Shown: piece after piece, positions 1 through 48,530 of the stretch
Layout of the letters: each line of letters starts with the position of its first letter
How positions within the stretch are numbered: position 1 is the first letter of the stretch
Source: Dehalococcoidia bacterium
GTDB taxonomy: Bacteria; Chloroflexota; Dehalococcoidia; Tepidiformales; Tepidiformaceae
Assembly (NCBI GenBank): GCA_022827945.1
Contig: JAJEIT010000012.1
Location: forward strand, 1 to 48,530
DNA: 48,530 nt
Reading direction: 5' to 3'
Notes under the pieces: model-generated
Seen by the model: only the letters and a program-made list of their open reading frames with translations
Databases searched by the model: none
Told to the model about the DNA's origin: nothing
Program-made: the position numbers and the translations under genes

Positions 1-169
1 AGGCGACGAGCGCGGCGGCGATCTCGTTCTTCCCCGACTGCCTCGGCATCAGCACGGTCAGGGGCGCGGTGGGGCGGTCGGTGACGGTCCGCAGGAGCCC
101 GCGCAGGACGCGCGCCTGGTACGCGCGCAGGGCGGGGCGGCGGGGAAGGGGGAGGAGCGGGTCGGGCAC
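1..169 (-). CDS. Phage terminase large subunit, N-terminal part (runs off the left edge)
   Basis: The minus strand encodes an open frame reading off position 1. Its last visible residues include MPRQSGKNE, a Walker A P-loop of the type found in phage terminase large subunits (P-R-Q-S/N-G-K-N), preceded by LRAYQARVLRGLL, which resembles the YQ-containing segment before the ATPase core. I place the start at a GTG ending at 169. The frame stays open to 286 but the upstream part is Pro-rich and unconvincing. Terminase large subunits drive ATP-dependent DNA packaging into phage heads. The gene faces away from the capsid gene at 289, so the two starts are about 120 bp apart. Only about 56 residues are visible, so the nuclease domain and intactness cannot be judged. 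Confidence 0.72.
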   Translation of the reverse strand, partial: MPDPLLPLPRRPALRAYQARVLRGLLRTVTDRPTAPLTVLMPRQSGKNEIAAALVA

Positions 170-288
170 GAGGGGAGGGTCACGCGGGAGGGGCGGAAGC
201 GCGGAGGGGTGGGTGACAGGGCGGGGTGGGAGGTGGACGCGGCCGGGCGGAAGGTGGCCGCCAACACGAACACCTGGAGGTGCGATTC

Positions 289-1176
289 ATGGCGCTGACG
301 CTCACCGACGCGGCGAAGCTCAGCAACGACACCCTGCTCGCCGGGGTCATCGAGACGATGGCCGAGGAGAGCCCCATCCTGCAGCGGCTGCCCTTCATCG
401 AGATCACGGGCAACGGCCTCACCTACAACCGCGAGGACTCAGCCCCCGCGGCCGACTTCTACGCCGTGGGCGACGACTGGGACGAGGACGCGCCCACGTT
501 CACCCAGCAGACGGCTTCCCTCAAGATCCTCGGGGGCGACGCCGACATCGATAACTTCCTCAAGGAGACGCGCTCCAACGTCCAGGACCTCGAGGCGGCC
601 GTGCTCCAGCTGAAGGCGCGGGCCGTGCAGGCGCTCTTCGACAAGACCTTCGTGACCGGCAACGCCACCACCGATACGGAGAGCTTCGACGGCATCGACC
701 GGCTCTGCGCGAACGACCAGGCGGTGAGCATGGGCAACAACGGGGCGACGCTGACGCTGGCGAAGCTCGACGAGCTGATCGACAGGGTGCGCCCGGGGAA
801 GCCGCACATGCTGCTGATGAGCCGCCGCTCGCGTCGCAAGCTGAACGAGCTGGCGCGCGACGCGGGGACGTTCCTGGAGGCGGGTCGCGACGAGTTCGGG
901 GGGATGGTGCAGTACTACGACGGCATCCCCATCGGCATCAACGACTACATCAGCGACGCGCAGACGGCGGGCACGAGCCGCGACGCCTCGACGGTGTACG
1001 CGATGCAGTTCGGCGAGGGCGCGCTGGCGGGCCTCTCCGCCCCGAGCGGCCTCTCCGTCGACCGCGTGGGCGCGCTGGAGACGAAGGACGCGACGCGCCT
1101 GCGGGTCAAGTGGTACGCGGGTCTCGCGCTCTTCAACACCCTCGCCCTGGCCCGTCTGACGGGCGTCCGCCCCTAG
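289..1176 (+). CDS. Phage major capsid protein (HK97-type fold likely)
   Basis: This 295-residue protein begins MALTLTDAAKLSNDTLL and continues with a GVIETMAEESPILQRLPF segment, the N-terminus I associate with a family of phage major capsid proteins found in bacterial genomes. The start is ATG 289 rather than an upstream codon, because GGAGGTG at 276-282 gives an ideal ribosome site. The frame is intact, with the central and C-terminal region (VRPGKPHMLLMSRRSRRKL, then a receptor-loop-like stretch and LRVKWYAGLALFN) typical of HK97-like capsid subunits. It is followed at once by a strong terminator and by host genes, with no protease, scaffold or tail gene. It lies head-to-head with the terminase fragment. 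The family call is fairly secure; a role in a living phage is not. Confidence 0.82.
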   Translation: MALTLTDAAKLSNDTLLAGVIETMAEESPILQRLPFIEITGNGLTYNREDSAPAADFYAVGDDWDEDAPTFTQQTASLKILGGDADIDNFLKETRSNVQDLEAAVLQLKARAVQALFDKTFVTGNATTDTESFDGIDRLCANDQAVSMGNNGATLTLAKLDELIDRVRPGKPHMLLMSRRSRRKLNELARDAGTFLEAGRDEFGGMVQYYDGIPIGINDYISDAQTAGTSRDASTVYAMQFGEGALAGLSAPSGLSVDRVGALETKDATRLRVKWYAGLALFNTLALARLTGVRP

Positions 1177-1202
1177 CCCACCCCATCCGCCACCCCGTCC
1201 GG

Positions 1203-1230
1203 AGGGCGCCCCGTGAGGGGCGCCCTTTCT
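1203..1230 (+). terminator. Rho-independent terminator after the capsid gene
   Basis: A perfect 10-bp stem AGGGCGCCCC / GGGGCGCCCT with a four-base loop is followed by TTCT, 27 nt after the capsid stop. It isolates the capsid gene as a single-gene transcript. Confidence 0.75.
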
Positions 1231-1275
1231 GGTGCGGGTGGGGAAATTCGCTGCGTCTGCTGGTACGTTTGCGCC

Positions 1276-3444
1276 ATGGCGAATGCCTCGCACAGGGGAC
1301 CCCTGGCACTGGGCGCGTTGGTGGCCGCGATAGTCATCGGCTGCGGGGGAGACACGCCCCAGCCTTCGACCACTGCACCCACCACCCCTTCACCGCACAC
1401 CACCTCCACCGCGACATCACCCACCACCACGCCCACGGCCACAACGCCGACCACCCCTTCCCCCACTGCAATGGCCACGCCAACTTCGGCCCCTTCCCCC
1501 CAGTCGACGGCCACGCCTTCTCCCACGGCGACGTCGCCACCGTCGCCGACGCCAAGCTCAACGCAGGCACCCGTCGAGTACACGCCCCTCACGATGGGAG
1601 AGCCGCGACCGCTGCCGCCCGGTGCGACCCTCTACTTCCGGGACTACGACGGCTGCCACGGCCCGCAGTGGTGGCTCCGGGCGATTGCCACGGAGGCGGA
1701 GGAGCTGGTCTGGGACAACCCGTTCGCCAGGCTGCCTGCGATCAACACCGACAACTGGGGTCCGGAAAACTGGGGTCCGCAACTGGAAGGCGTGAGCGCG
1801 AGTGGGCAGACCCTGGTGGCGCAGGTATGCGAACGCGGAGCTTGCATGGCCTTTGACCGCGTGGACGAGGCCGCCCTCGAAGCGGTCTGGGGCTCCCTGG
1901 ATGGAGGCGAGACCTGGGAGAGATGGGGCGACTACCCCGAGGGGGGCGTCTGGAACGTCAGCGAAACGGATATTGCCTTCCGCGACACAGACGGCCGGGT
2001 GAAGGGGCTTCGCTCCGGGGGTGAGTGGGTGCCGCCGGAGGACCCTCCCAGTCCGTGGGTCCGGAGCAGCGTCGATGGCCGGCTCGGCGACGACGAACGC
2101 GAACCGGGACAGCTTGACCTGTTCCTCCACTACAGCGCCCAGGACGCGTTCATGGGCGCCTACTCGTGGGGAGGCGAGGGGTCGTATGAGAGCCACAGGC
2201 CCCTCTGGCTCGTCGATCACCTGCAGGGACAGCTGTTCGTCGGGTTCCTCGGATCCCAGGCATGTGGGGACGGCACGAAGACCGTCCTCGTGGACTTCAG
2301 TTCGGGGACCGTGCACACGGTTCCGGGGCTTGATTCTGGTGCTGGTCGGGGGCGTAGCCACATTCTGCACAGGGCTCTGCTCACCCAGCCGCCCACACCC
2401 TCCCCCACGCCCGCTGAACCTGTTGAGCCCGCCACCACCTTCCGTTACGACACCTACGACTTCACCGGCCCCGTCGCGACGCCGGGGAGCTACGCCTTCC
2501 TCGCGGACGCGGACGACCCGTCGAGCGTCGTCATGACCTACGAGGGCCTGCGCGGCGGGACGGTCACCGCCCTCCTCATCCACACCACCGACGCCGACGG
2601 CGTCTCGCGCGCGAATGTCTACGACGCCGTCGAGGCGGGTGACCTTTTCGAGTGGCACCAGGCGGACGATTGCTTCGTGCGGTACACGGTTACAGGGATC
2701 ATGGCCGACCCCACGGGGACGGTCCCCCGCAAGCTGCTCGCCGTGGAGTGGATGACGTACGCCTTCACCGGCTGCTCGGGAGACATCGCCCCCGATATCT
2801 CCGCCACCTTCGCGTGGGGAAGCTTGCCGGACCTCGGAGGCGTCGACCTGGCTGCCCCCGTGGTGCATGGCACGTACCAACTTGTCCCCCCGAACTGGGA
2901 GGGGAAGACCATGGCGGTGACGCGCCACGACCCTCCTGACACTTCACCCGACTTCGAAACATCAGTGGACACACTGGCTGCAGCGCGCGCCCAGGACTTC
3001 CCCTACTGGCGCGAGCCGAACGTCATGCCGGAGGGCTGGGAACTGAGCCGTGCCTGGGAAGGTGGTATGGATGCCCCGTGGTATGGCTTCTGCTCGGTGT
3101 ACGTCAACAACCCGCGTGGCATGGTTCTCGACGCCTGTGGGGCGTTCAAGAGTGTGAGGCGATTCGCCACCGAGTCACACTATTTCGTTCAGGCTGGGCT
3201 GGTAACGCGAGAGACACGAGTCATCGCAGGTAGGCCCGCGCGGATTCTCTGGAGCCCCCCTGGGCCACAGTACGTCTGGTCCATAGACATGCACATCGAC
3301 GTGGACGACCCGGAAACCGAGAGCGTGTACAGCTTTATCTATTCCGTACCCAAACGCTCGGACTCCGACGCCAATGCCATCCTGCAGGAGGCATTAGACC
3401 TTGTGAGGACGTTCTTCGAGCCGCTACCGCACCCCGCCCGATAG
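1276..3444 (+). CDS. Large lipoprotein with Thr/Pro/Ser linker, function unknown
   Basis: The 722-residue product starts at ATG 1276, with TACGTT at 1264-1269 just six bases upstream (a leaderless arrangement). The N-terminus is a lipoprotein signal ending in VIGC, so it is probably anchored on the outer face of the membrane. Residues about 30-100 are a low-complexity Thr/Pro/Ser linker. A globular region follows (about 105-365, with Trp- and Asp-rich strands suggesting beta structure), then a short second Pro-rich linker near 370-385, and two further beta-rich regions. The C-terminal part (about 570-722) contains several Cys and resembles a small ligand-binding domain, but I recognise no family. 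Its neighbours (capsid gene, lysC) give no functional hint. Confidence 0.75.
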   Translation: MANASHRGPLALGALVAAIVIGCGGDTPQPSTTAPTTPSPHTTSTATSPTTTPTATTPTTPSPTAMATPTSAPSPQSTATPSPTATSPPSPTPSSTQAPVEYTPLTMGEPRPLPPGATLYFRDYDGCHGPQWWLRAIATEAEELVWDNPFARLPAINTDNWGPENWGPQLEGVSASGQTLVAQVCERGACMAFDRVDEAALEAVWGSLDGGETWERWGDYPEGGVWNVSETDIAFRDTDGRVKGLRSGGEWVPPEDPPSPWVRSSVDGRLGDDEREPGQLDLFLHYSAQDAFMGAYSWGGEGSYESHRPLWLVDHLQGQLFVGFLGSQACGDGTKTVLVDFSSGTVHTVPGLDSGAGRGRSHILHRALLTQPPTPSPTPAEPVEPATTFRYDTYDFTGPVATPGSYAFLADADDPSSVVMTYEGLRGGTVTALLIHTTDADGVSRANVYDAVEAGDLFEWHQADDCFVRYTVTGIMADPTGTVPRKLLAVEWMTYAFTGCSGDIAPDISATFAWGSLPDLGGVDLAAPVVHGTYQLVPPNWEGKTMAVTRHDPPDTSPDFETSVDTLAAARAQDFPYWREPNVMPEGWELSRAWEGGMDAPWYGFCSVYVNNPRGMVLDACGAFKSVRRFATESHYFVQAGLVTRETRVIAGRPARILWSPPGPQYVWSIDMHIDVDDPETESVYSFIYSVPKRSDSDANAILQEALDLVRTFFEPLPHPAR

Positions 3445-3477
3445 CGCGTGAGGGTGCGCTGGCGCATCCTCTGATCC

Positions 3478-4701
3478 ATGCGGGTCGTGCAGAAGTTCGG
3501 GGGGACGTCCGTGGCGGATGCGGAGCGCATCCGGCACGTGGCGGGGCAGGTCGCGCGGCGCGTGGGCGCCGGCGACGAGGTAGTCGTGGTCGTGTCGGCC
3601 ATGGGGAACCGCACGGACGAGCTCATCGACCTCGCCCTCGAGGTCTCGCCCGACCCGGACCCGCGCGAGCTCGACCAGCTGCTCGCGACGGGCGAGCACA
3701 TGTCGGCGGCGCTGCTGGCGATGGCCCTGCACGCGATGGAACAGGAAGCGGTCGGGCTCACGGGGAGCCAGGCGGGCATCTACTCGCGCGCGTCCCACGG
3801 CTCGGGCCGCATCCAGCGCATCGACGCCGACCGCATCGAGGACGAGCTGCGCGCCGGACGCATCCCCATCGTGGCCGGCTTCCAGGGCGTCACCGAGGAG
3901 GCCGACTACGTCACGCTGGGACGCGGCGCGAGCGACCTGACGGCGGTGGCGCTGGGCGTCGCCCTGGGCGCCGACCGCTGCGAGACGTACAAGGACGTCG
4001 AGGGCGTCTACACGGCCGACCCCCGTATCGTCCCCAGCGCCCGCCGCCTGGCGGACGTTCACTACGAAGAGATGCTGGAGATGGCCACGCAGGGCTCGCA
4101 GGTGATGCACAACCGCGCCGTCGAGCTGGCGGCGGTGAACGAGCTGCCCATCCTGGTGGCGTCGAGCATGGTCGACGCGCCAGGCACCCTCATCCATGGA
4201 GGTCCCGAGATGGAAGAGCGCAACCGCGTCCGCGGCGTCGTGGACGACCACGACATCGCGAAGGTGACGCTGCGGCACGTGCCCGACCGGCGCGGCATCG
4301 CCGCCCAGATCTTCGAGCCGCTGGCGGCCGCCGGGGTGAGCGTCGACACGATCGTCCAGAACGCGAGCGAGCGGAACCTGACGGACCTGACGTTCACGCT
4401 CGCGCGCGAGGACCTGCGCCGGGCAGAGGGCCTGATGGACAGGATCTGCGAGTCCATCGGGGCCGACGGCTACACGGCCGACAGGAACCTCGGGAAGGTG
4501 AGCATCGTGGGCGCGGGCATCCAGACGGAGCCGGGCTACGCCGCGCGGATGTTCCGCGCGCTGGCCGACGCGGACGTGAACATCGACCTGATCACGACGA
4601 GCGAGATCCGCATCACCTGCATCGTCCACGAGGACCACATGGGGCAGGCGGTGAACGCCCTGCACGCGGCCTTCGGGCTCGAGAACCCGGACCAGGTGTA
4701 G
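3478..4701 (+). CDS. lysC: Aspartate kinase, monofunctional, with two ACT domains
   Basis: The 407-residue protein catalyses phosphorylation of L-aspartate, the first step toward lysine, threonine and methionine. The N-terminal MRVVQKFGGTSVADAERI carries the KFGGTS nucleotide motif. The amino-acid kinase core runs to about residue 250 and includes the GRGASDLTAVALG segment and the YTADPR motif. Two ACT regulatory domains follow (about 265-335 and 345-400), so feedback control by lysine or threonine is likely. The length is typical for the monofunctional form, and no homoserine dehydrogenase is fused. There is no clear Shine-Dalgarno site; a weak CATCCT lies 7 nt before the ATG. The gene stands alone, and lysA of the same pathway is at 44547. 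Confidence 0.95.
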   Translation: MRVVQKFGGTSVADAERIRHVAGQVARRVGAGDEVVVVVSAMGNRTDELIDLALEVSPDPDPRELDQLLATGEHMSAALLAMALHAMEQEAVGLTGSQAGIYSRASHGSGRIQRIDADRIEDELRAGRIPIVAGFQGVTEEADYVTLGRGASDLTAVALGVALGADRCETYKDVEGVYTADPRIVPSARRLADVHYEEMLEMATQGSQVMHNRAVELAAVNELPILVASSMVDAPGTLIHGGPEMEERNRVRGVVDDHDIAKVTLRHVPDRRGIAAQIFEPLAAAGVSVDTIVQNASERNLTDLTFTLAREDLRRAEGLMDRICESIGADGYTADRNLGKVSIVGAGIQTEPGYAARMFRALADADVNIDLITTSEIRITCIVHEDHMGQAVNALHAAFGLENPDQV

Positions 4702-4758
4702 GTCAGCAAGCCCACCTTCGAACCTTGACAGCCGGTGTAAGGTGAAGCCAGAACACCG

Positions 4759-4935
4759 TAGGGAGGTCGCACGTGTACCACGTAAAGACTCACCTCCTCC
4801 ACGGAGTACTGATCGTGCAGTTCTGAAGCCCGCCTCGCGCGGGCCGAAGCGGGAAGCCTCCAGCCCGGAACGGGTGCAGGGCGGAGGCAGTACCGCGAAG
4901 AGACCTACACAGGCCCCGGGAAACCGGGGCCTGTT
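4759..4935 (+). ncRNA. Candidate structured non-coding RNA between lysC and rpiB
   Basis: The 295-bp gap between lysC and rpiB has no credible gene but is rich in paired segments. TTGACA at 4725-4730 could be a -35 element. GGAGGT (4762) pairs with ACCTCC (about 4793), with ACGTG/CACGT nested inside. A longer stem CGGaGTACTG / CAGTACCG encloses two hairpins, GCCCGC/GCGGGC and GCCTCCaGCCC/GGGC..GGAGGC. GTAGG near 4759 can pair with CCTAC near 4905, closing the whole. The unit ends in a perfect terminator. Size (about 175 nt) and the closed rod-like outline resemble 6S RNA, but I do not see a diagnostic sequence, so identity is open. Confidence 0.38.
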
Positions 4936-4938
4936 GCT
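4910..4938 (+). terminator. Strong intrinsic terminator before rpiB
   Basis: A perfect 10-bp stem CAGGCCCCGG / CCGGGGCCTG with a GAAA loop is followed by TTGCTGT. It would end the candidate RNA (or lysC readthrough) and separate it from the rpiB promoter. Confidence 0.75.
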
Positions 4939-4962
4939 GTCCCGCGATCCTCGCGGCCACCG

Positions 4963-4990
4963 TTGGCCGTGCGGGCCCAGCCGGTAGACT
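4963..4990 (+). promoter_or_regulatory. Leaderless promoter of rpiB
   Basis: TTGGCC (4963-4968), a 16-bp spacer and TAGACT (4985-4990) form a sigma-70-like promoter. The -10 ends six bases before the ATG at 4997, so transcription should start at or next to the A of the start codon and no Shine-Dalgarno site exists. Confidence 0.6.
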
Positions 4991-4996
4991 CGCGCC

Positions 4997-5422
4997 ATGC
5001 GCATCGCCATCGCCTCCGACCACGCCGGCTACGAGTACAAGGAGGCGATCAAGGCGTTCCTCGCCGAGCGCGGCCACGAGCCGGTCGACTTCGGCACGGA
5101 CTCGGACGAGTCGTGCGACTACCCCCTCTTCATCCGCCCCGCCGCGGAGGCGGTCGGCAGCGGCGACTGCGAGCGCGGCATCGTGCTCGGGGGGTCGGGG
5201 AACGGGGAGGCGATCGTCGCGAACCGGGTGGCAGGCGTGCGCTGCGCCCTCTGCTGGAGCCGCGAGTCGGCGGAGATGGGGCGCCGCCACAACAACGCCA
5301 ACGCGATCTCGATCGGCCAGCGCATGGTCAGCCTGGAGACGGCGCTCGACATCGTCGCGACGTGGCTGGACACGCCGTTCGACGGCGGCCGGCACGCCCG
5401 CCGCATCGCGCAGATCGACTGA
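4997..5422 (+). CDS. rpiB: Ribose-5-phosphate isomerase B, Glu-type
   Basis: This 141-residue enzyme interconverts ribose-5-phosphate and ribulose-5-phosphate in the pentose phosphate pathway. The N-terminal MRIAIASDHAGYEYKEAI and the SDHAG motif are standard. The catalytic loop reads GGSGNGE rather than the CGTGxG of the Escherichia coli enzyme: the catalytic Cys is absent and Glu71 is placed to act as base, as in the mycobacterial RpiB. A second motif, HNNAN, is present. The gene has its own leaderless promoter, and its TGA stop is the first base triplet of repeat array A (5420). Confidence 0.93.
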   Translation: MRIAIASDHAGYEYKEAIKAFLAERGHEPVDFGTDSDESCDYPLFIRPAAEAVGSGDCERGIVLGGSGNGEAIVANRVAGVRCALCWSRESAEMGRRHNNANAISIGQRMVSLETALDIVATWLDTPFDGGRHARRIAQID

Positions 5423-5539
5423 GGAGAGCGCTCGCTACGCTCGCTGAGTGGAGCGCCGCGCTGACGCGCGGCTGAGGAGAGCGCTCCGCGCTGCGCGCGT
5501 TCGCTGAGCAGAGCGCGCGGCAGCCGCCGCGCTGAGTGG
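5420..5539 (+). repeat. Palindromic linker-arm repeat array A
   Basis: Conserved 12-nt linkers alternate along the array: (C)TGAGGAGAGCG at 5420 and 5472, CTGAGTGGAGCG at 5444, a variant CTGAGCAGAGCG at 5504 and a truncated CTGAGTGG at 5532. Between them are 13-20 nt arms that differ in sequence but are largely self-complementary. The first three bases of the array, TGA, are the stop codon of rpiB. It lies between rpiB and a convergent small gene. Confidence 0.8.
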
Positions 5540-5546
5540 GGGCGGG

Positions 5547-5774
5547 CTAGCGCTCGGCGAGCCGCGCCTCGATACGGTTCAACGTGGCGAGGATAGCGGT
5601 GAGGAGAACCTGATTCGCCGACTCGAAGTCATGGGTTCCAAGCGATTTCGCGTCGGCCATGCCAGCTTCACGGGCTGCCCGCTCCGCCCTGGACTGCCGG
5701 AGCCTCTCCTGGCTCTCGCGAATGAGACGCTTGATCTGCAGACGCCGATCGTCCCACTCCGGAGGTACTGGCAT
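5547..5774 (-). CDS. Small charged helical protein, unknown
   Basis: I choose the start at ATG 5774, giving 75 residues beginning MPVPPEWDDRRLQIKR. The frame is open further upstream, but that part has no gene-like character. The protein is rich in Arg, Glu and Ala with heptad-like spacing, so a coiled coil is likely; it has no membrane segment and no motif I recognise. It lies between repeat arrays A and B and points toward rpiB. The coding call rests on length and composition only. Confidence 0.45.
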   Translation of the reverse strand: MPVPPEWDDRRLQIKRLIRESQERLRQSRAERAAREAGMADAKSLGTHDFESANQVLLTAILATLNRIEARLAER

Positions 5775-5903
5775 ATCTGCAGCATACCTTGTAGTTCGCA
5801 AGCTCGGTGACATAGGGAGACTGTGAAGGCATAGGGTTCGCCGGAATGCCCTAGCTCTGCGGACCGGGTTACTACCACCCGACCACCAAGACTCGCCGTC
5901 CCA

Positions 5904-6029
5904 TGCTCTCACTCAGCGCGGCGATAGCCGCGCGCTCCACTCAGGCGGGCGTAGCCCGCCGCTCTCCTCAGCGAGGCGCCGGAGGCGCGAGCGCTCCACT
6001 CAGCCGCGCGGCAGCCCGCCGCTCTCCTA
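5904..6029 (+). repeat. Palindromic linker-arm repeat array B
   Basis: Read on the plus strand, linkers CGCTCCACTCAG and CGCTCTCCTCAG alternate (a degenerate copy opens the array at 5904). Arms such as CGCGGC/GCCGCG, GCGGGC/GCCCGC and GCGCC/GGCGC form hairpins with 3-4 nt loops. The array ends CGCTCTCCTA, in which CTA is the reverse complement of the thiolase stop codon. It is the same family as arrays A, C and D, here in opposite orientation to array A. Confidence 0.8.
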
Positions 6030-7202
6030 GTCGAGGCGCTCGAAGATGGTGGCGATGCCCTGGCCACCGCCGATGCAGAGGCTGACCAGGCCGTAGCGGC
6101 CGCCCGTTCGCTCCAGCTCGTGCATCAGCTTCACCGTCAGGATGGTGCCGGTCGCGCCCACGGGGTGGCCGAGGGCGATGGCGCCGCCGTTCGGGTTCGT
6201 CTTCTGCGGGTCGAGCGAGAGCTCGTTCGAGCAGGCGCAAGCGACGCTGGCGAAGGCCTCGTTCAGTTCGATCACGTCCATCTGGTCGAGGGACATGTCG
6301 GCCTTGTCGAGCACCTTGTGCACGGCCGGGATGGGGCCGCTGCCCATGATCGACGGGTCGACGCCCGCTTCGGCGCGGGCGATGAGCCGCATGCGGGGCT
6401 TCACGCCCAACGCATCCGCCTTGGCCGCGCTCATCACAACCGTGGCGGCGGCGCCGTCGTTGATGCCGCTGGCGTTGCCGGGGGTCACCATGCCGTCCTT
6501 CTTGAAGGCGGGGCGCAGCTTGGCGAGCTGGTCGGGCGTGCTCGCGCGGGGGAACTCGTCCGTGTCGAAGACGCGCTCTTCGCGGCGCTCGCGCACCGTG
6601 ACGGGAACGATCTGGTCCTTGAAGTAGCCCTGCTCGATAGCGTTCAGGGCGCGGCGCTGGCTCTCCGCGGAGAACTCGTCCTGGGCGGTGCGGGAGATCT
6701 CGTACTCCTCGGCGAGCTTCTCCGCGGTGATGCCCATGTGCGTGTCCTCGAAGGGGTCGCTGAGCAGCTTGACGATGCCGTCCTGGATCTCGTCGTGGCC
6801 GAGGCGGTAGCCGGAGCGCGCCTTGCGCAGGTAGAAGGGCAGGCGCGTCATGTTCTCCGCGCCGCCGGCGACGACGACGTCGGCGTCGCCCGTCTCGATG
6901 TAGCGGGCGGCGGTGTTGATGGCCTCGAGACCGCTGCCGCAGAGTCGGTTGATGTTGACGGCGGGCGTCTCGACGGGGATGCCGGCCCTGATGCCGGAGA
7001 CGCGGGAGAGGTAGGCGTCCTCGGCCACCTGGCCGACGATGCCCATGACGATCTGGTCGACCTCGCCAACGTCGACGCCGGCGCGGTTGACGGCCTCGGC
7101 GATGACGGTGGAGCCGAGCTCACTGGCGGGGGTGTTGGCGAGCGAACCGTTGAACGTGCCGATAGCGGTGCGAACGCCGCTTGCGAGGACAACATCTTCC
7201 AT
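6027..7202 (-). CDS. Acetyl-CoA acetyltransferase (thiolase)
   Basis: The 391-residue protein has the full thiolase layout. The acyl-accepting Cys88 is in NRLCGSG, His346 in GGAIALGHPVGATG and the second catalytic Cys376 in SLCIGGGQG. It would condense two acetyl-CoA or cleave 3-ketoacyl-CoA; sequence alone does not decide the direction. The start at 7202 is supported by an AAGG site about ten bases upstream. No other beta-oxidation or polyhydroxyalkanoate gene is adjacent, so the substrate range is unknown. The TAG stop abuts repeat array B. A divergent acetyltransferase gene begins 121 bp upstream. Confidence 0.93.
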   Translation of the reverse strand: MEDVVLASGVRTAIGTFNGSLANTPASELGSTVIAEAVNRAGVDVGEVDQIVMGIVGQVAEDAYLSRVSGIRAGIPVETPAVNINRLCGSGLEAINTAARYIETGDADVVVAGGAENMTRLPFYLRKARSGYRLGHDEIQDGIVKLLSDPFEDTHMGITAEKLAEEYEISRTAQDEFSAESQRRALNAIEQGYFKDQIVPVTVRERREERVFDTDEFPRASTPDQLAKLRPAFKKDGMVTPGNASGINDGAAATVVMSAAKADALGVKPRMRLIARAEAGVDPSIMGSGPIPAVHKVLDKADMSLDQMDVIELNEAFASVACACSNELSLDPQKTNPNGGAIALGHPVGATGTILTVKLMHELERTGGRYGLVSLCIGGGQGIATIFERLD

Positions 7203-7322
7203 GGCGGTACCTTCCCTGGGAGCGGCGGCGCGCGCCGCCGGAATTGTGCGCGCCATTGTAGCCCCTTCCGTCCGCCCGGAGGGCGGGCGCGCGAGAACGG
7301 CGCGGCCTCTAGGATGGGGCGC

Positions 7323-8189
7323 GTGAGCCGCTTCGCCGTTCGTGCCGCCGACAGCGACGACGCACCCGAGCTGGCGGAGCTGCTGGCGGAGGCGTTCGCG
7401 GGGTCGAACGCCTGCTACCCGGAGCCGGAGGCGCCCGCGGAGGCCGACCTGGCCGTGCGCATGCAGACGGGCGAGGCGTTCCTGCTGGCGGAGAGCGACG
7501 GCGATGTCGTCGGGGTGGTGCGGCGGAGCGAGGAGGAGGGGATCGCGAGCTTCGACCTGCTGGCTTCGCAGGAGGCGGGGGCGGGGCGGGCGCTCGTGCG
7601 GGCGGTGGAAGCCCGCGCCCAGGACGGCGGACTGCGGCTCGTGCGGGCGCGGCTCCCGGACGAACCGCGGCTGGCCGACTACTTGGCGGCGCTCGGTTAC
7701 CTGCCCATCGGGCGCGCGAACGAGGCGTTCCGTGGCGAGCAGGTCGCCATCCTCACGGTCGAGCGGCGGCTGCCGCTGCTGACCGTGCGGGAGCAGCGGC
7801 GCAGCGACGCGGACGCGATCGCGTCGCTGGCGGGCGAGGATCCGTGGCCGTTCGAGCAGGGTTCGCGCCCCGGCTGGTTCGTCGCCTCCGACGGCGACCG
7901 CGTCGTGGGCGTCATCCAGGCGCGGGACACGGGGGGCGGTCTGGCGGCCATCCGCGAACCGGCGCTGGCGGCGGGGTACGAGGGGCGCGGTCTGGACGCG
8001 TGGATGGTCGAGCGCGCGGCGGACTACGCGGGAACGCACGGCTCGCACACGGCGGAGCTGCCGCTGACCGAGGCCACGGCGCCGCTCCAGCGGCTGCTGG
8101 AGGATCGCGGCTGGGACCTCGAGCGGGGCAGTGACCGCTACGTGAAGCGATTGAGCGGGCAGGTCCGCGAGGACGCCTTCACGGACTAG
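7323..8189 (+). CDS. Double GNAT-fold acetyltransferase-like protein
   Basis: About 288 residues. The N-terminal half (FAVRAADSDDAPELAELLAE to about residue 120) reads like a GNAT domain and a second, weaker GNAT-like repeat follows (about 145-280, beginning TVREQRRSDADAIASL). The classical acetyl-CoA loop Q/RxxGxG/A is poorly kept in both, so activity is uncertain. The start is either GTG 7323 or ATG 7314. TAGGAT at 7310-7315 lies seven bases before the GTG, which fits the leaderless pattern seen elsewhere in the window. The substrate is unknown. Confidence 0.7.
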   Translation: MSRFAVRAADSDDAPELAELLAEAFAGSNACYPEPEAPAEADLAVRMQTGEAFLLAESDGDVVGVVRRSEEEGIASFDLLASQEAGAGRALVRAVEARAQDGGLRLVRARLPDEPRLADYLAALGYLPIGRANEAFRGEQVAILTVERRLPLLTVREQRRSDADAIASLAGEDPWPFEQGSRPGWFVASDGDRVVGVIQARDTGGGLAAIREPALAAGYEGRGLDAWMVERAADYAGTHGSHTAELPLTEATAPLQRLLEDRGWDLERGSDRYVKRLSGQVREDAFTD

Positions 8190-8209
8190 ACTTGCCGCCG
8201 GGGGTGCTG

Positions 8210-8743
8210 ATGAAGTCCCGGCTGGTTGGGGTCGCGTGTGCGCTCGTGCTGGCGTCACTCGCCTTCGCGGCCTGTTCCGACGACGAGCCGGGGCCTTACC
8301 TCGGGGAGGGCGAGGAGGGGAACATCGCGTGGCGCGCGGAGCGCGATCCCACCAGCAACTACCTCACGTCGGTCGTGTGGATCACCTCCGAGCCGTGGCG
8401 CGATGAGCACGAGCGAGAACTCACCGCCACCCTGATGCTCTACTGCGACGGCTCCCGTGTGATCGTCCTGCTCGAGACGGGAGCGAACCAACCAAAGGGC
8501 GACGTGATCTGGCAAGTCGACGACGGTCCCGAGGTCTCCGAATTCTGGACACAGCCCTGGTGGGGCGACGAAGGCGACATGCTCCCGCGCATCGCAGACA
8601 GGATGATCCGCGACCTGAAAGGCGCCTCGCGTTTCGCCATCACGACAGCGGGCACGCCAGAGCTCGCGTTCAACCTCGACGGCGCGCTGGAGACGCCGGT
8701 GCAGCCCAACATCGACAACTGCTCACTCGAGGGCTGGCGCTAG
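8210..8743 (+). CDS. Small lipoprotein, unknown
   Basis: The 177-residue product starts MKSRLVGVACALVLASL and has a lipobox ending AFAAC (Cys22), followed by an acidic stretch, so it is predicted to be exported and lipid-anchored. The mature part is rich in Trp, Glu and Asp, with no family I recognise; it ends with a Cys close to the C-terminus (NCSLEGWR). I prefer ATG 8210 with GGGGGTG upstream over the TTG at 8192. It follows the GNAT gene by 20 bp and converges on the nitroreductase gene. Confidence 0.7.
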   Translation: MKSRLVGVACALVLASLAFAACSDDEPGPYLGEGEEGNIAWRAERDPTSNYLTSVVWITSEPWRDEHERELTATLMLYCDGSRVIVLLETGANQPKGDVIWQVDDGPEVSEFWTQPWWGDEGDMLPRIADRMIRDLKGASRFAITTAGTPELAFNLDGALETPVQPNIDNCSLEGWR

Positions 8744-8747
8744 CAGA

Positions 8748-9389
8748 TCAGGTCGCGAGCCAGTCCGGCGTGTTGTCCCAGGAATCGAGGGCGGCGACCT
8801 CCGAGAGGGGCTTGCGGTCGAGGGGGCCGAAGCGGCCGCGAGGGTAGCCGAGGGGGACGCAGTAGACGACCTGCGCCTCGGCGGGAATGCCGAACAGCTC
8901 GTGGACGCGCTCCTCGACGACAGCGTGGAGCGTCGTGATGGTGCCGCCGATGCCGATCGAGCGGGCGGCCAGGAGCAGGTTCTGGACGGCGGGGATGACG
9001 GACTGGGCCGCGCCGGCGCCGCGCGCGGTGGCGCAGACGAGGACGAAGGCGGGGGTGTCGCCGATCTCGCCGGCGAGGCGCATGGCCGACTGTCGCACGC
9101 CCTTCCCGGGTGGGATGTCCTCGGGGCCGCTGATGCCCTCGTCCTTGCGCTTGGCCCACCACGCCTCGTGGTAGAGCTCGCCGAGGCGGGCGCGCTTCTC
9201 GGGATCGGTCACGAGAAGGAAGCGCCAGGGCTGGGCGTTGCCGCCGTTGGGGGCCTGGCGGGCGGCGTCGAGGATGTCGCGCAGGTCGCTCTCCTCGATG
9301 GGGTCGGGGCGGAAGCGGCGGATGGCGCGCATGGTGTACATGGCCTCGCCGAGGGTCATGGTCCAGCGGTCGGGTGCGGGAATGGGCAC
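8748..9389 (-). CDS. FMN-dependent nitroreductase family protein
   Basis: The 213-residue protein shows the nitroreductase fold signatures: RAIRRFRPDPI near the N-terminus for FMN phosphate binding, then ARQAPNGGNAQPWRFL, and IGGTITTLHAVVEERV further on. The C-terminal PLGYPRGRFGPLDRKPL is the typical FMN-contacting end. Such enzymes reduce nitro compounds, quinones or flavins with NAD(P)H; the physiological substrate cannot be named. The start at ATG 9389 has GGAGGT 11 nt upstream. It is a single-gene unit, convergent with the lipoprotein at 8210. Confidence 0.88.
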   Translation of the reverse strand: MPIPAPDRWTMTLGEAMYTMRAIRRFRPDPIEESDLRDILDAARQAPNGGNAQPWRFLLVTDPEKRARLGELYHEAWWAKRKDEGISGPEDIPPGKGVRQSAMRLAGEIGDTPAFVLVCATARGAGAAQSVIPAVQNLLLAARSIGIGGTITTLHAVVEERVHELFGIPAEAQVVYCVPLGYPRGRFGPLDRKPLSEVAALDSWDNTPDWLAT

Positions 9390-9438
9390 GGGTCACCTCC
9401 GGGATGGTTCGGGGTCAGCCTGCCACCTGGGGCGGGCG

Positions 9439-9461
9439 GGGGCCAGCGGGGGGCTGGCCCC
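9439..9461 (-). terminator. Hairpin downstream of the 9483 membrane gene
   Basis: GGGGCCAGC / GCTGGCCCC forms a 9-bp stem with a five-base loop just past the stop of the minus-strand membrane gene. No long T-run follows on either strand, so termination strength is uncertain. Confidence 0.45.
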
Positions 9462-9482
9462 TTGAGCACCAGCGTTGTTGCC

Positions 9483-9785
9483 TCACCGCCCGAAGTCAGA
9501 GCCGGGACGCGCGAAATTCGCGAACAAGAGCAGGAAGCCGCCGAGTACGACCAGCACCCCAAGGGCCACCGCCAGGCCAGCAGCCTCCCAGGGGACGGCG
9601 GCAGACCGTCTCGCTAACAGCCAACCTCTGACTGCCAGCACTGCGGCGGCAATCCAGCAGGAGAGACCCATGATCAACAGCGGCGCCCACGCCGCAGCCG
9701 ACCCCGTCGCGACGAGCACCCACAGGCCGCCGACGCCGAACACGTACAGCCCAGCGGCAGCCCAGTAGTACCCGTTCTTCGTCAT
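9483..9785 (-). CDS. Small integral membrane protein
   Basis: About 100 residues from ATG 9785 (MTKNGYYWAAAGLYVFGVGG). Three hydrophobic segments are visible, near residues 6-28, 30-52 and 70-92, with a positively charged loop (RGWLLARRSAA) between the second and third. There is no catalytic motif. The larger gene at 9857 lies 71 bp upstream of this start on the same strand and also encodes a membrane protein, so the two may be co-transcribed. Unknown function. Confidence 0.6.
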   Translation of the reverse strand: MTKNGYYWAAAGLYVFGVGGLWVLVATGSAAAWAPLLIMGLSCWIAAAVLAVRGWLLARRSAAVPWEAAGLAVALGVLVVLGGFLLLFANFARPGSDFGR

Positions 9786-9856
9786 GCCTGCCCTGCGGAC
9801 GCAACCTACCATGCCCGCCCCCCCAAGACGGGCGAGGGAGGCGGCAGCCTGCATGC

Positions 9857-10333
9857 TCAGTGCGCCCCACAGTCGGGGCTAAGCACCACTGAGGCCACAA
9901 GCAGGACCAGAACGTTCAGCATGAGCAGCGCAATCCCCACGCCGTGGAGGGCACGAGCGGGCTCTCGTCTGCCGACCCCTCTCAAGGCCAGCACGGCAGA
10001 CGCCACCAGCGAGGAAAGGCCGAGCATGGCGAGTCCCTGGCTGTGGTCGGCCTGATCCGGCGCGTTCGCCTCCTCGGGGTACATAGCTATGGCCAGCGCA
10101 CCGAGCGCGATGACGGAGGCAGCGAGTAGCCAGCGGGCGAGATGCACCTCAAGGCGGGGGAAGCGGTGTGCCACGGCTGGCATCGCCACCGTCAACGCAC
10201 CGGTGAGCAACACCAACAGGGTGGTCGGCCACCGCCCGGCGAAGGCTGCCAGGGCAACAAAGCTGGCACCCGCCACAGAGGCGACCACAAGCCTCGCCGA
10301 AAGCCACCGCCGCACGGAACCGAATGGATGCAA
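9857..10333 (-). CDS. Integral membrane protein with four predicted helices
   Basis: A 158-residue hydrophobic protein. The reading frame begins at a TTG (10333); a GTG at 10315 (MRRWLSARLVVASV) is an alternative and gives a better charged start. Segments near residues 15-33, 38-55, 68-84 and 105-150 look membrane-spanning, the last perhaps as two helices. It ends with the short tail SPDCGAH. No family is recognised. It is followed by the small membrane gene at 9483. Confidence 0.6.
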   Translation of the reverse strand: MHPFGSVRRWLSARLVVASVAGASFVALAAFAGRWPTTLLVLLTGALTVAMPAVAHRFPRLEVHLARWLLAASVIALGALAIAMYPEEANAPDQADHSQGLAMLGLSSLVASAVLALRGVGRREPARALHGVGIALLMLNVLVLLVASVVLSPDCGAH

Positions 10334-10389
10334 GGGTCGCAGGACCTCGCCAGCATCTTAGCGAGCAAGCTCCGAACTCACTCCACTCC

Positions 10390-11352
10390 CTACATGGCGC
10401 CGCGCGCCAGCACGGTCGCGACCATTGCCACGTAGGCCGCCAGGAGAACCGCGCCCTCCCAGCGGTTGAGGCGCGTGTCGGACCAGGAGAGGGCGAAGAG
10501 CACGACCGTCGAGAGCGCCAGTGCGGGCACCTCGAAGCGGTAGAGGGCGCTGTCGATCGGGAGGGTGGCGACCGCCCCCGTCAGGCCGAGAACGCCGAGC
10601 AGGTTGAAGACGTTCGAGCCGACGACGTTGCCGAGGGCGATATCGTGGTTGCCGCGGAGGGCGGCGACAGCGGTCGTCACGATCTCGGGCATGCTCGTGC
10701 CGATGGCGACGACCGTCACGCCGATGGCGACCTCGCTGATGCCGGCCCGTCCGGCGATGCCCGTCGCGCCGTTGACGGCCAGCTCGGAGCCGACGGCGAG
10801 GCCGCCCACGCCGAGCACGAGGAGCGCCGACTGCTCCGCCATCTCGCGGCGGGTCAGCTTCCCCGCGGGCGCGGGGACGTGGTCGGCGGCGAGCGTCTCA
10901 GCGGCGTTGGGCTGCAGCCAGAGGGAGAGGCCGACGAAGGCGATCAGGGCGACGAAGAGCAGGGCGCCGGTGGCATGCCCGATCGTGCCGGTCAGGCCGA
11001 GCGCCGCGACCACGACCGTCGCGGCGAGCAGGACGGGCATCTCCCAGCGCAGCAGGCGGGGATGCACGTCCATGGGGCGGATGACGGCGGCGATGCCGAG
11101 GACGAGGGCGACATTGGTGATGTTCGAGCCGAAGACGCTGCCCACGGCGAGGTCGCCCCTGTCCTGGATGCCTGCGACGAGGCCCACGACGAACTCGGGG
11201 GCGGAGGTGCCGAAGGCGACGACTGTCGCCCCCACGATGACGGGCGAGAGCCCGAAGCCCATGGCGAGTCGCGAGGCGGACCGCACGAGCAGCCAGGCCC
11301 CGGCGAGCAGGACGCCGAGGCCGCCAACGGTGAGGACGGCGTCAAGAAGCAC
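10390..11352 (-). CDS. Sodium/calcium exchanger family membrane protein
   Basis: The 320-residue protein has the internal duplication of the CaCA antiporter family. The first repeat contains VAFGTSAPEFVVGLVA and GSVFGSNITNVALVLG; the second contains AIGTSMPEIVTT and NVVGSNVFNLLGVLGL. These alpha-repeats carry the ion-coordinating Ser, Glu and Asn residues. About ten helices are expected, and the arrangement is like YrbG/K+-independent bacterial exchangers. The start is GTG 11352, with TAGGCT (11359-11364, minus strand) six bases upstream, so it is probably leaderless. It sits directly past a glnA-tail copy and terminator. Confidence 0.92.
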   Translation of the reverse strand: MLLDAVLTVGGLGVLLAGAWLLVRSASRLAMGFGLSPVIVGATVVAFGTSAPEFVVGLVAGIQDRGDLAVGSVFGSNITNVALVLGIAAVIRPMDVHPRLLRWEMPVLLAATVVVAALGLTGTIGHATGALLFVALIAFVGLSLWLQPNAAETLAADHVPAPAGKLTRREMAEQSALLVLGVGGLAVGSELAVNGATGIAGRAGISEVAIGVTVVAIGTSMPEIVTTAVAALRGNHDIALGNVVGSNVFNLLGVLGLTGAVATLPIDSALYRFEVPALALSTVVLFALSWSDTRLNRWEGAVLLAAYVAMVATVLARGAM

Positions 11353-11387
11353 GCCGTGAGCCTAGCGGAAGGTCACCGAAACCGGAA

Positions 11388-11490
11388 AAGGCGCCGGCCC
11401 TGGACCCGGCGCCTTCTGGCTGTGCCTGGTGCGGGAGGAGCGTCCCTAGGCGTCGAAGTAGAGGGAGAACTCGTACGAATGTCGACCGCC
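11388..11490 (-). repeat. Displaced copy of the glnA 3' end and its terminator
   Basis: These 103 bp match 12240-12350 closely. They contain the terminator stem AGGCGCCGG / CCGGCGCCT (followed by TTTTC on the minus strand), the same downstream spacer, a TAG stop and the codons for the last glnA residues (EFSLYFDA). After that, 12-13 bases are lost before a shared ATGTCGACCGCC. The copy lies about 850 bp from the original, on the far side of hicAB. It no longer encodes a protein but still looks able to terminate minus-strand transcription. Confidence 0.8.
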
Positions 11491-11503
11491 CGGCGGGATT
11501 CCG

Positions 11504-11848
11504 TCAACTCGCCGGCATTGCCTGTGGTGCGGTCACTTCGATCTCGACCATCTCGAACGTGGTCGAGATCGTGGGAGCGGGGTCGCCGAACTCGGCGTAG
11601 GACTCGAGGACATCCTCCGGGACGGGTTCGCTGTGGTGGGCGATGGCGTCGTCGATGGACATCTTCGGCTCCGGGAGCGGTTCGCCATCCTCCAGCATCG
11701 CCTCGATGTGAAACACGAGCGCCTCGCGGATCATCGCCTGCATCTCATCCCAGGTCTTTCCCGTGCTGATGCAGCCCGGCACATCGGGCACGTAGGCGCC
11801 GTAGTTGTTGGGGGTCCGCTCGAAGACGACCGCGTACGTGAGCTTCAT
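11504..11848 (-). CDS. hicB: HicB-type antitoxin
   Basis: The 114-residue protein starts at ATG 11848 (MKLTYAVVFERTPNNYGAYV), with AGGAAGAG upstream. It has the HicB partial RNase H-like fold signature, VPDVPGCISTGKTWDEMQAMI, followed by an acidic C-terminal extension. HicB neutralises the HicA mRNA interferase and usually represses the operon. The start overlaps the hicA stop by four bases (ATGA), so toxin precedes antitoxin as usual. Together with hicA it lies between two copies of the glnA tail. Confidence 0.88.
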   Translation of the reverse strand: MKLTYAVVFERTPNNYGAYVPDVPGCISTGKTWDEMQAMIREALVFHIEAMLEDGEPLPEPKMSIDDAIAHHSEPVPEDVLESYAEFGDPAPTISTTFEMVEIEVTAPQAMPAS

Positions 11849-12045
11849 CGGCTTCTCTTCCTGAGTCCCGCTTGACTCATGATACTCGACCACAGTCTCG
11901 GCCCGACATCCTCACGGGGGTGCCCCGGTATGGTCACCGTTCCCCGCTTCGTCGGGTGGTGAAACTGGCGGTGACTGCCCTTCGTCCTCACCCGGTACCA
12001 GCCGTCCCGCTCCACGAGCCGAATTGCGTCCCTAACCTTCGGCAT
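11845..12045 (-). CDS. hicA: HicA-type mRNA interferase toxin
   Basis: A 66-residue double-stranded-RNA-binding-like protein beginning MPKVRDAIRLVERDGW. It contains TKGSHRQFHHP with the catalytic His of the G-S-H motif and then VTIPGHPREDV, both hallmarks of HicA. It would cleave translated mRNA when unbound by HicB. It is translationally coupled to hicB by an ATGA overlap. Upstream (12046-12239) I see no gene, only a small GGGTTCACCC hairpin near 12140. Confidence 0.88.
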   Translation of the reverse strand: MPKVRDAIRLVERDGWYRVRTKGSHRQFHHPTKRGTVTIPGHPREDVGPRLWSSIMSQAGLRKRSR

Positions 12046-12239
12046 GGCCCGGCTTCGGAAGGGCGTCCTTCAAACTCGCTGTCATACCACCACCGGGAGA
12101 CGGTAGCTCCTGTTCCAGTGCCACCCAGAACGACTCTGAGGGTTCACCCTCTGAGCAGACCTCGGAACAACACCATCAGGCAATAGTTTCCCCGCTGCAG
12201 ATGCGGAGATCAAACGGCGTCTGGGGGGTGGAACATGAG

Positions 12240-12350
12240 AAGGCGCCGGCCCTGGAGCCGGCGCCTTCTGACTGTGCCTGGTGCGGGAAAGCCGACTAGG
12301 CGTCGAAGTAGAGGGAGAACTCGTGGGGATGCGGGCGGATGTCGACCGCC
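12240..12350 (-). repeat. Original glnA 3' end and terminator (duplicated segment)
   Basis: This is the native partner of the copy at 11388. It covers the last 18 codons of glnA, the stop codon (12296-12298), a 25-bp spacer and the terminator stem AAGGCGCCGGC / GCCGGCGCCTT at 12240-12270. The pair forms imperfect direct repeats flanking hicBA. Confidence 0.8.
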
Positions 12351-13726
12351 GCCACCTCGTTCTCGCGCTTGTAGTCGATCCAGGTGCGGATCAGGTCCTC
12401 GTCGAAGACCTCGCCCTGGAGCAGGAAGTCGTGGTCCTCCTCGAGGGCGTCGAGGACGCCGCCGAGGGAGCCGGGGAGCACGGGGTAGCCGTGCTCGTGC
12501 GGGTCGATCTCGAAGAGGTCGACGTTATCGACCGGGTCGCCCGGGTCGATGCGGTTGGCGATGCCGTCGAGCCCCGCCATGAGCATGGCGGAGAAGCCGA
12601 GGTAGGGGTTGCAGGTCGGGTCCGGCGAGCGGAACTCGAGCCGCTTCGACTTCGGGTTCGAGGAGAGCATCGGGATGCGGATGCCGGCGCTGCGGTTGCG
12701 GGCGCTGTAGACGAGCACGTTGGGCGCCTCGTAGCCGGGCACGAGCCGCTTGTAGGAGTTCGTCGTGGGCGCGCAGAAGGCCATGAGGGCGGCGCCGTGC
12801 TTGATCAGGCCGCCGATGTAGTAGCGCGCCGTCTCGGAGATGAGGCCATAGCCGTTCTCGTCGTAGAACAGGTTGACCCCGTCCTTCCAGAGCGACTGGT
12901 GGACGTGCATGCCGTTGCCGTTGTCCTCGAAGACGGGCTTGGGCATGAAGGTCGCCGTCTTGCCCGCGTTGCGGGCGACGTTGCGGACGACGTGCTTGTA
13001 CCACTGGAGGTTGTCGGCCATCTGCACGAGGGGCGCGTAGCGCATGTCGATCTCGCACTGGCCGGCGGTGGCGACCTCGTGGTGGTGGATCTCCACCTGG
13101 ATGCCGACCTCCTGCATCTTCAGCACCATCTCCGTGCGGAGGTCCTGCAGGGTGTCGCGCGGGGGAACGGGGAAGTACCCCTCCTTGTGCTCGGTCTTGT
13201 AGCCGAGGTTGGGGCCGCCCTCGGTCTCCATGTCGACGCCCGTATTCCAGGCCGCCTCGACCGAATCGACGCGGTAGAAGGCCGTGTCGCGCTCGGAGTC
13301 GTAGCTGACGCTGTCGAACACGAAGAACTCGGCCTCGGGGCCCCAGAAGGACTCGTCGGCGACGCCGGTCAGCTTCAGGTACTCCTCGGCGCGCTGGGCG
13401 ACGGCGCGGGGATCCTTGTGGTAGCCCTCGGCGGTCACGGGGTCCTTGATGTCGGCCGTGATGCTGAGGGTGGTGTGGGCGGCGAAGGGGTCGAGGACCG
13501 CGGTGTCGGCATCGGGGATGAGGATCATGTCCGAGCGCTGGATGCCCTGGAAGCCGCGGATGCTGGACCCGTCGAATCCGAGCCCCTCCTCGAACGTATC
13601 CGGGCTCCACTCGCTGGGGGTCACGGAGAAGTGCTGCCACGCACCGAGCAGGTCCGTGAACTTCACATCGATGATCTGCACGCCTTCGTCGGCGATCAGC
13701 TGTTGGACTTCTTCGGGGGTCGTCAT
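12296..13726 (-). CDS. glnA: Glutamine synthetase type I, adenylylation Tyr replaced
   Basis: The 476-residue enzyme forms glutamine from glutamate, ammonia and ATP. It has the N-terminal beta-grasp (FTDLLGAWQHFSV), GFDGSSIRGF, the metal and glutamate sites (GPEAEFFVFD, then NGNGMHVHQSLW) and the ATP region with RNRSAGIRIP. In GSI-beta enzymes the adenylylated Tyr sits in a NLYDLP motif; the aligned stretch here reads DLFEIDP, with Phe near position 405. Adenylylation at that site is therefore not possible. The start is ATG 13726 with AGAGGT upstream. It follows glnK by 144 bp on the same strand and ends in a terminator. Confidence 0.95.
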   Translation of the reverse strand: MTTPEEVQQLIADEGVQIIDVKFTDLLGAWQHFSVTPSEWSPDTFEEGLGFDGSSIRGFQGIQRSDMILIPDADTAVLDPFAAHTTLSITADIKDPVTAEGYHKDPRAVAQRAEEYLKLTGVADESFWGPEAEFFVFDSVSYDSERDTAFYRVDSVEAAWNTGVDMETEGGPNLGYKTEHKEGYFPVPPRDTLQDLRTEMVLKMQEVGIQVEIHHHEVATAGQCEIDMRYAPLVQMADNLQWYKHVVRNVARNAGKTATFMPKPVFEDNGNGMHVHQSLWKDGVNLFYDENGYGLISETARYYIGGLIKHGAALMAFCAPTTNSYKRLVPGYEAPNVLVYSARNRSAGIRIPMLSSNPKSKRLEFRSPDPTCNPYLGFSAMLMAGLDGIANRIDPGDPVDNVDLFEIDPHEHGYPVLPGSLGGVLDALEEDHDFLLQGEVFDEDLIRTWIDYKRENEVAAVDIRPHPHEFSLYFDA

Positions 13727-13787
13727 TGGGCTACCTCTCTGGGTCGGTGGTGGCGCGCCCGCGAGGGCGCAGGGATGCGGGAGTGAT

Positions 13788-13838
13788 CATCGCCAGCCGG
13801 CGGGCGTAGGGGCAACGCCCGCCGGGGGTCTGGCGATG
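13788..13838 (-). promoter_or_regulatory. Long hairpin in the glnK-glnA gap
   Basis: CATCGCCA / TGGCGATG form the base and CGGCGGGCGT / ACGCCCGCCG the upper stem of a strong hairpin in the glnA leader. No T-run follows, so it may be an RNA-processing or stability element, or a weak attenuator, rather than a terminator. Confidence 0.5.
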
Positions 13839-13840
13839 AA

Positions 13841-13851
13841 GTTCGTGTTAC
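13841..13851 (-). promoter_or_regulatory. GTAACACGAAC box upstream of glnA
   Basis: On the minus strand the sequence GTAACACGAAC lies about 115 bp before the glnA start, 20 bp past glnK. The same GTAACACGAA core is found before the GlnR-like regulator gene at 38123. This is a candidate regulator binding site (inference). Confidence 0.4.
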
Positions 13852-13870
13852 GGCTGGATGTCGCGTGCGC

Positions 13871-14212
13871 TCAGAGGGCGACATCCCCCCGCTCGCCCGT
13901 GCGGACGCGGATCGCCTCCTCCACGGGAATGACGAATATCTTGCCGTCGCCGATGTTGCCCGTGCCGGCCGCCTCGATGATGGCGCTGATGGCCTTCTCG
14001 ACGGCGTCGTCCTGCACGACCATCTCGATCTTCATCTTGGGGAGCAGGTCGACGACGATGGTCTCGCCGCCGCGCCCCTGGTGGGCGATGCCGCGCTGGG
14101 CGCCGCGGCCGGTGACGGAGAGGATGTTCAGGCCGTGGATGCCCTGCGCCTCGAGGGCGTCCTTCACCTCGTGCATGCGCTCGGGTCGGATGATGGCCTC
14201 GATCTTTTTCAT
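13871..14212 (-). CDS. glnK: P-II nitrogen regulatory protein without T-loop tyrosine
   Basis: The 113-residue trimeric signal protein senses 2-oxoglutarate and ATP/ADP and controls the ammonium channel. It begins MKKIEAIIRPERMHEV and ends with the conserved GDGKIFVIPVEEAIRVRTGE. The T-loop reads GIAHQGRGGETIVV: position 51, a Tyr uridylylated or adenylylated in other bacteria, is Thr, Tyr46 is also absent, and there is one extra residue. Covalent control by GlnD is therefore unlikely. The start overlaps the amt stop by four bases (ATGA), which supports GlnK rather than GlnB as the name. Confidence 0.93.
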   Translation of the reverse strand: MKKIEAIIRPERMHEVKDALEAQGIHGLNILSVTGRGAQRGIAHQGRGGETIVVDLLPKMKIEMVVQDDAVEKAISAIIEAAGTGNIGDGKIFVIPVEEAIRVRTGERGDVAL

Positions 14213-15558
14213 GACTCGCTCCTGCCGATCTCCGGCTCACCGGGATCCTGAGACGGTTCGATGATACCGACCGGGATGGCGATACCGGCCTCATCGCTCT
14301 GGTAGGCGCGTTCCCCGTGCTGGGTCACGTCGAGGCCCACCTCCTCGTCCTCCTCGTTGACGCGGACGCCCATGGTCATGTCCAGCACCTTGAGGATGAT
14401 GAAGGTGACGATGAAGGAGTAGGCGCTGACGGCGCCGATGCCGACGATCTGGTCCCAGAGCAGGCGCCACTCGCCGTGGATGAGCCCCTCTCGGAACTCG
14501 GGCGCGCCGACGACGGCCGTCGCGAAGAGGCCGGTGCCGATTGCGCCCCAGAGGCCGCCGACGCCGTGGACGGCGACGACGTCGAGGGAGTCGTCGAAGT
14601 GCAGGTACTGGCGCAGGCGAACAGCGAAGTAGCAGAAGAGCCCCGCGCCGAAGCCGATCGCGAGCGCCTCCATGGGTTCGACGTAGCCGGAGGCGGGCGT
14701 GACCGCCACGAGTCCGGCGACGGCGCCGGAGGCGGCGCCCACGACGCTCGGTTTCCCGGACACCTTCCAGCTGATGAGCGTCCAGGTGAGGGCCGCCATG
14801 GCGGCGGCCACGTTCGTGTTGACGAAAGCGTAGACGGCCTGGCCGCTCGCTCCCACGGCGCTGCCGGCGTTGAAGCCGAACCAGCCGAACCAGAGCATGG
14901 CCGCGCCCAGCACCACCATCGTGATGTCGTGCGGCTCCATCGGTTCGACGCCGTAGCCGCGGCGCTTGCCGAAGACGAAGACGGCGGCCAGGGCGGCGAC
15001 GCCCGCGTTCACGTGGATGGCGAGGCCGCCGGCGAAGTCGAGGCCGTTGATGCCGATGTCGGCGGGGACGCCCTCACCGGAGAAGGTGTTGAGCCAGCCG
15101 TTCACGCCGAACACCCAGTGGGCGATGGGCGCGTAGACGATCAGCGACCAGAGCGCGATGAAGAGCAGGAACGGCCCGAAGCGGGCGCGCTCGGCGAAGG
15201 CGCCCGTGATGAGCGCGGGCGTGATGATGGCGAACATCATCTGGAAGGCCATGAAGAGCAGGTCGGGCACGCCGCCGGCGCCGGAGTCGACGCCGACGCC
15301 GCGGAGGCCGAAGTGCTCGAGGTTGCCGATGAGGCCGAGCCCCTGGTCGGGGCCGAAGGCCAGCGAATAGCCGACGACGACCCAGAGCACGCCCACCACG
15401 CCGATGGTGATGAACGAATGCATGATGGTGCCGACGACATTCTTGCTGCGGGTGAGTCCCCCGTAGAAGAACGCCAGGCCCGGCGTCATGAAGAGCACCA
15501 GGGCCGAGGCAGCCAGCATCCAGGCCGTGTTGCCAGCGTCGATTTGGAAGTCGGACAC
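14209..15558 (-). CDS. amt: Ammonium transporter
   Basis: About 449 residues with eleven predicted helices. Diagnostic stretches are FYGGLTRSKNVVGTIM, FAGGLAIHVNAG (first pore His), WFGWFGFNAGSA and VVAVHGVGGLWGAIGTG (second pore His). It conducts ammonium into the cell and is blocked by GlnK, encoded just downstream with a 4-bp overlap. I place the start at GTG 15558, with GGGGGG upstream; the frame extends a further 14 codons. The C-terminal tail is longer than average (through about 40 charged residues after the DEEVGLD segment). Expression is likely nitrogen-controlled, see the boxes at 15634. Confidence 0.95.
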   Translation of the reverse strand: MSDFQIDAGNTAWMLAASALVLFMTPGLAFFYGGLTRSKNVVGTIMHSFITIGVVGVLWVVVGYSLAFGPDQGLGLIGNLEHFGLRGVGVDSGAGGVPDLLFMAFQMMFAIITPALITGAFAERARFGPFLLFIALWSLIVYAPIAHWVFGVNGWLNTFSGEGVPADIGINGLDFAGGLAIHVNAGVAALAAVFVFGKRRGYGVEPMEPHDITMVVLGAAMLWFGWFGFNAGSAVGASGQAVYAFVNTNVAAAMAALTWTLISWKVSGKPSVVGAASGAVAGLVAVTPASGYVEPMEALAIGFGAGLFCYFAVRLRQYLHFDDSLDVVAVHGVGGLWGAIGTGLFATAVVGAPEFREGLIHGEWRLLWDQIVGIGAVSAYSFIVTFIILKVLDMTMGVRVNEEDEEVGLDVTQHGERAYQSDEAGIAIPVGIIEPSQDPGEPEIGRSES

Positions 15559-15633
15559 GCGCACCCCCCGCGACCCCGCGCACCGGGCGCGGGGCAGCAT
15601 CCGCTTGAGTGGCGCGTATCTTGCGCGCCCATT

Positions 15634-15649
15634 GTTTCAACGATGTTTC
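15634..15649 (-). promoter_or_regulatory. GAAAC-n6-GAAAC direct repeat before amt
   Basis: Minus strand GAAAC ATCGTT GAAAC, an 11-bp-spaced direct repeat 76 bp upstream of the amt start. This matches the b-site half of the actinobacterial GlnR box. TTGAAA overlaps the second half and could be the amt -35 element. Confidence 0.5.
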
Positions 15650-15696
15650 GCGTGGGGCCGGAGGCTCGCCACGGGGGAACGTGGTAGCGTGCGGGC

Positions 15697-16758
15697 GTGA
15701 CCGCCACCCAGGGTGACGCCGGCGCCGACACCCTCCCCGAGGGCCTGCAACTGCTGACCGAGACGTTCGAGTTCTCGGGCCGCGCGCGACCGCTCCTGGG
15801 CTTCGGGCACTACGCCACCGTCATCGACACGGGCGGCCCGCAGGCGCTCGCGCTGGCCACCGACACCATCGGCACGAAGGCGCTCGTGGCGCAGGCGATG
15901 GGCACGTACGACACGGCCGGCATCGACTGCGTCGCGATGAACGCGAACGACATCGTCTGCGTGGGCGCGGAGCCGGTCGCGATGGTCGACTGCGTGCTCG
16001 TGGAGGAGATGGAGGAGGCGTTCCTGGCGGAGATCGCGAAAGGGCTGCGGGAAGGCGCGCGGCGGGCGCGCATCTCGATCCCGGGCGGCGAGACGGCCCG
16101 CGTCCCGGAGATGCTGCGGGGCGCGGTCCCGGGCCGCGCCTTCGACCTCGGGGGCACCTGCGCGGGGCTCGTCGAGCCCGACCGCATCCTCACGGGCGCG
16201 GGCGTCGCTCCCGGCGATGCGCTCGTCGGGTTCGCCTCGTCGGGCATCCACAGCAACGGCCTCACGCTGGCGCGCCGCACCTTCCGTGAGGCGGGCTGGG
16301 ATCTGGGCCGCCATGTCGAGGAGTTCGGGCGAACGCTCGGCGAGGAGCTGCTCGAGCCGACCGCCATGTACGTCGACCTGGCGATGGCGCTCCTGCGCGA
16401 GCTCGACGTGCGCGCGCTCTTCCACGTAACCGGGGGCGGCTTCCTCAACCTGCGGCGGCTCGAAGCCGAGGCCGGTTTCGACATCGAAGCATTGCCGCCC
16501 GTCCCGGCCATCTTCACGGTCATCCAGCGCCTCGCGGGCCTCGGCGACGCGGCCATGTACGCCGAGTACAACATGGGCGCGGGCTTCTGCGCGGTGGTGC
16601 CGGAGTCGGAGGCCGAGCGCGCCCTCGCGCTGGGCGAGTCGTGCGGCATCGCGGGGTGGCGGCTGGGCACCGCCACCGCCTCGGCGGCGCGGGAGGTCAC
16701 GATCCGGGCGGGCGGCATCGCCTTGCGGGGCGCGGCGGAGGGGTTCGAGGCGGGCTAG
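15697..16758 (+). CDS. purM: Phosphoribosylformylglycinamidine cyclo-ligase (AIR synthetase)
   Basis: The 353-residue protein performs the fifth step of purine synthesis, ATP-dependent ring closure of FGAM. Signature parts are LLGFGHYATVID, TDTIGTKALVAQ, CVAMNANDIVCVGAEP, GFASSGIHSNGLTLAR and HVTGGGFLNLRRL. It starts at GTG 15697 with TAGCGT six bases upstream, a leaderless layout. No other pur gene is adjacent. Its TAG stop overlaps the CTA (reverse stop) of the convergent DUF3800 gene, so the two genes share stop-codon bases. Confidence 0.95.
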   Translation: MTATQGDAGADTLPEGLQLLTETFEFSGRARPLLGFGHYATVIDTGGPQALALATDTIGTKALVAQAMGTYDTAGIDCVAMNANDIVCVGAEPVAMVDCVLVEEMEEAFLAEIAKGLREGARRARISIPGGETARVPEMLRGAVPGRAFDLGGTCAGLVEPDRILTGAGVAPGDALVGFASSGIHSNGLTLARRTFREAGWDLGRHVEEFGRTLGEELLEPTAMYVDLAMALLRELDVRALFHVTGGGFLNLRRLEAEAGFDIEALPPVPAIFTVIQRLAGLGDAAMYAEYNMGAGFCAVVPESEAERALALGESCGIAGWRLGTATASAAREVTIRAGGIALRGAAEGFEAG

Positions 16759-17513
16759 GGCGCGTCCCTGCGGGACGCGCACGCGAGGCACTCGCAGGTC
16801 CGGTAGTCACGCACCAAGTGAACCAGCCCGTGCAGGACATCGCCTTCCTGGTCGAAACCTGGAGCGAGCCTCTGGAGTACAGAGGCATCGCCTGACTCGT
16901 AGCCTCGGTAGACCCAGTAGGCAACAAAGTCAGCGAGCTGCACGAGGCGGCTAGCTTTGCTGTTGACGAAGAGCGGTACCTCGGCATACGCCGAGAGCGG
17001 TCCAATGGACGCCCCCGTCGACGCGCCCCTCTGACGCCACTCCAGCATCGCGGACTGGATGTCAGATTCGATGTGGCGGCTCTGGTCAGCGATCACCACG
17101 CATCGATGCCTGTCGCCGTGAGAGGCCAAGCGACCAAGCATCCCATTGCAACGGGCGAAGAACTCCTCGTACGACCGCTCGTACGTGTTGTGGTGCGGGA
17201 AGGAGGCCCTATGCAATACAACGGCGAAGAGCACAGGAGGACGTGGGAGTGATGGTGCCTCCACCAAGAGTTCGGTGATGTCGTGTATTAGCTGGTCTCG
17301 TCTTCTCTTGGGAATCCGGGACCATCGCCCTGAGCCTGCTCGAACCTCACGGGTATGTAGCTCTTCGTCACGCAACAAGGGGGGAAGCCGGTTGAAGAGC
17401 GCGTCCACCGACCTCGCTAGTGGGTACGCGTCTTGTTCGTGGACAGCGACTCCACCCAGCACAAAGTGTGCCTTGCTCGGATCCCCGGACTCATCCGCAT
17501 ACAGCAGGTACAT
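16755..17513 (-). CDS. DUF3800 family protein
   Basis: The 252-residue protein starts MYLLYADESGDPSKAHFVLG and carries the DESGD motif of DUF3800, with a later SRLVQLADFVAYWVYR segment that matches the family's C-terminal motif. The family is thought to have an RNase H-like fold and is common on mobile elements; biochemical function is not established. It ends with a Cys pair, CECLACASRRDAP, which could bind metal. The leader of about 84 nt and a palindromic promoter at 17604-17632 suggest regulated expression. Its GC content looks a little lower than that of its neighbours, a hint of transfer. Confidence 0.82.
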   Translation of the reverse strand: MYLLYADESGDPSKAHFVLGGVAVHEQDAYPLARSVDALFNRLPPLLRDEELHTREVRAGSGRWSRIPKRRRDQLIHDITELLVEAPSLPRPPVLFAVVLHRASFPHHNTYERSYEEFFARCNGMLGRLASHGDRHRCVVIADQSRHIESDIQSAMLEWRQRGASTGASIGPLSAYAEVPLFVNSKASRLVQLADFVAYWVYRGYESGDASVLQRLAPGFDQEGDVLHGLVHLVRDYRTCECLACASRRDAP

Positions 17514-17603
17514 CCAGCACCAGGAGGAATGGAGGTCGGACGACGGGCGAAATGCCTGGCTCTCGCAGAAAAAAGGTCGACAGCACTCGCCGCCCGCTTG
17601 GAT

Positions 17604-17632
17604 ATTCTTGACACCCCGCGCGCAAGTGTCAA
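17604..17632 (-). promoter_or_regulatory. DUF3800 promoter overlapping a perfect palindrome
   Basis: On the minus strand TTGACA (17632-17627), exactly 17 bp and AAGAAT (17609-17604) form a promoter. TTGACAC-N11-GTGTCAA (17608-17632) is a perfect inverted repeat covering the -35 and spacer, a natural operator for a dimeric repressor. Confidence 0.6.
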
Positions 17633-17657
17633 CGCCTAACTTTCATGATCATTACCG

Positions 17658-18455
17658 CTAGTTGGCGGCCTCGCGGGGCGGCGGTGGGGCGCGGCGGATC
17701 GACCAGCGGCGGAAGCGCTCTTCCATGCGGGCGTGGCCCTGGCGCGCGATCATCTCCTCGCGCAGGCGCAGGAAGTCCTCGCGCGTACGCCCGCCGATCT
17801 GGCTCGTGTGGCAGAGCACGGCTTCGAGGCGCGTCTCCCAGTGAGCGGTCACGTCGATGGTGTAGTCGGGGTCCTCGCTGCCGGCGAAGAGCACCTCGTT
17901 GACCTGGTGCGAGGGGAGGCCGTCCTCCTCGTCGCGCGGGTAGTAGAGGCGGTCGCGCACGAGGGGGTAGACGGCGTCGGCGGTGAGGACGCCGACGTTG
18001 CGGTGGTCCCGGTGGTTGAAGCCGCGGCGGAAGGCGTCCCAGGTCACGATCACGTCGGGGCGGTGGATGCGGATGAGGCGCACGATCTGGCCGCGCAGCT
18101 CCTCCTCGTCGATGGTGTGGCCGTCGGGATGGCCGAGGAAGACGCACTCCTTCACGCCCAGCGCGCGGCAGGCGGCGCGCTGCTCCTCCTCGCGGATGGC
18201 GGCCAGCTTCTCGGGGTGCATCTCCGGGTCGTGCGTGCCCTTGTCGCCCCCGGTGACGACGACGTAGACGACCTCGGAGCCCTCGGCGCACCAGCGCGCG
18301 ACGGTGCCGCCGCAGACGAACTCGGCGTCGTCGGGATGGGCCATCACGACCATCGCGCGCTCGGGGGTGCCCAGTGCGTTGGGGTCGGCTTCGGGCTCCT
18401 GCTCGCCGCCGGCGAACCAGCGCCCAACGGCGCGGACGGTGTCGGCGATGGTCAT
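17658..18455 (-). CDS. PIG-L family deacetylase
   Basis: The 265-residue protein has the LmbE/PIG-L zinc site AHPDDAEF near residue 39, and later HRDHRNVG supplying further metal or catalytic His. These enzymes remove acetyl groups from N-acetylglucosaminyl compounds (MshB in mycothiol, BshB in bacillithiol synthesis). The start at ATG 18455 overlaps the stop of the upstream glycosyltransferase (ATGA), and GGAGGT lies 11 nt before it. The pairing with a GT4 enzyme suggests that this deacetylase acts on the glycosyltransferase product, but the substrate is inferred. Confidence 0.88.
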   Translation of the reverse strand: MTIADTVRAVGRWFAGGEQEPEADPNALGTPERAMVVMAHPDDAEFVCGGTVARWCAEGSEVVYVVVTGGDKGTHDPEMHPEKLAAIREEEQRAACRALGVKECVFLGHPDGHTIDEEELRGQIVRLIRIHRPDVIVTWDAFRRGFNHRDHRNVGVLTADAVYPLVRDRLYYPRDEEDGLPSHQVNEVLFAGSEDPDYTIDVTAHWETRLEAVLCHTSQIGGRTREDFLRLREEMIARQGHARMEERFRRWSIRRAPPPPREAAN

Positions 18456-19672
18456 GCCGGAACCTCCTCGCCGGCGCGGGCGGCGATGACGTCCGCGTAC
18501 AGGGCTTCCATGCGCCGGGCGACCTCGTCCCAGCGGAAGCGCTGGACGGAGTCGCGGGCGGCGCGGGCGAAGTTCGCCCGCAGCTCGGGGTTGCGGATGA
18601 GCACCTCGAGCTTCTCCGCGAACGGCTCCGGGCAGCGCCAGGGGATGAGGTAGCCGTTCACGCCGTCGGTCACGGTCGAGACGAGCCCGCCGACGCGCGA
18701 GGCGACCACGGGCGTGCCGCAGGCCATCGCCTCCACGGCGACCAGCCCGAAGCTCTCGTAGTAGCTCGGCACCACGCAGACGTCGGCGGCGCTGTACCAG
18801 GCGGGCAGCTCCTCGTGGGGGACGGCGCCGGTGAAGCGCACGCCGCCGGCGAGTCCGGCCTCGCGGGCCTGCTCCTCGAGCTCGGCGCGCAGCTCCTCGC
18901 CGTGCTCGTCGCCCCCGACCACCAGGAGCAGGACCTCCGGGTCCTCCAGCTGGGCGACGGCGTCGATGAGGATGTCGACGCCCTTCAGCTTCTCCAGGCG
19001 TCCCACCCAGAGGAGGACGGGGCGGTCGAGATCGATGCCGAGCGCCCGCCGGCACTCGTCCCGGTCACGGGGGCGGAAGCGGTCGGTGTCAATGCCGCAG
19101 GGGATGCTGACCATGCGGGCGGGGTCGGCGTCGTAGTAGCGGGCGAGCAGGTCGTGCTCGTGTCCGCTGGCCGTGATGATGGCGTCGGCAGAGGCGGCGA
19201 GCTCGCGTTCGCGGCGGATGCGTTCGCCCGGCTCCTCCTCGGAGACGCGCGCCCGGTTCTTCACCTCGCCGAGCGTGTGGAACATGACGAGGTGGGGCGC
19301 GTCCTGCGCCCGCGCGAAGGGCTCGCCCGCGGCGATGGCCTGCCAGTAGTGGCTGTGCACGAGGTCGTACGACAGGGCCTCGCCGGCAGCGAAGCGGTTC
19401 ATCTCAGCGACGAAGGCGGGCACGTAGGGCGTCAGGAGGGCCTTGTCGAGCGGAGCGGCCGGCCCGGCGGGGAGCTGCACGAGCCGCAGGTTGGGCGCGA
19501 GGGTCGTGACCTCGGGCCGCTCGCCGTCGAGGCGCGTGAAGATGTCGACCTGGTGGCCCTGCCGGGCCAGCTCGCGGGAAAGCTCGTGGACATACACGTT
19601 CATCCCGCCGGTGTGCCGCCCGCCGAGGGGGGCCACGGGATTCGTGTGGTAGGAGACCTGCGCGATTCGCAT
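18452..19672 (-). CDS. GT4 glycosyltransferase, MshA-like
   Basis: The 406-residue protein begins MRIAQVSYHTNPVAPLG and has GGMNVYVHELSRELAR, the loop typical of MshA and of sucrose-phosphate-synthase-like GT4 enzymes. The C-terminal Rossmann domain has GRLEKLKGVDILI and the donor-binding EX7E-type stretch YYESFGLVAVEAMACGTPVV. It likely transfers a sugar from a nucleotide donor in the cytoplasm. With the PIG-L deacetylase translationally coupled behind it, a low-molecular-weight thiol or aminosugar glycoside pathway is plausible. MshC- or BshC-like ligase genes are not in this window, so the product is not proven. Confidence 0.87.
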   Translation of the reverse strand: MRIAQVSYHTNPVAPLGGRHTGGMNVYVHELSRELARQGHQVDIFTRLDGERPEVTTLAPNLRLVQLPAGPAAPLDKALLTPYVPAFVAEMNRFAAGEALSYDLVHSHYWQAIAAGEPFARAQDAPHLVMFHTLGEVKNRARVSEEEPGERIRRERELAASADAIITASGHEHDLLARYYDADPARMVSIPCGIDTDRFRPRDRDECRRALGIDLDRPVLLWVGRLEKLKGVDILIDAVAQLEDPEVLLLVVGGDEHGEELRAELEEQAREAGLAGGVRFTGAVPHEELPAWYSAADVCVVPSYYESFGLVAVEAMACGTPVVASRVGGLVSTVTDGVNGYLIPWRCPEPFAEKLEVLIRNPELRANFARAARDSVQRFRWDEVARRMEALYADVIAARAGEEVPA

Positions 19673-19724
19673 GAGCGTCCCGATAGCGTAGCGCCATCGC
19701 GGCCTTATGTATGCGGTATGCCGA

Positions 19725-20156
19725 TCACACGTCGAGGGGGTGGCTCCAGCGCAGCCCGGGAAAGCGGGAGAAGCCCCTGTCGCTAGTAGTGAATTCAGCG
19801 CCAGTCTCTATCGCGAGGGCCGCGAGATAGGCATCGGGAACGCGGTTTCCACGAGCCCCGACGGCTTCGCACAGGTTCACGAATATTCCCCAGTGGCGCT
19901 CACCGGGAACTACCCGCACAGCGTTCGGGACTGCCCGAACCGCGCCTGCGAACGCCAACGCCTCCGGCAGGGGAGTGGGGGCATCGAAGACGCGGGGATT
20001 GGTCACGACCCTCACGAAGCCGCTGAGGACGAATTCGCTGACCCCAAAGGCAGTGGCTGATTCCACCTGCCGCGCAAGCCACGCGGCGTAGTCCCGATGG
20101 CGCTCCATGTCCTGACGATGCGCATAGATCAGCACATTGACGTCTGTGAGGATCAC
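19725..20156 (-). CDS. vapC: VapC-type PIN-domain toxin
   Basis: The 143-residue ribonuclease starts at GTG 20156 (MILTDVNVLIYAHRQD). The PIN acidic residues are visible: Asp5, Glu41, Asp108 in RVPDAYLAALA and Asp126 in TTSDRGFSRF. The start overlaps the TGA of vapB (GTGA). It would cleave tRNA or rRNA when released from VapB. The ending RWSHPLDV is typical of one VapC subgroup. Confidence 0.88.
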   Translation of the reverse strand: MILTDVNVLIYAHRQDMERHRDYAAWLARQVESATAFGVSEFVLSGFVRVVTNPRVFDAPTPLPEALAFAGAVRAVPNAVRVVPGERHWGIFVNLCEAVGARGNRVPDAYLAALAIETGAEFTTSDRGFSRFPGLRWSHPLDV

Positions 20157-20392
20157 CCTTCCTCCATCAGCTCCAGGAGTGCAGCCGAGTCGTCCAGATC
20201 GACACCTGGCCGGAGCCCCGTGCCCTTGAACGTTGGGAACTTCGGGGGCCCCTGCTTCTGTCGCACCTTGGCCTCGGCGAGGGCGCACCGCACCGCATCC
20301 TCAATGAACGCCGTCAACGTGCAACCGCTCCGGGCAGCATGAGCCTTGGCTTCACCAAGAAGGTCATCATTCAACCGGATAGTCGTGCGCAT
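20153..20392 (-). CDS. vapB: VapB-type ribbon-helix-helix antitoxin
   Basis: The 79-residue protein begins MRTTIRLNDDLLGEAKAHAA, a ribbon-helix-helix DNA-binding start, and has a C-terminal tail likely to embrace VapC. It overlaps vapC by four bases and would autoregulate the operon. A direct-repeat-like GCATCAAA / GCATCATCG / GCATCAAA just upstream (20394-20420) may be the operator. Confidence 0.85.
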   Translation of the reverse strand: MRTTIRLNDDLLGEAKAHAARSGCTLTAFIEDAVRCALAEAKVRQKQGPPKFPTFKGTGLRPGVDLDDSAALLELMEEG

Positions 20393-20441
20393 GCATCAAA
20401 GCATCATCGATCGGCATCAAAATGTCTACACGAGCCGACCA

Positions 20442-21485
20442 TCAAACCCCGGACAGGCGCACGGTGACGATGTCCCGGGGCTGGCCGCCGAGGTGGCGCT
20501 TGTACGGCTCCGTGCCGCGCAGGAAGTCGACCGCGGATCGGCCGCGCTCGATGGCGTCGCGCACGAGGAGCGCCTTCGACAGCAGACCCACGGCGAGCTG
20601 CGACAGGGACGGATCGAAGCCGCTGTTGTAGAGCATGGTCGCGCCGCCGCCTTCGAGGGCGAAGATGCGGGCGGCAGGGCGGCCCTCGAACGTGAGCGTG
20701 GCGATGCGCGCGAGCCCGCGCTCGCCGAGGCCGGTGGCGAGGTCGCGGAAGAAGGCCTCGCGTTCCGGCGTGAGGAAGGCGGCCTTGTCCTCCCGGCTGT
20801 CGCGCATCATCACCAGTAGCCCCTCAACCACCTCCGCCACCTCTCCCACCGCCGTCGCCGATGCGAACTCGACATCGCCCGCACGTTCGAGGTTGCGGAG
20901 CTTGCGGCGAAGCTCGTGGCGGTACTTCTTCGGGAGCGCGGCCACATACCCGTCCCACGTGTCCGGCAGCTCGACGGTCGGGGTGACCGCTTCCGGTTCC
21001 TCGCTCGCCGTCCAGCCGTAGCGGGCGGCGGCGGCGAGGAGGGCGGGGCGGAGGCGGCCGGCATCGGGCAGTCCCCACGCCTGGAACCCCGGCGAGAGGT
21101 CTTCCATCAGCCACTCGATGAGCGCAGCGGCTGCGCCTCCCTCCTGCCCCTCCACGATCAGCGCGCCGGAGTGGTCGCTCAGGTCGGGGTCGCCAAGGAA
21201 GCGCGGCACCGCGCCTCCGACATCGAGGGGGATGACACCGACGAGGGGCGCCTCTCCCTCCCCTTCAGCGGGTGACCGGAGGGCGAGGTACACGGGGAAG
21301 GCGCCGGCGCCGCAGTGGCGCAGCCACGCCGCGTGCCACACGGGATGGGAGAACGGCAGGGCGTGGGGAACGGAGCGGTGCAGCTCTGCCCACTCGGGCG
21401 CGAGCGACTCGAACGGTTCCGAGGTGATGAGCGGCAGGGGCCCATCGTCGAAGACAGGGGCGGCGGCGTCCGCCGGGTCGGACAT
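20442..21485 (-). CDS. BioF2/GNAT-like acyltransferase (PF13480 type)
   Basis: The 347-residue protein resembles the acetyltransferase-involved-in-cellulose-biosynthesis / FemAB-like GNAT group. Key stretches are PFSHPVWHAAWLRHCG near residue 45, PKKYRHELRRKLRNLER near 190 and the C-terminal VDFLRGTEPYKRHLGG, which closes the double GNAT fold. It may attach an acyl or amino-acyl group to a cell-envelope sugar or peptide. It lies six bases after folE on the same strand, which suggests co-transcription without an obvious pathway link. Confidence 0.8.
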   Translation of the reverse strand: MSDPADAAAPVFDDGPLPLITSEPFESLAPEWAELHRSVPHALPFSHPVWHAAWLRHCGAGAFPVYLALRSPAEGEGEAPLVGVIPLDVGGAVPRFLGDPDLSDHSGALIVEGQEGGAAAALIEWLMEDLSPGFQAWGLPDAGRLRPALLAAAARYGWTASEEPEAVTPTVELPDTWDGYVAALPKKYRHELRRKLRNLERAGDVEFASATAVGEVAEVVEGLLVMMRDSREDKAAFLTPEREAFFRDLATGLGERGLARIATLTFEGRPAARIFALEGGGATMLYNSGFDPSLSQLAVGLLSKALLVRDAIERGRSAVDFLRGTEPYKRHLGGQPRDIVTVRLSGV

Positions 21486-21491
21486 GGCGGG

Positions 21492-22076
21492 CTAGGCGGA
21501 ACCCTGGACGAGGGCGAGGAACTCGGAGCGGGTCACGCTCGAGCGTTTGAACTGGCCACGCATGGCGCTGGTGACCATACGGCTGCCCGGCTTTCGCACG
21601 CCCCGCATCGTCATGCACAGGTGCTCCGCTTCGACCACGACGGCCACACCGTCCGCCTGCAGCGCCTCCATGACCGTCTCGGCAACCTGGCTGGTCAGGC
21701 GTTCCTGTATCTGGGGGCGGCGGGCGTAGGCCTCGACGACGCGCGCGAGCTTGCTGATGCCGACGACCCGGCCCTCGGGGAGGTAGCCCATGTGGGCCTC
21801 TCCGTGGAAGGGGAGCAGGTGGTGCTCGCACATGCTGTAGAAGGGGATGTTGCGCAGGATGACCATCTCATCGTGCGCCACCTCGAAGCCCACCTTGAGA
21901 TACGCGGCGGGGTCCTCAGCGAGCCCTTCGAAGATCTCGGCGTACATCTCGGCGATGCGCCGTGGGGTGTCGACGAGGCCTTCGCGGGAGGGGTCGTCGC
22001 CCACGGCCTCGAGCAGCTCGACGACGGCGGCGCGGATGCGCGCCTCGTCGACCCCTGACTCAGAAACGATTGCCAT
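21492..22076 (-). CDS. folE: GTP cyclohydrolase I
   Basis: The 194-residue enzyme converts GTP to 7,8-dihydroneopterin triphosphate for folate synthesis. It has the family motif [21 protein letters not shown] with zinc ligands Cys and His, the segment [21 protein letters not shown], and the second zinc Cys in [10 protein letters not shown]. The length is typical. TACGAT lies eight bases before the ATG on the minus strand, close to the leaderless pattern. No other fol gene is adjacent. Confidence 0.96.
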
Positions 22077-22184
22077 AAGCGCGGATCGTACGGGAATCGC
22101 GCTCCGGTGGCGAGGAGCAGACTCACCAAGTGGGCCCCTTCGTCACACTGTCCACTCGCAACCATTGCCGGTAGGCTCTGGGCC

Positions 22185-22808
22185 ATGACCTGGGACGGAA
22201 CCGAAGGCGCGCGAGGCGCGGCAACTCGCGTCGCCGTCTATATCGACGGCTTCAACCTCTTCTACGGACTGAGAACCAAGGGCTGGAGGCGTTACTACTG
22301 GCTCGATCTTCGGCGTCTGGCCGAGCGTCTACTGAGGCCAGACCAGACGCTAGCCGCGGTTCGCTACTTCACGGCCCCCGTGCTTCCCGAGGTCACCGAC
22401 CCTCTTAAGCCAGTCCGCCAGAGAACCTACCTGGACGCGCTCGCCACCCTCCCAGGTCTGTCCACTCACTTTGGCTACTTCGCGCCCCGGTCCAGCGGCG
22501 GCTACGAGGAGAAGATGACCGACGTGAACATCGCGGTGGAACTCCTGCACGATGCCCACATGAATCTGTATGAGACCGCCATCCTCGTGTCAGGCGACAG
22601 CGATCTGACGAGTGCCGTCAAGGCCGTACAAGAACGCTATGGGAAGCGGGTGATCGTCGCCTTCCCCCCGGGGAGACGCTCCAGCGTTCTGCGGGGCGTG
22701 GCCCAGGGGCATGTTGCCATCGGCCGCCAGCAGGTCAGGGACAGCCAGCTCGCTGACCGGATCGAGACCCCGGACGCGGTCCTGACGCGACCCGAGGAGT
22801 GGGCCTAG
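22185..22808 (+). CDS. NYN-domain (LabA/PIN-like) ribonuclease
   Basis: The 207-residue protein has the NYN acidic residues: Asp21 in VYIDGFNLFYG, then EEKMTDVNIAVELL and LVSGDSDLTSAVKAVQ. This group of PIN-like metal-dependent nucleases acts on RNA; the target is unknown. The start is ATG 22185, with TAGGCT (22172-22177) seven bases upstream. It converges on the metallo-beta-lactamase gene, and a bidirectional terminator lies between them. Confidence 0.87.
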   Translation: MTWDGTEGARGAATRVAVYIDGFNLFYGLRTKGWRRYYWLDLRRLAERLLRPDQTLAAVRYFTAPVLPEVTDPLKPVRQRTYLDALATLPGLSTHFGYFAPRSSGGYEEKMTDVNIAVELLHDAHMNLYETAILVSGDSDLTSAVKAVQERYGKRVIVAFPPGRRSSVLRGVAQGHVAIGRQQVRDSQLADRIETPDAVLTRPEEWA

Positions 22809-22818
22809 CAGAAAAAGA

Positions 22819-22848
22819 GCCGCCCTCGCGCTGGAGCGGGAGGGCGGC
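22819..22848. terminator. Bidirectional terminator between NYN and MBL genes
   Basis: GCCGCCCT / AGGGCGGC stem with a 14-base loop. On the minus strand it is followed by TCTTTTTC, on the plus strand by TTCCC, so it serves both convergent genes, best for the minus strand. Confidence 0.7.
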
Positions 22849-22915
22849 TTCCCGTAACGGTACAGACCGCCGGGTTGGTCCCTCCAGTGTATGGCCCGAC
22901 GTTAGACGCGACAAG

Positions 22916-22962
22916 CCGCGCGGTAGCGCGGCGCTGCACTCAGCGAGCGGAGCGCTCTCCTA
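22916..22962 (+). repeat. Palindromic linker-arm repeat array C (short)
   Basis: One full hairpin arm (CCGCGC..GCGCGG), the linker CGCTGCACTCAG, a short arm, and the terminal CGCTCTCCTA, in which CTA is the stop of the metallo-beta-lactamase gene on the minus strand. Same family as arrays A, B and D. Confidence 0.72.
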
Positions 22963-23604
22963 CGACTCCAGCCAGAGGACGTCGCCGTGCAGGTCGGGGG
23001 CGTGGTCGCGGGAGGCGAAGACCTCGTATTCGGCCTTGCTGGCGCCGATCGTCGTGTTGTCGCCGTGGCCGGGCCAGACGGTCGTGTCGTCGGGGAGGGC
23101 GTAGAGGCGGGTGGTGATGGAGGCGATCTCCTGCTGGAGGAGCTCGTTCGAGCGGGAGTGGCCGGGACCGCCGGGGAAGAGCGTGTCGCCGACGAAGGCG
23201 TGGGCGCCGTGGATGAAGGCCGTGCTCGCGGGCGTATGGCCGGGAATGGAGACGACATCGAACGTGAGTCCGCCCACCTTCACGGTGTCACCGTCCGAGA
23301 TGGCCTCGTCGAGCGTGCCCTCGGGGATCCAGGGCTCGACGGGATCGCCGATGAGGCGGCAGCCGTAGCGCTCCTTGAGCGCGACGATGCTGGCGGTGTG
23401 GTCGCCGTGGGAGTGCGTCAGCAGGATGGTGGAGGGCTCGACGCCGGCGAACTCGACGGCGGCGATGCTCTTCTCGACCTCGTCGGGGGCGTCGATGAAG
23501 GCGGCCTCGCCGGACGCCTCGTCGATCACGATGTAGATGTTGTTGCCGAATCCGGCGGGCCCGGCGCGTACGATCCCGAGATCGCCGTCGACCAGCTTCT
23601 CCAT
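22960..23604 (-). CDS. Metallo-beta-lactamase-fold hydrolase (glyoxalase II-like)
   Basis: The 214-residue protein has the zinc motif THSHGDHT (HxHxDH), the later GHTPAS His and VFGDTLF-like segment AHAFVGDTLFPGG with bridging Asp, and a C-terminal WPGHGDNTTIG His. That set matches glyoxalase II / persulfide dioxygenase-type hydrolases; the substrate is not determined. I start at ATG 23604 with GGGGGAGGA upstream rather than the longer open frame. The TAG stop abuts array C. Confidence 0.9.
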   Translation of the reverse strand: MEKLVDGDLGIVRAGPAGFGNNIYIVIDEASGEAAFIDAPDEVEKSIAAVEFAGVEPSTILLTHSHGDHTASIVALKERYGCRLIGDPVEPWIPEGTLDEAISDGDTVKVGGLTFDVVSIPGHTPASTAFIHGAHAFVGDTLFPGGPGHSRSNELLQQEIASITTRLYALPDDTTVWPGHGDNTTIGASKAEYEVFASRDHAPDLHGDVLWLES

Positions 23605-23656
23605 GGCGTCCTCCCCCGTTGTCGGTGTTGGAGCCAAGGGTACCGGGCGGAGGGCG

Positions 23657-23896
23657 TCAGCGGGGCCGGGGAATCGGGTCTCCAGCCTCAAGGGCATCGG
23701 CAATCCATGCCTCAATCGCCCTGTCGATGTTCTCCAGCAATTCGCCGCGGCTTCGTCCCTGAGCGATGCAGCCGGGAAGATCCCTCACTTCAGCCACCCA
23801 CCCTGCGTCTCCGTCATCCGATTCGCTCCAGAGGACTTCAACGTCGTACGGCTGGTGAGAGTGTCCCTGGAACGTCCCTGTGCCCACTTGAAGCAC
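23657..23896 (-). CDS. HicB-like protein without a neighbouring HicA
   Basis: A 79-residue protein starting at a GTG (23896) with the HicB/UPF0150 signature WVAEVRDLPGCIAQGRSRGELLENI shortened to about 30 residues of core. No HicA-like frame is found within 300 bp on either side. It may be an orphan antitoxin, a small regulator, or the remnant of a lost pair. Confidence 0.7.
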   Translation of the reverse strand: MLQVGTGTFQGHSHQPYDVEVLWSESDDGDAGWVAEVRDLPGCIAQGRSRGELLENIDRAIEAWIADALEAGDPIPRPR

Positions 23897-23951
23897 CTCA
23901 CCTGAGAAAGTGAGGGGAGTGTCAGCCTATCAGCCAACACTCCCCCAGTCC

Positions 23952-24188
23952 CTAGCTGCCTGGGGACGCGGGCCTGGCGGTGGAGGTGCTGGTGAGGCGG
24001 CCGGCGGCAAGGCCGACGAAGACGCCCAGGACCGTCTCGAGCACGTGGGTCAGGGTGCCGCGCACGCCCGCGTCGCCGTCGACGGCGCCGAGAGCGATGA
24101 GGCCCAGCAGCGAGACGACGAGCACGAGCGCGAGCACGGAGATGACGTTGACGATGTTGCGCCCGACCGCGATCTGCGCGCTGGTCAT
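23952..24188 (-). CDS. Small two-helix membrane protein
   Basis: A 78-residue protein from ATG 24188 (MTSAQIAVGRNIVNVISV). Two hydrophobic segments (about 12-34 and 45-63) flank a short acidic loop, and a Ser/Thr/Pro tail follows. Its start overlaps the stop of the 46-residue gene upstream (ATGA). Size and topology resemble phage holins and other small membrane proteins, but no motif decides it. Confidence 0.55.
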   Translation of the reverse strand: MTSAQIAVGRNIVNVISVLALVLVVSLLGLIALGAVDGDAGVRGTLTHVLETVLGVFVGLAAGRLTSTSTARPASPGS

Positions 24189-24325
24189 GCCCGCGCCACC
24201 CGGCCCGTGTCGCGCTCGATGGCGCAATCGCTGCGGGGCCGCAGGAGGCCGTGCAGGGCGAGGCCGGCGCCCGCGCGCAGGAGCACGCCCACCGTCATCG
24301 CGTAGGTGAAGAGAAACGTTCGCAT
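24185..24325 (-). CDS. Very small membrane protein (46 aa)
   Basis: Begins MRTFLFTYAMTVGVLLRAGA with an excellent GAGGAGG ribosome site just upstream. One hydrophobic helix (residues 3-28) and a charged C-terminus. It is translationally coupled to the 78-residue gene. Function unknown; the strong ribosome site and overlap support real expression. Confidence 0.55.
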   Translation of the reverse strand: MRTFLFTYAMTVGVLLRAGAGLALHGLLRPRSDCAIERDTGRVARA

Positions 24326-24468
24326 TCCATCCTCCTCGGAAGTCGTGCGGCGAGGATGGGTGGCGCACCAGCAAGGGCCGAGGGGCGGATGTCGCTCGGG
24401 CGGCGGGGGCGGGGCGTGTGCTACGGTCGCAGGAGCGACCGATGAAGGCCGCTCCTGAAGGGGTAGAC

Positions 24469-25416
24469 GTGAACAATCTGACAATCGGGACCCACATCCT
24501 TGCGCGCGATGCCAGCGGCCTCATCGACGGCATCGTGGCGGCGGATCGGGCGGGCGTGAACACGGCCTGGCTCACGAGCGGCGGCCCCGCTCCCGACCCC
24601 CTCGCCGTGTTCGCAGCGGCTGCGGGCAGCACTGAACAGATCGGGTTCGGCACCTCGATCATCCCCACCTTCCCCCGCCACCCGCTGGCCATGGTGCAGG
24701 GCGCGGTGGTGGTCGATCAGCTGGCTCCGGGCAGGCTGAAGCTGGGGATTGGCCCGAGCCACAAGCCCGCTGTGGAGGCGACGTACAGCTTCGAGTTTGT
24801 CCGGCCCCTCCAGCACCTGCGGGAGTACCTGACCATCCTGAACGCCATCCTCAAGGAGGGCTCGGTCGAGTTTCACGGCGAGCGGCTGCATTGCGAGGCG
24901 CAACTGCAGTCGCCCACGCAGGTGAAGGTGCTCGCCTCGGCCCTGCGGCCGAACGCCTATCGGCTCTGCGGCGAGCTGGCCGACGGCGCCATCTCCTGGG
25001 TGAGTCCGCTGCCGCACCTGCAGCGCGTGGCCGTGCCCGCGATGGACGAGGGCGCGCAGGCGGCCGGCCGGGAGCGACCGGCGCTCGTGGCGCACGTCCC
25101 CGTCGTGGTCTCCGATGACGCCGATGGGGTGTGGGAAGCGGCGCAGCAACAGCTCGGCTTCTATCCCCGGCTCCCGTACTACTCCGCCATGTGGCAGGAC
25201 GCGGGCTTCCCGGAGGCCGAGGACGGCACGTTCTCGCGGGCGATGTCCGACGCGCTGGTCATCCAGGGTTCGGAGGAAGCCGTCGCCGAGCGCGTCCGCA
25301 GGCTGCCGTCGTCCGGGGTCGATGAGATGCTCGCGGGCGTGATCCGCCTCGAGAGCGACCCCGCCGCCGCCGACCGCACGATCGAGTTGCTGGGAGCGCT
25401 CGCCCAGGAGGAGTAG
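24469..25416 (+). CDS. LLM-class (F420-dependent-type) oxidoreductase
   Basis: About 315 residues of bacterial luciferase-like TIM barrel. It begins VNNLTIGTHILARDASGLI and contains EQIGFGTSIIPTFPRHP, VDQLAPGRLKLGIGPSHKP and a C-terminal SSGVDEMLAGVIRL. The motifs fit the F420-dependent rather than flavin-only branch, but the cofactor is inferred. GTG 24469 with GAAGGGG upstream is my preferred start; ATG 24442 with AGGAG is the alternative. TACGGT at 24422 may be the -10. The substrate is unknown and there are no F420 biosynthesis genes nearby. Confidence 0.87.
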   Translation: MNNLTIGTHILARDASGLIDGIVAADRAGVNTAWLTSGGPAPDPLAVFAAAAGSTEQIGFGTSIIPTFPRHPLAMVQGAVVVDQLAPGRLKLGIGPSHKPAVEATYSFEFVRPLQHLREYLTILNAILKEGSVEFHGERLHCEAQLQSPTQVKVLASALRPNAYRLCGELADGAISWVSPLPHLQRVAVPAMDEGAQAAGRERPALVAHVPVVVSDDADGVWEAAQQQLGFYPRLPYYSAMWQDAGFPEAEDGTFSRAMSDALVIQGSEEAVAERVRRLPSSGVDEMLAGVIRLESDPAAADRTIELLGALAQEE

Positions 25417-25559
25417 GCGCCGCGCCCGGTCCGGCGAGCATGCATCTGGCCGGAAGACTGGCCAGGTCTCGTCAGACGGCCAGGAATTTAGGGGCGAAAC
25501 CGAATGCCGGGTCGTCTGGCCGGCATGGGGGCGTCGTATAGTCCGGCGGCAGGACAGCT

Positions 25560-27971
25560 GTGCCCAGGCGGGAGGATGTCCCGGGCGAGCGGGCGTCTTC
25601 GCGGGCTGGGGCTGCATGCCGGGGGAGGAAGGCCCTGAACGACGCCCTGCAGGTCGGCCAGTTCGCGATCGTCTCCCACGAGCCCCAGGAGCGCGGAGCC
25701 ACCATCGGCATCGCCGAGGGGAACGGGACGGGGGCGGAGCGCTGTGAGCTGTTCGCGCTGGCGGAGGGGACGACGCCCGCCGCCCACGAGTACGCCGGCC
25801 ACCTCGTCTCGCAGGCGGAACGCACCTGGAAGACCCTCAACCTGAGCCTTACGGGTGCGCTCATCGCCATCTTCGGCGAGGCCCAGCGCTCCCTGCTGGA
25901 CTGGAACACGCGCAGCGTCTCGCAGCATCGCGTGGGGCTGGGCCTCGGATGCCTGGCCCGGCAGGGCGACCGCATCGTTCTTGCCGCGCGGGGCCCCGCG
26001 AGCATCCTCCACGCCTCCGGGGACACCCTCACCCTGCACGAGCCCGACGACGAGCACGCCGAGCCGATGAACGGCCTCGAACCGGGCCAGCCCCAGCTCA
26101 TGTCGCTCGCGCTCGCCCCGGGCGACCGCGTCCTGCTGGTCACGACCAACATCACCGAGTCGCTGAGCGAAGAAGCGCTGGCGGACATCCTCAACCGCTC
26201 GCTGCCCGAGGTGCTTCCCAATCTCTACCGGCGCATCACGCACCTGCGCGACGCGGCCGTCCTGCTCGTGGGGGTTCCGGAGGCGGGCGAGGAGATCCTG
26301 CCGCCACCGCCTCCACCGGCCGCGCGCGAGCCGGAGGACGAGGGGCCCGTCATCGGCGGCGAGGCGCCCGCCGGCGGTTCCGCCCCGGACTTCCAGCCGA
26401 GCCTCTTCGTCGAGAGCGTCCCCGAAGCGTCCGCTCTCGACAACGCCCGCAGACGGCTGGAGGACGTCGACGCCCGGTCGCGGGTCGATGCGGAGCTGCC
26501 GCAGGCGACCCCCCTGGCCATGGCGCAGGAGCTCCCGCCCCTGCGCCGGGCCGTGGGCGACGGCGGCGCGATCCCGCAGCTTCCCTCCGCCACCCTCCGC
26601 GGCGGGGGCGGTTCGAGCTTCTTCCGGCAGGTGGCGCACGTGCGCCAGCCGCCCGCGCCGCCCGTGACATCGCACCACACGGGGGCGGCGCCGGTCGGCC
26701 AGCTGGCCGCCGACCGGCGCATGCAGCTCTCGGCGACGACCAGCGTCCCCATCTCCGGGAGCCTCGCGACGGGAACGCGCACCGGCGGCGCGGTGGTGCG
26801 GGCGCGCAGGAGCATGGGAGGAGGGATGCGGACCGGCGGACGCACGGAGACGGCGGGGGGAGGCTTCTCGCCGCCCGCCTGGCTGGCCGCGCTGGCCGCG
26901 CTCCTGCTCCTCGCCGGCATCGTCTCCTGGGCGGTCCTCCCCGGATTGCTGGAGAGCGACGAGGCGACGCGCCTCTCACGACTGATCGACGAGGCGGAGC
27001 GCGAGATCGCGACCGCCAACGCCGTCGACCAGGCCGACCTGCGCCGCGCGGCGCTCACGCGGGCGCGCGGCATCCTGCTGGAGGCGGCAGCGCTGGCCGG
27101 GGGCGCGAGCCTCGCCGAGCCCCTCCTGCACCAGGCCGACCGTGAGCTCGCGGCCCTGGACGCGATCGTGGCGCCGATGCAGATCCGCACGTTCGCCGAC
27201 CTCCGGGGGTTCGGCGAAGCGCCCATCGCGGCCCGCCAGCTCGTGGTCAGCGCCTCGCACGCCTACCTGCTCGACTCCGGCGGGGGCCAGGTGATCTCCA
27301 TCGCACTCTCGACGGGCAAGAAGGCGACCGTGTTCGCCGCCGGGGAGGAGACCCCGCTGGCGCCCGCGGCCATCACTTACGCCGACGTCTCGCGCCCGGG
27401 CGGATCCGCCCTCCTGATCGTGGATGAGGGGGGAGGACTGTGGACGTGGAGCGATGCCGGATGGGTCGCCGAGATCGAGTTTGCCCGGCCCGAGGGGCTC
27501 ACCGTCACCGACATGTACTTCGCCGAAGGCCTGCTCTACGTGCTCGATGCGCCCAACGCGACCGTCTATAGCTTCGCCGCGAGCCCCTCGGGGCTCAGTC
27601 TTGCTCCCGTGGTCGTGCACCAGGGACCCGAGCTCGCGACCGCCAGGCGCATCATGGTGGACGCGGGGGTGTTGCTGACGGCCGGCGCGGACGGCTCGGT
27701 CCGGCGCTACAGCGGCGAGCTGACGCTGTTGCTCGCGCAGGCCGGTATCGACACACCCCTGACCGCCGCGGCCACCCCGCACACGAGCGGTTTCGCCGGC
27801 GAGATCGCCATCCTCGACGCGAGCGCCGACCGCATCGTCGTCCTGGCGGAGGACGGGACCTTCGCACGCCAGTACCGCCACGCGGAGCTGGAGAACCTGA
27901 CGGCCTTCACGATGCGCGGCGGCTTCGGCTGGGTGATCAGCGGCGAGCAGCTCCGCCGGATCACGTTCTAG
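25560..27971 (+). CDS. Pseudo-PP2C domain, membrane helix and beta-propeller-like ectodomain
   Basis: A protein of up to 803 residues. Residues about 25-245 follow the PP2C phosphatase course, but the metal-binding DGMGGH position reads EGTTPAAH and the SDGLT position reads TTNIT, so it should be catalytically dead. A Pro-rich, disordered linker runs to about 435, then one membrane helix (about 438-465, PPAWLAALAALLLLAGIVSW). A helical stretch and repeated beta strands in the C-terminal 300 residues look like a propeller outside the cell. The start is uncertain (GTG 25560; a CTG near 25635 has GGGGGAGG upstream). It may couple an outside signal to an inner phosphatase-like module. Confidence 0.75.
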   Translation: MPRREDVPGERASSRAGAACRGRKALNDALQVGQFAIVSHEPQERGATIGIAEGNGTGAERCELFALAEGTTPAAHEYAGHLVSQAERTWKTLNLSLTGALIAIFGEAQRSLLDWNTRSVSQHRVGLGLGCLARQGDRIVLAARGPASILHASGDTLTLHEPDDEHAEPMNGLEPGQPQLMSLALAPGDRVLLVTTNITESLSEEALADILNRSLPEVLPNLYRRITHLRDAAVLLVGVPEAGEEILPPPPPPAAREPEDEGPVIGGEAPAGGSAPDFQPSLFVESVPEASALDNARRRLEDVDARSRVDAELPQATPLAMAQELPPLRRAVGDGGAIPQLPSATLRGGGGSSFFRQVAHVRQPPAPPVTSHHTGAAPVGQLAADRRMQLSATTSVPISGSLATGTRTGGAVVRARRSMGGGMRTGGRTETAGGGFSPPAWLAALAALLLLAGIVSWAVLPGLLESDEATRLSRLIDEAEREIATANAVDQADLRRAALTRARGILLEAAALAGGASLAEPLLHQADRELAALDAIVAPMQIRTFADLRGFGEAPIAARQLVVSASHAYLLDSGGGQVISIALSTGKKATVFAAGEETPLAPAAITYADVSRPGGSALLIVDEGGGLWTWSDAGWVAEIEFARPEGLTVTDMYFAEGLLYVLDAPNATVYSFAASPSGLSLAPVVVHQGPELATARRIMVDAGVLLTAGADGSVRRYSGELTLLLAQAGIDTPLTAAATPHTSGFAGEIAILDASADRIVVLAEDGTFARQYRHAELENLTAFTMRGGFGWVISGEQLRRITF

Positions 27972-28716
27972 CGGGCCAGCGAGCCCGCCACAGGTAGGCC
28001 AGCGCGCCGCAGGCGACACCCACGTTGAGTGAATCCACGCGCTCGTCCATGGGGAGCTGCACGCGGAAGTCGCTGGCCTCGTTCAGCAGGCGGCTCACGC
28101 CGCGCTCCTCCCCGCCCAGGACCAGGGCGGTGCAATCCGGCCAGTCGAAGCCGGTGGCGTCCGCGGCGCCCTCGCCGGGGGAGGCGGCCACCACCCAGTA
28201 GCCCGCCTCCTTGAGCTGCGCCAGCGCGCGGGCGAGGTTCTGGGGCGCGGCCACGGGGGCAAGGAAGCTGAGTCCCGCGCTCGCGCGATGGACGCCCGGC
28301 GTGAGGGCCACGCCCCGCCGGGGCGGCAGGACGACCACCTCGGCGCCCGTCGCCACGGCGACGCGCAGCACGGCGCCCGTGTTCTGCGGATCGGTGACGC
28401 CGTCGAGCACGAGCGCGAGCGAGGGGCCGGTCGCCTTGCGGGGAATGGAGGCGGCGGGCAGCCGCCGCAGGCGCACGAGCACGCCCTGGTGCACGCCCCC
28501 GCCCGTCAGCTCCGCGAGCCGCTCGGCATCGACGGCCTCGACGGGCAGCCCCTGGGCCGCCGCCTCCTCCACGAGCGCGGCCACGCGCCGGTTGGAGGCG
28601 CCTTCAGCGTGCAGGAGGCGCTTCGCCAGGCCCTGGCGCAGGGCCTGCTGGCAGGCGTGCACGCCGAAGGCCAGGTCGTCGGGGGTGGACTTGGGCTTCG
28701 GCCGCATGCGCGCCAT
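27961..28716 (-). CDS. rlmB: 23S rRNA 2'-O-methyltransferase, RlmB/TrmH type
   Basis: The 251-residue SPOUT methyltransferase has an N-terminal substrate-binding domain (FGVHACQQALRQG) and the three knot motifs LVLDGVTDPQNTGAVLR, LVLGGEERGVSRLL and RVDSLNVGVACGALAY. The group methylates guanosine 2251 of 23S rRNA; the close relative TrmH acts on tRNA, so the exact target is not certain. Its 3' end overlaps the convergent pseudo-PP2C gene by 11 bp. Confidence 0.85.
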   Translation of the reverse strand: MARMRPKPKSTPDDLAFGVHACQQALRQGLAKRLLHAEGASNRRVAALVEEAAAQGLPVEAVDAERLAELTGGGVHQGVLVRLRRLPAASIPRKATGPSLALVLDGVTDPQNTGAVLRVAVATGAEVVVLPPRRGVALTPGVHRASAGLSFLAPVAAPQNLARALAQLKEAGYWVVAASPGEGAADATGFDWPDCTALVLGGEERGVSRLLNEASDFRVQLPMDERVDSLNVGVACGALAYLWRARWPART

Positions 28717-28947
28717 GTGTCGTTCGCTCCGCTCCGGGCAGCGGCTTTCGGCAAGCGCTCCTTCACCTTCCGGGGGGACGCTCGTGCCGGGCTGCCCTAC
28801 ACTCAGACCAACCTTGCCACTGCCGATGCGCCCTGTCTCGCACCGGGACGGCGCGACGGCGGCGGGGGCAGGCTTGATACCATCTCACGAGCGGGGCATG
28901 CGACCCCGCCAGGAACCTCACTTGATGCCGACGACCGGGACCAGGGC

Positions 28948-31113
28948 TTGAGCACGCGCTTCGTGGCGAAACACACGATCCGACTCCTGGCCGCTCTGGC
29001 CCTGCTGGCGGCGATCGTCGCGGCGCAGCCGGCCGCCGCCCCCGCCGAACCGGCCGGCAAGCACTGGGTAAGCGTTCGCCTGGCGTCGGGCGCGGAGGAC
29101 GCATCCTCGCTGGAAGGCCGGGGCTACCGCCAGCTGCCCGTGCCCGAAGGGATGACGACAGAGGCCTACCTGGACTGGCTCGAAGAGCAGCCGGGCATCG
29201 CCAGCGTCTCGCCCAACCCCACGGTGACCGCCGCCGGCGACCCCAATGACGCGTTCTACGCAAGCGCGCAGGCGCCCTACCTCGGGCCGGTGGGGGCGCC
29301 CGGCGGGTGGGACATCACCACCAACGCCGAGGACATCATCGTCGCGGTGATCGATTCGGGGATCGACCTCCGGCACGAAGACCTGGTGGCCAACCTCTGG
29401 CGGAATCCCAACGACGCCGACAACGACGGCGTCGACGACGACAACAACGGCTGCATCGACGACGAACACGGCTGCCGGTTCGTGAACCTGACCCCCAAGC
29501 GCATCACCGAATGCGGCTACACCTCGAGCACGCCGAACGGCGACGTCCAGGACGACGACGGCACGGCGGACGCGCTCGGTTCGCACGGGACGGCCGTGGC
29601 CGGGATCATCGGCGCCCGCGGAAACAACAGTACCGGCATCAGCGGCGTCGCCTGGCGCGTGCGCCTGATGATCCTGAAGGCGCTCGACTGCGGACCGGGA
29701 GACGCGCAGCCCACGGGCGAGATGGCGAACGTCGCGCGAGCGATCGACTACGCCCGGCGCATGGGCGCGGACATCATCAATCTCAGCCTCGCCAGCTCGC
29801 CGGGCGACCCCGCCGCCGACATCCCCGAGCTGCGGCAGGCGATCGAGGATGCGCTGGCCGAGGGCCTCATCATCGTGGTCTCGGCGGGCAACCATGCGTC
29901 GCGAGGCGTGGGCTTTCCCGCGGCCTACGCGCAGTACCCGAACGTCATCGGCGTGGGGGCGAGCGACCCCGCCAACGACAACGCCTGGGCCCCCTACAGC
30001 TCCTTCGGGGGCGGCGTGGACGTAGCCGCGCCCGGCAGCGGGATGGCCAGCACCATCCGCTCCGACCTGCTCTCCCTGCCCTACGGAACCCTGCCCGGGG
30101 CGACGAGCTGGGCGGCGCCCATGGTCACCGGCCTGTTCGCGCTCGTGATGGCGCGCAACCCCGACCTCACGATGGAGGAGTACATCGACATCGTGCAGGA
30201 GTCCGCCAGCGAGCCCACCCCGGCCGCCCACGGCGGCAACTGGGCCGGTCACGGCGTGATCGACATGAAGGCCGCCCTCGAGCGCGTCCCCATGACGGTG
30301 AGCGGCTCCGCTCTCGACGACTGGACGCGGCCGCCTTCGGGAACGGCGGTGCGCGCCCTCATCGACGGGGTGGAGTGCGGCGCCACCCGGACGGAGCACG
30401 CGAACGGGACGGCCAGCTACTCGCTGCGCATCGCCGGCGAGAACGAGGTCCCGGGCTGCGGCGCGCCGGGACGCGAGGTGGAGATCTTCATCGGCGAACG
30501 CCGTGCGGCGACCGTCCTGCCCTGGGGCGCCCCCAACGAGTCCCTCGCGCGCTCCGAGTACACGGTGAACGGCATCGACCCGCCGCCGGGCGCGATCGTG
30601 GCGCAGGAGCTGGGCGCGGGCTGGAGCCAGGTCGCCTACCTTGGCCCGACGGCGTCGCTGCCCGCGGCCGCGGCCGCCTTCCCCGAGGGCTGGTCCGCCG
30701 TCGCCGTGTGGGACCCCACCGCCGAAGGCGGCGGGGCGTTCCTCCTCTACTACCCCGGCGCCCCCGACGAAGCGCAGACGCTGGCCGAGCTCTCCCGCTA
30801 CCAGGCGCTCTGGGTCTACAGCAACGGCGGGGGCGTGTTCGACGCCAACCCGGACGAGCCGCCCGGCCGCCGCGTCGAGCTGGTGGAGGGGTGGAACGCG
30901 GTCGTCTACACGGGCGCGTCGCGGCCCGTGGAGGCGGCCCTGGCCAGCATCGCCGGCCGCTACGACCAGGTGCTGCGCTACGACAACCTCACGGGTCTCT
31001 GGGATTCGTACCTGCCCGGCTCGGCGCCGGCGCTGAACGACTTCGGCGGCCTGCACCCGTACCGCATCTACTGGATCAGGATGATCGCCCCCGCCACGCT
31101 GGTGATGTTCTAG
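28948..31113 (+). CDS. Secreted subtilisin-family (S8) serine protease
   Basis: About 721 residues. A signal peptide (KHTIRLLAALALLAAIVAA) precedes a possible short inhibitor-like propeptide and the S8 domain with Asp136 in VAVIDSGIDLR, His213 in GSHGTAVAGIIG, the oxyanion Asn in SAGNH and Ser387 in GATSWAAP (instead of the usual GTS). An Asp-rich insert (DADNDGVDDDNNGCIDD) after the Asp motif probably binds calcium. The C-terminal 300 residues are beta-rich accessory domains. Start is TTG 28948 or GTG 28963. The 230-bp region upstream holds a TACCAT -10 candidate near 28877 and a GCGGGG/CCCCGC hairpin. Confidence 0.9.
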   Translation: MSTRFVAKHTIRLLAALALLAAIVAAQPAAAPAEPAGKHWVSVRLASGAEDASSLEGRGYRQLPVPEGMTTEAYLDWLEEQPGIASVSPNPTVTAAGDPNDAFYASAQAPYLGPVGAPGGWDITTNAEDIIVAVIDSGIDLRHEDLVANLWRNPNDADNDGVDDDNNGCIDDEHGCRFVNLTPKRITECGYTSSTPNGDVQDDDGTADALGSHGTAVAGIIGARGNNSTGISGVAWRVRLMILKALDCGPGDAQPTGEMANVARAIDYARRMGADIINLSLASSPGDPAADIPELRQAIEDALAEGLIIVVSAGNHASRGVGFPAAYAQYPNVIGVGASDPANDNAWAPYSSFGGGVDVAAPGSGMASTIRSDLLSLPYGTLPGATSWAAPMVTGLFALVMARNPDLTMEEYIDIVQESASEPTPAAHGGNWAGHGVIDMKAALERVPMTVSGSALDDWTRPPSGTAVRALIDGVECGATRTEHANGTASYSLRIAGENEVPGCGAPGREVEIFIGERRAATVLPWGAPNESLARSEYTVNGIDPPPGAIVAQELGAGWSQVAYLGPTASLPAAAAAFPEGWSAVAVWDPTAEGGGAFLLYYPGAPDEAQTLAELSRYQALWVYSNGGGVFDANPDEPPGRRVELVEGWNAVVYTGASRPVEAALASIAGRYDQVLRYDNLTGLWDSYLPGSAPALNDFGGLHPYRIYWIRMIAPATLVMF

Positions 31114-31169
31114 CGCGGCGCGTCAGGAGCGGGTTCTGGCTGCGGGGACGCCCCCGCAAGCTCCACCGC

Positions 31170-31631
31170 ATGTCCCCGGACCTCGATCGCTGCGGCGCGC
31201 CCACGCGCGGCGGCGCCCCCTGCCGCTTCCCCGCCGGCCGGTGCCCGCACGACGCGCATGCCCGCGCCCGCGGGGGAGGGCCCGTCCGGGAACGGCCGGC
31301 GTCACCCGTGGGCGCGATCCGGGAGCGCGATCTGCGCACGCTGGGCTGGTGGCTGATCGAGGAGACGCTGGCGGGCCGCGTCACGCCCCCCGAGGCCTCG
31401 GCCGTGAACCGCATGATGCACACCCTGCTGCAGCTCGGCCCCACCCCCGAGGCGGACGATCTGGCCCTGCAGGAGGTGGCGCTGCGCGGCCTGCTGATGC
31501 ACGGCGTCCCGCCCCGGACGGAGGACGAGTGGCGCCGCGCCGCCGAGATCTTCGACGACGAGGCGCTCGCGGAGTTCCGGCGGTGGGCGGCCCTGGAAGA
31601 AGGGGCCGCGGAGGAGCGTGCGGAGCCCTAG
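31170..31631 (+). CDS. Zinc-binding-motif protein, possible phage terminase small subunit
   Basis: A 153-residue protein beginning MSPDLDRCGAPTRGGAPC, followed by CRFPAGRCPHDAH. This CGAxTRxGxPC...C..H arrangement is common in small terminase-like and other phage-associated proteins in bacterial genomes, which is why I suggest TerS. The rest is helical (ERDLRTLGWWLIEETLAG onward) with an acidic tail. It ends 4 bp into the convergent DUF5667 gene. The functional call is tentative; the coding call is stronger. Confidence 0.5.
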   Translation: MSPDLDRCGAPTRGGAPCRFPAGRCPHDAHARARGGGPVRERPASPVGAIRERDLRTLGWWLIEETLAGRVTPPEASAVNRMMHTLLQLGPTPEADDLALQEVALRGLLMHGVPPRTEDEWRRAAEIFDDEALAEFRRWAALEEGAAEERAEP

Positions 31632-32758
31632 TTGCCGCCGCCGCTCTCGGGCGTCGGGGTGGGGGTCGGGGTCGGGGTCGGGGTTTCCTCGGGGTCGGTG
31701 AGCGGCTCCGGGTCATCGTCCACGCCGGTCGTCACCGTCCCCTCGGGGGTCGGCTCCGGCGTCGTCAGGGGCTCGGGATCCTCATCCACGCCCGTCGTGA
31801 CGGTCCCCTCGGCGTCCGGATCCCCGGGGTCGGTGAGCGCCTCCGGGTCATCGTCCACGCCGGTCGAGATCGTCGCCTCGGGCGTGGGCGTCGCCTCGGA
31901 GGCAGAGGGCTCCTCGGTCGCGGCGGGGGTCGCTTCAGGCGTCGGGGTGGCATCCGGGTCCGTGGGCGGGTCGGTGGCGCCCTCGTCGAGCGGCTTCACC
32001 TTGTTGGTGCTCACGGCGGCCGCCACCTCGGCGGCGTACGCCACCGCTTCCTCGGCCTCGGTGGCGAGCTCCTCCTCGGTGTCGGCGAGCACGACCTCGG
32101 CGGTCTCGCTGATGGAGCGCACCTTGGCCTGCTGCAGCGCGTCGAACGACTCCTCCTCGGCCAGCTCGCGAATGTCGTCCAGCTCGGCGGTGAAGCTGTC
32201 GATGTGGCCCTCGCTGAGGTTGCCGCGGGCGGCCAGCGCCTGGATCTCGTCGATACGCTCCTGCGCCAGGCGGATGCGCACGTTGATGCGCTCGTCGCCG
32301 CTGGCGAAGCGCACCTGGGCCTGCTCGGTGGCGCGCTTGAAGTTGTAGTTCCACTCGCCCGGCACCGATTCGCCGGCGGTGACGAAGCCGAAGGTGATGA
32401 CGCCGAGCATGGCCGCCACCGCCAGCACGCCCACCGAGGCGACGGCGGCGCCGAACTGGCCGAAGCGGGAAGGCTCGGGCAGGGGGTCGGGCGCGCCGCC
32501 GATGACGGGGGTGGCCGCGGCCAGCACCTTCGCCTTCAGGGAGCCCTCGAAGTAGTAGCTCGCCTCCTCCGCCTGGAGCGTGCCGCCGATGATCTGGCCG
32601 GTGGAGAGCAGCGGCTTCAGCCAGTCCCGCACCTCCTCGTCGTAGCGATCGAGGATGGCGGCGATCTCCAGGCCGTCCTCGTAGAGGGCGAGCGCCTCCG
32701 CGAAGATCTCGGCCTGCGGGTCAGGCGTGCGGCGGAAGAGGTCCATGAACCGCATCAT
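31628..32758 (-). CDS. DUF5667 membrane protein with C-terminal repeats
   Basis: The 376-residue protein starts MMRFMDLFRRTPDPQAE. A cytoplasmic N-terminus of about 100 residues is followed by one membrane helix (about 103-128) and an extracellular helical DUF5667-like domain (FKRATEQAQVRFASGDERI, with many Glu/Ala heptads). The C-terminus holds three repeats of about 22 residues with the core TTGVDDDPEPLTDP and a Thr-Pro tail. It overlaps the sigma-factor stop (ATGA), so it is probably the membrane partner or anti-sigma factor. The repeats may act as a surface stalk. Confidence 0.8.
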   Translation of the reverse strand: MMRFMDLFRRTPDPQAEIFAEALALYEDGLEIAAILDRYDEEVRDWLKPLLSTGQIIGGTLQAEEASYYFEGSLKAKVLAAATPVIGGAPDPLPEPSRFGQFGAAVASVGVLAVAAMLGVITFGFVTAGESVPGEWNYNFKRATEQAQVRFASGDERINVRIRLAQERIDEIQALAARGNLSEGHIDSFTAELDDIRELAEEESFDALQQAKVRSISETAEVVLADTEEELATEAEEAVAYAAEVAAAVSTNKVKPLDEGATDPPTDPDATPTPEATPAATEEPSASEATPTPEATISTGVDDDPEALTDPGDPDAEGTVTTGVDEDPEPLTTPEPTPEGTVTTGVDDDPEPLTDPEETPTPTPTPTPTPESGGGN

Positions 32759-33315
32759 TCCTCAGCGACCATCCCTTGCAGCTTCGCGATGGCCTTGTGC
32801 TGGAGCACCTTCACGTTGTTCTCGGTCTTGCCCAGGGCGAACGCCGTCTCGGCCACGGAGAGGCCCGCGCCGAAGCGCAGCGAGATCACGTCGCGCTGGG
32901 CGGGCGGCAGCTTGGCCGTCGCCTCGCGCACCACTTCGATGGTCGCCTGCAGCTCGTAGTCGGCCACATGGTCCTGGCGGTCGTCGGGAATCGTCTCGGA
33001 GAGCTGGGCGGGGACGCCGCGCCGGCGCTGCCGGCGCGCATGCGAGACCACCTCGTTGCGGGCGATGCGGAAGACCCACGCCCCGAAGGGGAGCCCCCGC
33101 CACTCGAACTTCTTCAGGTTCGCGACGAGCTTGAGGAAGACCTCCTCGGTCACGTCCTCGGCGTCCTGCGTCGAGCGCACGCGCCCGGCCACGTAGCGAT
33201 ACACGCGCGGGAAGTAGAAGGTGTAGAGGGTTCCCAGCGCTTCCTGGTCGCCAGACTGGGCCTGTTCGACGACCAAGCGCTCGTCGAAGTCCGGAGCAAG
33301 CTCGCTGGGCGCCAT
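32755..33315 (-). CDS. ECF-type RNA polymerase sigma factor
   Basis: About 186 residues from ATG 33315 (MAPSELAPDFDERLVV). Region 2 includes YTFYFPRVYRYVAGRVRSTQ and VFLKLVANLKKFEW; region 4 has LPPAQRDVISLRFGAGLSVAETAFALGKT shortened in my reading, with the helix-turn-helix near residues 140-175. It likely directs RNA polymerase to a stress or envelope regulon, controlled by the co-translated DUF5667 protein. A promoter with TTGCGC and TATGCT lies about 60-90 bp upstream, back-to-back with pyrG. Confidence 0.9.
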   Translation of the reverse strand: MAPSELAPDFDERLVVEQAQSGDQEALGTLYTFYFPRVYRYVAGRVRSTQDAEDVTEEVFLKLVANLKKFEWRGLPFGAWVFRIARNEVVSHARRQRRRGVPAQLSETIPDDRQDHVADYELQATIEVVREATAKLPPAQRDVISLRFGAGLSVAETAFALGKTENNVKVLQHKAIAKLQGMVAEE

Positions 33316-33376
33316 CGGTTCCACACACACTCCCAGTGCGCGCCGTTCCCACAGCGCGCCCCCACCACTCCATGCG

Positions 33377-33406
33377 AGCATAGTGAGCCGCCCCGCTAGA
33401 GCGCAA
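33377..33406 (-). promoter_or_regulatory. Promoter of the sigma factor-DUF5667 operon
   Basis: Minus strand TTGCGC (33406-33401), 18 bp and TATGCT (33382-33377). The resulting leader is about 55 nt to the ATG at 33315. Confidence 0.55.
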
Positions 33407-33463
33407 CATACCCGTGATAACGCCCGCGGCGTGTAAAGGTTACTCGCGGACCGCCCCCGCTCG

Positions 33464-33493
33464 TTGACTGCCTTCCGGCCTCACTCGTAGCAT
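33464..33493 (+). promoter_or_regulatory. Promoter of pyrG
   Basis: TTGACT (33464-33469), 18 bp, TAGCAT (33488-33493), followed by a leader with AGGAG at 33513-33517 before the ATG at 33522. Unlike many neighbours, pyrG is leadered. Confidence 0.65.
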
Positions 33494-33521
33494 TCGGGGA
33501 GCAATCACCCGCAGGAGTGGC

Positions 33522-35159
33522 ATGGCCAAGTTCATCTTCGTCACCGGCGGCGTGGTCAGCGGCGTCGGCAAAGGCATCACAACCGCCAGTATCGGGCGCC
33601 TGCTCAAGTCCCGCGGAATCTCCGTCACCGTTCAAAAGCTCGACCCCTACCTCAATGTCGACCCCGGCACCATGTCGCCCTACCAGCACGGCGAGGTGTT
33701 CGTGACGGCCGACGGGGCGGAGACGGACCTCGACCTCGGCCACTACGAGCGCTTCCTCGACCAGGACCTCTCCGCCGCCTGCTCCGTCACCAGCGGCCAG
33801 GTCTACCGCGCGGTGCTCGACCGCGAGCGCCACGGGGACTACCTGGGCGGCACGATCCAGGCCGTTCCCCACCTGACGAACGAGATCAAGGCGCGCATCC
33901 ACGCCGCCGCCGAGGCGAGCAACGCCGAGGTCATCATCTGCGAGGTGGGCGGCACCGTCGGCGACATCGAGGGCCAGACGTTCATCGAGGCGATGCGCCA
34001 GATCCGCCACGACGTCCCCGCCGACGACTTCCTCAGCGTGCACGTCACCTTCCTGCCCTTCATCGGGGCCACGGGCGAGCTGAAGACGAAGCCGACGCAG
34101 CACTCCGTGAGCGAGCTGCGCTCGATGGGCATCCAGCCGGACGCCATCCTCGCCCGCAGCGACCACCCCGTGCCGGGCGACATCTGCAACAAGATCGCGG
34201 ACTTCTGCGACGTCGATCCCCGCGCCGTCATCGCCCTCGAGACGGTCGACACGATCTACGCCGTCCCCCTCATCCTCGAGGGGCGCGGCCTGGGCGACTT
34301 CGTGCTCGAACGGCTGGGGCTGAAGGCAAGGGCGCACGACCTGACCGCCTGGGAGGCGATGGTCGAGCGCCAGCGCAACCCCGCGCGCGACCTCGAGGTC
34401 GCGATCGTCGGCAAGTACGTCGAGCTGCAGGACGCCTACCTCTCGGTGAAGGAGGCGCTCGTGCACGCCGGCATCGCGCACGACGCCGAGGTCAGCATCC
34501 GCTGGGTGCACGCCGAGGACCTGGAGACGCGCGCCGCCGAGGCCGTGCTCGCCGACGTCGACGGGATCGTGGTGCCGGGGGGCTTCGGAGAACGAGGCTG
34601 GGAGGGGAAGATCGCCGCCGCCCGCCACGCGCGCGAGAACGGCATCCCCTACCTCGGGCTCTGCCTGGGCCTGCAAGTGATGGTCACCGAGTTCGCGCGC
34701 AACGTGTGCGGCTGGGACGGGGCCAACTCGACGGAGTTCGACCCGGAATCGCCCTTCCCCGTCATCAGCCTGCTCGAGGAGCAGGAGGGCGTCGTCGCCA
34801 AGGGCGGCACGATGCGGCTGGGCTGGTACCCCTGCCGCCTGCGCCCCGGGAGCCTCGCCGCGGGGACGTACGACGAAGGTCTCGTGAACGAGCGCCACCG
34901 CCACCGCTGGGAGCTGAACAACCGCTTCCGCGACGAGATGGAGGCCGCCGGCCTCACGGTCGCGGGCACCTCGCCCGACGGGACGCTGGCGGAGATCGCG
35001 GAGGTGGCGGACCACCCCTTCATGCTGGGGACGCAGTTCCACCCCGAGCTGCAGAGCCGCCCCAACCGGCCCCATCCCCTCTTCCACGGCTTCGTGAACA
35101 CCGCTCTCGCCCGCCGCACCCCCCAGAGCGAGACCACCCCCGTCGTCGCCGCCGGCTAG
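33522..35159 (+). CDS. pyrG: CTP synthase
   Basis: The 545-residue enzyme aminates UTP to CTP with glutamine. The N-terminal synthetase domain begins MAKFIFVTGGVVSGVGKGIT with its P-loop and has LDPYLNVDPGTMSPYQHGEV. The C-terminal glutamine amidotransferase has the catalytic triad Cys in YLGLCLGLQVMV and the final LGTQFHPELQSRP with His and Glu. The length matches the family. The following gene starts at the last base of its stop codon. Confidence 0.97.
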   Translation: MAKFIFVTGGVVSGVGKGITTASIGRLLKSRGISVTVQKLDPYLNVDPGTMSPYQHGEVFVTADGAETDLDLGHYERFLDQDLSAACSVTSGQVYRAVLDRERHGDYLGGTIQAVPHLTNEIKARIHAAAEASNAEVIICEVGGTVGDIEGQTFIEAMRQIRHDVPADDFLSVHVTFLPFIGATGELKTKPTQHSVSELRSMGIQPDAILARSDHPVPGDICNKIADFCDVDPRAVIALETVDTIYAVPLILEGRGLGDFVLERLGLKARAHDLTAWEAMVERQRNPARDLEVAIVGKYVELQDAYLSVKEALVHAGIAHDAEVSIRWVHAEDLETRAAEAVLADVDGIVVPGGFGERGWEGKIAAARHARENGIPYLGLCLGLQVMVTEFARNVCGWDGANSTEFDPESPFPVISLLEEQEGVVAKGGTMRLGWYPCRLRPGSLAAGTYDEGLVNERHRHRWELNNRFRDEMEAAGLTVAGTSPDGTLAEIAEVADHPFMLGTQFHPELQSRPNRPHPLFHGFVNTALARRTPQSETTPVVAAG

Positions 35160-35623
35160 TGGACGCCTGGCGCATCGTTCACATCCTCGCCCTGCTCTGG
35201 ATGGGCGCAGGACTGGGCGCGACCTACCCCCTGATCGTGCGCGCCTGGCTCTCGAAGGACGTCCAGTTCCAGATGTACGCCCTCGTCGAAGCCGCCAACA
35301 ATGAGACGCGCGTGCTCCTGCCGGGGGCCATGCTCTCGGGCGCGACCGGCTTCTTCTGGGGCGTGGCCGAGTACGACTTCATCCGCGACGGCTGGCTGGC
35401 GGCGCTCACGGGCCTGTTCGTGTTCTTCTGGCTGGTCTGCCTGCCCCTCATGGGCTTCGGCCTGCGGCGCGCGCGCACGGCCGCGCTCATCGCCGCCCGC
35501 GACGGCGAGGTAACGGACGAACTCCGCGAGATCCTCGACGACCGCGTCCCCCTCGTGTTCGGCACGGCCCTCGTCCTGAGCGTCCCGTTGATGGCCTGGC
35601 TGGCCATCTTCAAGCCGTTCTAG
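35159..35623 (+). CDS. DUF2269-like four-helix membrane protein
   Basis: A 154-residue protein starting at GTG 35159, one base into the pyrG stop (TAGTG). Four membrane helices are evident: about 5-25 (IVHILALLWMGAGLGATY), 50-70, 80-102 (LTGLFVFFWLVCLPLMGFG) and 130-150. The pattern resembles the DUF2269 family of unknown role. The overlap suggests translational coupling to pyrG, but no functional link is known. Confidence 0.75.
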   Translation: MDAWRIVHILALLWMGAGLGATYPLIVRAWLSKDVQFQMYALVEAANNETRVLLPGAMLSGATGFFWGVAEYDFIRDGWLAALTGLFVFFWLVCLPLMGFGLRRARTAALIAARDGEVTDELREILDDRVPLVFGTALVLSVPLMAWLAIFKPF

Positions 35624-35645
35624 GACGGTGGCCGGTGGTCGGTGG

Positions 35646-35765
35646 CCCACTCAGCGGCGCGATAGCGACGCGCTCCACTCAGCGATGGCGCGCAGCGCCG
35701 AGCGCTCTCCTCAGGCGGGCGGCAGCCCGCCGCTCCACTCAGCGAGCGCAGCGAGTGCTCTCCTA
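35646..35765 (+). repeat. Palindromic linker-arm repeat array D
   Basis: Linkers CCACTCAG, CGCTCCACTCAG, CGCTCTCCTCAG, CGCTCCACTCAG and a terminal TGCTCTCCTA separate arms such as GCGGGC..GCCCGC. The last CTA (35763-35765) is the reverse of the portal-protein stop codon. It is the largest array after A and B and occupies most of the gap between the DUF2269-like gene and the portal gene. Confidence 0.8.
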
Positions 35766-37073
35766 CCCCGGCAGCGCGGCGCGCTCCTCCTGGACGCGCG
35801 CCCATTCGGCTTCGGGGTCCTCGGAGCCGAGGCGTTCGGCGGCGGTTCGGCGGGAGCGGATGCCCGCCTCGACGAGCGAGCGCTCGTCGGCGACCTGGCG
35901 GGAGCGGTCGGCGGGGAGGACGGGGCCCCACAGCGCCTCCGCCTGCAGGCCGTCGATGGGCAGCCCCTCGTAGCGCGCGAGCAGGCGCAGGGCGAGCATC
36001 GCGCGGCGCTCGTAGACGGGCGTGCGGATGAGCCGCTTGCGCGCGACCTTCCGCGCCACCGGGTCGAGCTCGACGTTGAGGGCGACGCCGCTCAGGCCCG
36101 CGGGGTTCTGCCCGAAGGCCGTGCGAGGGGACTCCCCGAGGTCGTGCAGGGTGCGGTAGACGAGGTCGATGTAGTCGCGGTGGAGGGCGGCTCCGCCGCC
36201 CTGCAGCAGGTCGAGCAGGTAGGCGCGGGCGCGCTCCGGCACCTCCCACACGGCCCCCGGCTCGACAGCGATGTCCTGCGACCCGGCCACGCCCTCGAGC
36301 ACGGCGATGGGATTGCCCGAAAGCTCCAGTATCTGGCTGAGCTGGCTGAAGGCGCGGTTCAGCTCGCGGTTCGGTTCGGCCAGCGGCCCGATGTCGCTTG
36401 AGCCCCACGGCTGCTTCGGCTCACTCACGTTGGGGAAGACGACGAAGGGAATGAACCCGTACGGGTTCTCCTCGCGGCGCTCCAGCTCCGGCCCGCGCCA
36501 CAGCTCGAACGTCTCCGCCGTCCAGCGCTCCGTCACGACGTTGTCGACGGCCGAGGGGGAGAGGGGCAGGGTGGACGTGGGGAGGGGCGCGTCGCCGGCG
36601 GCGTACTGCGAGGCGACCGCCTCGATGCGCGAGGCGTCGTCGGGGGCGCGCCAGACGAAGACGCCTTGCACGTCGGGCGCGGAGATGCGCACGCGTCCCT
36701 CGTCCACGTCCCACGTGACCTTGTAGGCGCCGTCGCCGAGCACGGCGCAGTCGAGCTCCGTCTCGAAGTCGAGCCGCTCGAGCCCGTTCGCCGCTTCGAC
36801 GGCGCGCCAGGCCTGCTCGGCTGCCCGCGCGCGCTCGACGGCAGCGCGGTCGAGCGGGTCGAGCGGACGGACCTGGAGGGCGTGTCCTTCGAACAGGTAG
36901 CTCGTGATCTTGTCGACGAACGCCCTCGCGTAGTTGAGCACGAGGCGGCGCTCGCCGCGGCGGGCGCGTCCCGCCCACTGGTCGCCCTCGTAGAAGGCGA
37001 GGTGCTCGCGGTAGCGGCGCAGGCGGTCCTGGTCGAGGGCGCGGAGCTGGAGGGGGAAGGGGGTGGCCGTCAC
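35763..37073 (-). CDS. Phage portal protein (SPP1 gp6 type)
   Basis: The 436-residue protein starts at GTG 37073, with CGGAG upstream. RRYREHLAFYEGDQW and LVLNYARAFVDKITSYLFEG are the classical N-terminal signature of SPP1-like portals, the ring through which DNA enters the head. The middle has NPYGFIPFVVFPN and PNRELNRAFSQLSQILELSG, the C-terminus a tail of clip/crown helices. The frame is complete and the length is normal for the family. It is flanked by a host DUF2269-like gene and clpS, with no other phage gene adjacent; the stop abuts array D. Confidence 0.88.
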   Translation of the reverse strand: MTATPFPLQLRALDQDRLRRYREHLAFYEGDQWAGRARRGERRLVLNYARAFVDKITSYLFEGHALQVRPLDPLDRAAVERARAAEQAWRAVEAANGLERLDFETELDCAVLGDGAYKVTWDVDEGRVRISAPDVQGVFVWRAPDDASRIEAVASQYAAGDAPLPTSTLPLSPSAVDNVVTERWTAETFELWRGPELERREENPYGFIPFVVFPNVSEPKQPWGSSDIGPLAEPNRELNRAFSQLSQILELSGNPIAVLEGVAGSQDIAVEPGAVWEVPERARAYLLDLLQGGGAALHRDYIDLVYRTLHDLGESPRTAFGQNPAGLSGVALNVELDPVARKVARKRLIRTPVYERRAMLALRLLARYEGLPIDGLQAEALWGPVLPADRSRQVADERSLVEAGIRSRRTAAERLGSEDPEAEWARVQEERAALPG

Positions 37074-37091
37074 GGGCGAACTCCGGGGGAA

Positions 37092-37136
37092 GGGATTGCG
37101 CGAACCGTGGCGCTCCCGTGCGCGATCGCGAATCCC
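37092..37136. other. Inverted repeat between portal and clpS starts
   Basis: GGGATT-G-CGCGA (37092-37103) pairs with TCGCG-AATCCC (37126-37136). It lies in the divergent promoter region of the portal and clpS genes and could be an operator or RNA hairpin. Confidence 0.4.
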
Positions 37137-37156
37137 CCGGTGGCAGCGGGCGCGTC

Positions 37157-37186
37157 TTGCCGCTCGCCGGGGCCGCTCGCTACAGT
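37157..37186 (+). promoter_or_regulatory. Leaderless promoter of clpS
   Basis: TTGCCG (37157-37162), 18 bp, TACAGT (37181-37186), six bases before the GTG start at 37193. Confidence 0.6.
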
Positions 37187-37192
37187 GCTTGC

Positions 37193-37516
37193 GTGACCAC
37201 CCCCAGCCTCCCCGAGGTCGTCGACCAGCCCGAGGTCGAGGAAGAACTCGAGCAGCCCTGCCACCTCATCCTGCTCGACGACGACAGCCACACCTACCAG
37301 TACGTCATCCGCATGCTGGGCGACCTCTTCGGCTACTCGCGCGAGAAGGCGTTCGGAATCGCCTCGGTCGTCGACAGCCAGGGCCAGGCGATCCTGATGA
37401 CGGCCGCGAAGGACGAGTGCCTGCTGAAGCAGGACCAGATCCACGCCTACGGACCGGACCCGCTGATGGAGATCAGCGTGGGCAGCATGTCGGCGATCGT
37501 CGAGCCGGCAGTGTAG
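37193..37516 (+). CDS. clpS: ATP-dependent Clp protease adaptor ClpS
   Basis: The 107-residue adaptor hands N-degron substrates to the ClpAP/ClpCP protease. After a disordered acidic N-terminus it has the core LILLDDDSHTYQYVIRMLGDLF, with the DDxxHT substrate pocket, and the C-terminal LKQDQIHAYGPDPLM. The start at GTG 37193 fits the leaderless promoter. It is not next to a clpA or clpC gene. Confidence 0.9.
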   Translation: MTTPSLPEVVDQPEVEEELEQPCHLILLDDDSHTYQYVIRMLGDLFGYSREKAFGIASVVDSQGQAILMTAAKDECLLKQDQIHAYGPDPLMEISVGSMSAIVEPAV

Positions 37517-37563
37517 GCGCGACGGGATTCCGCCAGGGGGTACCATGAACGCAGGGAAGGGCC

Positions 37564-37839
37564 ATGCTTGAACCCACTGAAGTCGAGGCCCGCGACGGCC
37601 ACCGGTTGTGGCTTCGTTACTCCGACGGCACGGCCGGCGAGGTAGACCTGTCGCGACTGGCGGGAAAAGGCGTGTTCGCCGCGTGGAGCGAGCCGGGGTT
37701 CTTCGAGCGAGTGCACATTGCGCCGCACCGCGCTATCGCCTGGAGCGACGACCTGGAGCTGTGTGCGGACGCGCTCTACCTGGAGCTCACCGGCAAGTCC
37801 TTCGACGAACTCCCCACCGAAGTGGCGGTCGATGCCTGA
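37564..37839 (+). CDS. DUF2442 family protein
   Basis: The 91-residue protein has the DUF2442 layout (YSDGTAGEVDLSRLAGKG, then AIAWSDDLELCADALYLELTG). The family often pairs with DUF4160 proteins in toxin-antitoxin-like two-gene units. TACCAT near 37540 and GGAAGG before the ATG support its own transcript. The stop overlaps the DUF4160 start by eight bases. Confidence 0.85.
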   Translation: MLEPTEVEARDGHRLWLRYSDGTAGEVDLSRLAGKGVFAAWSEPGFFERVHIAPHRAIAWSDDLELCADALYLELTGKSFDELPTEVAVDA

Positions 37840-38092
37840 AGTCTGTCGCTTCTATGGCATCGTCATTCGCATCTACACCGACGACCACTCCCCACCACAC
37901 TTCCACGCCGTCTACGGCGAACATGAGGCGCTGGTCGGAATTGAGAACCTTGAGTTTGTGCGAGGCGCCCTTCCGGGGCGCGCCCGCCGGCTTGTGATGG
38001 AGTGGGCATCGCTTCACCGTTCCGAGCTTCGGGACGCCTGGCAGCGGGCTCGCAACCTTGAGCCCCCCGGCAAGATCGCTCCGCTGGAGTAG
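37832..38092 (+). CDS. DUF4160 family protein
   Basis: The 86-residue protein contains YTDDHSPPHFHAVYGEHEA, with the PPHFHA motif of DUF4160. Start ATG 37832 lies inside the preceding DUF2442 gene (eight-base overlap), which means tight co-expression. The pair resembles a toxin-antitoxin module, although the biochemical role of either partner is unproven. Confidence 0.85.
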   Translation: MPEVCRFYGIVIRIYTDDHSPPHFHAVYGEHEALVGIENLEFVRGALPGRARRLVMEWASLHRSELRDAWQRARNLEPPGKIAPLE

Positions 38093-38111
38093 CCCCGCCG
38101 CGCGGGAACTC

Positions 38112-38134
38112 GTAACCCGCCGGTAACACGAAAC
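38112..38134 (+). promoter_or_regulatory. GTAAC-n6-GTAAC-n2-GAAAC box before the GlnR-like gene
   Basis: GTAAC (38112-38116), six bases, GTAAC (38123-38127), two bases, GAAAC (38130-38134). The GTAAC copies have the 11-bp period of GlnR half-sites, and the box lies about 26 bp before the TATACT (-10) of the regulator. Its GTAACACGAA core is also found before glnA. Confidence 0.55.
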
Positions 38135-38172
38135 GCGATGGCAGAACGCTTCCCCTGCCTATACTGGGGTTC

Positions 38173-38832
38173 GTGAACGCCGTACTGATTGTCAGCGGCC
38201 AGCCGGATCTGCTCGCCCTTACCCCGGAGCTGGAGGAGGCGGGCCTGAGCACGACCGTGCTCGAACCCGCCCGCCTGGGAGACATCGAGCGCGACTTCAC
38301 CGGCGTGCTCCTGCTCGACCTGCGCGATCTCTCCAACGTCGCCATCGACCGGCTGGCCGCGGCCTCGGGCGAGCACGAGCTCGTGCTCGTGTACGCGTGC
38401 GGAGAGGACCAGCTGGACCGCATGCCCTTCGACTCGCCCGCCGACGACTTCATCGTGCTGCCCGCCACCCATGGCGAGCTGCGCCGCCGGGTCGAGCGCG
38501 CCCTCTACCGCCGCCACGGCATCGACACCGAGAACTTCGTGCGCTGCGGCGCCCTTACCATCGACCTCGCCAACTACCGCGTGACCGTGGCGGGCGAGTC
38601 GGTCGTGCTCACGTTCAAGGAGTACGAACTCCTCCGCTATCTCGCCATGAACGCGGGCCGCGTCTCCACGCGCGAGCAGCTGCTGAACCGCGTCTGGGGC
38701 TACGACTACTTCGGCGGCGCACGCACGGTCGACGTCCACATCCGGCGCATCCGCTCGAAGATCGAGATCCACGGCCACACGTTCATCGAGACCGTGCGCA
38801 ACGTGGGCTACCGGCTGGTCGCTTCCGGCTGA
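38173..38832 (+). CDS. Orphan OmpR-family response regulator, GlnR-like
   Basis: The 219-residue protein has a degenerate receiver: the N-terminal acidic pair is missing, Asp49 remains in LLLDLRDL, and the usual Lys is replaced in FIVLPATH. The C-terminal winged helix (about 125-217) reads LTFKEYELLRYLAMNAGRVS and VWGYDYFGGARTVDVHIRRIRSKI in short form, closely resembling actinobacterial GlnR, an atypical regulator of glnA and amt. No histidine kinase is adjacent. TATACT ends seven bases before the GTG. I infer phosphorylation-independent control of nitrogen genes. Confidence 0.85.
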   Translation: MNAVLIVSGQPDLLALTPELEEAGLSTTVLEPARLGDIERDFTGVLLLDLRDLSNVAIDRLAAASGEHELVLVYACGEDQLDRMPFDSPADDFIVLPATHGELRRRVERALYRRHGIDTENFVRCGALTIDLANYRVTVAGESVVLTFKEYELLRYLAMNAGRVSTREQLLNRVWGYDYFGGARTVDVHIRRIRSKIEIHGHTFIETVRNVGYRLVASG

Positions 38833-38895
38833 GGCGCGAACCCGGGTGACAGGCGCGCCTTCCCGCTCGGGCGGGGCCGCGCCACCGTGGCCCCC

Positions 38896-39498
38896 ATGAC
38901 GACGACGACCCTGCCCGACATCCGTGACCGCGTCCGCAGCGACCTGCGCGACCTCGACCCTGAGGCCGCCCGCTGGAGCGACGCCGAGCTTGACCGGCAC
39001 ATCTCCCGCGCCCTCGCCGACGTGAGCCTGGCGGCGCCCGCCGAGGCGACGACGATCGTCGCCACGACCCCCGGCAGCCGCGAGCTCACGACCGCCGTGC
39101 TGCCCAACTTCCTCGCGCTGGAGTCGGTGGAGCTGCCCATCGACACGTTCTCCCGCCGCCACGTCCCTTTCTCGGTCTGGGCGGAGACGATCACGCTGGA
39201 GCCACCGGCGCCGCCGAAGGGCGAGCGCGCACGGCTGCGCTACCTCGCCCGCCACACGCTCGACGACCAGGGCACGACGCTTCCGGAAGCGCTCGAGGAC
39301 GTGCTCGCGACGGGCGCCGCCGGACATGCCGCGATCGCCTGGGCCGCCTACGCGATCGACCGGCTGACGGCGGGCGACGACGTTGCCGAGCGCTTCCGCC
39401 TCTGGGGCGAGGGGCGCCTGCGCAGCTTCCGCGAGCAGCTCCGGGAGCAGGAACGCCCGCGCCGGGTGCGGAGCCGGAGGCCGGCCGCCACCGACTGA
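38896..39498 (+). CDS. Phage head-tail connector-like protein
   Basis: About 200 residues from ATG 38896 (GTG 38887 is an alternative). It starts TLPDIRDRVRSDLRDLD and has ARWSDAELDRHISRALAD, the pattern of phage gp6-like/adaptor proteins that bind under the portal. The rest is mixed, with an Arg-rich C-terminus (RPRRVRSRRPAATD). No other phage gene is adjacent; the GlnR-like regulator and LysM gene flank it. The fold assignment is moderate, as such proteins are divergent. Confidence 0.6.
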   Translation: MTTTTLPDIRDRVRSDLRDLDPEAARWSDAELDRHISRALADVSLAAPAEATTIVATTPGSRELTTAVLPNFLALESVELPIDTFSRRHVPFSVWAETITLEPPAPPKGERARLRYLARHTLDDQGTTLPEALEDVLATGAAGHAAIAWAAYAIDRLTAGDDVAERFRLWGEGRLRSFREQLREQERPRRVRSRRPAATD

Positions 39499-39541
39499 CC
39501 GGACGGGCGCGAGGGCGGCGGTGGGTGGTAGGCTCGCCGCT

Positions 39542-40027
39542 GTGAACGACGATCCGCAGGCGTACCACGAGCCTGATCCGCCCGAACGCGCCACGCCCTC
39601 GGCGTGGGCCTACCGCGGTTCGATCGCGGCGCTCGTGCTGGGCTCCTTCCTGGCCCTGTTTCTCGTCCTGCGCCCACCCGAGAGCGCGAGTCGCGCAGAA
39701 CCCGTCAGCCCCGCCGACGCGACCGACACGCCGGAACCGACCACCACACCCGAAGCGGTCGCCACCCGCGAGCCGGCGGCGACCGCGACCCCCGCTCCCG
39801 CCACTCCCGCGGCCACGCCCGTCTCGACGCCCGCGCCGACCGCCGCGCCCGAGCCCACCGCTGCGCCCGCGCTCGAACCGATCGAGTACGAGATCGTCGC
39901 GGGCGATACCCTCTCCGCGATCGCCGTGGAGTTCAACGTGACCATCGAGGCAATCCTCGCTCTGAATCCCGGCCTCGAACCGGACTCGATCCAGATCGGG
40001 CAGACCATCCTGGTGCCGCGAGAATGA
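39542..40027 (+). CDS. LysM-domain membrane-anchored protein
   Basis: A 161-residue protein from GTG 39542 with TAGGCT (39529-39534) seven bases upstream. One membrane helix (about 25-45) is followed by a long Pro/Ala/Thr linker and a C-terminal LysM domain (YEIVAGDTLSAIAVEFNVT and LNPGLEPDSIQIGQTI), which binds peptidoglycan outside the cell. Its stop overlaps the next start (ATGA). It begins a five-gene chain. Confidence 0.88.
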   Translation: MNDDPQAYHEPDPPERATPSAWAYRGSIAALVLGSFLALFLVLRPPESASRAEPVSPADATDTPEPTTTPEAVATREPAATATPAPATPAATPVSTPAPTAAPEPTAAPALEPIEYEIVAGDTLSAIAVEFNVTIEAILALNPGLEPDSIQIGQTILVPRE

Positions 40028-40539
40028 CCACCGACCGCGAATTCAGGATTCGGAGGGCGCGCCGCGGGCTGTGGCGCACGGCGCTTATCTGGACGCCGCT
40101 CTTCCTCGCGGTATTCGGCGGGGGGGTCTATTTCTTCATCCTCGAGGGCGCGACGGGCGACGGGTACGGGTGGGTGCTTCCCTCGCTCCTCGTCATCTTC
40201 GGCTCCCTGTTCGGCTACCAGGGCATCCAGGCGATCCGCGACCTGCGCGGCGGTACGGCAGTGGTCGAGGGTTTCATCACGCGCCGCTGGCGCCGCTTCG
40301 ACCTCGGCAGCCGCAGCTACTACCTGCGCATCGATAACGACAAGATCATCCGTACCGACCGGGTCCAGTACGACCCGGTCGAGCAGGGCAACTACGTCGC
40401 GGTCGAGTACTACCCCGGCTCGATGATCGCCGTTGCCGTGGAGAAGCGAGAGCCGCCGGAGGGCTGGGAGCCGCCGACGGACGAGCCCGGCGAACCGGCG
40501 CCTCCCGAACCCGACCCGCTCCTGATCGAGCGCGAGTGA
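40024..40539 (+). CDS. DUF3592-like membrane protein
   Basis: 171 residues with two predicted helices (about 20-37 and 50-67) and a beta-rich domain with YYLRIDNDKIIRTDRVQYD and VAVEYYPGSMIAVAVEK, a DUF3592/NfeD-like pattern. The C-terminus is Pro- and Glu-rich. Overlaps both neighbours by four bases (ATGA before, GTGA after). Function unknown. Confidence 0.75.
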   Translation: MTTDREFRIRRARRGLWRTALIWTPLFLAVFGGGVYFFILEGATGDGYGWVLPSLLVIFGSLFGYQGIQAIRDLRGGTAVVEGFITRRWRRFDLGSRSYYLRIDNDKIIRTDRVQYDPVEQGNYVAVEYYPGSMIAVAVEKREPPEGWEPPTDEPGEPAPPEPDPLLIERE

Positions 40540-41264
40540 CGGCGCCCCGCGCTTCGATGACTGACGGCCTCACCGACGGCTACCGCACCATTCACGACCT
40601 CGCGGGCGACGAGCGCCCGCGCGAGAAGCTGCTGCGCCACGGCCCCGGCGTGCTCAGCGATGCCGAACTCATCGCCATCCTCGCGGGCTCGGGCACGCGT
40701 GGCGAGAACGTCATCGACCTCGCCCGGGGACTGCTCGATTCGCACGGCGGCCTCGGCGGCCTGCTGCGCGCCGACGCGAAGTCGCTGCAGCGAACGCGCG
40801 GACTCGGGCCGGCGAAGGCGGCGCAGCTGGCGGCAGCGATCGAGCTGGGCCGGCGCATGCCGCGACTCGACGGCGACGCCCGCCCCCTGCTCACCTCCCC
40901 CGAGGCGGTGTTCGACTACCTGCGGGGACAGCTCCAGGGGCGTTCCCGGGAGGAGCTGCACGTGCTCGCGTCGGATATGGGCGGACGCCTGCTGGGCACG
41001 CCCACCGTCCTGCCGGGCAGCGTTCACTCCGTCGCGTTTCGCATGGGGGACATCTTCCGGGAGGCGATCATCCTGGACGCGAGCGCCGTCGTCATCGCCC
41101 ACAACCACCCCTCCGGGCGCCCCACCCCGAGCCCGCGCGACATCGAGCTCACGCGCGACATCGAGACAGCAGGGAAAGCGCTCGACATCGGGCTGCACGA
41201 CCACCTGATCGTGGCCGGTGAGCGCTACGTCAGCATGAAGCGCGAGGGGCTGCTTGGCGCCTGA
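40536..41264 (+). CDS. radC: RadC family JAB/MPN-domain protein
   Basis: The 242-residue protein has helix-hairpin-helix motifs in the N-terminal half and the JAMM metal motif IAHNHPSGRPTPSPRD near residue 190. The family name is historical: a direct role in repair is disputed. GTG 40536 overlaps the DUF3592 stop; ATG 40557 is an alternative start. The downstream capA gene begins inside it. Confidence 0.92.
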   Translation: MTAPRASMTDGLTDGYRTIHDLAGDERPREKLLRHGPGVLSDAELIAILAGSGTRGENVIDLARGLLDSHGGLGGLLRADAKSLQRTRGLGPAKAAQLAAAIELGRRMPRLDGDARPLLTSPEAVFDYLRGQLQGRSREELHVLASDMGGRLLGTPTVLPGSVHSVAFRMGDIFREAIILDASAVVIAHNHPSGRPTPSPRDIELTRDIETAGKALDIGLHDHLIVAGERYVSMKREGLLGA

Positions 41265-42387
41265 GCGCCGACGCGTCGGGAGAGGGACCGCCTTGCTGGT
41301 GCTGGCGGTTCTTGGCGCGGTGCTTCTCGGGGGCGGCTGCGTGGTCGAAGCGGACCCCGCACCTCCACCGCCTACCCCCACCGCCACTGCCACTGCCCCA
41401 CCTCCAACCCCACCGGCGACTCCCACGGCGACGCCCGTAACACCCTCCCCAACCGCCTCACCGAGCCCCACGGCCACCCCACCACCCACGCCCACCCCTC
41501 CGCCTGCGCGCGTCCTGCTCGCGGCGGTCGGCGACGTGATGCTGGGACGCAGCGTCGGCGTACGGCTGGAGGCCGAGGGCGCCGAGATCGCCTTCGCCGG
41601 CGTGCGCGACATCCTCGAGGGCGCCGGCATCACCGTGGCCAACCTCGAGAGCGCGGTCGGCGTCACGGGCGCGCCCGCACCCAAGGCGTACACGTTCCGC
41701 GCCCCGCCCGTGGCCGTGGACGCACTCGTGCTCGCGGGCATCGACCTCGTCTCGCTCGCCAACAACCACTCGCTCGACTACGGGCCCGAGTCCCTGGCGG
41801 AGACGCGGACGCTCCTTGCCGAGCGCGGCATCCTCAGCCCCGGCGCGGGACCGGACCGCTCGGCCGCCCACGCCCCCGCCGTCATCGAGCGGGATGGGCT
41901 GACCATCGCGTTCCTGGCGTACGTCGACGTGCCCGTCGAGCGCGGCGGCTTCGACCCCCGCATCTGGACCGCGACGGACGACACGCCCGGCATCGCCTGG
42001 CTCGACATCGCCACGATGGCCGAGGACATCCGGGCGGCGCGGACAGGCGCCGACCTGGTGGTCGTCATGCTCCACTTCGGCCTCGAATGGGAGCTTGAGC
42101 CGAGCGCCGCCCAGCGTGAGCAGGCGCGTGCCGCTGTCGACGCGGGGGCGACGCTGGTCATCGGCTCCGGGCCGCACGTCCTGCAGCCGCTGGAGCCCTA
42201 CGGCGATGGGCTCATCGCCTACAGCCTCGGCAACTTCGTCTTCGACGGGTTCTGGGATCCGGCCAACGACTCGGCCATCCTCCTCGTCGAGCTGACCGCA
42301 GCGGGCGTCGCCGCCTACGAGCTTGTCCCGGTCACGATCGTCGACGGTATCCCCGTGCTCACGGACCCGGCCGAGGGAACGCCGTGA
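41254..42387 (+). CDS. CapA-type poly-gamma-glutamate synthesis lipoprotein
   Basis: The 377-residue protein starts at TTG 41254 within radC. It has a lipoprotein signal ending in LGGGC and a Thr/Pro linker to about residue 85, then a CapA metallophosphoesterase domain: LLAAVGDVMLGRSV, VANLESAVG, SLANNHSLDYG, VVMLHFGLEWE and GPHVLQPLEPY. CapA proteins are tied to capsule polyglutamate or related surface polymer formation. Here no capBC is present, so its substrate is unknown. Predicted outside the membrane. Confidence 0.87.
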   Translation: MAPERRRVGRGTALLVLAVLGAVLLGGGCVVEADPAPPPPTPTATATAPPPTPPATPTATPVTPSPTASPSPTATPPPTPTPPPARVLLAAVGDVMLGRSVGVRLEAEGAEIAFAGVRDILEGAGITVANLESAVGVTGAPAPKAYTFRAPPVAVDALVLAGIDLVSLANNHSLDYGPESLAETRTLLAERGILSPGAGPDRSAAHAPAVIERDGLTIAFLAYVDVPVERGGFDPRIWTATDDTPGIAWLDIATMAEDIRAARTGADLVVVMLHFGLEWELEPSAAQREQARAAVDAGATLVIGSGPHVLQPLEPYGDGLIAYSLGNFVFDGFWDPANDSAILLVELTAAGVAAYELVPVTIVDGIPVLTDPAEGTP

Positions 42388-42410
42388 CGCTTCCCCGTAT
42401 CGTGACCGCG

Positions 42411-43199
42411 ATGCGCTACCGGCTCGCCGCCTTCGACATCGACGGCACCCTCGTGGGGCCCAGCGGCAAGCTCTCCCCAGCGACGGTCGAGGCGGTCGAG
42501 GGGCTGGCCGCGATGGGGGTGTCCGTCGCCGCCGCCACCGCGCGCCCCTACGAGCTCGCCCTCCCGACGCTCGCGCCCCTGGCCGGCGCCGTGACCGCCG
42601 TCATCGCCGCAGCGGGGGCCGACATCCGCCGCGCGAGCGGCGAGCCCATCGCCCAGGTCGCGCTGCCACCCGAAGCGGCGGATGCGCTCGCGAAGCTCTG
42701 CGACGCGCACGACTGGCGCGCGGTCGCGGGCACTGTGGAGGGAGTGTGTCGCCGGCTGCCCACGCCGGAAGCGCGCGGCCCGGCGGCCACGGTCGCGAGC
42801 CTGACGGAGGTCGACCTGGCCCGGACCTACGTGATCGCGCCGTTCACCAGCCCGGAGGATCCGGCCTTCGCATCACTCGAGGCGCTCGTGCGGGAGGCCG
42901 GGCTGCGCGGCGAGCGGGCCCTGACCAGCTCCGGCCGCGAGATCGTGGCCGTGACGCACGCGGACGCGGGCAAGGGCCCCGCGCTCCGCCGCCTCTGCGA
43001 GGCCCTCGGTGTCGAGCCGGCGGAAACGGCGGCGTTCGGCGACACGGAGGTCGACCTGCCGATGATCGAGCTGGCCGGACTCGGCGTCGCGATGGGCGAC
43101 GCTCCCCGGCACGTGCAGGCAGCCGCCGACATGGTCACGGGCACCGCGAGCGAGGACGGCGTCGCGACGGCCATCGCCCGCATCTGGGGCAAGGGCTAG
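42411..43199 (+). CDS. HAD-superfamily (Cof/SupH-like) hydrolase
   Basis: About 262 residues with AFDIDGTLVGPSGKLS (nucleophile Asp), the motif II/III region ending KGPALRRLCEALG and AAFGDTEVDLPMIELAGLG. A cap domain lies in between, as in Cof-type phosphatases acting on sugar phosphates or FMN precursors. Two starts are possible: GTG 42384, overlapping the capA stop, and ATG 42411, with TATCGT seven bases upstream, which would allow both coupled and leaderless expression. Confidence 0.87.
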   Translation: MRYRLAAFDIDGTLVGPSGKLSPATVEAVEGLAAMGVSVAAATARPYELALPTLAPLAGAVTAVIAAAGADIRRASGEPIAQVALPPEAADALAKLCDAHDWRAVAGTVEGVCRRLPTPEARGPAATVASLTEVDLARTYVIAPFTSPEDPAFASLEALVREAGLRGERALTSSGREIVAVTHADAGKGPALRRLCEALGVEPAETAAFGDTEVDLPMIELAGLGVAMGDAPRHVQAAADMVTGTASEDGVATAIARIWGKG

Positions 43200-43267
43200 G
43201 CGTTTTCGGCCCACCGCGAAGGGGTACACACTCTTCGTTGCCCGATCTATACTTTCCCACAAGCACA

Positions 43268-43750
43268 GTGACTGTTCCGCGCCGGGTTCGCGGACGGAGG
43301 CCGCATCTGCAGCGGGAACAGAACCGGGAGTCGATATGGAGCGTCCGCCAGCAGACGCGCGACACCTACTTCGTGGTGTTCGTGGCCCTCTTCCTCACGG
43401 GAGTTGGACTCGTGGCGCTCCGAGCCTTCCAGGACGGCGGCTCCCTCCTCGACACGACCCTCGCGGTGTGGTCGGATACGGCACCACTGACCATCACAGC
43501 GGCCGCAGCCGCGCTGGCGCTCACTGAAATCGGGAGGATCCTCGTGGTACTGGCAAGACGACTGGAAGAAGGCTTGGAGCGGGTCCGCGAGAGGCGGCGA
43601 GCAGAAGGGCGAGCGGAAGGACGAGCGGAAGGACGAGCGGAAGGGAGAGACGAGGCCAATAACGCCTGGCGCGCTTGGAACGCCAGGCGACTCGAAGCCG
43701 AGGCCCGGGGCGAACCGTTCACCGAGCCATCCCCGGGCGAAATCGAATAG
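43268..43750 (+). CDS. Two-helix membrane protein with charged repeat tail
   Basis: About 160 residues from GTG 43268, a little downstream of a TATACT at 43248. Two helices (about 38-60 and 74-100) precede a tail with four tandem copies of RAEG (12-bp DNA repeats), then ANNAWRAWNARRLEAEARGE. The tail is strongly charged and probably cytosolic. No family recognised. A partial duplicate follows immediately. Confidence 0.7.
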   Translation: MTVPRRVRGRRPHLQREQNRESIWSVRQQTRDTYFVVFVALFLTGVGLVALRAFQDGGSLLDTTLAVWSDTAPLTITAAAAALALTEIGRILVVLARRLEEGLERVRERRRAEGRAEGRAEGRAEGRDEANNAWRAWNARRLEAEARGEPFTEPSPGEIE

Positions 43751-43767
43751 CCCCCAGGAGGACCTCC

Positions 43768-43962
43768 GTGGTACTGGCGAGACGGTTGGAAGAAGGCTAG
43801 GAGCGGGTGCGGGAACGGCGGCGAGCGGAAGGCCGAGCAGAAGGGAGAGCCGAAGGCAGAGACGAAGCCAATAACGCCTGGCGAGCGTGGAACGCCAGGC
43901 GCCTCGAGGCCGAGGCTCGAGGCGAGCCGTTCACCGAGCCCTTCCCCGACGAAGTCGCATAG
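43768..43962 (+). pseudogene. Decayed duplicate of the preceding gene's 3' end
   Basis: Reading from GTG 43768 gives VVLARRLEEG, an in-frame TAG (43798-43800), then ERVRERRRAEGRAEG and ANNAWRAWNARRLEAEARGE before a final TAG at 43960. It matches the last 65 codons of the gene at 43268 with one fewer RAEG unit. A partial tandem duplication that lost its coding capacity. Confidence 0.85.
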
Positions 43963-43980
43963 CCCGAGTCAGCCAGAGCA

Positions 43981-44466
43981 CTAAGCGTCCGCGCGCCACT
44001 CCCCGCTCTTGCCGCCGCGCTTCTCCAGCAGGCGGACGCCTTCGATACGCATCCCGCGGTCGACCGCCTTGCACATGTCGTAGACCGTGAGCGCGGCGAC
44101 GCCGACCGCCGTCAACGCCTCCATCTCGACGCCCGTGCGGCCCTCGGTGCGCACCGTCGCCTCGATGCGCAGGCGGGTGTCGTCCGCGGGGTCGAGGGCG
44201 ATGGCGACGGCGGAGATGGGCAGCGGGTGGCACATCGGGATGAGGTCGCTCGTGCGCTTCGCCGCCTGGATCCCGGCGACGCGCGCTACTGCGAGCACGT
44301 CGCCCTTGGGGAGGCCGCCCTCCTGGATGAGGGCCAGCGTCTCGGGGCGCATCGCGACGAACCCTTCCGCCACCGCTTCCCGCGCCGTGACGGCCTTGCC
44401 GGATACATCGACCATGCGCGCGCTGCCACGCTCGTCGAGGTGCGAGAGGCCTGGTTCCTCGGCCAT
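43981..44466 (-). CDS. moaC: Cyclic pyranopterin monophosphate synthase
   Basis: The 161-residue enzyme makes cyclic pyranopterin monophosphate in molybdenum cofactor synthesis. Motifs are [25 protein letters not shown] and [20 protein letters not shown] with the catalytic Asp/Lys region following. The start ATG 44466 lies six bases after TATACT (44478-44473, minus strand), a leaderless layout. No other moa gene is nearby. Confidence 0.94.
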
Positions 44467-44472
44467 GCGGGC

Positions 44473-44478
44473 AGTATA
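44473..44478 (-). promoter_or_regulatory. Leaderless -10 of moaC
   Basis: TATACT, six bases before the moaC ATG on the minus strand. CATAAT at 44534 (7 nt before the lysA ATG, with TTGGGC at 44510 as -35) serves the divergent gene. Confidence 0.55.
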
Positions 44479-44546
44479 GGGCGTCCCATCGCTCCGCCAT
44501 CCGGGACCGTTGGGCGGTACGAGCGCCGCGCCGCATAATCGCGGGC

Positions 44547-45887
44547 ATGCCGAACGCCGCTTCCCTCGACGCCCTTCCCTACCGTCACGTGCTTCCCCAC
44601 ACGACTGCTCTCTCGCCCGCGGGAGGCCTCAGCATCGGCGGCTGCGACCTGCGCGAGCTCGCCGAGGCCTACGGCTCGCCCCTCTACGTGTTCGACGAGC
44701 AGGACTTCCGGGGGACGGCCCGCGAGTTCCGCACGGAGTTCGAGTCGCGCTGGCCCGAGGTTTCGGTGCTGTACGCCGCCAAGGCGTACCTGAGCCTTCC
44801 CCTCGCGGACATCGTGGCGGAGGAGGGGCTGGGGATGGACGTGGTCAGCGGCGGCGAGCTGGCGATCGCGCGGGCGGCGGGCTTCCCCTCCTCGCGGCTC
44901 TACTTCCACGGCAACAACAAGAGCGCCGAGGAGCTCGACGCCGCCGTGAGCGGCGACCCTGTCGGCCGGGTCGTGGTCGACAACTTCCACGAGCTGGCCG
45001 AGCTCGACCGCATCGCGGGCGAGCGGGGCGCGCGCCAGCCGGTCCTCCTGCGCGTCTCGCCGAACGTCGACCCGCACACGCACGCGAAGACGACGACGGG
45101 TGTGCTCGACTCCAAATTCGGCTTCGCCATCGCTAACGGCGACGCCGAGCGCGCGGTCGCGGCGGCGATGGCCGCGCCCAACATCGACCTGCGCGGCCTG
45201 CACGTGCATCTCGGCTCGCCCATCTTCGAGATCGAGCCGTACGAGCAGGCGAGCGACGTGATGTGCGCGTTCGCCGCGCAGATGGGCGACACCCACGGCT
45301 TCTCCTTCGACGAGTACAGCCCCGGCGGCGGCTTCGCCCTCGCCTACACGCGCGAGCAGCACGCCCCCGCCATCGCCGAGTACGCCGAGCGGGTAGCGCG
45401 CTCGATGGAGCGCGCCCTCGCGGAGCACCGCCTGGAGCAGCCGTCCCTGCACATCGAGCCGGGCCGCTCGCTCATCGGGCGGGCGATGGTGGCCGTCTAC
45501 ACGGTCGGCGCGCGCAAGGAGATCCCGGGCGTCCGCACCTACGTCTCCGTCGACGGCGGCATGGCCGACAACATCCGCCCGGCCATGTACGGCTCCGGTT
45601 ACGAGGCCGTGCCCGTCGACCGGCCCCTCGACGAGCCCGTCGAGACCGTCACGGTCGCGGGCAAGTACTGCGAGAGCGGCGACATCCTCGTGCGGGACGC
45701 CGAGCTGCCGCGACTCGAGGCAGGCGAGCTCGTCGCCCTGCCGGCGAGCGGCGGCTACAACCTCGCGATGTCGAGCAACTACAACATGGCCCTGCGCCCG
45801 CCCGTCGTCGCCGTGCGCGACGGCGAATCGCGGCTGCTCCAGCGCCGCGAAACGGTCGAGGACCTGGTCGCGCGGGACGTGACCTAG
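44547..45887 (+). CDS. lysA: Diaminopimelate decarboxylase
   Basis: The 446-residue PLP enzyme makes lysine from meso-diaminopimelate. Lys79 in LYAAKAYLS binds [46 protein letters not shown] and KYCESGDIL complete the fold-III signature. The start ATG 44547 fits a leaderless promoter (CATAAT at 44534). No lysine operon is adjacent, but lysC lies 40 kb away. Confidence 0.95.
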
Positions 45888-45891
45888 GCGG

Positions 45892-46365
45892 CTAGCCCTG
45901 CCCCTGTGCGGGCCCGAAGCGCTCCCGCAGAACCTCCCGGCGGTACTCGAAGATGGCGCGCACGCGGGGGCGGACGGCGAGCTGCACGGCTACGTCGCCG
46001 AGCGGGCCGAAGGGGACGGCGTAGTGGACGGTGTCGCGCACCTCGGTGCCGCCCTCGACCTCGCGGAAGTCGTGCTCGTGGTGCCAGAGGCTGTAGGGCC
46101 CGATGCGCTGGTCGTCGACGAAGCGCACGCGGTCCTCGACGTGCGTGATCTCGGTTGCCCAGTGCAGCGGGACGCCCAGGAAGGGTCGGACCGTGTAGGT
46201 GATGACGAGCCCGGGGTACATCTCCTCGGGCGGGTCGGAGGTCACCTCGAGCGCCAGCCACGGCGGCGTGATCACGGGGAGGTTGCGCGGGTTCGAGAAG
46301 AACGCCCAGGCCTCGTCGAGCGAGACGGGGACGACCTGCCTCGCGGCCAGGCGGTAGATCGCCAT
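45892..46365 (-). CDS. SRPBCC (START-like) ligand-binding protein
   Basis: The 157-residue protein has the SRPBCC pattern (VPVSLDEAWAFFSNPRNLP, then ITPPWLALEVTSDPP) of a hydrophobic-ligand cage. It lies five bases after a TIGR01777 gene; the two are often adjacent or fused in other bacteria. Ligand unknown. Confidence 0.87.
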   Translation of the reverse strand: MAIYRLAARQVVPVSLDEAWAFFSNPRNLPVITPPWLALEVTSDPPEEMYPGLVITYTVRPFLGVPLHWATEITHVEDRVRFVDDQRIGPYSLWHHEHDFREVEGGTEVRDTVHYAVPFGPLGDVAVQLAVRPRVRAIFEYRREVLRERFGPAQGQG

Positions 46366-46370
46366 CGCCG

Positions 46371-47264
46371 CTAGCCGCCCCGCAGCAGCGAGCGCAGTGC
46401 GCCCTCAACCTCGGGCTGCGAGAACTCGAAGCCGTCCGCGATCAGCCGCTCGGGAACGACGCGGTTGCTCGCGAAGAGGAGGGCATCGGCGAGCTCGCCG
46501 AGGGCGAGCCGCATCGCGAACTGCGGGACCATCATGAAGGCGGGGCCGCGCATCACGCGCCCCAGCGCCCGGGTCAGGTCCGCGTTGGTGGTGGCGACCG
46601 GAGCGACCACGTTGAAGGGACCCGTCGCGTCGCCGTCGAGCAGGTGCGTCGTGGCCGCAACCGCGTCATCGAGCGTGATCCAGGGCATGTACTGCCGCCC
46701 GTTTCCGAGCCGGCCCCCGGCGCCGAAGCGGAATGGCAGCGTGAGCCGCTTGAAGGCCGGCGCGTCGGTCGCGAAGACGACGCCGTAGCGGGCCATGGCC
46801 GCGGGAATACCGGCGGCGTTCGCCTTCTCCGCCTCCGCTTCCCAGTCCACCGTCATGTCCGCGAGAAAGCCGTGGCCCCGGGGCGACTCCTCCGTGAGCG
46901 ACTCGTCCCCGCGGTCGCCGTAGAACCCCACGGCCGAGGCGACGACCAGCCGTCGAGGCTTCGCGTCGAGCCCGGCCAGGCGCTCGACGAGGACACGGGT
47001 GGTGTCGATGCGGCTGGAACGCAGCTCGGCCTTGCGCGCGGCCGTCCAGCGGCCCTCCCCGACGGAGGCCCCGCTCAGGTGGACGACGGCGTCGCAGCCG
47101 TCGAAAGCGCCCTCGCGGACCCAGCCCTCGGCCGGGGACCAGTCGGCGCCGTCAGCGCCAGCCGAACCGCGGGCGATGCGCAGGACCTCGTCGCCACGCG
47201 CCTCCAGGCTTGTCCCGAGCGCCTGCCCCAGCAGTCCCGTGCTTCCCGTGATGGCGACCTTCAT
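46371..47264 (-). CDS. TIGR01777-family NAD-dependent epimerase-like protein
   Basis: The 297-residue Rossmann protein starts MKVAITGSTGLLGQALG with GGAGGT eight bases upstream. It includes VVHLSGASVGEGRWTAARK, SAVGFYGDRGD and a C-terminal DUF1731-type end (FSQPEVEGALRSLL). The group is a subset of extended SDR proteins, sometimes linked to cell division (SulA-like name). Co-transcribed with the SRPBCC gene. Confidence 0.92.
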   Translation of the reverse strand: MKVAITGSTGLLGQALGTSLEARGDEVLRIARGSAGADGADWSPAEGWVREGAFDGCDAVVHLSGASVGEGRWTAARKAELRSSRIDTTRVLVERLAGLDAKPRRLVVASAVGFYGDRGDESLTEESPRGHGFLADMTVDWEAEAEKANAAGIPAAMARYGVVFATDAPAFKRLTLPFRFGAGGRLGNGRQYMPWITLDDAVAATTHLLDGDATGPFNVVAPVATTNADLTRALGRVMRGPAFMMVPQFAMRLALGELADALLFASNRVVPERLIADGFEFSQPEVEGALRSLLRGG

Positions 47265-47370
47265 CGGCGAACCTCCGGGGTCGAGCGACCCCTCGATCCA
47301 CCTTACCCGGCCCCTTCCTAAGCGGCGCAAGCACGCTTACGGGCCCGGGAAATGCGGTAGCAGGTCCGGC

Positions 47371-47673
47371 TCAGGCCTGGGTCCGTGGATGGACCTGGGC
47401 GTTGATCTCGTCCCCCGACTGCATCTCGGCGAGGCGAAGCTCGTAGGTTTTCTGGAGGCTCAGCCAGAACTCGGGAGTCGTCCCAAAGTAGCGGGCCAGG
47501 CGAAGCGCTGTGTCGGCGGTCACCCCGCGCTGCCCCTTGAGAATCGCGGTGACACGGTTCGCGGGCACGGCCAAACAGCCGGCAAGGGCATTGGCCGTCA
47601 GACCAAGCTCCTGTAACTCATCGGCAAGTATCTCGCCGGGGTGCACCGGCGGCATCCCGCTGCGGACAGGCAT
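47371..47673 (-). CDS. higA: HigA-type (XRE) antitoxin without adjacent toxin
   Basis: The 100-residue protein has PPVHPGEILADELQELGLT and the helix-turn-helix ALAGCLAVPANRVTAILKGQ, with TPEFWLSLQKTYEL, the HigA/VapI signature. No HigB-like frame lies upstream between 47674 and 47759, where the toxin gene normally is. AGGAG precedes its ATG. A perfect palindrome at 47702 is a likely operator. Confidence 0.85.
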   Translation of the reverse strand: MPVRSGMPPVHPGEILADELQELGLTANALAGCLAVPANRVTAILKGQRGVTADTALRLARYFGTTPEFWLSLQKTYELRLAEMQSGDEINAQVHPRTQA

Positions 47674-47701
47674 GTGACGCTCCTGTTACCGCTCTTCTTA
47701 C

Positions 47702-47715
47702 GTGTTACGTAACAC
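47702..47715. promoter_or_regulatory. Perfect 14-bp palindrome upstream of higA
   Basis: GTGTTACGTAACAC, flanked by TTAC and ATAA, 29 bp before the higA start. A suitable operator for the HigA dimer. Confidence 0.6.
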
Positions 47716-47759
47716 ATAAAGCCCGACCTGGCCAGGGACGAGGGCTCCAGGCACCTGCT

Positions 47760-48221
47760 TCAGGGGGTGATGGCGAACAGGAACTCGACCTCGACGGGGA
47801 CGCCGAGGGGGAGCGAGGCCATGCCCACGGCCGCGCGCGCGTGGCGACCGGAGTCGCCGAATACCTCGACGAGCAGGTCCGAGGCGCCGTTGACGACGGC
47901 CGGGTGCTGGGTGAAGTCGGCCGGGGCCGCGACGTAGCCGCCCACGCGCACGACGCCGGTGATGCGGTCGAGCGAGCCGAGGGCGGCGCGCGCGGCAGCC
48001 AGCCCGTTGAGGGCGCACTGTCGCGCGAGGGCGTACCCCTCCTCGACCGTCACGTCGACGCCGCAGTGGCCGGTCGGGAGCGGTTCGCCGGGCGTCACCG
48101 GAATCTGGCCGGAGATGGCCAGCAGGTCCCCGTGAAACCGGGCGGGAACGTACGACCCCGCGGGAGCCGCCGGCTCCGGCAGCTCGATGCCCAGCTCCCG
48201 CAAACGCTCCTCGGCGCTCAT
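47760..48221 (-). CDS. RidA/YjgF family protein
   Basis: The 153-residue protein (MSAEERLRELGIELPEP...) has LLAISGQIPVTPGEPLP and RAAVGMASLPLGVPVEVEF, the RidA trimer signature. RidA-type proteins hydrolyse reactive imines and enamines; the Arg needed for deaminase activity is in the expected C-terminal region (GRHARAAVG). AGGAGGG lies before ATG 48221. Confidence 0.88.
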   Translation of the reverse strand: MSAEERLRELGIELPEPAAPAGSYVPARFHGDLLAISGQIPVTPGEPLPTGHCGVDVTVEEGYALARQCALNGLAAARAALGSLDRITGVVRVGGYVAAPADFTQHPAVVNGASDLLVEVFGDSGRHARAAVGMASLPLGVPVEVEFLFAITP

Positions 48222-48331
48222 CGCGTGCCCTCCTGACCCTGTTCTGTTGCGCGCGGCGACACGAGGCCGCTCACTCGACTCACCCTACGCCCGGCCGTCG
48301 TGGCGCGGGCAACGCCCCTGCGAGGAAGCTC

Positions 48332-48530
48332 CTAGAGCGAGAGCAGCTTGCTCGTGACCGCCTCGAGCTCCTCGTCGCTGTAGGTGTCGACGACGATGCG
48401 GGCGCCGCCGCCCCGGTTCGCGGTGACTGTGACGCGCGTGCCGAGGGCGCGGCGCAGGTTCGTCTCCATGTCGCGCATGGGAACGTCGCGGCCGCCGGTG
48501 GGCGCGGCGGGGCGGGGCCGATCGCGGCGG
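48332..48530 (-). CDS. parB: ParB chromosome-partitioning protein, C-terminal part
   Basis: The frame enters from the right edge and ends at a TAG (48332-48334). Its last 65 residues include METNLRRALGTRVTVTANRG, RIVVDTYSDEELEAVTSKLL, the dimerisation domain of ParB/Spo0J proteins. ParB binds parS and organises the replication origin region. parA would be expected further right, outside the window. Confidence 0.75.
   Translation of the reverse strand, partial: RRDRPRPAAPTGGRDVPMRDMETNLRRALGTRVTVTANRGGGARIVVDTYSDEELEAVTSKLLSL

Follow-up and report, generated by a model that had tools for sequence, protein, structure and literature searches.

Among described repeats, those closest to the arrays analyzed here are the GTAG REPs and BIMEs, short intergenic palindromes which are often clustered, lie mostly downstream of genes and carry a conserved unpaired tag at the foot of the hairpin (PMC3733652). 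Repeats of the GTAG superfamily have been reported from Chloroflexi too, and their REP termini also supply TAG stop codons (PMC3733652); stop-supplying repeats as a phenomenon are not new. About 11% of the REPs in E. coli are located within 15 nt of a stop codon, and the potential stalling of terminating ribosomes by such hairpins has been discussed (PMC12306157). The Coxiella elements QMITE1 and QMITE2 are structured repeats with terminal inverted repeats and direct repeats, which extend a few bases into gene 3' ends and are able to shift the stop codon (PMC5896051). CGTC-tagged palindromes, some Rickettsia palindromic elements among them, have no associated transposase and occur as single hairpins or inverted dimers with a conserved family consensus (PMC3733652). 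Our literature search found no paper on repeats of the present kind in Dehalococcoidia.

The arrays studied here share with the GTAG REPs and BIMEs their small size, palindromic nature, clustering, position mainly downstream of genes and the unpaired tag at the hairpin foot. The tag itself, however, is TGAG..GGAG and not GTAG (edge and linkers GGAGAGC, CTGAGTGGAGC and CTGAGGAGAGC), the family has no conserved stem sequence, the hairpins form head-to-tail units of four where BIMEs are inverted dimers, and there are only about 5-17 arrays per genome in a genus without RAYT. As in E. coli a stable hairpin lies a few nt from the stop, but here it does so within 1 nt at 14 of 21 loci. The overlap with gene ends recalls the QMITEs, whereas we see four tandem hairpins and no target duplication; the missing transposase is shared with the CGTC-tagged palindromes, from which the arrays differ in tag, unit and stem consensus. 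Four hairpins per unit, TGAG-GGAG linkers, stems of variable sequence and the absence of RAYT distinguish this family; we therefore describe the element as working like REPs and do not file it in the GTAG superfamily.

The window, i.e. the whole stretch of 48,530 nt analyzed here, is part of contig C60 of a 2.85-Mb MAG with 99 contigs. It contains four arrays (Table 1). The earlier note had claimed that all of them meet a gene exactly at its stop codon, in both orientations, and this holds in the window: each array starts on or directly after the stop and always has the orientation of its own gene. The junction of rpiB and A1 reads TGA-GGAGAGCG on the plus strand, and those of A2, A3 and A4 read TA(G)GAGAG, with one G common to TAG and GGAG. 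A3, the array from which the earlier note set out, is the only shortened one of the four. The true start of the thiolase gene probably lies further inside its longest open reading frame.

Table 1. Arrays, adjoining genes and compared intervals; positions refer to the window unless a locus is named.
Feature	Position	Strand	Remarks
Array A1	5423..5539	+	four hairpins, sense, directly after rpiB stop TGA (5420-5422); linkers GGAGAGC, CTGAGTGGAGC, CTGAGGAGAGC, CTGAGCAGAGC; 3' end CTGAGTGG
Array A2	5909..6027	-	four hairpins; shares its opening G with the thiolase stop TAG (6027-6029)
Array A3	22914..22960	-	two hairpins; shares its opening G with the metallo-beta-lactamase stop TAG (22960-22962)
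Array A4	35647..35763	-	four hairpins; shares its opening G with the portal stop TAG (35763-35765)
rpiB (LacAB_rpiB)	4997..5422	+	adjoined by A1; Pfam PF02502, E 8e-56
Longest ORF with thiolase gene	6027..8258	-	adjoined by A2; Pfam PF00108/PF02803
Metallo-beta-lactamase fold gene (MBL)	22960..23715	-	adjoined by A3; Pfam PF00753
SPP1-type portal protein gene	35763..37073	-	adjoined by A4; Pfam PF05133
Stretch between A1 and A2	5540..5908	.	arrays point inward; small ORF 5547-5912 (-); used in interspecies comparison
Same interval, locus L131	2606-3292		used in interspecies comparison
Same interval, locus L132	984-1460		used in interspecies comparison

The stretch enclosed by A1 and A2 differs in content between species. 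It holds a coiled-coil-like ORF in one congener (G006) and a shortened relative of it in the window's own genome, where the C-terminus of the small ORF resembles that of the G006 frame at the same place; G003 has an unrelated 228-aa ORF without Pfam match (G007 reads as related), and in G002 nothing is left. The 3' end of the portal gene has the same neighbour in several congeners. Apart from the arrays the window carries two copies of a 57-nt terminator-like hairpin (11380-11436 and 12232-12288), which are 91% identical and 852 nt apart. No curated RNA family of Rfam matched the window at gathering score. The 38 gene ends called in it comprise 26 TAG, 12 TGA and no TAA, a TAG bias which is strong for a GC-rich genome. 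Since TAG is the commonest stop here, we dropped the idea of a targeting to TAG as such.

To place the arrays in their genus we compared nine MAGs of Dehalococcoidia, the window's genome (G000) and eight congeners (G001-G008), several of which seem to be sponge-associated judging by their bin names. In a protein search the close relatives were Dehalococcoidia/Chloroflexi MAGs, one of them labelled Tepidiformaceae. Arrays were located by a pattern search with a 13-base linker and the surrounding stretches extracted, so that arrays without this linker are missed. The motif has 34 matches in the window's own genome, where a reversed control pattern has none, 7-30 in each of G001-G003 and G005-G007, and 1-2 in G004; none was found in G008, and other genera of the family remain at background level. 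We parsed 88 arrays, which reduce to 37 independent loci in seven of the nine genomes, after splitting one composite cluster by hand; curation of the loci was manual, also for some array starts with a degenerate first linker. To call gene ends in these MAGs we used a simple codon model whose training set was the window.

The element is a discrete unit of about 115-125 nt with four GC-rich hairpins in head-to-tail order, separated by nearly invariant linkers that follow each other in a fixed order. Exactly four hairpins occur in 42 of the 88 parsed arrays and five in one, the remainder having one to three. The array starts with GGAGAGC; in four-hairpin arrays the first linker is CTGAGTGGAGC in 37/42 and the second CTGAGGAGAGC in 32/42 cases, the third is mixed, and the array ends with CTGAGTGGG. 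The stems, by comparison, are not conserved as they are in GTAG REPs (200 distinct sequences among 273 extracted units), and the loop is T-N-N-C. Pairing is nevertheless retained: among 65 distinct hairpins of 18 nt, 362 of 390 pairs at the six inner positions are Watson-Crick, as against a mean of 245 and a maximum of 266 after shuffling. This count is confined to ungapped 18-nt hairpins, a MAFFT alignment of 35 elements having mis-registered two hairpin orders. At orthologous sites the linkers are 96% identical, while rank-matched hairpins differ in length in about half of the cases and otherwise show 91% identity. The arrays are therefore one discrete element with module turnover and not unrelated tandem repeats. 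At six loci (L040, L063, L099, L113, L119, L121) a palindrome-like insert of about TCTGCGCTCGACTGCTGCGCGCTCGCGA sits in the hairpin tips, i.e. as a nested repeat.

An upstream gene in sense orientation is present at 21 loci, and there the gap between stop and array is 0-1 nt in 14 and at most 5 nt in 18 cases. A uniform placement within the present free space predicts 3.0 loci with a gap of up to 1 nt, and 14 were reached in none of 200,000 simulations; this null places one array per locus and scores two loci without usable 3' gap as certain. The array is also anchored on one side, with the 5' gap smaller than the 3' gap at 18 of 19 loci. Thus the count of array starts near stops against chance, which the earlier note had proposed as a check, comes out far above expectation, and the random position that would have spoken against it is not seen relative to the present spacers; still, 13 loci adjoin other borders. 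Ten of these adjoin the start or a TANNNT -10-like box of a gene on the opposite strand, two the 3' end of a tRNA and one an intrinsic terminator, where promoters and tRNAs are putative and read from the sequence. By hand we classified 35 of the 37 loci by border type. The stop side holds 25 of them (P 0.017 for a deviation from 50%), which is the extragenic, mainly downstream location of REPs. Contact with stops is therefore not a rule for all arrays outside the window: of the 16 arrays in the window's own genome about 9 have a stop no more than 1 nt from their start, and the others are found at opposite-strand promoters, a tRNA end, a terminator, 19 nt from a stop or inside a coding end. Stop codons are the commonest border and not the sole one. 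At the portal gene in G003/G006 and at L068 and L035 the coding sequence runs through the first hairpin, and the gene closes at an internal TGA or TAG. The opposite-strand genes at L034, L039, L079, L105 and L120 seem to have no leader: a TANNNT box is all that precedes the start, and the array fills everything upstream of this box.

How much of the precision follows from the compactness of these genomes can be estimated from convergent gene pairs without array. The median length of their spacers is 16.5 nt, and 9 nt or less separate the genes in 21 of 46 pairs, 4-nt overlaps included. Because such gaps are tiny, tolerated insertions must land beside stops. A random tolerated insertion into these spacers would leave 0-1 nt between stop and array in 25-32% of cases, the second figure being worked out by hand with spacers above 200 nt omitted, which probably hide uncalled genes; observed are 67%. 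Exact abutment is thus about two-fold above the compactness expectation (P about 0.001 when tested against the upper value). About half of the precision is accounted for by compactness, and the remainder may reflect a fusion of the stop with the TGAG/TAGG edge of the element itself, or true targeting. The proposed targeting to stop codons keeps this two-fold excess in its favor, whereas the promoter, tRNA and terminator borders and L035, with the element about 8 nt before the ancestral stop, stand against it.

The comparison of gene ends with array-free relatives reveals the same stop codons at most loci. At a convergent SDR-like gene pair two arrays lie between the genes in G003, G005 and G006, where G008 has 3 nt (the junction reads TAG-GAG-TTA) and G002 has 9 nt; the gene identified from its sequence as ilvH is followed by an array in G003 and by a spacer of 4-7 nt in G001 and G002. 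At L080 the genes overlap by GTGA in G001 and G002, while in G007 the array lies between them and the upstream gene is a few codons shorter. At MBL, L105 and rplL (likewise named from sequence) G001 and G002 have a single proto-hairpin at the place of the array. In G002 both arrays between rpiB and the thiolase gene are gone together with the intervening DNA, leaving the relic TGAG-CGCGGCG-CTCTCCTA, which marks a deletion. No target-site duplication was recognized in the empty-site comparisons, the flanks being diverged. The idea that the linker supplies part of the stop applies to some loci but not in general, as the stop positions of thiolase, MBL, rplL, ilvH and the SDR-like pair are unchanged with or without array.

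A transposase of the RAYT type was searched for by its domain Y1_Tnp (PF01797), which has no match in G000 or the eight congeners and is present in other genera of the family; the Y1 loci extracted from these genera have no hairpin-linker array beside them. On both grounds we dropped RAYT mobilization. The arrays lack the T-run of an intrinsic terminator, ending with CTGAGTGGG, and an essential terminator was discarded because at several loci the spacers of array-free relatives are too short to hold one. Sense folds are less stable than antisense folds (antisense versus sense, mean -12.9 versus -12.0 kcal/mol, P 3e-14), so that selection on sense RNA was dropped as well; a count of G-U versus A-C pairs is biased by the folding method and was left out of this question.

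A function in the 3'-UTR, as the earlier note suggested, would mean that hairpins in the sense mRNA serve as terminators, stabilisers or translation modulators and that selection keeps them in place. Every stop-abutting array is in sense orientation, convergent pairs carry two facing arrays, one per gene, the arrays after rplL and tRNA genes lie at the ends of transcription units, the linkers are conserved, and in E. coli, REPs closer than 16 nt to a stop reduce translation (PMC12306157). We nevertheless consider this explanation rather unlikely, since ten loci have no upstream sense gene but only an opposite-strand start or promoter, array-free convergent stops 3-9 nt apart leave no room for a terminator, and neither a T-run nor a sense fold exceeding the antisense one is found. 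The relatives' orthologous genes do without arrays, and the suggestion went unsupported. It is still less probable that an enzyme inserts the element at a short motif such as TA or TGA, found in stops, -10 boxes and some gene ends. Many borders of the stop and the promoter kind have TA directly before the array, which would suit such an enzyme, as would the anchored 5' edge with its free 3' side and the excess over the compactness null; but TA is already implied by TAG stops and TANNNT boxes, it is missing at TGA, CGA, tRNA-end and terminator borders, and no Y1 transposase was found in the nine genomes and no target-site duplication in the diverged flanks of the empty sites. Equally doubtful is an element directed to the edges of functional units (stops, 3' ends of tRNAs, -10 boxes) and recognized by its structure and linkers, not by the sequence of its stems, via an enzyme unrelated to known REP transposases. 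Growth in situ, in which a chance post-stop hairpin is multiplied by slippage or template switching and nothing transposes, could explain the proto-hairpins of G001 and G002, the range of one to five hairpins across species and the scarcity of hairpins with an exact copy elsewhere in the genome. Ordered linkers and the four-hairpin plan at many unrelated loci are not to be expected from independent growth, and we regard this as very improbable.

The reading we favor, and hold to be reasonably probable, is that the arrays are a palindromic intergenic element, similar to REPs and BIMEs, that is tolerated at the borders of genes. It would be a non-coding element specific to the lineage, whose copies multiplied within the genus. 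Most copies now pass by inheritance at their old sites, and the orthologous sites show that hairpins have been gained, lost and rewritten. Arrays would start at stop codons largely because in so compact a genome a landing is tolerated only in the short gaps that separate functional borders such as stops, ends of tRNAs and -10 boxes, and the element would persist only where nothing gets broken. To judge from the empty sites, its 5' edge TGAGGAG or (TA)GGAG may fuse with the stop codon or provide it. Mobility is deduced from the scattered presence and absence; a transposase, a target-site duplication or a recent identical copy was not found among the arrays of the nine genomes. The 96% identity of linkers at orthologous sites argues for function or ongoing recognition and against inert debris. 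By analogy with E. coli, a hairpin a few nt past the stop may mildly affect the expression of the upstream gene. Low-complexity filler of the type CCACCGACCACC, CCAACAGCCAATGG or CACTAGCCACTAG occurs on the 3' side of many arrays (for example window 35625-35647, L037, L065, L178) and also in array-free spacers, often as inverted copies. The tens of bases of filler 3' of single arrays are not accounted for by simple insertion into a tiny spacer.

We thus report a bacterial interspersed repeat in which the linkers and the number of hairpins are largely fixed while the stems are rewritten between close species, and which lives in a genus without detectable REP transposase. With sites in the filled, shortened and empty state at hand in nine related genomes, one can test directly how such elements arise, grow and decay. 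The same sites show how far an exact contact with stop codons follows from the compactness of the genome.

Follow-up and report, generated by a model that had tools for sequence, protein, structure and literature searches.

A GlnR-type Orphan Regulator and 11-bp-phased GWAAC Boxes before Ammonium Transporter Genes in Dehalococcoidia

Introduction

In actinomycetes, GlnR is regarded as the master regulator of nitrogen (PMC10704036). Its published box reads gTnAc-n6-GaAAc or GTnAC-n6-GTnAC (PMC10704036, PMC5826061). In actinobacterial GlnR, Asp50 is not phosphorylated but holds the dimer together with Arg52 (PMC10704036), and a 2025 review describes the on/off switching of such pseudo-receivers as a mystery (PMC12632262). 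The MerR-type GlnR/TnrA of Bacillus shares the name and the nitrogen role only, and its protein family is unrelated (PMC10704036). No paper on GlnR in Chloroflexota was found in the literature searched, most subscription journals lying outside it.

Here we describe a GlnR-type regulator gene in a stretch of 48,530 nucleotides (the window) from a Dehalococcoidia bacterium of the family Tepidiformaceae. The system shares with actinobacterial GlnR (M. tuberculosis 8hih and 8hig, and Streptomyces coelicolor) its fold, domain order and clade, an atypical orphan receiver with an Asp, and consensus boxes with 11-bp phasing before ammonium transporter operons. It differs in belonging to another phylum, in the frequent linkage of the Dehalococcoidia regulator gene to amt or glnA, in the frequent loss of the Asp in the wider Dehalococcoidia, and in that no GlnD/GlnE-type enzyme was found in Tepidiformaceae. 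RegX3, MtrA, PhoB and KdpE are members of the same superfamily and share the winged helix and the binding to direct repeats, which is predicted for the present regulator. Unlike it, they keep the full phosphorylation site, fall in a separate clade and recognise a different half-site. The kind of regulator is known, but its lineage is unexpected; as far as the searched literature shows, the regulator and its pairing with the boxes are new for the phylum.

Results

Table 1. Features of the regulator locus and of the amt1-glnB-glnA cluster, with positions in the window
Feature	Position	Strand	Remarks
glnA, type I glutamine synthetase	12296-13726	-	Phe in place of the adenylylation Tyr
GTAACACGAAC in the glnB-glnA gap	13841-13851	-	one GTAAC half-site within a longer invariant block
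glnB, PII protein	13871-14212	-	4-base overlap with the amt1 end; no Tyr51 in the T-loop
amt1, ammonium transporter	14209-15600	-	TIGR00836, PF00909; leads the amt-glnB-glnA cluster
GlnR-type box GAAAC-ATCGTT-GAAAC	15634-15649	-	before amt1
GlnR-type box GTAAC-CCGCCG-GTAAC	38112-38127	+	upstream of the regulator's own promoter
Extra GAAAC, n2 after the own box (AC-GAAAC)	38130-38134	+	off the 11-bp register
Sigma-70-like promoter ATGGCA-N16-TATACT	38138-38165	+	-10 lies 7 bases 5' of the regulator GTG
GlnR-type orphan regulator ORF	38173-38832	+	GTG start, 219 aa
Regulator domains			N-terminal pseudo-receiver, residues ~1-115; C-terminal winged-helix DNA-binding domain, residues ~122-219

Regulator gene and protein

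The sole Pfam match of the regulator was the OmpR-type C-terminal domain. In NCBIfam, PhoB was the top match but remained below threshold (106 bits versus a cut-off of 296), and the other models were also far under theirs. Against the PDB, M. tuberculosis GlnR 8hih ranked first and GlnR 8hig second, with RegX3 a close third. The DNA-binding domain shares 54-56% identity with those of the solved GlnRs, versus 46% for RegX3, 39% for MtrA and 34% for KdpE. The close likeness of this domain to actinobacterial GlnR, claimed in the initial annotation, is confirmed. In the alignment, the regulator carries the residues diagnostic of the GlnR side at Gly182 (76 of 76 rows), Arg191 and Asn210.

The receiver had also been said to lack key residues. 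Indeed, in the alignment it has no acidic pair, Thr or Lys; Asp49, however, is retained. Asp49 and Arg51 are present in all 13 Tepidiformaceae rows, whereas an Asp at position 49 is kept in just 19 of the 41 other Dehalococcoidia rows, and the receivers of the wider class differ. The AlphaFold model (mean pLDDT 89) shows a receiver-like fold and a winged helix. Foldseek matched this model to OmpR/PhoB regulators, GlnR included; with whole-chain TM-scores of about 0.4-0.6, a differing domain arrangement in the model and no preference for GlnR, these matches support the fold only.

Since the -10 element is only 7 bases before the GTG, the regulator mRNA is probably leaderless. No sensor kinase gene was recognised among the neighbours examined, which encode DUF2442, DUF4160, phage-type portal and adaptor, LysM, RadC, capsule-type and HAD proteins. 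The phage-type portal (35763-37073, minus strand) and the SU10-type adaptor (38887-39498, plus strand) closely flank the regulator amid cellular genes, and this pair may represent a remnant or domesticated element of phage origin.

Placement in the GlnR family

A maximum-likelihood tree was built from 56 proteins, with the actinobacterial GlnRs drawn from genomes of that phylum and a chosen sample of canonical regulators as the outgroup. A branch with 100/100 support separated the regulator and GlnR from the 16 canonical regulators. The GlnR superclade comprised the regulator and its family, Dehalococcoidia homologues, actinobacterial GlnR (with 8hih and 8hig), and homologues from Acidimicrobiia and Armatimonadota. 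In a larger quick tree, the support for this superclade was also 100; over the two trees the outgroup comprised 16-17 regulators. Thus, the regulator groups with GlnR, apart from the RegX3, MtrA and KdpE types, and not with the PhoB-like regulators, the grouping by which the initial annotation would have been overturned. By the features that could be tested, the imperfect glnA site apart, the regulator is a member of the GlnR family.

Boxes in the window and in the genome

The pattern GWAAC-N6-GWAAC occurs twice in the window, before the regulator and before amt1; the mean of shuffled sequences was 0.04, and no shuffle reached two. In the 2.85-Mb genome, seven sites were detected versus two for the reversed pattern. 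Equal frequency of the motif at random sites, which the initial annotation had named as a refutation, was thus not observed. Three of the seven boxes precede nitrogen genes, namely the regulator, amt1 and a second amt (amt2, contig C1). Of the other four, one is part of a 16S rRNA gene (identified by eye from its sequence), one falls within an open frame, one follows a response-regulator gene, and one separates two genes of the minus strand, with the box in the opposite orientation. Upstream of amt2 the array is longer, GAAAC-N6-GAAAC-N6-GCAAT-N6-GAAAC; it holds the 11-bp register and is conserved in the genus. The region upstream of the third amt of the same genome (contig C25, L176) carries no box.

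Matching boxes had been reported at three nitrogen loci, the regulator, amt1 and glnA, with the n6 spacing of GlnR boxes. The letters and positions were exact, and the boxes of the regulator and amt1 fit the published consensus. As for glnA, the site was rejected as an n6 box; it is a single conserved GTAAC half-site, and the weak part of an otherwise largely supported interpretation. The GAAAC that follows the regulator's own box by two bases was likewise rejected as a third site: it is out of register and missing in some members of the genus, and its role is doubtful.

Conservation within the genus was analysed at each of these sites. Before amt1, GCGAAACATNGTTGAAACA is invariant in seven genus genomes, with variable DNA on either side. 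Within the amt1 box itself one spacer base varies among the seven and the rest is invariant, and a conserved -10-like GATAC lies about 14 bases past its end. The regulator's box and -10 are kept in six genus genomes in which the upstream DNA is otherwise different; the box has decayed in one further genome and is absent in another. In the glnB-glnA gap, a block with the single GTAAC is invariant in six genus genomes.

PII and glutamine synthetase

The initial annotation had read the boxes together with lost tyrosines as a sign of transcriptional control of nitrogen assimilation outside Actinobacteria. Neither the PII T-loop nor the adenylylation position of glutamine synthetase holds a Tyr, consistent with that statement, where we take the E. 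coli reference residues to define the modifiable positions. With the shared domain PF08335 as the sole criterion, none of 21 family genomes yielded a GlnD/GlnE-type enzyme; a control search detected this domain in E. coli, Caulobacter and Corynebacterium. Because both the GlnD/GlnE domain and the modifiable tyrosines are missing, ammonium assimilation is likely controlled mainly at the level of transcription rather than through covalent modification. Proper boxes precede glnA in other Dehalococcoidia; in the window there is the one conserved half-site. Here, transcription of glnA may start mainly at the amt promoter.

Comparison across the family, class and phylum

GWAAC-N6-GWAAC was detected within 300 bases upstream of 17 of the 27 family amt genes, in 16 cases on the coding strand; shuffled sequences gave a mean of 0.03, and the reversed sequence gave none. 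The strict box was absent upstream of the other ten. In the class Dehalococcoidia, the regulator gene lies directly before amt or glnA in more than 20 loci, and the gaps at most of these loci contain one to four G[TAC]AAC units with 11-bp spacing, nearly all on the coding strand. Of such glnR-amt/glnA gaps, 15 of 23 contain GWAAC-N6-GWAAC (shuffled, 0.05). When the distances between GWAAC units were counted in 50 amt-upstream and gap regions, spacings of 6 (51 times), 17 (38 times), 28 (26 times) and 39 (8 times) were found, an exact 11-bp period; any other spacing up to 39 occurred at most once. A box before the regulator's own gene was rejected as a general trait, being limited to the close relatives and missing from the remaining family members.

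The triple box GNAAC-N6-GNAAC-N6-GNAAC gave 120 matches versus 30 for the reversed pattern in 197 Dehalococcoidia genomes, and at many of the loci examined amt or glnA was the next gene. No enrichment was observed in the other Chloroflexota classes (106 versus 108 in 177 genomes). No GlnR-like protein was seen in these classes either: the best matches were weak, and seven of them, when placed in the larger quick tree, all fell with the canonical regulators. Among the Chloroflexota genomes compared, box enrichment therefore follows the presence of the regulator.

Discussion

We conclude with high confidence (probability about 0.88) that the gene encodes an orphan regulator of the GlnR family that would act through 11-bp-phased GWAAC boxes and most likely activates amt1-glnB(-glnA), amt2 and its own gene. 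The gene, the boxes, their conservation, the phylogeny and the gene linkage were observed directly, and from them we infer binding, activation, the nitrogen signal and autoregulation as follows. The winged helix would bind the phased direct repeats upstream of the amt1-glnB(-glnA), amt2 and own promoters. If the actinobacterial complex of GlnR with RNA polymerase is taken as a guide, the protein would probably bind head to tail and assist the polymerase. The targets are most likely activated under nitrogen shortage. The pseudo-receiver probably holds the dimer together, and would not be switched by a histidine kinase.

A regulator of phosphate or envelope functions of the PhoB/RegX3 type, linked to nitrogen genes by coincidence, might be considered, given that PhoB is the best NCBIfam match, albeit sub-threshold, that RegX3 stands third in the PDB list, and that 11-bp direct repeats are general in the OmpR/PhoB family. 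This is scarcely credible in view of the PhoB score far under its cut-off, the separation from RegX3, MtrA and KdpE in the tree, the receiver without catalytic residues, and the class-wide occurrence of GWAAC boxes before amt and glnA. Switching of a GlnR-clade nitrogen regulator by a histidine kinase through Asp49 would explain why this residue is present in every Tepidiformaceae row. We regard it as very unlikely, however: the acidic pair, Thr and Lys are gone, and none of the neighbouring genes examined was recognised as encoding a kinase. Moreover, about half of the homologues from other Dehalococcoidia have lost the Asp, and that of actinobacterial GlnR serves the dimer in unphosphorylated form (PMC10704036).

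The sign of regulation is not fixed by anything in the sequence, and the regulator could bind the same boxes as a repressor that shuts off amt in nitrogen excess. Mycobacterial GlnR is reported to repress some genes as well (PMC7886694). On the other hand, the own box lies upstream of the -35 and the amt1 box about 14 bases before the -10-like GATAC, an activator-like placement, and Streptomyces amtB is strongly activated by GlnR (PMC5826061). Repression is accordingly unlikely, and activation is the reading that we prefer.

The branching order inside the GlnR superclade was poorly resolved, so that ancient descent and transfer are not separable in the tree. We suggest tentatively, at somewhat less than even odds, that the GlnR regulon is ancient and common to Actinomycetota, Dehalococcoidia and Armatimonadota, and that many Dehalococcoidia versions work without the Asp and are signalled otherwise, for example by a partner protein or a ligand. 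If Dehalococcoidia receivers do work without it, the nitrogen signal must arrive by a chemistry that does not involve the Asp. Natural variants without the dimer-holding Asp make the role of this residue, and of the receiver, testable. The class-wide presence of a GlnR-type regulon in another phylum also provides an outgroup for the origin of GlnR, and makes it possible to predict regulons in Dehalococcoidia, a group in which many members are represented by assembled genomes alone.

Several further loci with triple boxes were observed. In four f86 genomes of another Chloroflexota class (L291-L294), a triple box, GAAACNNATNAGTAACTCNANTGTAAC, is conserved, and no GlnR-like protein was seen. Genome G379, also of another class, has six triple boxes (L289 and other sites), some of them GTAACCG-rich, and zero matches in the reversed control; these perhaps belong to a different OmpR-type regulon. 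At one locus (G111:C127, L186), two regulator-like matches follow each other. The second is an open frame of about 100 aa that contains the DNA-binding domain only; triple-box arrays lie on both sides of it, the later one followed by amt. In Tepidiforma and one other genus, a triple GlnR-type box precedes a conserved GNAT acetyltransferase gene (L178, box 991; L179; L190). In Saccharopolyspora, GlnR controls the acetyltransferase AcuA, which acts on glutamine synthetase (PMC8603916).
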